From NCBI GenBank assembly GCA_947466165.1, contig CANIDW010000018.1, forward strand, positions 1 through 12,604: DNA of 12,604 bases. The letters are read 5' to 3'. The DNA is from Comamonadaceae bacterium (lineage in GTDB: Bacteria > Pseudomonadota > Gammaproteobacteria > Burkholderiales > Burkholderiaceae_C). Positions 1 through 12,604 of this stretch are shown piece after piece (position 1 is the stretch's first letter; each line of letters opens with the position of its first letter). The notes under the pieces are model-generated. The model saw only the letters and a list, made by a program, of their open reading frames with translations, was not told the origin of the DNA and made no database searches. Made by a program: the position numbers and the translations under genes.

Positions 1-30
1 CGTTAACATGCACACATATGTTCTTGTCTG

Positions 31-1671
31 ATGAATGTCTTGTTTAACTCGACCCAAGCTTTGATGCGAAGCGCTATTCAGCGATGTCGTGCTGGCAGGC
101 GCCGGCTTGGCCTTGTTGCCCTGGCCTGCTCCCTGCTGCTGAGCGGCGGCATGGCGCAGGCGCAGTTGCTGACGCCGCCTGCCAGGGTCGGTAACGCCTT
201 GCCTTCGCTGGGCGACGGCTTGGAACTGGCGGCAGCCACAGAGCGGCGATTAGGCGACCGCATCGCCATGAGCATTTACCGGGATCCCGATTACCTGGAT
301 GACCCGCTGCTGGGCGACTATTTAAAAACCATCTGGGCCCCGCTGATGGCGGCAGCCCGTGACCGCGGTGAGCTGGGCCCTGAGCTAGAGGACCGATTTG
401 CCTGGGACTTGCTCTTGGTGCGTGACCGCAGCGTCAATGCCTTTGCGCTGCCAGGCGGCTACATGGGCGTGCACACCGGCTTGATTGCCGTGGTCAGCAG
501 TGCAGATGAGCTGGCCGCCGTGCTGGCGCATGAACTCAGCCATGTGACGCAGCGTCATATTTCACGCCTGATGACCAAGCAGCAACAGCAAACCCCCTGG
601 GTCATAGGCGCCATGATTCTGGGCGTGTTGGCCGCCAGCAAAAGCCCGGACGCGGCTAACGCGGCCATCGTCGGCGGGCAGGCGCTTGCGGCGCAGGGGC
701 AACTCAATTTCTCGCGGGATATGGAGCGCGAAGCGGACCGCGTCGGTTTTGGCGTCATGACGCAAGCTGGGTTTGAGGGGCAAGGCGTGAGCGGCATGTT
801 TGAAAAACTTCAGCAGGCTGCCCGCCTGAATGACAACGGCGCCTACCCCTACTTGCGCTCACACCCGCTGACCACCGAGCGTATTGCCGAAGCGCGTGCA
901 CGTCTGCAAACGGGCGAGCCAGCTACGCAAAGCCGCTCAGCGCTGTTCGATCTTGAGCCGCAGTTACACGCCATGATGGCGGCGCGCGCGCGCGTGCTCG
1001 GCAGCCCGGGCGTGGACGATTTGCGCAGCATGGTGGCAGAAGGTCAGCGTGCAGCAACGGAGTCCGTATCGCCAGAAAAATTGCCGGTCTTGGCTGGTCG
1101 CGTTTACGGCGGCGCTTTGGCGGCAAGTCGTTTGCGTGAAGACGCTGTCGCGCGTGCCTTGGTTGCGCGCCTGAAAAGCATTGCTGTCCAGACGCCGGGG
1201 GCGGTGCGTGTTGCGCATTTGCTCGCCATCGAGCTTGAAACTGCCGCCGGCAGGCCGGGTGAGGCCACTGCAAGCGTGAAGTTTTCGCAAGACACGACTC
1301 GCGCAGAGTTGCTCATTGGAGGGCGTGCCATGTTGGCGGCAGGACTTCTAAGCCCGCTAGCCGATGCGCTGCAGACTTGGGTGGTGACACACCCTAAAGA
1401 TGCACAAGCTTGGCAAATGCTGTCTGAAGTATGGAGCCGCCAGGCCGAGACCGTCCGGTCCATCCGGGCTGATGCCGAAAGCCGGGTAGCGCAGCTGGAC
1501 TATCCGGCCGCTTTGGACAGACTTAAAGCCGCACAAGACATGCTGCGCGGCGGGCAAGCCGGTGTGGCGGGACGCAACGCGCACATCGATGCATCCATCA
1601 TTGACACCCGCACCCGCCAGATCAGCAACTTAATCCGGGAACAAACGCGCGAGGACAAAGTCGATCGCTAA
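31..1671 (+). CDS. BepA/YfgC-like M48 zinc metalloprotease with C-terminal repeat domain
   Basis: Exported M48-family metalloprotease that probably works in periplasmic quality control of outer-membrane protein assembly, like E. coli BepA. A basic N-region (about residues 13-25) and a hydrophobic stretch ending in MAQAQ (residues 41-45) form a signal peptide. The zinc motif HELSH lies at residues 167-171, and a MEREAD segment (231-236) supplies the third ligand. The conserved SHPLTTERI segment near 277-285 matches the BepA histidine loop. From about residue 310 the protein is alpha-helical and TPR-like, as in BepA. At 546 residues it is longer than E. coli BepA (about 487). The start is uncertain: ATG 31 and ATG 64 both lack a clear Shine-Dalgarno, and ATG 64 would give a more usual signal peptide. 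Its 3' end overlaps the convergent membrane-protein gene by 42 bases. The family call is firm; the exact cellular role is inferred. Confidence 0.92.
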   Translation: MNVLFNSTQALMRSAIQRCRAGRRRLGLVALACSLLLSGGMAQAQLLTPPARVGNALPSLGDGLELAAATERRLGDRIAMSIYRDPDYLDDPLLGDYLKTIWAPLMAAARDRGELGPELEDRFAWDLLLVRDRSVNAFALPGGYMGVHTGLIAVVSSADELAAVLAHELSHVTQRHISRLMTKQQQQTPWVIGAMILGVLAASKSPDAANAAIVGGQALAAQGQLNFSRDMEREADRVGFGVMTQAGFEGQGVSGMFEKLQQAARLNDNGAYPYLRSHPLTTERIAEARARLQTGEPATQSRSALFDLEPQLHAMMAARARVLGSPGVDDLRSMVAEGQRAATESVSPEKLPVLAGRVYGGALAASRLREDAVARALVARLKSIAVQTPGAVRVAHLLAIELETAAGRPGEATASVKFSQDTTRAELLIGGRAMLAAGLLSPLADALQTWVVTHPKDAQAWQMLSEVWSRQAETVRSIRADAESRVAQLDYPAALDRLKAAQDMLRGGQAGVAGRNAHIDASIIDTRTRQISNLIREQTREDKVDR

Positions 1672-1980
1672 CTGCAGCGTCGAGTAAATCAGGGAGCCCA
1701 GCAACGCAGCGCCAAAACTGCGCACGTCCAGCCCGCTGAGCAGGCCGGCCGCAGCCCAAAAGATCAGGGCATTGACGACAAATAAAAACAAACCCATGGT
1801 CAGCAATGTGACCGGCAGGGTGAGCAATATCAAAATGGGCCTGAGTACCAGGTTGAGCGCGCCCAGCAGGGCGGCTGCCAACAAGGCGGCGCCAAAACTG
1901 GTCACCACCACACCCTCGTAAAGATAGGCCACTGCAAGCAGGGCGGCGGCGCTCAACAGCCATTGGGTGATTAGTTTCAT
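1630..1980 (-). CDS. small four-helix membrane protein, phage holin family 4 type
   Basis: Small integral membrane protein of 116 residues resembling the 'phage holin family' (PF04020 type) common in bacterial chromosomes away from any prophage. Almost the whole chain is hydrophobic and forms about four membrane helices, separated by short loops such as the LRPIL segment after the second helix. The function is unknown, and the holin label describes fold similarity rather than lysis activity. I chose the ATG at 1980 (MKLITQWLL), which starts directly before the first helix. An upstream ATG at 2028 would add 16 cysteine-rich residues that look untranslated. The Shine-Dalgarno is poor. The last 42 bases overlap the end of the metalloprotease gene on the opposite strand. 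It lies 55 bases downstream of the unrecognised 150-residue gene on the same strand and may share its transcript. Confidence 0.82.
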   Translation of the reverse strand: MKLITQWLLSAAALLAVAYLYEGVVVTSFGAALLAAALLGALNLVLRPILILLTLPVTLLTMGLFLFVVNALIFWAAAGLLSGLDVRSFGAALLGSLIYSTLQLAIDFVLARLFPD

Positions 1981-2001
1981 CAGCCCAGAATACCATTTGC
2001 C

Positions 2002-2018
2002 GCACGCGTGAAGCGTGC
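2002..2018 (-). other. perfect 6-bp hairpin between two minus-strand genes
   Basis: GCACGC and GCGTGC (2002-2007 and 2013-2018) form a perfect 6-bp stem with a five-base loop. It sits between the 150-residue gene (stop at 2036) and the membrane-protein gene (start at 1980). No U-tract follows on either strand, so it is not a convincing terminator. It may be an RNA processing or stability element, or chance. Confidence 0.35.
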
Positions 2019-2035
2019 AGCAAGTCATGCGGTGC

Positions 2036-2488
2036 TTAGTCGGCGGTTACCAGCACCCCGACGCCGGCCAGTGCGGCAGCGCAACCCCACAGGCCCTCGC
2101 GCGCCTGAGGTTGCTGGTGATTGACGGGCTGCAGGTCTTCACCAAACTTGGGTCGGCGCGCATCCAGCACGCGTGAACCCGCATAGCGCGCCGTCAGCGA
2201 GTCCGTGAGCGTGGTCAAAGGACCCAGAGCAATTTGGGTGACCACGGTATCGCCTCTGGCTTGGAGCAAGGGAACGATTTCCTGAAAAGCCTTGTCGGCC
2301 CACTTGCTGCGCCATGTTTGCCGGGCATTGCTGGTGACCCATTTGCTGGCGTGGCGTGTCACGCGGGGTGTACAGGCCACAACAACCCAGCGCATGGGCT
2401 GATGGTCGGAACTGGTGGCCAGCATGGGTGTGAGTACCTGCACAGCGTGCTGGGTTTCGTCGAAATAAACGATCAGGGTGTCCATCAT
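2036..2488 (-). CDS. unrecognised 150-residue protein with C-terminal hydrophobic tail
   Basis: I do not recognise this protein. It opens with a beta-strand-like TLIVYFDE, has a second strand RWVVVACTP near residues 33-41, and a third, DTVVTQIALG, around residue 100. This alternating pattern suggests a Rossmann-like fold, distantly like universal stress proteins. A Trp/Arg/Lys-rich segment (SKWVTSNARQTWRSKWADK) lies near residues 48-66. The last 18 residues are Gly/Ala/Val-rich and could be a membrane-anchoring helix ending in VTAD. Two tandem ATGs follow an AGGAG: the first with 3 bases spacing, the second (start 2485) with a more usual 6 bases. The true protein may therefore be 149 residues. 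It lies 94 bases downstream of the TerC gene on the same strand and could share its manganese-controlled transcript. It is real by its Shine-Dalgarno, codon pattern and lack of a better frame; its function is unknown. Confidence 0.72.
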   Translation of the reverse strand: MMDTLIVYFDETQHAVQVLTPMLATSSDHQPMRWVVVACTPRVTRHASKWVTSNARQTWRSKWADKAFQEIVPLLQARGDTVVTQIALGPLTTLTDSLTARYAGSRVLDARRPKFGEDLQPVNHQQPQAREGLWGCAAALAGVGVLVTAD

Positions 2489-2491
2489 TTT

Positions 2492-2497
2492 CTCCTA
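2492..2497 (-). promoter_or_regulatory. Shine-Dalgarno TAGGAG before tandem ATGs
   Basis: TAGGAG lies 3 bases before ATG 2488 and 6 bases before ATG 2485. The spacing favours the second ATG as the main start of the 150-residue gene. Confidence 0.7.
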
Positions 2498-2534
2498 GGG
2501 TTGTATTTGTAGATGACAGCTTTCAAGCGCGCCA

Positions 2535-2564
2535 CGCCCATATCAAAAGTTTTCGATACGGGCG
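2535..2564 (-). other. 10-bp intercistronic hairpin, perfect only as minus-strand RNA
   Basis: Bases 2535-2544 pair with 2555-2564. As minus-strand RNA all ten pairs form, counting one G-U wobble. As plus-strand RNA the same position is an A-C mismatch. The ten-base loop contains AAAA/TTTT runs that could extend the stem. It lies between the TerC stop (2583) and the next minus-strand start (2488), with no U-tract behind it. It is therefore more likely a stability, processing or partial attenuation element than a terminator. Confidence 0.5.
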
Positions 2565-2582
2565 CAGCCTTGTGACTGGTGC

Positions 2583-3287
2583 TTATCCCGCCACAAATTT
2601 GTTGTCGTTACCGGCCTTGGTGCGACGCTCAGCCCAACTACCGGCCAGCAACACACCCGCGACTGAGACTGCGTAAGTGGACCAGCGTGCGAGCGTGCCC
2701 CATTCACCTTGGAAGATGTGAGACAGCCAGGCTTCGTTGACGATCATTTTGGCGGCGGTGAATGCCAACACGGCCGCACCAAGGCGGATGATGATCGGAA
2801 AACGCTCCACCAGTTTGAGAACCATGGTGCTGCCGAACACGACAATAGGAATGCTGATCAGCAAGCCGATGACGACCAGGTCAAAAGAGCCGTGCGCCGC
2901 ACCGGCCACCCCCAGCACATTGTCGACACCCATGAGCGCATCAGCCACCACAATGGTTTTCATGGCGCCCCAGAACGTGCCGACGACGGGGCCGTCGTGC
3001 TCATCGCCGCTCTGGTCGGCCAGAAGTTTGTAGGCAATCCACAGCAGACCAAGGCCGCCGACAAGCATCAGACCAGGAATTTTGAGCAGCCAGACGACGC
3101 CCACAGTCATGGCCGAGCGAACAACAATCGCCCCGACCGTGCCCCACATCACCGCCCTTCTCTGTAAGTGCGGCGGCAAATTACGCGCTGCAAGGGCAAT
3201 CACGATGGCGTTATCGCCAGCCAGGACGAGGTCAATCAAGACGATGGCCAAAAGGGCGGACCACCAAGGCGTTGAGAAAAGTTCCAT
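2583..3287 (-). CDS. TerC-family membrane protein, probable Mn2+ exporter (YjbE/YkoY type)
   Basis: Polytopic TerC-family membrane protein of 234 residues. Families of this type (B. subtilis YkoY/YceF, E. coli Alx) are linked to manganese efflux or to metalation of exported enzymes. The hallmark acidic membrane motifs are present: LAGDNA with D25-N26 in the first helix, and DALMGVDN with D116, D122 and N123 in a later one. About seven hydrophobic segments can be seen. The short C-terminal tail (RRTKAGNDNKFVAG) is polar. The ATG at 3287 is preceded by GGAG with a 7-base spacer. The leader of about 280 bases contains a yybP-ykoY manganese riboswitch, so high Mn2+ should raise expression. This is the architecture typical of the riboswitch-linked YjbE subfamily. 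The 150-residue gene follows 94 bases downstream. The family call is secure; the ion is inferred from the riboswitch. Confidence 0.93.
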   Translation of the reverse strand: MELFSTPWWSALLAIVLIDLVLAGDNAIVIALAARNLPPHLQRRAVMWGTVGAIVVRSAMTVGVVWLLKIPGLMLVGGLGLLWIAYKLLADQSGDEHDGPVVGTFWGAMKTIVVADALMGVDNVLGVAGAAHGSFDLVVIGLLISIPIVVFGSTMVLKLVERFPIIIRLGAAVLAFTAAKMIVNEAWLSHIFQGEWGTLARWSTYAVSVAGVLLAGSWAERRTKAGNDNKFVAG

Positions 3288-3294
3288 TTACACA

Positions 3295-3298
3295 CTCC
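3295..3298 (-). promoter_or_regulatory. Shine-Dalgarno GGAG of the TerC gene
   Basis: GGAG sits 7 bases before the ATG at 3287. It is complementary to the CTCC in the loop side of the upstream AU-rich hairpin (3320-3337), so it could be hidden or freed by riboswitch folding. Confidence 0.65.
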
Positions 3299-3310
3299 AG
3301 CAATAGCATC

Positions 3311-3337
3311 AGAAAAAGAAAATTCTCAGGAGAATTT
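3311..3337 (-). terminator. AU-rich hairpin with U-tract, possible riboswitch expression platform
   Basis: As minus-strand RNA, bases 3337-3331 and 3326-3320 form a 7-bp stem (AAATTCT/AGAATTT) with loop CCTG, followed by TCTTTTT. It has the layout of a weak intrinsic terminator between the aptamer and the TerC start. The stem has little GC, so full termination is doubtful. The alternative is that its CUCC pairs with the GGAG Shine-Dalgarno. A second small hairpin (AACCT-GCAC-AGGTT, 3405-3418) lies between it and the aptamer. Confidence 0.4.
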
Positions 3338-3423
3338 CCAAGTCAATTGAAGCTGTGCAGGAAAGGTGGGATGCAGCAGCGCTGGGCTGCGAACGCCTCG
3401 ATCTAACCTGTGCAGGTTTCAAT

Positions 3424-3568
3424 CGAAGGTCTGGCTCGACATGCAGTGTCGCTGCATGTCCAACAAGCCGGAAGTTCAAAACTTCGTAATGACGACTTGC
3501 CGATAAACTTTTGCTGCGGGTGTGTTGTAATTTCTGATACAGCAAAAGGCGGGAGTTACTCCCCTTCG
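3424..3568 (-). ncRNA. yybP-ykoY manganese riboswitch
   Basis: Cis-acting Mn2+ aptamer in the leader of the TerC gene. In minus-strand RNA order it has closing stem P1 CGAAGG (3568-3563) pairing perfectly with CCTTCG (3429-3424). It then shows the conserved GGGGAGTA next to P1 and, on the other side, the conserved AGACC (AGCCAGACC), which are the two metal-binding loop strands of the class. A 9-bp arm pairs CTTTTGCTG (3548-3540) with CAGCAAAAG (3516-3508). A 6-bp hairpin GAAGTT-TTG-AACTTC follows the GTCGTCATTACG segment. A perfect 9-bp arm pairs GACATGCAG (3460-3452) with CTGCATGTC (3446-3438). Several long perfect helices plus both conserved loop strands, upstream of a TerC gene, make the call strong. 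Members of this class usually switch expression on with Mn2+. About 136 bases separate the aptamer from the start codon. Confidence 0.92.
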
Positions 3569-3575
3569 TGCCAAC

Positions 3576-3606
3576 ATTAAACCCCAAGGATCAAAAACCT
3601 TAGCAA
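3576..3606 (-). promoter_or_regulatory. candidate promoter for the riboswitch-TerC transcript
   Basis: TTGCTA (3606-3601) and TTTAAT (3581-3576) could be -35 and -10 boxes, but the spacer of 19 bases is long. Transcription would begin near 3569-3570, right at the 5' edge of the aptamer, which is the main argument for it. The boxes fall inside the terminator-like hairpin of the other strand. Weak call. Confidence 0.25.
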
Positions 3607-3620
3607 GCCTGGGGTTTTTT
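3579..3620 (+). terminator. intrinsic-terminator-like hairpin 1 facing the DUF3717-DUF1289 gene
   Basis: AAACCCC (3579-3585) pairs with GGGGTTT (3611-3617), extended inward by AAGG/CCT with one bulge, and is followed by a run of six T (3615-3620). The U-tract follows only on the plus strand, so the terminator points rightward, toward the gene starting at 3666. No plus-strand gene lies between this and position 1671. Confidence 0.6.
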
Positions 3621-3657
3621 GGCGGCGCCATCATCCGGCGCCAAATTTTATTTTTTT
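3618..3657 (+). terminator. intrinsic-terminator-like hairpin 2, in tandem, ending 9 bases before an ATG
   Basis: TTTGGCG (3618-3624) pairs with CGCCAAA (3639-3645), directly followed by TTTTATTTTTTT (3646-3657). An alternative stem GGCGCC/GGCGCC (3624-3629 with 3637-3642) competes with it. The first arm reuses the T-tract of hairpin 1, so the two are mutually exclusive or sequential. It stands immediately before the ATG at 3666. It may be an attenuator or insulator, or the U-rich run may serve as a ribosomal protein S1 site for a gene that lacks a Shine-Dalgarno. Confidence 0.55.
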
Positions 3658-3665
3658 GCGATCTC

Positions 3666-4109
3666 ATGCCCGGCATCCACATCACTGACATCGAAGCGGC
3701 CATCAATTACTGGCGCGAGCGCAGCCCTTCGCCGGATGGCGTCACACTGGCGCCTGAATTGCGCGCGCTGGCCGAGGTCTATGCACTGCTGGTTTTCTAC
3801 CATGAGGAAGAGGCTGACGAGGCCAGCTTTCCGGCCAAGGCCATGGCCGCCTGGCGGGTTTGGTACGACACCACGGCCGACACGCCCTGCATCGCAATTT
3901 GCTCAACCAGCCAGGGCGACGCCCTGTGCAAAGGCTGTGGCCGAAGTTTTGACGAGGTGCAGCACTGGCCGGCCATGTCGCCGGGTGAAAAGCGCGCCAG
4001 TTGGCGGCGCATCACCCTAGAGGGGAGTTCGTGGCGCTTTGGCCGTTATGCAGACCGGGCCCTGGAGAAAAAGCCCGTGGCGGCAAGCCCTGCCAACGGC
4101 TCGACTTGA
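3666..4109 (+). CDS. DUF3717-DUF1289 fusion protein with four-cysteine site
   Basis: Small soluble protein of 147 residues joining two uncharacterised domains. Residues 5-45 (ITDIEAAINYWRERSP, then LRALAEVYALLVF) match DUF3717, a short helical domain of beta-proteobacteria. Residues 72-118 match DUF1289: PCIAIC, LCKGCGR, then FDEVQHW. Cysteines C75, C79, C88 and C91 form a CX3C-X8-CX2C arrangement that probably binds zinc or an iron-sulfur centre. The tail is basic and low in complexity. No function is known for either domain. The ATG at 3666 has no Shine-Dalgarno; GCGATCTC precedes it, after a long U-rich run. Two terminator-like hairpins on the same strand lie directly upstream, so its transcription is either attenuated or starts very close to the ATG. 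It converges on purB, leaving 68 bases between stops with no strong terminator seen. Confidence 0.85.
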   Translation: MPGIHITDIEAAINYWRERSPSPDGVTLAPELRALAEVYALLVFYHEEEADEASFPAKAMAAWRVWYDTTADTPCIAICSTSQGDALCKGCGRSFDEVQHWPAMSPGEKRASWRRITLEGSSWRFGRYADRALEKKPVAASPANGST

Positions 4110-4177
4110 GCTTGCGTTCGTGCCAGCACACAGCCTGCGGCCCTGAGCCGCGCTGGGCCAGCGCACCGATAGGACAG

Positions 4178-6302
<2,125 letters not shown>

Positions 6303-6330
6303 TTCTCAAAGCCACTTTGTTCGCCTGAAT

Positions 6331-6816
6331 TCAGGTGTTGGCCCGACGCTTGAGCCAGCGCATCAAGCTGCCGACGGCAGGCAGCTTTTCATAAAGCTCC
6401 TCGGCCGTGTCCCAGTAGTCCCGATGAAATGCGATCAGCCCCTCGGGGCTGAGTTCCAGGTGCGAGCCGCCGCGCACGGTCTGCCAGACATCGGGGCTAA
6501 AACGCTTGAAGCGGAATACAAAATTCCAGGTTAAAAAGCACTGGGCGCCGTCCACCAGCTGCCCTGTCACTACAAAATGTGGCTTGTCGAGCGCCACAAA
6601 CATGTGACGGAAAATGCCTTGCACCCCGGTCAGGCCGCGCACTTCGTTGAAAGGGTCTTTGAAGTAGGCTTGGGCTGTGTAGAAATCGCCCATCCGGGCG
6701 ACGTCAGCGGGCTGCAGCGCTTCAAAAAAATGGGCAATTCGGGCCACCGCCTGACGCTCTGGCGACACGTCAGCGGGCAAGGAACCGGGCTCAGGCGTGG
6801 CGAAATGGCTGCTCAT
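6331..6816 (-). CDS. SnoaL-like / NTF2-fold protein, last gene of the lipid operon
   Basis: NTF2-like alpha-plus-beta-barrel protein of 161 residues, related to SnoaL-type and steroid-isomerase-like folds. The family covers ring cyclases, isomerases, hydrolases and non-catalytic binding proteins. Visible features are helix ARIAHFFEALQPADVARMGDFY (about 25-46), then AYFKDPFNEVRG with acidic D54, a central WNFVFRFKR strand, GGSHLELS, and FHRDYWDTAEELYEKLP near the end. The C-terminus is basic (MRWLKRRA) and could touch membranes. Its ATG (6816) overlaps the SDR stop as ATGA, showing translational coupling. NTF2-fold proteins are repeatedly found with DUF1365 and Cfa-like genes, so it may act on or bind the operon's lipid product. 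No enzymatic role can be assigned. Confidence 0.85.
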   Translation of the reverse strand: MSSHFATPEPGSLPADVSPERQAVARIAHFFEALQPADVARMGDFYTAQAYFKDPFNEVRGLTGVQGIFRHMFVALDKPHFVVTGQLVDGAQCFLTWNFVFRFKRFSPDVWQTVRGGSHLELSPEGLIAFHRDYWDTAEELYEKLPAVGSLMRWLKRRANT

Positions 6817-7619
6817 GGTTTTGGGCGCTCTGTGGCCGTTGCGGCATGCGGGTTTTTGACAAAGCGGCGTATCAGTGCATAAAAAGCGCTGTAAGGCAGC
6901 CAGCGCAAGAACTTCACCCCGAGGGTGAAACGCTTGGGAAAATGTATTTCAAACTCGCCTTTGCGCCAGCCGGCAAGTATTTCTGCCGCCGCCTGACTGG
7001 AGTTGATCAAGGCGGGCATCTTGAAATCGTTTTGCTCAGTCAGCGGTGTTTCCACAAAGCCAGGGTTGACCAGGCTCACGCCGATGCCGCTGGGCAGCAA
7101 GTCCATGTAAAGCGTTTCAGCCAGGTTGATCAATGCAGCTTTGGTCGGCCCGTAAGCCAGGCTTTTGGGCAAGCCGCGGTAGCCTGCCACACTGCCAACG
7201 AGGCAGATGTGACCGGCCCGGTGTTTCAGCAACTGCGGCAACACAGCGTCCAGCATGTAAAGCGCGCCCAGGTAGTTGACCTCCTGGTGCCTGATCATCT
7301 GCGGCAGGTCAAAGTGATCCGCGCGCTGAGCTTTGTAATGGCCTGCGCAGTACATGACCAGATCCAGGTCACCGGCCTGCTGCACCTTGTGCGCAGCGGC
7401 GCTGACAGCTGCCGGGTCTGTGACGTCCAGGGGCAGCGCAACAGCGCCCGGGTGCGTCTGGACAAAACGCGCTAAGGCCGCTTCATTGCGTGCCGATACA
7501 TAAACCCGTGCGCCCGCCATATGCAAGGCGTGCGCAGTCGCTTCGCCAATACCGCTGGAGGCGCCAATCAGCCAGGCAACTTTGCCCTGCCATTGAGACA
7601 GTGGGGTGTTCAGACTCAT
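6813..7619 (-). CDS. short-chain dehydrogenase/reductase (SDR)
   Basis: NAD(P)-dependent oxidoreductase of the classical SDR family, 268 residues. The cofactor motif GASSGIG is at 19-25, R44 after the second strand suggests NADPH, and LDVTD is at 64-68. YCAG at 90-93 replaces the usual NNAG. The catalytic set is N115, S143, Y156 and K160 (YGPTK). NPGFVETP (185-192) is the normal substrate-side motif. The C-terminal segment FLRWLPYSAFYALIRRF (about 237-253) is hydrophobic and basic, suggesting a membrane-associated enzyme acting on a lipid; this is inference. The start at 7619 lies 10 bases after the DUF3833 stop with no Shine-Dalgarno, so coupling is likely. Its stop overlaps the next ATG. 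It is one of two or more redox enzymes in the operon. Confidence 0.93.
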   Translation of the reverse strand: MSLNTPLSQWQGKVAWLIGASSGIGEATAHALHMAGARVYVSARNEAALARFVQTHPGAVALPLDVTDPAAVSAAAHKVQQAGDLDLVMYCAGHYKAQRADHFDLPQMIRHQEVNYLGALYMLDAVLPQLLKHRAGHICLVGSVAGYRGLPKSLAYGPTKAALINLAETLYMDLLPSGIGVSLVNPGFVETPLTEQNDFKMPALINSSQAAAEILAGWRKGEFEIHFPKRFTLGVKFLRWLPYSAFYALIRRFVKNPHAATATERPKP

Positions 7620-7629
7620 GGCGTGGGAG

Positions 7630-8187
7630 TCAGCGTTTGACGAAGGACAAGGTCACCTCGCCGAGTTGAAAGCCGAACTTGCTCATGACGGCTTTGTTGA
7701 TCATCACCTTATCGTTCATCAGGTACATCCAGTCGTCAAATTGCACTTCAAAGACCCGGCCATCAACCGGCAGTTGCAGTGTGTAGCCCCAACGAAATGC
7801 ATTGCCCTTTTCTTCGCCAGAGGCCTGACCCACCACGTCTGCGGCTGTGCCGCTGTAGCGGCCGTCCGGCTGGCGGGTGAGCGTCCAGATGCGGCGCTGA
7901 CGGCTGCCGTCGGAATAGCTGAACTCTTCGTCAAGCACGCCGACTTCTTGGCCGGGGGAGCCTTGCCAGCTGCATGTCATGACCACGGTAAAGCGTTTGA
8001 CGACACGGCCTGAGCGGTCTGTGAAAAGTCCGTATGCGTCAATGGTGCCGTTGAAGTACTGGCGCAGGTCCAGCACTGGCTTTTCAGCTGCATAGTCAGC
8101 CACCTGCGGTCCGGCGCAAGCGCTCAGGCCCAGCACGGCGGCCAGCACCAAGGAGCTAAAAAACCATCGTTTTCTCTGAGTTTTCAT
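7630..8187 (-). CDS. DUF3833 lipoprotein
   Basis: Predicted outer- or inner-membrane lipoprotein of 185 residues in the DUF3833 family, function unknown. The N-terminus has basic MKTQRKR, a hydrophobic core, and lipobox LSAC (21-24) with Cys24 as the lipidation site. Residue +2 is Ala, not Asp, which favours outer-membrane sorting. The mature part is rich in beta strands: DLRQYFNGTIDAYGLFTDRSG, the DEEFSYSDG motif, RIWTLTR, then FDDWMYLMNDKVMINKAVMSKFGF near 150-173, all typical of DUF3833. Its ATG overlaps the transporter stop as ATGA. Genes of this family tend to occur beside Cfa-like methyltransferases and DUF1365, and a lipocalin-like lipid-binding role is an attractive guess. Confidence 0.9.
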   Translation of the reverse strand: MKTQRKRWFFSSLVLAAVLGLSACAGPQVADYAAEKPVLDLRQYFNGTIDAYGLFTDRSGRVVKRFTVVMTCSWQGSPGQEVGVLDEEFSYSDGSRQRRIWTLTRQPDGRYSGTAADVVGQASGEEKGNAFRWGYTLQLPVDGRVFEVQFDDWMYLMNDKVMINKAVMSKFGFQLGEVTLSFVKR

Positions 8188-9512
8188 GAGCTACTTTCAT
8201 TTTGAGCGGGTCGTATAAGCAAAACATACAAGCAAACTGCAGCCAGCATTTTGAGCAGGCAAGGCAGCAAACAATAAGCAATCGCCAGTGCGTTGAGCGC
8301 GCCGGCATCACGCACGCCCGGAGCGTAGCCAAACAGGCTCAACAAAGGCAGTGCCAGCCCGGCGGCCAGCGCCAGGTTGAGCTTGGTGGCAAAGTTCCAC
8401 CAGCCAAAGTATCCACCGGCCGCCAGCGCAGGATGGCGGGCCTGGCCGGCATGAACCACGCCGGCCAGCATCGCACCGGGCAGTGCCAGGTCAGCGCCCA
8501 GAGCCGCACCCGACAGGGCGCAGACCAGCGCAAAGGCCGTCACATCACCAGCACCCAATTGACTGGCCCAGATGAACACAGCGATCGACAGCGCCATACC
8601 CGCCAGCCAGCTGCGCGCCAGACCGAGCCGTTTGACAGCGGCCAGCCAGAGCGGGATGGCCAGCGCAGCACATAAGAAATAGCTGCCCAGAAACAGCGGC
8701 TCTAAAGCCGGTGGCGCTTGCAGCAGGTCTTGAATGAAAAACAGCACCAATGTGGCCGGCACGGCGCTGGCAATGCCATTGAATATGAACACAGTCATCA
8801 GCCGGCGAAATTGCGCTTGCTGCCACGGCAGCCATACCGAGCCGGCGGTGTGCGCCAATACGTCCCCATTGGCCGGCCCGGCCGCGGGTCGTACGGCTTG
8901 TTGCCAGCCCAGCCAGGCCAATACCAGCGCAGCGCAAAACACGGCCGCGGTAGATGGCAAACCGACCAAGGCAGGTAACACCGAAGCGGTGACCACGCCC
9001 AGCAGTCCCAGCCCTTCACGCCAGGCGACGATGCGGCTTTGTTGCGTTTCGCTGCCACCCAGCAAAGCGCCCCAAGCCTGGTGCGCCACCGTCAGAGCAC
9101 TGTAGCCGGCATAGGTGATCATCAGCATGAGGCTGGCCCAGACAAGCAGCCCAGTCTGCGACAGTGCAGGCGGAAAAAAAAGCAATACAAAGCCAAGGGC
9201 CAACACCACAGCGGCGAGAGCACCAAAAGCCAAAACAGCGCCGGCCGATCGCGCAAACAGCCGGTCCACCAGCTTGCCGAGCGCGGGGTCGATGAAGGCG
9301 TCAAACAGCCGTGCGCCGAGCAGAACCGCCCCCAGCGTGGCCAGCGGCACGCCAAAAGCGCGGGCGTAATGGTTGGGCAAAATCACATAAAGGGGCAAGG
9401 CGGCAAAGGCCAGTGGGAAGCCCATCAAGCCATAAGCCAAACCGTTGCGCGTGCCGAAAGCGCTGCTGTTCAGCGCTGCTGCCTGAATGGGTTGGTTCTC
9501 TTCAAGGCTCAC
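8184..9512 (-). CDS. MelB/GPH-type MFS transporter
   Basis: Twelve-helix transporter of the MFS_2 / glycoside-pentoside-hexuronide:cation symporter group, 442 residues from the chosen start. The diagnostic motif is RLFDAFIDPALG (69-79). D71 and D75 match the paired aspartates of MelB (D55, D59) that bind the coupling cation. HQAWGAL near 145-150 and the R-rich loop after it (QSRIVAWREG) also fit. The start is GTG 9512, backed by GGGGAG 8 bases upstream, and it overlaps the preceding stop by 11 bases. The frame stays open to 9680, but that part lies inside the chalcone-isomerase gene and its residues look unlike protein. The stop overlaps the DUF3833 ATG. In a lipid operon the substrate may be a lipid rather than a sugar: the animal lysolipid carrier MFSD2A belongs to the same superfamily branch. 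Confidence 0.9.
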   Translation of the reverse strand: MSLEENQPIQAAALNSSAFGTRNGLAYGLMGFPLAFAALPLYVILPNHYARAFGVPLATLGAVLLGARLFDAFIDPALGKLVDRLFARSAGAVLAFGALAAVVLALGFVLLFFPPALSQTGLLVWASLMLMITYAGYSALTVAHQAWGALLGGSETQQSRIVAWREGLGLLGVVTASVLPALVGLPSTAAVFCAALVLAWLGWQQAVRPAAGPANGDVLAHTAGSVWLPWQQAQFRRLMTVFIFNGIASAVPATLVLFFIQDLLQAPPALEPLFLGSYFLCAALAIPLWLAAVKRLGLARSWLAGMALSIAVFIWASQLGAGDVTAFALVCALSGAALGADLALPGAMLAGVVHAGQARHPALAAGGYFGWWNFATKLNLALAAGLALPLLSLFGYAPGVRDAGALNALAIAYCLLPCLLKMLAAVCLYVLLIRPAQNESSS

Positions 9513-10101
9513 GCGCTGAGCTCCCCAGCAAAGACAAGCGCATGGCCGGCTCGGACGTCTGCGGCGACAGCCAGATGCCAAAAAACAAGCGCGCAAATTC
9601 TGGGTCAGCGATCTCGCCAACAGGCCGGCCGTTGAGCCAAAAGTTGGCGCTGATGCCCGGCCGGTGCAGGAACAAGACACGATCGCCAGCCTTCACATCG
9701 GGAAACACCCGCAGCATCTCAGCCGTCCATTGCTGTGCCTGCGCAGCCGACAAGTTTGCGCTGCGGCGCATTTCCTTGAGTGAGCGCTCAACGATGTCTG
9801 CCGCAGTGAAGTCCCGCAAGTAGGCCAACTCCAGCGCCAAGGGCTGGCTGGCAAAGTTGCGTGCCTTCAAGCCGGGCGGGCTCCACAGGCGTGCATCGTA
9901 AATTTTGAAGCCCCAGACGCTCAAACGGGTCTGGCCAATCAGCCTGGCGAGTGGCAGCACGTCCTGGAGTTCAGCCGGCGGCGCCTTGTCGGCTTGGCGG
10001 GCCAAGGCCTGCGGTAACAAACTGGCCAGACTCGGGGCGTGCCAGCCCAGCTGCAGCCACATTGCACAGAGCATTGCCATCAGCCAGCGGCGCTCTCCCA
10101 T
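9502..10101 (-). CDS. secreted chalcone-isomerase-like protein
   Basis: Bacterial chalcone-isomerase-fold protein of 199 residues, exported to the periplasm. The signal peptide spans residues 1-26 (MGERRWLMAML, hydrophobic core, cleavage near SLA-S). The mature domain shows the family pattern: LARLIGQTRLSVWGFKIYDARLW (about 50-72), the LALELAYLRDF strand, IVERSLKEM, FPDVKAGDRV, then WLNGRPVGEIADPEFARLFFGIWL (about 155-178). Bacterial members are not flavonoid enzymes. The fold is shared with plant fatty-acid-binding proteins, so binding an acyl chain is plausible but unproven. It starts 11 bases after the methyltransferase stop with a weak AGGA overlapping that stop. ATG codons at residues 8 and 10 are alternatives that would shorten the signal peptide. 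Its end overlaps the transporter start by 11 bases. Confidence 0.88.
   Translation of the reverse strand: MGERRWLMAMLCAMWLQLGWHAPSLASLLPQALARQADKAPPAELQDVLPLARLIGQTRLSVWGFKIYDARLWSPPGLKARNFASQPLALELAYLRDFTAADIVERSLKEMRRSANLSAAQAQQWTAEMLRVFPDVKAGDRVLFLHRPGISANFWLNGRPVGEIADPEFARLFFGIWLSPQTSEPAMRLSLLGSSAREP
9521..9526 (-). promoter_or_regulatory. Shine-Dalgarno GGGGAG fixing a GTG start
   Basis: GGGGAG stands 8 bases before GTG 9512, inside the end of the upstream gene. It decides the transporter start against the longer open frame that reaches 9680. Confidence 0.75.
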
Positions 10102-10112
10102 GGTCAGGCGTC

Positions 10113-11417
10113 CTACACCGGCTTGCGCAAGGTGAATTGCACAACGTCAGTATTGGCTTCGGCAAAAGCTGCTTCGCAGTAAGCGAGATAAAACTCCCAG
10201 ATGCGCATGAAGCGAGTGTCAAAGCCGAGCTTGAGCACTTGCGGGGCTTGGGCCAGGAAGGCATCTCGCCACAGCCGCAGCGTGTGCGCGTAATCCTGGC
10301 CGAAGGCCAGTTCATCAACCACTTCCAGGCCGGCAGCGCGGGCATGGGCCCTGAACACCATGGGCGAAGGCAAGCAACCACCGGGGAATATGTACTGTTG
10401 AATGAAGTCGGTTGACTCGATGTAGCGCTCGTAAAGATGGTCGGCAATCACGATGCTCTGAATGCAGGCGTGGCCGCCCGGCTTGAGCAAGCGCGCAATG
10501 GTGTTGAAGTAAGTCGGCCAGTATTCGCGGCCTACGGCTTCGATCATTTCGATCGAGCAGATGGCGTCAAAAGATTGATCTGCCGCGTTGTTCACGCCGA
10601 TGTCGCGGTAGTCCTGTAAACGCAAGTCGTGCGTTACCTTGGCTTTTGGCTGCTCCGCTGCCGCAGGAACACCGAGGCGTTTCAAGCGGGCCTGGGCCCA
10701 TTGCAATTGCTCGGTGCTCAGCGTCACGCCGACCAGCGAGGCGCCGAATTCGGTGGTAGCCATTTCGGCCAGCGCCCCCCAGCCGCAGCCGATCTCCAGC
10801 ACGCGACCGCCAGGCTGGACCTGCACCATGCGCAGCGCGCGCCGCACCTTGGCGTTTTGCGCTTCTTGCATGGAGGTGTCGGGCGATTCAAACATGGCCG
10901 ACGAATAATTCATGGTGCCGTCCAGCCAAAGCTCGTAAAAAGCATTGCCCAGGTCGTAGTGGGCGTGTATGTTTTTCTGGCTGTTGGCTTTGGTATTGCG
11001 ATTGAGCAAGTGCTTGAGCCGGTAAGCCAGTCGGCCCAGCCAGGTGCCGTAGATCACGTCTTCGACTTCTTTGCGGTTGAGGATCAACAGGCGCAGCAGA
11101 TCGGTCAGCTGCGACGTGCTCCAGTCGCCGGCAATGTAACTTTCTGCAAAGCCGATGTCGCCAGAGCGCAGGGCTGCACCGCACACCTTCCAGTTGTGCA
11201 GGTACAAGCTGGCCATGGGCGCACCGCCCGAGCCAAAGCGCTGCATGCCACCGCCGGGCAGTTGCAGCGTGAGCGTGCCGTGCTTCAGGCGGGACAGCAG
11301 TTTCATGGCGCTGCGCGCAGCGGCCGGAGCGTCGGCGGGCAGCGGCTGCGACTTGCCGATGGGCCCGGGTGACTCGGCGCAGTTGTTGGTGTCGGCGGAT
11401 GAGGGCGTTGAGTTCAT
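10113..11417 (-). CDS. cyclopropane-fatty-acid-synthase-like SAM methyltransferase
   Basis: SAM-dependent enzyme of the Cfa/mycolic-acid-methyltransferase family (COG2230), 434 residues, acting on double bonds of acyl chains in membrane phospholipids. Motifs: HYDLGNAFYELWLD (153-166), NYSSAMFE (170-177), SAM-binding VLEIGCGWG (206-214), LQDYRD (267-272), IEMIEAVGREYW (289-300), QYIFPGGCLPS (341-351) and FGQDYAHTL (372-380). Compared with my recollection of E. coli Cfa, E239 and Y317 are kept (E293, Y376), but bicarbonate ligands C139 and H266 are replaced by S173 and Q320. The product may thus be a methylated acyl chain rather than a cyclopropane. In Rhodobacter a related enzyme (UfaM) starts furan fatty acid synthesis. 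The ATG at 11417 overlaps the DUF1365 stop as ATGA; an upstream ATG at 11495 would lie inside DUF1365 and is less likely. Confidence 0.93.
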   Translation of the reverse strand: MNSTPSSADTNNCAESPGPIGKSQPLPADAPAAARSAMKLLSRLKHGTLTLQLPGGGMQRFGSGGAPMASLYLHNWKVCGAALRSGDIGFAESYIAGDWSTSQLTDLLRLLILNRKEVEDVIYGTWLGRLAYRLKHLLNRNTKANSQKNIHAHYDLGNAFYELWLDGTMNYSSAMFESPDTSMQEAQNAKVRRALRMVQVQPGGRVLEIGCGWGALAEMATTEFGASLVGVTLSTEQLQWAQARLKRLGVPAAAEQPKAKVTHDLRLQDYRDIGVNNAADQSFDAICSIEMIEAVGREYWPTYFNTIARLLKPGGHACIQSIVIADHLYERYIESTDFIQQYIFPGGCLPSPMVFRAHARAAGLEVVDELAFGQDYAHTLRLWRDAFLAQAPQVLKLGFDTRFMRIWEFYLAYCEAAFAEANTDVVQFTLRKPV

Positions 11418-12196
11418 CGGGTCACAAAGAGAGTTGGAGGCTGGGGTTTGGAGATGAAAGGCACGTGCTTTCGCCAGAGCTTGAAGGCTTGCCAATGGAT
11501 GCGGGCCAGCACACCGAAGGTCATGGCCGGATAGCCCCAGAAGGCTTTGCGCAGACTGGCTGCGTTGATGGTTTGCAGGGCGCCGGCCACGCTGGTTTGC
11601 AGCAGGGGTCCGGTGGCGTCGTCATGGTCGATGCGGGCCACGGTTTTTTCAATGTTGTCTCGCCGGGCGCGCATGAAACGAAAGCGGTAACTGCCTTCGA
11701 TACGGCAAAAGGGCGAGACGTGGAACACTTTGTCAGCGCGCAGTTCGTGGCCGTAACGCGGCGCGTCGAGCAAGTAGCAGTGGCGCTCGCCAAAGGTGTT
11801 GTTCACCTCAACCACGATGGCCCGCAGCGTCCCGTCTGCGCGGTGGCAGTACCAAAAACTCACGGGCTTGAAGGTGTAACCCAGCACGCGCGGATAGGTG
11901 TGCAGCCAGACTTCGCCTTGCGCATCGGCAATGCCCTGGGCCAGCAAGAGCGCGTCAAGCCAGGCCAGGCAATCGCTGCCGCCGTCACCGTGGTCGCTGT
12001 CATGAAAGCTCAAGAGCCCACGGCGGTTGCGTGCCAGCGCAGAGCTGCCGCCTGTTTGCATGGTACGCAGCGGCAGCATTAAAAAATAAGTCGGGTAACT
12101 GAAAGCGTGGTGCGCAGGCTTGAGCCGCGTGTGGCGCACTTCGCCAAAGCCGATCAGGGCCTGGACTGAAGCGACTGGCGTGCTTGCTGCGTTCAT
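11414..12196 (-). CDS. DUF1365 protein
   Basis: Uncharacterised cytoplasmic or membrane-associated protein of the DUF1365 family (COG3496), 260 residues. Family motifs are visible in order: GEVRHTRLKPAHHAFSYP near the start, LGYTFKPVSFWYCHRADG in the middle, EVNNTFGERHCYLL, then KVFHVSPFCRIEGSYRFRF. Conserved His, Arg and aromatic residues suggest an enzyme or a metal/lipid-binding role, but no activity is established. The ATG at 12196 overlaps the stop of the upstream FAD gene as ATGA, matching the pattern of this operon. ATG 12208, four codons earlier, is possible. DUF1365 nearly always sits between the FAD oxidoreductase and the Cfa-like gene, as it does here, which ties it to the same lipid modification. 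Confidence 0.92.
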   Translation of the reverse strand: MNAASTPVASVQALIGFGEVRHTRLKPAHHAFSYPTYFLMLPLRTMQTGGSSALARNRRGLLSFHDSDHGDGGSDCLAWLDALLLAQGIADAQGEVWLHTYPRVLGYTFKPVSFWYCHRADGTLRAIVVEVNNTFGERHCYLLDAPRYGHELRADKVFHVSPFCRIEGSYRFRFMRARRDNIEKTVARIDHDDATGPLLQTSVAGALQTINAASLRKAFWGYPAMTFGVLARIHWQAFKLWRKHVPFISKPQPPTLFVTR

Positions 12197-12604
12197 GCCT
12201 TGCGCCATTCGGTGTTGGCCAGTAAAGGCGGTGGCGCCACAAAAGCGGGTTCATTGAGGTCCACAATGAGTTCAGCCACCAGCAGGCCGGACTTCAGACC
12301 GTCTTCATGAAATCCGTAGCCCGTCCAGGCACCGCAAAAATAAGTGTGCTGCTGGCCTTGCAAGGCCGGCAGGTCTTTTTGGGCGCGGATGGCGGCGCCG
12401 TCAAAAACGGGGTGTGCGTAATCAAAGCTGCCCAGTATTTTTTCAGCAGCGATGGGTGTGACCGGGTTCAAGGAAACCACCACCGGTTGTTGAAAGGGCA
12501 ACGGTTGCAGCAAATTCAGCAGGTAATGCAGACAAACCTGCGTGCACTCGCGACCGCTGTCGCTTGCGCGTTCGTAGTTCCAGGCGGCCCAGGCCAGGGG
12601 GCGC
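12193..12604 (-). CDS. FAD-dependent oxidoreductase (amine-oxidase fold), 5' part outside the window
   Basis: Only the C-terminal 136 residues are present; the frame is open to the window edge. The family is the predicted NAD/FAD-binding protein group COG2907, of amine-oxidase/desaturase fold. WAAWNYER near the visible beginning (about residues 6-13) is a hallmark of the family. CGAWTGYGFHEDGLKSG near the C-terminus is the segment closing over the FAD. Between them lie NPVTPI and a SFDYAHPVF segment typical of the group. Its dinucleotide-binding N-terminus (GxGxxG) would lie beyond 12604. Its stop overlaps the DUF1365 ATG. A flavin enzyme next to a Cfa-like methylase fits oxidation or desaturation of the methylated acyl chain, which is inference. 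Confidence 0.92.
   Translation of the reverse strand, partial: RPLAWAAWNYERASDSGRECTQVCLHYLLNLLQPLPFQQPVVVSLNPVTPIAAEKILGSFDYAHPVFDGAAIRAQKDLPALQGQQHTYFCGAWTGYGFHEDGLKSGLLVAELIVDLNEPAFVAPPPLLANTEWRKA

Follow-up and report, generated by a model that had tools for sequence, protein, structure and literature searches.

An eight-gene operon that probably combines furan fatty acid synthesis with putative genes for lipid carriage and clean-up

The window analyzed here, a stretch of 12,604 nt from contig CANIDW010000018.1 of assembly GCA_947466165.1, carried an eight-gene operon that probably serves furan fatty acid synthesis together with accessory carriage and clean-up, in a fuller form than the operon studied so far. 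Since the three core enzymes were present and the genes after them followed an order like that of RSP1089-1087, much of the operon corresponded to a known regulon. The carriage and clean-up half of this reading is what we infer. In membranes, singlet oxygen reacts with furan fatty acids, and formerly obscure members of the operon become named, testable parts. The new observations were the exact eight-gene order recurring within the family, the DUF3833 set occurring without ChrR, the MFS protein resembling a lysolipid transporter and the prediction of a calycin-type fold for DUF3833.

All eight open reading frames lay on the minus strand in the order given by the initial annotation, and seven of the eight window genes matched Pfam families, ufaD being cut by the window end (Table 1). 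ATGA overlaps were found at 12193, 11414, 8184 and 6813, the chi/mfs junction was an 11-base overlap, and gaps of 11 and 10 bases separated ufaM from chi and the DUF3833 gene from the SDR gene. The ufaO start was the ATG at 12196; the alternative in-frame ATG at 12208 would mean a 16-base overlap. The open reading frames, Pfam matches and junction coordinates thus confirmed the eight-gene order, the families and the coupled junctions. The window's final 149 bases were an exact match to the end of contig C37 from the same assembly, and that contig carried the N-terminal part of ufaD (L003:8350-9475, start at L003:8350). The join, made solely by this 149-base identity, gave a full protein of 462 aa. 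The C37 part matched Amino_oxidase (1.4e-17) and NAD_binding_8 in Pfam, and the C-terminal 136 residues by themselves matched no Pfam family. A glutathione peroxidase (GPx) gene was located upstream of ufaD in this locus (on C37) and in genomes G019 and G194 of our survey.

Table 1. Genes of the operon in the window, with their coordinates and the evidence for each assignment.
Gene	Product	Position	Strand	Evidence
ufaD	C-terminal part of FAD-dependent (amine-oxidase-like) fatty acyl desaturase	12193..12604	-	149-base contig overlap; Pfam on C37 part; 41% identity to Rhodobacter ruber
ufaO	DUF1365, O2-dependent furan-forming enzyme (by orthology)	11414..12196	-	PF07103 3.7e-81
ufaM	Cfa-like SAM-dependent fatty acyl methyltransferase	10113..11417	-	CMAS 2.1e-81; S139, E236, Q266 (E. 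coli Cfa numbering)
chi	Chalcone_3 (chalcone-isomerase-like)	9502..10101	-	PF16036 1.1e-12
mfs	MFS_2 transporter, 12 hydrophobic segments	8184..9512	-	PF13347 1.8e-52
DUF3833	Lipoprotein, predicted calycin-type beta-barrel	7630..8187	-	PF12915 4.4e-67; lipobox LSAC
SDR	Short-chain dehydrogenase/reductase, RSP1087 counterpart	6813..7619	-	adh_short PF00106 1.7e-39
NTF2	NTF2/SnoaL-like protein	6331..6816	-	SnoaL_2 9.6e-13

The three-gene core and its link to furan fatty acids, which had been proposed from the sequence, were borne out by the identities of UfaD, UfaO and UfaM to the Rhodobacter ruber proteins (41%, 39% and 43%) and by Q266 of UfaM. The Pfam matches of the C37 part and the R. ruber identity marked UfaD as an FAD amine-oxidase-like desaturase, and UfaO was a PF07103 protein encoded directly downstream of ufaD. 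No solved relative of UfaO was obtained by single-sequence or profile search. In the UfaO tree, the window clade grouped with f46, the Rhodobacteraceae-type operons, with support of 96/90; f46 was taken to be Rhodobacteraceae from the list of named loci. At residue 266 (E. coli Cfa numbering), Gln was present in 55/55 ufaO-linked rows, window included, and His in 10 of the 13 other rows. It was the sole residue that separated the ufaO-linked rows from most other rows. The same Gln was read in translations of the photolyase-linked UfaM orthologues of Gemmobacter and R. ruber; ufaM adjoined a photolyase gene in R. ruber, and the locus numbers place RSP2144 next to the photolyase RSP2143. The window UfaM had Ser at Cfa C139 and Gln at Cfa H266. 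We take Cys139 and His266 of E. coli Cfa to be the bicarbonate site. From this comparison, Q266 might be a cause of the UfaM product, and it is a candidate residue for distinguishing UfaM from cyclopropane synthase. E236 was dropped as a UfaM marker, since 12 of the 13 other Cfa-like rows have it.

These replacements bore on whether UfaM could be a normal cyclopropane synthase, in which case the operon would yield cyclopropane or other methyl-branched fatty acids instead of furans. UfaM has a CMAS domain, its closest solved relatives are cyclopropane synthases, E236 is common to other Cfa-like rows, and cyclic fatty acids were also detected on ufaM overexpression in Halomonas (available part of PMC12089945). 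However, both H266 and C139 were replaced, the NCBIfam Cfa equivalog cut-offs were far from reached (257.5 vs 600 bits; 240 vs 400), and ufaD and ufaO were coupled to ufaM. A cyclopropane product is therefore very improbable. According to the same part of that paper, E. coli produced 11-methyl-octadec-12-enoate when it carried the Halomonas ufaM, a gene consecutive with ufaD and ufaO. In R. sphaeroides, three genes suffice for the furan fatty acid and three pathway steps were characterized (available part of PMC7380195). The enzymes of R. sphaeroides and R. palustris have been shown to catalyze these steps, and orthology extends them to the window. UfaM would methylate the cis-vaccenoyl chain of a membrane phospholipid, UfaD would then desaturate the methylated chain, and UfaO would close the furan ring using O2. 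We consider it very likely that the operon makes a furan fatty acid. Furan fatty acids are destroyed by singlet oxygen (available part of PMC6852236), and a chain destroyed in this way can protect the membrane.

Gene order was surveyed in 97 stretches, 66 around DUF1365 and 31 around DUF3833, with G122 excluded as a partial DUF1365 match. The window proteins and their hits served as the basis of the profiles, and distant SDR, NTF2, MFS and chi genes may escape them. The exact eight-gene order was found in 3 of the 66 other ufaO loci (G019, G171 and G194), all in the window's family. This recurrence showed that the layout is beyond chance. The MFS-DUF3833-SDR order of RSP1089-1087 was repeated in 54 of the best 80 of at least 587 confirmed candidate loci; the UfaO alignment behind these 80 named loci was led by an f46 protein, hence they are all alike. 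The available part of PMC3818230 states that RSP_1089-1087 are restricted to Rhodobacteraceae. In the present survey, their families occurred with ufaD-ufaO outside Rhodobacteraceae. An NTF2 gene had an SDR neighbor in 28 of the 30 other ufaO loci carrying NTF2, and chi was located upstream of 22/56 DUF3833 genes on the same strand. DUF2878 gave 23 matches in frames free of assigned genes, of which 19 were just downstream of ufaO/ufaM. It occurred in 19 loci and mfs in 13, with both in none (Fisher p 0.013, kinship not corrected). A first DUF2878 profile, which matched 43 loci and the window, was discarded for its drift onto ufaM shadow frames.

The initial annotation had proposed a complete route with all eight genes. 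R. sphaeroides makes the furan with three genes. When RSP1087, RSP1088 or RSP1089, the SDR, DUF3833 and MFS counterparts by order and length, was deleted singly in a chrR-deletion background, the fatty acid profile did not change detectably, as far as the available part of PMC7380195 reports. A route needing all eight genes was therefore not supported. The initial annotation had named lipid profiles left unaltered by deletion under all stresses as a refuting outcome, and these deletions fit it in part, in one background and under fewer than all stresses. The unaltered fatty acids would also fit an alternative in which the five extra genes serve envelope functions of their own, such as a general lipid carrier or unrelated export, and merely share a stress operon. 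The distribution of the genes pointed partly the same way, because the chi-DUF3833 pair was found away from ufaO in G167, G142, G175, G007, G015 and G192, DUF3833 alone was unlinked in others, and f46 genomes carried second, unlinked lipoprotein copies of DUF3833. However, even unlinked DUF3833 was almost confined to genomes with DUF1365. DUF3833 genomes also had DUF1365 in 46/49 cases among 199 genomes across the phylum and in 90/90 cases among 150 sampled genomes of the family, kinship being corrected in neither count. We regard separate envelope functions as rather unlikely. The survey did not refute the co-occurrence of the accessory genes with the core.

The reading that we prefer, furan synthesis with carriage and clean-up, gave the accessory products candidate roles. 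The best PDB match of the transporter was MFSD2A, a sodium-dependent lysophosphatidylcholine symporter, both by sequence and by profile, with MelB nearly as close by profile. Asp19 and Asp124 of MelB presumably form the sugar site, and Asp55, Asp59 and Lys377 presumably serve cation coupling. Alignment to E. coli MelB showed A/S and T/A/M at the sugar-site positions of 8/8 operon transporters, all of which kept Asp55, Asp59 and Lys377. The label of a MelB-type transporter was thus correct for the family but misleading for the function, as the sugar residues were absent. The structure model of the DUF3833 protein (pLDDT 90.8) gave fold matches to the calycin type, which predicted a closed barrel with the 8-10 strands of that type. 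Its lipobox LSAC was found by a simple pattern applied to frames without fixed starts, which scored at least one FSC variant (G184) as none. The chi product is probably periplasmic, with an N-terminus judged by eye to be signal-peptide-like; a hydropathy test gave no segment above the threshold. The Chalcone_3 and NTF2-like proteins had no notable solved relative by search, and the SDR was 37% identical to the R. ruber protein at the same operon place. At least four members had been counted as lacking known chemistry, and for five we found none. Transport across the inner membrane, of either a (lyso)lipid or a fatty acid set free, might fall to the MFSD2A-like cation-coupled transporter. Two proteins might bind the acyl chain in the periplasm, the chalcone-isomerase-like one in secreted form and the DUF3833 barrel from its membrane anchor. 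The SDR might work with the NTF2-like protein to reduce reactive carbonyls from ring opening. The five accessory genes and the upstream GPx would then handle the furan lipid and its oxidized products. A carriage and clean-up role is suggested tentatively. In such an operon, neither chi nor a transport role was described in the literature searched, which covered few subscription papers.

The initial annotation had proposed a search upstream for rpoE/chrR-type genes and an ECF promoter, and such regulation was not supported. Neither rpoE nor chrR was present among the C37 frames. In the assembly, which is 74% complete, no ChrR match exceeded the cut-off; three partial matches lay below it, the best at E 2.5e-7, and none reached E 1e-20. 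Between the divergent gene and ufaD (L003:7441-8350, plus strand), no credible ECF11 promoter of the form TGATC-N17-CGTA was found, and the sole ECF11-like site there with at most 2 mismatches was at 8158, within the GPx gene. Across C37, ECF11-like sites numbered 23 vs 13.0 ± 3.5 in shuffles. One perfect ECF11-like site, at C37 1946, lay some 6 kb off and inside a gene. In G019, the syntenic locus carried a LitR-like regulator. No relative of it was found at E 1e-20 in the incomplete assembly of the window, and no LitR box (TGTACA-N12-TGTACA) with at most 3 mismatches was found upstream of ufaD. A sigma-70 scan gave 1 promoter-like site on C37 (7558-7585, before GPx) vs 0.5 in shuffles, and 1 vs 1.2 in the window part. 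Terminators numbered 2 vs 1.6 on C37 and 11 vs 8.6 in the window part, some of them on the operon strand. As these counts were near shuffle level, they did not establish a promoter or an internal break.

In the family sample of 150 genomes, with ChrR counted at E 1e-20 or better, ChrR was found in 0/90 DUF3833 genomes, and 15 of the 16 ChrR genomes had DUF1365 without DUF3833. ChrR and DUF3833 were mutually exclusive in this sample. This spoke against the idea that the extra genes are a signaling arm turning furan lipid oxidation into RpoE-ChrR activation, which we consider highly unlikely, although the extra genes adjoin chrR in the Rhodobacteraceae-type loci (the 54 of the best 80 of at least 587) and the turnover of ChrR by singlet oxygen requires furan lipid synthesis (available part of PMC6852236). 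Furan synthesis with carriage and clean-up would thus run in the window's family without the RpoE-ChrR singlet-oxygen switch, and a family with the full set but no ChrR would allow the synthesis and handling of the lipid to be studied separately from the signaling role. A more specific version is speculative and on the unlikely side. In it, a ChrR-independent system would make and move furan phospholipids, the transporter, CHI-like carrier and calycin barrel would relay furan or oxidized acyl chains through the periplasm, and UfaO would be an oxygenase with a barrel fold, perhaps with bound heme as in nitrobindin.

The closest known system was that of R. sphaeroides (RSP1091-1087 and RSP2144), where ufaD-ufaO are followed by the MFS, DUF3833 and SDR genes in the same order. 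RSP_1087-1091 are induced by singlet oxygen (available part of PMC7074977). In contrast, the window has ufaM within the operon, adds chi and the NTF2-like gene, has a DUF3833 that is a lipoprotein by pattern, and has no adjacent rpoE-chrR. The Aeromonas salmonicida cluster NTF2-SDR-FAD-DUF1365-cfa-DUF2878 (PMC10012899) likewise brings NTF2, SDR, ufaD, ufaO and ufaM together, and chi and DUF3833 follow in some similar loci of the survey. However, its gene order differs, and DUF2878 stands in place of the MFS gene. In the Shewanella oneidensis RpoE2-ChrR regulon, one stress sigma factor controls the operon SO_3386-SO_3374 with cfa as well as a periplasmic GPx. The available part of PMC4336711 names ybgA, phrB and cfa as members of that operon; unlike the window, it has an ECF promoter and a photolyase gene, and GPx is in a separate operon with hemH2. 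The light-controlled LitR/LOV phrB-ufaM region of Pseudomonas (PMC9758184) resembled the window in that a single light-induced region contains genes for an SDR, an FAD enzyme and UfaM, but the window assembly showed no LitR relative and no upstream LitR box. Finally, MFSD2A, related through MFS_2 and the best PDB match of the transporter, is an animal protein, and the likeness is one of sequence.

The eight-gene layout described for the window in the initial annotation held up, and its genes, overlaps and gaps were all found in the reading frames, Pfam families and junctions. The source assembly comprised 1.98 Mb in 343 contigs and was 74% complete. Polaromonas was the genus most often named among close relatives with an organism name, which pointed to a probable host of Comamonadaceae type within the Burkholderiales. 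Within it, the end of contig C37 repeated the window's last 149 bases, which meant that ufaD, the FAD desaturase gene, runs on into C37. The features located there and elsewhere are listed in the table. Since a glutathione peroxidase (GPx) gene also preceded ufaD in the genomes G194, where the two touched, and G019, where a short unassigned frame lay between them, the unit on the window and C37 may comprise nine genes, GPx included. A periplasmic GPx was described as a member of the Shewanella RpoE2-ChrR regulon (PMC4336711, excerpt).

Features located in the window, on C37 and in compared loci
Feature	Location	Strand	Context
Glutathione peroxidase (GPx), signal-like N-terminus	contig C37, L003:7644-8240	+	109 bases upstream of ufaD
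Divergent gene, weak partial FA_desaturase_2 match	contig C37, L003:6578-7441	-	upstream of GPx; counterpart near the same place in G019
Single perfect ECF11 site	contig C37, 1946		within a distant gene
MerR + B12-binding (LitR/CarH-type) regulator	G019, L119:4831-5835	-	adjoins GPx
Small protein combining DUF3717 and DUF1289	window, 3666-4109	+	
DUF2878	L135:11639-12121	+	3' of ufaM, at the place taken elsewhere by mfs; likewise in 18 other loci

UfaM, UfaD and UfaO (DUF1365) were reported to convert phospholipid cis-vaccenoyl chains to 9M5-FuFA, a furan acid whose oxygen comes from O2 (PMC7380195, excerpt). The window proteins were compared with those at matching places in Gemmobacter and Rhodobacter ruber, and the identities were 43-45% for UfaM, 41% for UfaD and 38-39% for UfaO. 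In both organisms a photolyase gene, recognised by eye in translations, adjoined the UfaM gene. The gene numbering gives the same pairing in R. sphaeroides, where RSP2144 is numbered next to the photolyase RSP2143 (table in PMC5507510, excerpt). That the operon would make a furan lipid was well supported by orthology. A DUF1365 protein with 75% identity, P0345, was observed in a eukaryote data set (Opistho-1) and is likely a bacterial carry-over.

Methyltransferases were aligned to E. coli Cfa, and the 55 encoded directly downstream of ufaO, including that of the window, were compared with 13 other rows. Q266 was present in 55/55, whereas H266 was kept in 10 of the 13 others. At position 139, 43 of the ufaO-linked proteins had Ser and 10 had Ala, with one Gly and one Cys making up the rest. 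E236 was invariant in all 55, yet it also occurred in 12/13 others. The functional roles of these three residues are presumed ones. Halomonas UfaM expressed in E. coli gave 11-methyl-octadec-12-enoate, but that strain also contained cyclic acids (PMC12089945, excerpt).

A scan with a UfaO alignment, headed by a protein of Rhodobacteraceae type, confirmed at least 587 candidates. Of the best 80 loci, 54 had chrR beside the run ufaD-ufaO-mfs-DUF3833-sdr. The DUF3833 and sdr genes of Rhodobacter ruber had 186 and 245 codons from their start codons, exactly as long as RSP1088 and RSP1087 of R. sphaeroides are reported to be (PMC7380195, excerpt). In an operon raised by singlet oxygen, RSP_1089 was annotated as a symporter of the GPH family, and RSP_1087 was given as an SDR (PMC7074977, excerpt). 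Both RSP_1087 and RSP_1088 were listed among the eight genes of the core RpoE-ChrR regulon, and the protein that corresponds to RSP_1088 in P. syringae was termed a lipoprotein (PMC5507510, excerpt). From the shared order, the matching lengths and the published annotation of RSP_1087-1089, it followed that three of the five 'extra' families (mfs, DUF3833 and sdr) are members of a known operon. Single deletion of their counterparts in a chrR-deletion strain left fatty acids without detectable change (PMC7380195, excerpt). In L193-L197 (G115, G197, G083, G099 and G191), second, unlinked DUF3833 genes carried a lipobox, and the operon copy of these genomes had none, as judged by a simple pattern.

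The survey of 199 phylum genomes gave DUF3833 in 49, DUF1365 in 68 and both in 46. ChrR was above the cut-off in 46, and DUF1365 was present in 43 of those. Chalcone_3 occurred in 63 without a tie to the furan pathway, and the copies adjoining DUF3833 were weak matches to the model. We then counted partner genes within 8 kb at 66 ufaO loci besides the window's, with up to 20 kb read. These were ufaD (66), ufaM (59), sdr (47), chrR (32), ntf2 (30), DUF3833 (22), chi (16) and mfs (13). The exact eight-gene order occurred in 3/66, all from the window's family. Many loci of the window's class showed ntf2-sdr-ufaD-ufaO-ufaM, often followed by DUF2878 and in some by chi-DUF3833 next. DUF2878 (19 loci) and mfs (13 loci) were together in 0/66.

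Between the divergent gene and ufaD on C37, no credible ECF11 pattern was present, the sole site with up to 2 mismatches falling within the GPx gene, and a LitR pattern was absent. ECF11-like sites across the whole of C37 numbered 23 against 13.0 in shuffles, an excess taken as having nothing to do with the operon. G019 was otherwise syntenic with the window, with the divergent FA_desaturase_2-like gene, GPx, and, further along, frames similar to adenylosuccinate lyase and TerC of the window. At E 1e-20, its MerR/B12-binding regulator had a relative in 5/36 other genomes of the same genus and none in the 74%-complete source assembly.

In 150 genomes of the family, DUF3833 was found in 90, DUF1365 in 118 and ChrR in 16. 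All 90 DUF3833 genomes had DUF1365 (87 within 8 kb), and 0/90 had ChrR. DUF1365 accompanied ChrR in 15/16 (14 within 10 kb), the sole exception being G397, and stood without either in 13/150. A tree built from 67 UfaO proteins grouped the window's own with those of G019, G171 and G194; they joined G142, G175 and G078, and then the operons of f46, a family inferred to be Rhodobacteraceae (support 96/90). G190, a member of the window's family with ChrR and without DUF3833, fell in a different clade. The window's family thus appears to contain two distinct ufa systems.

The fold, transporter residues, export signals and gene company tentatively suggested that the other operon genes, among them an MFSD2A-like transporter, might carry and clean up furan or oxidised chains. 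The operon is a fuller, differently regulated version of the known furan pathway, and the pathway itself is not new.
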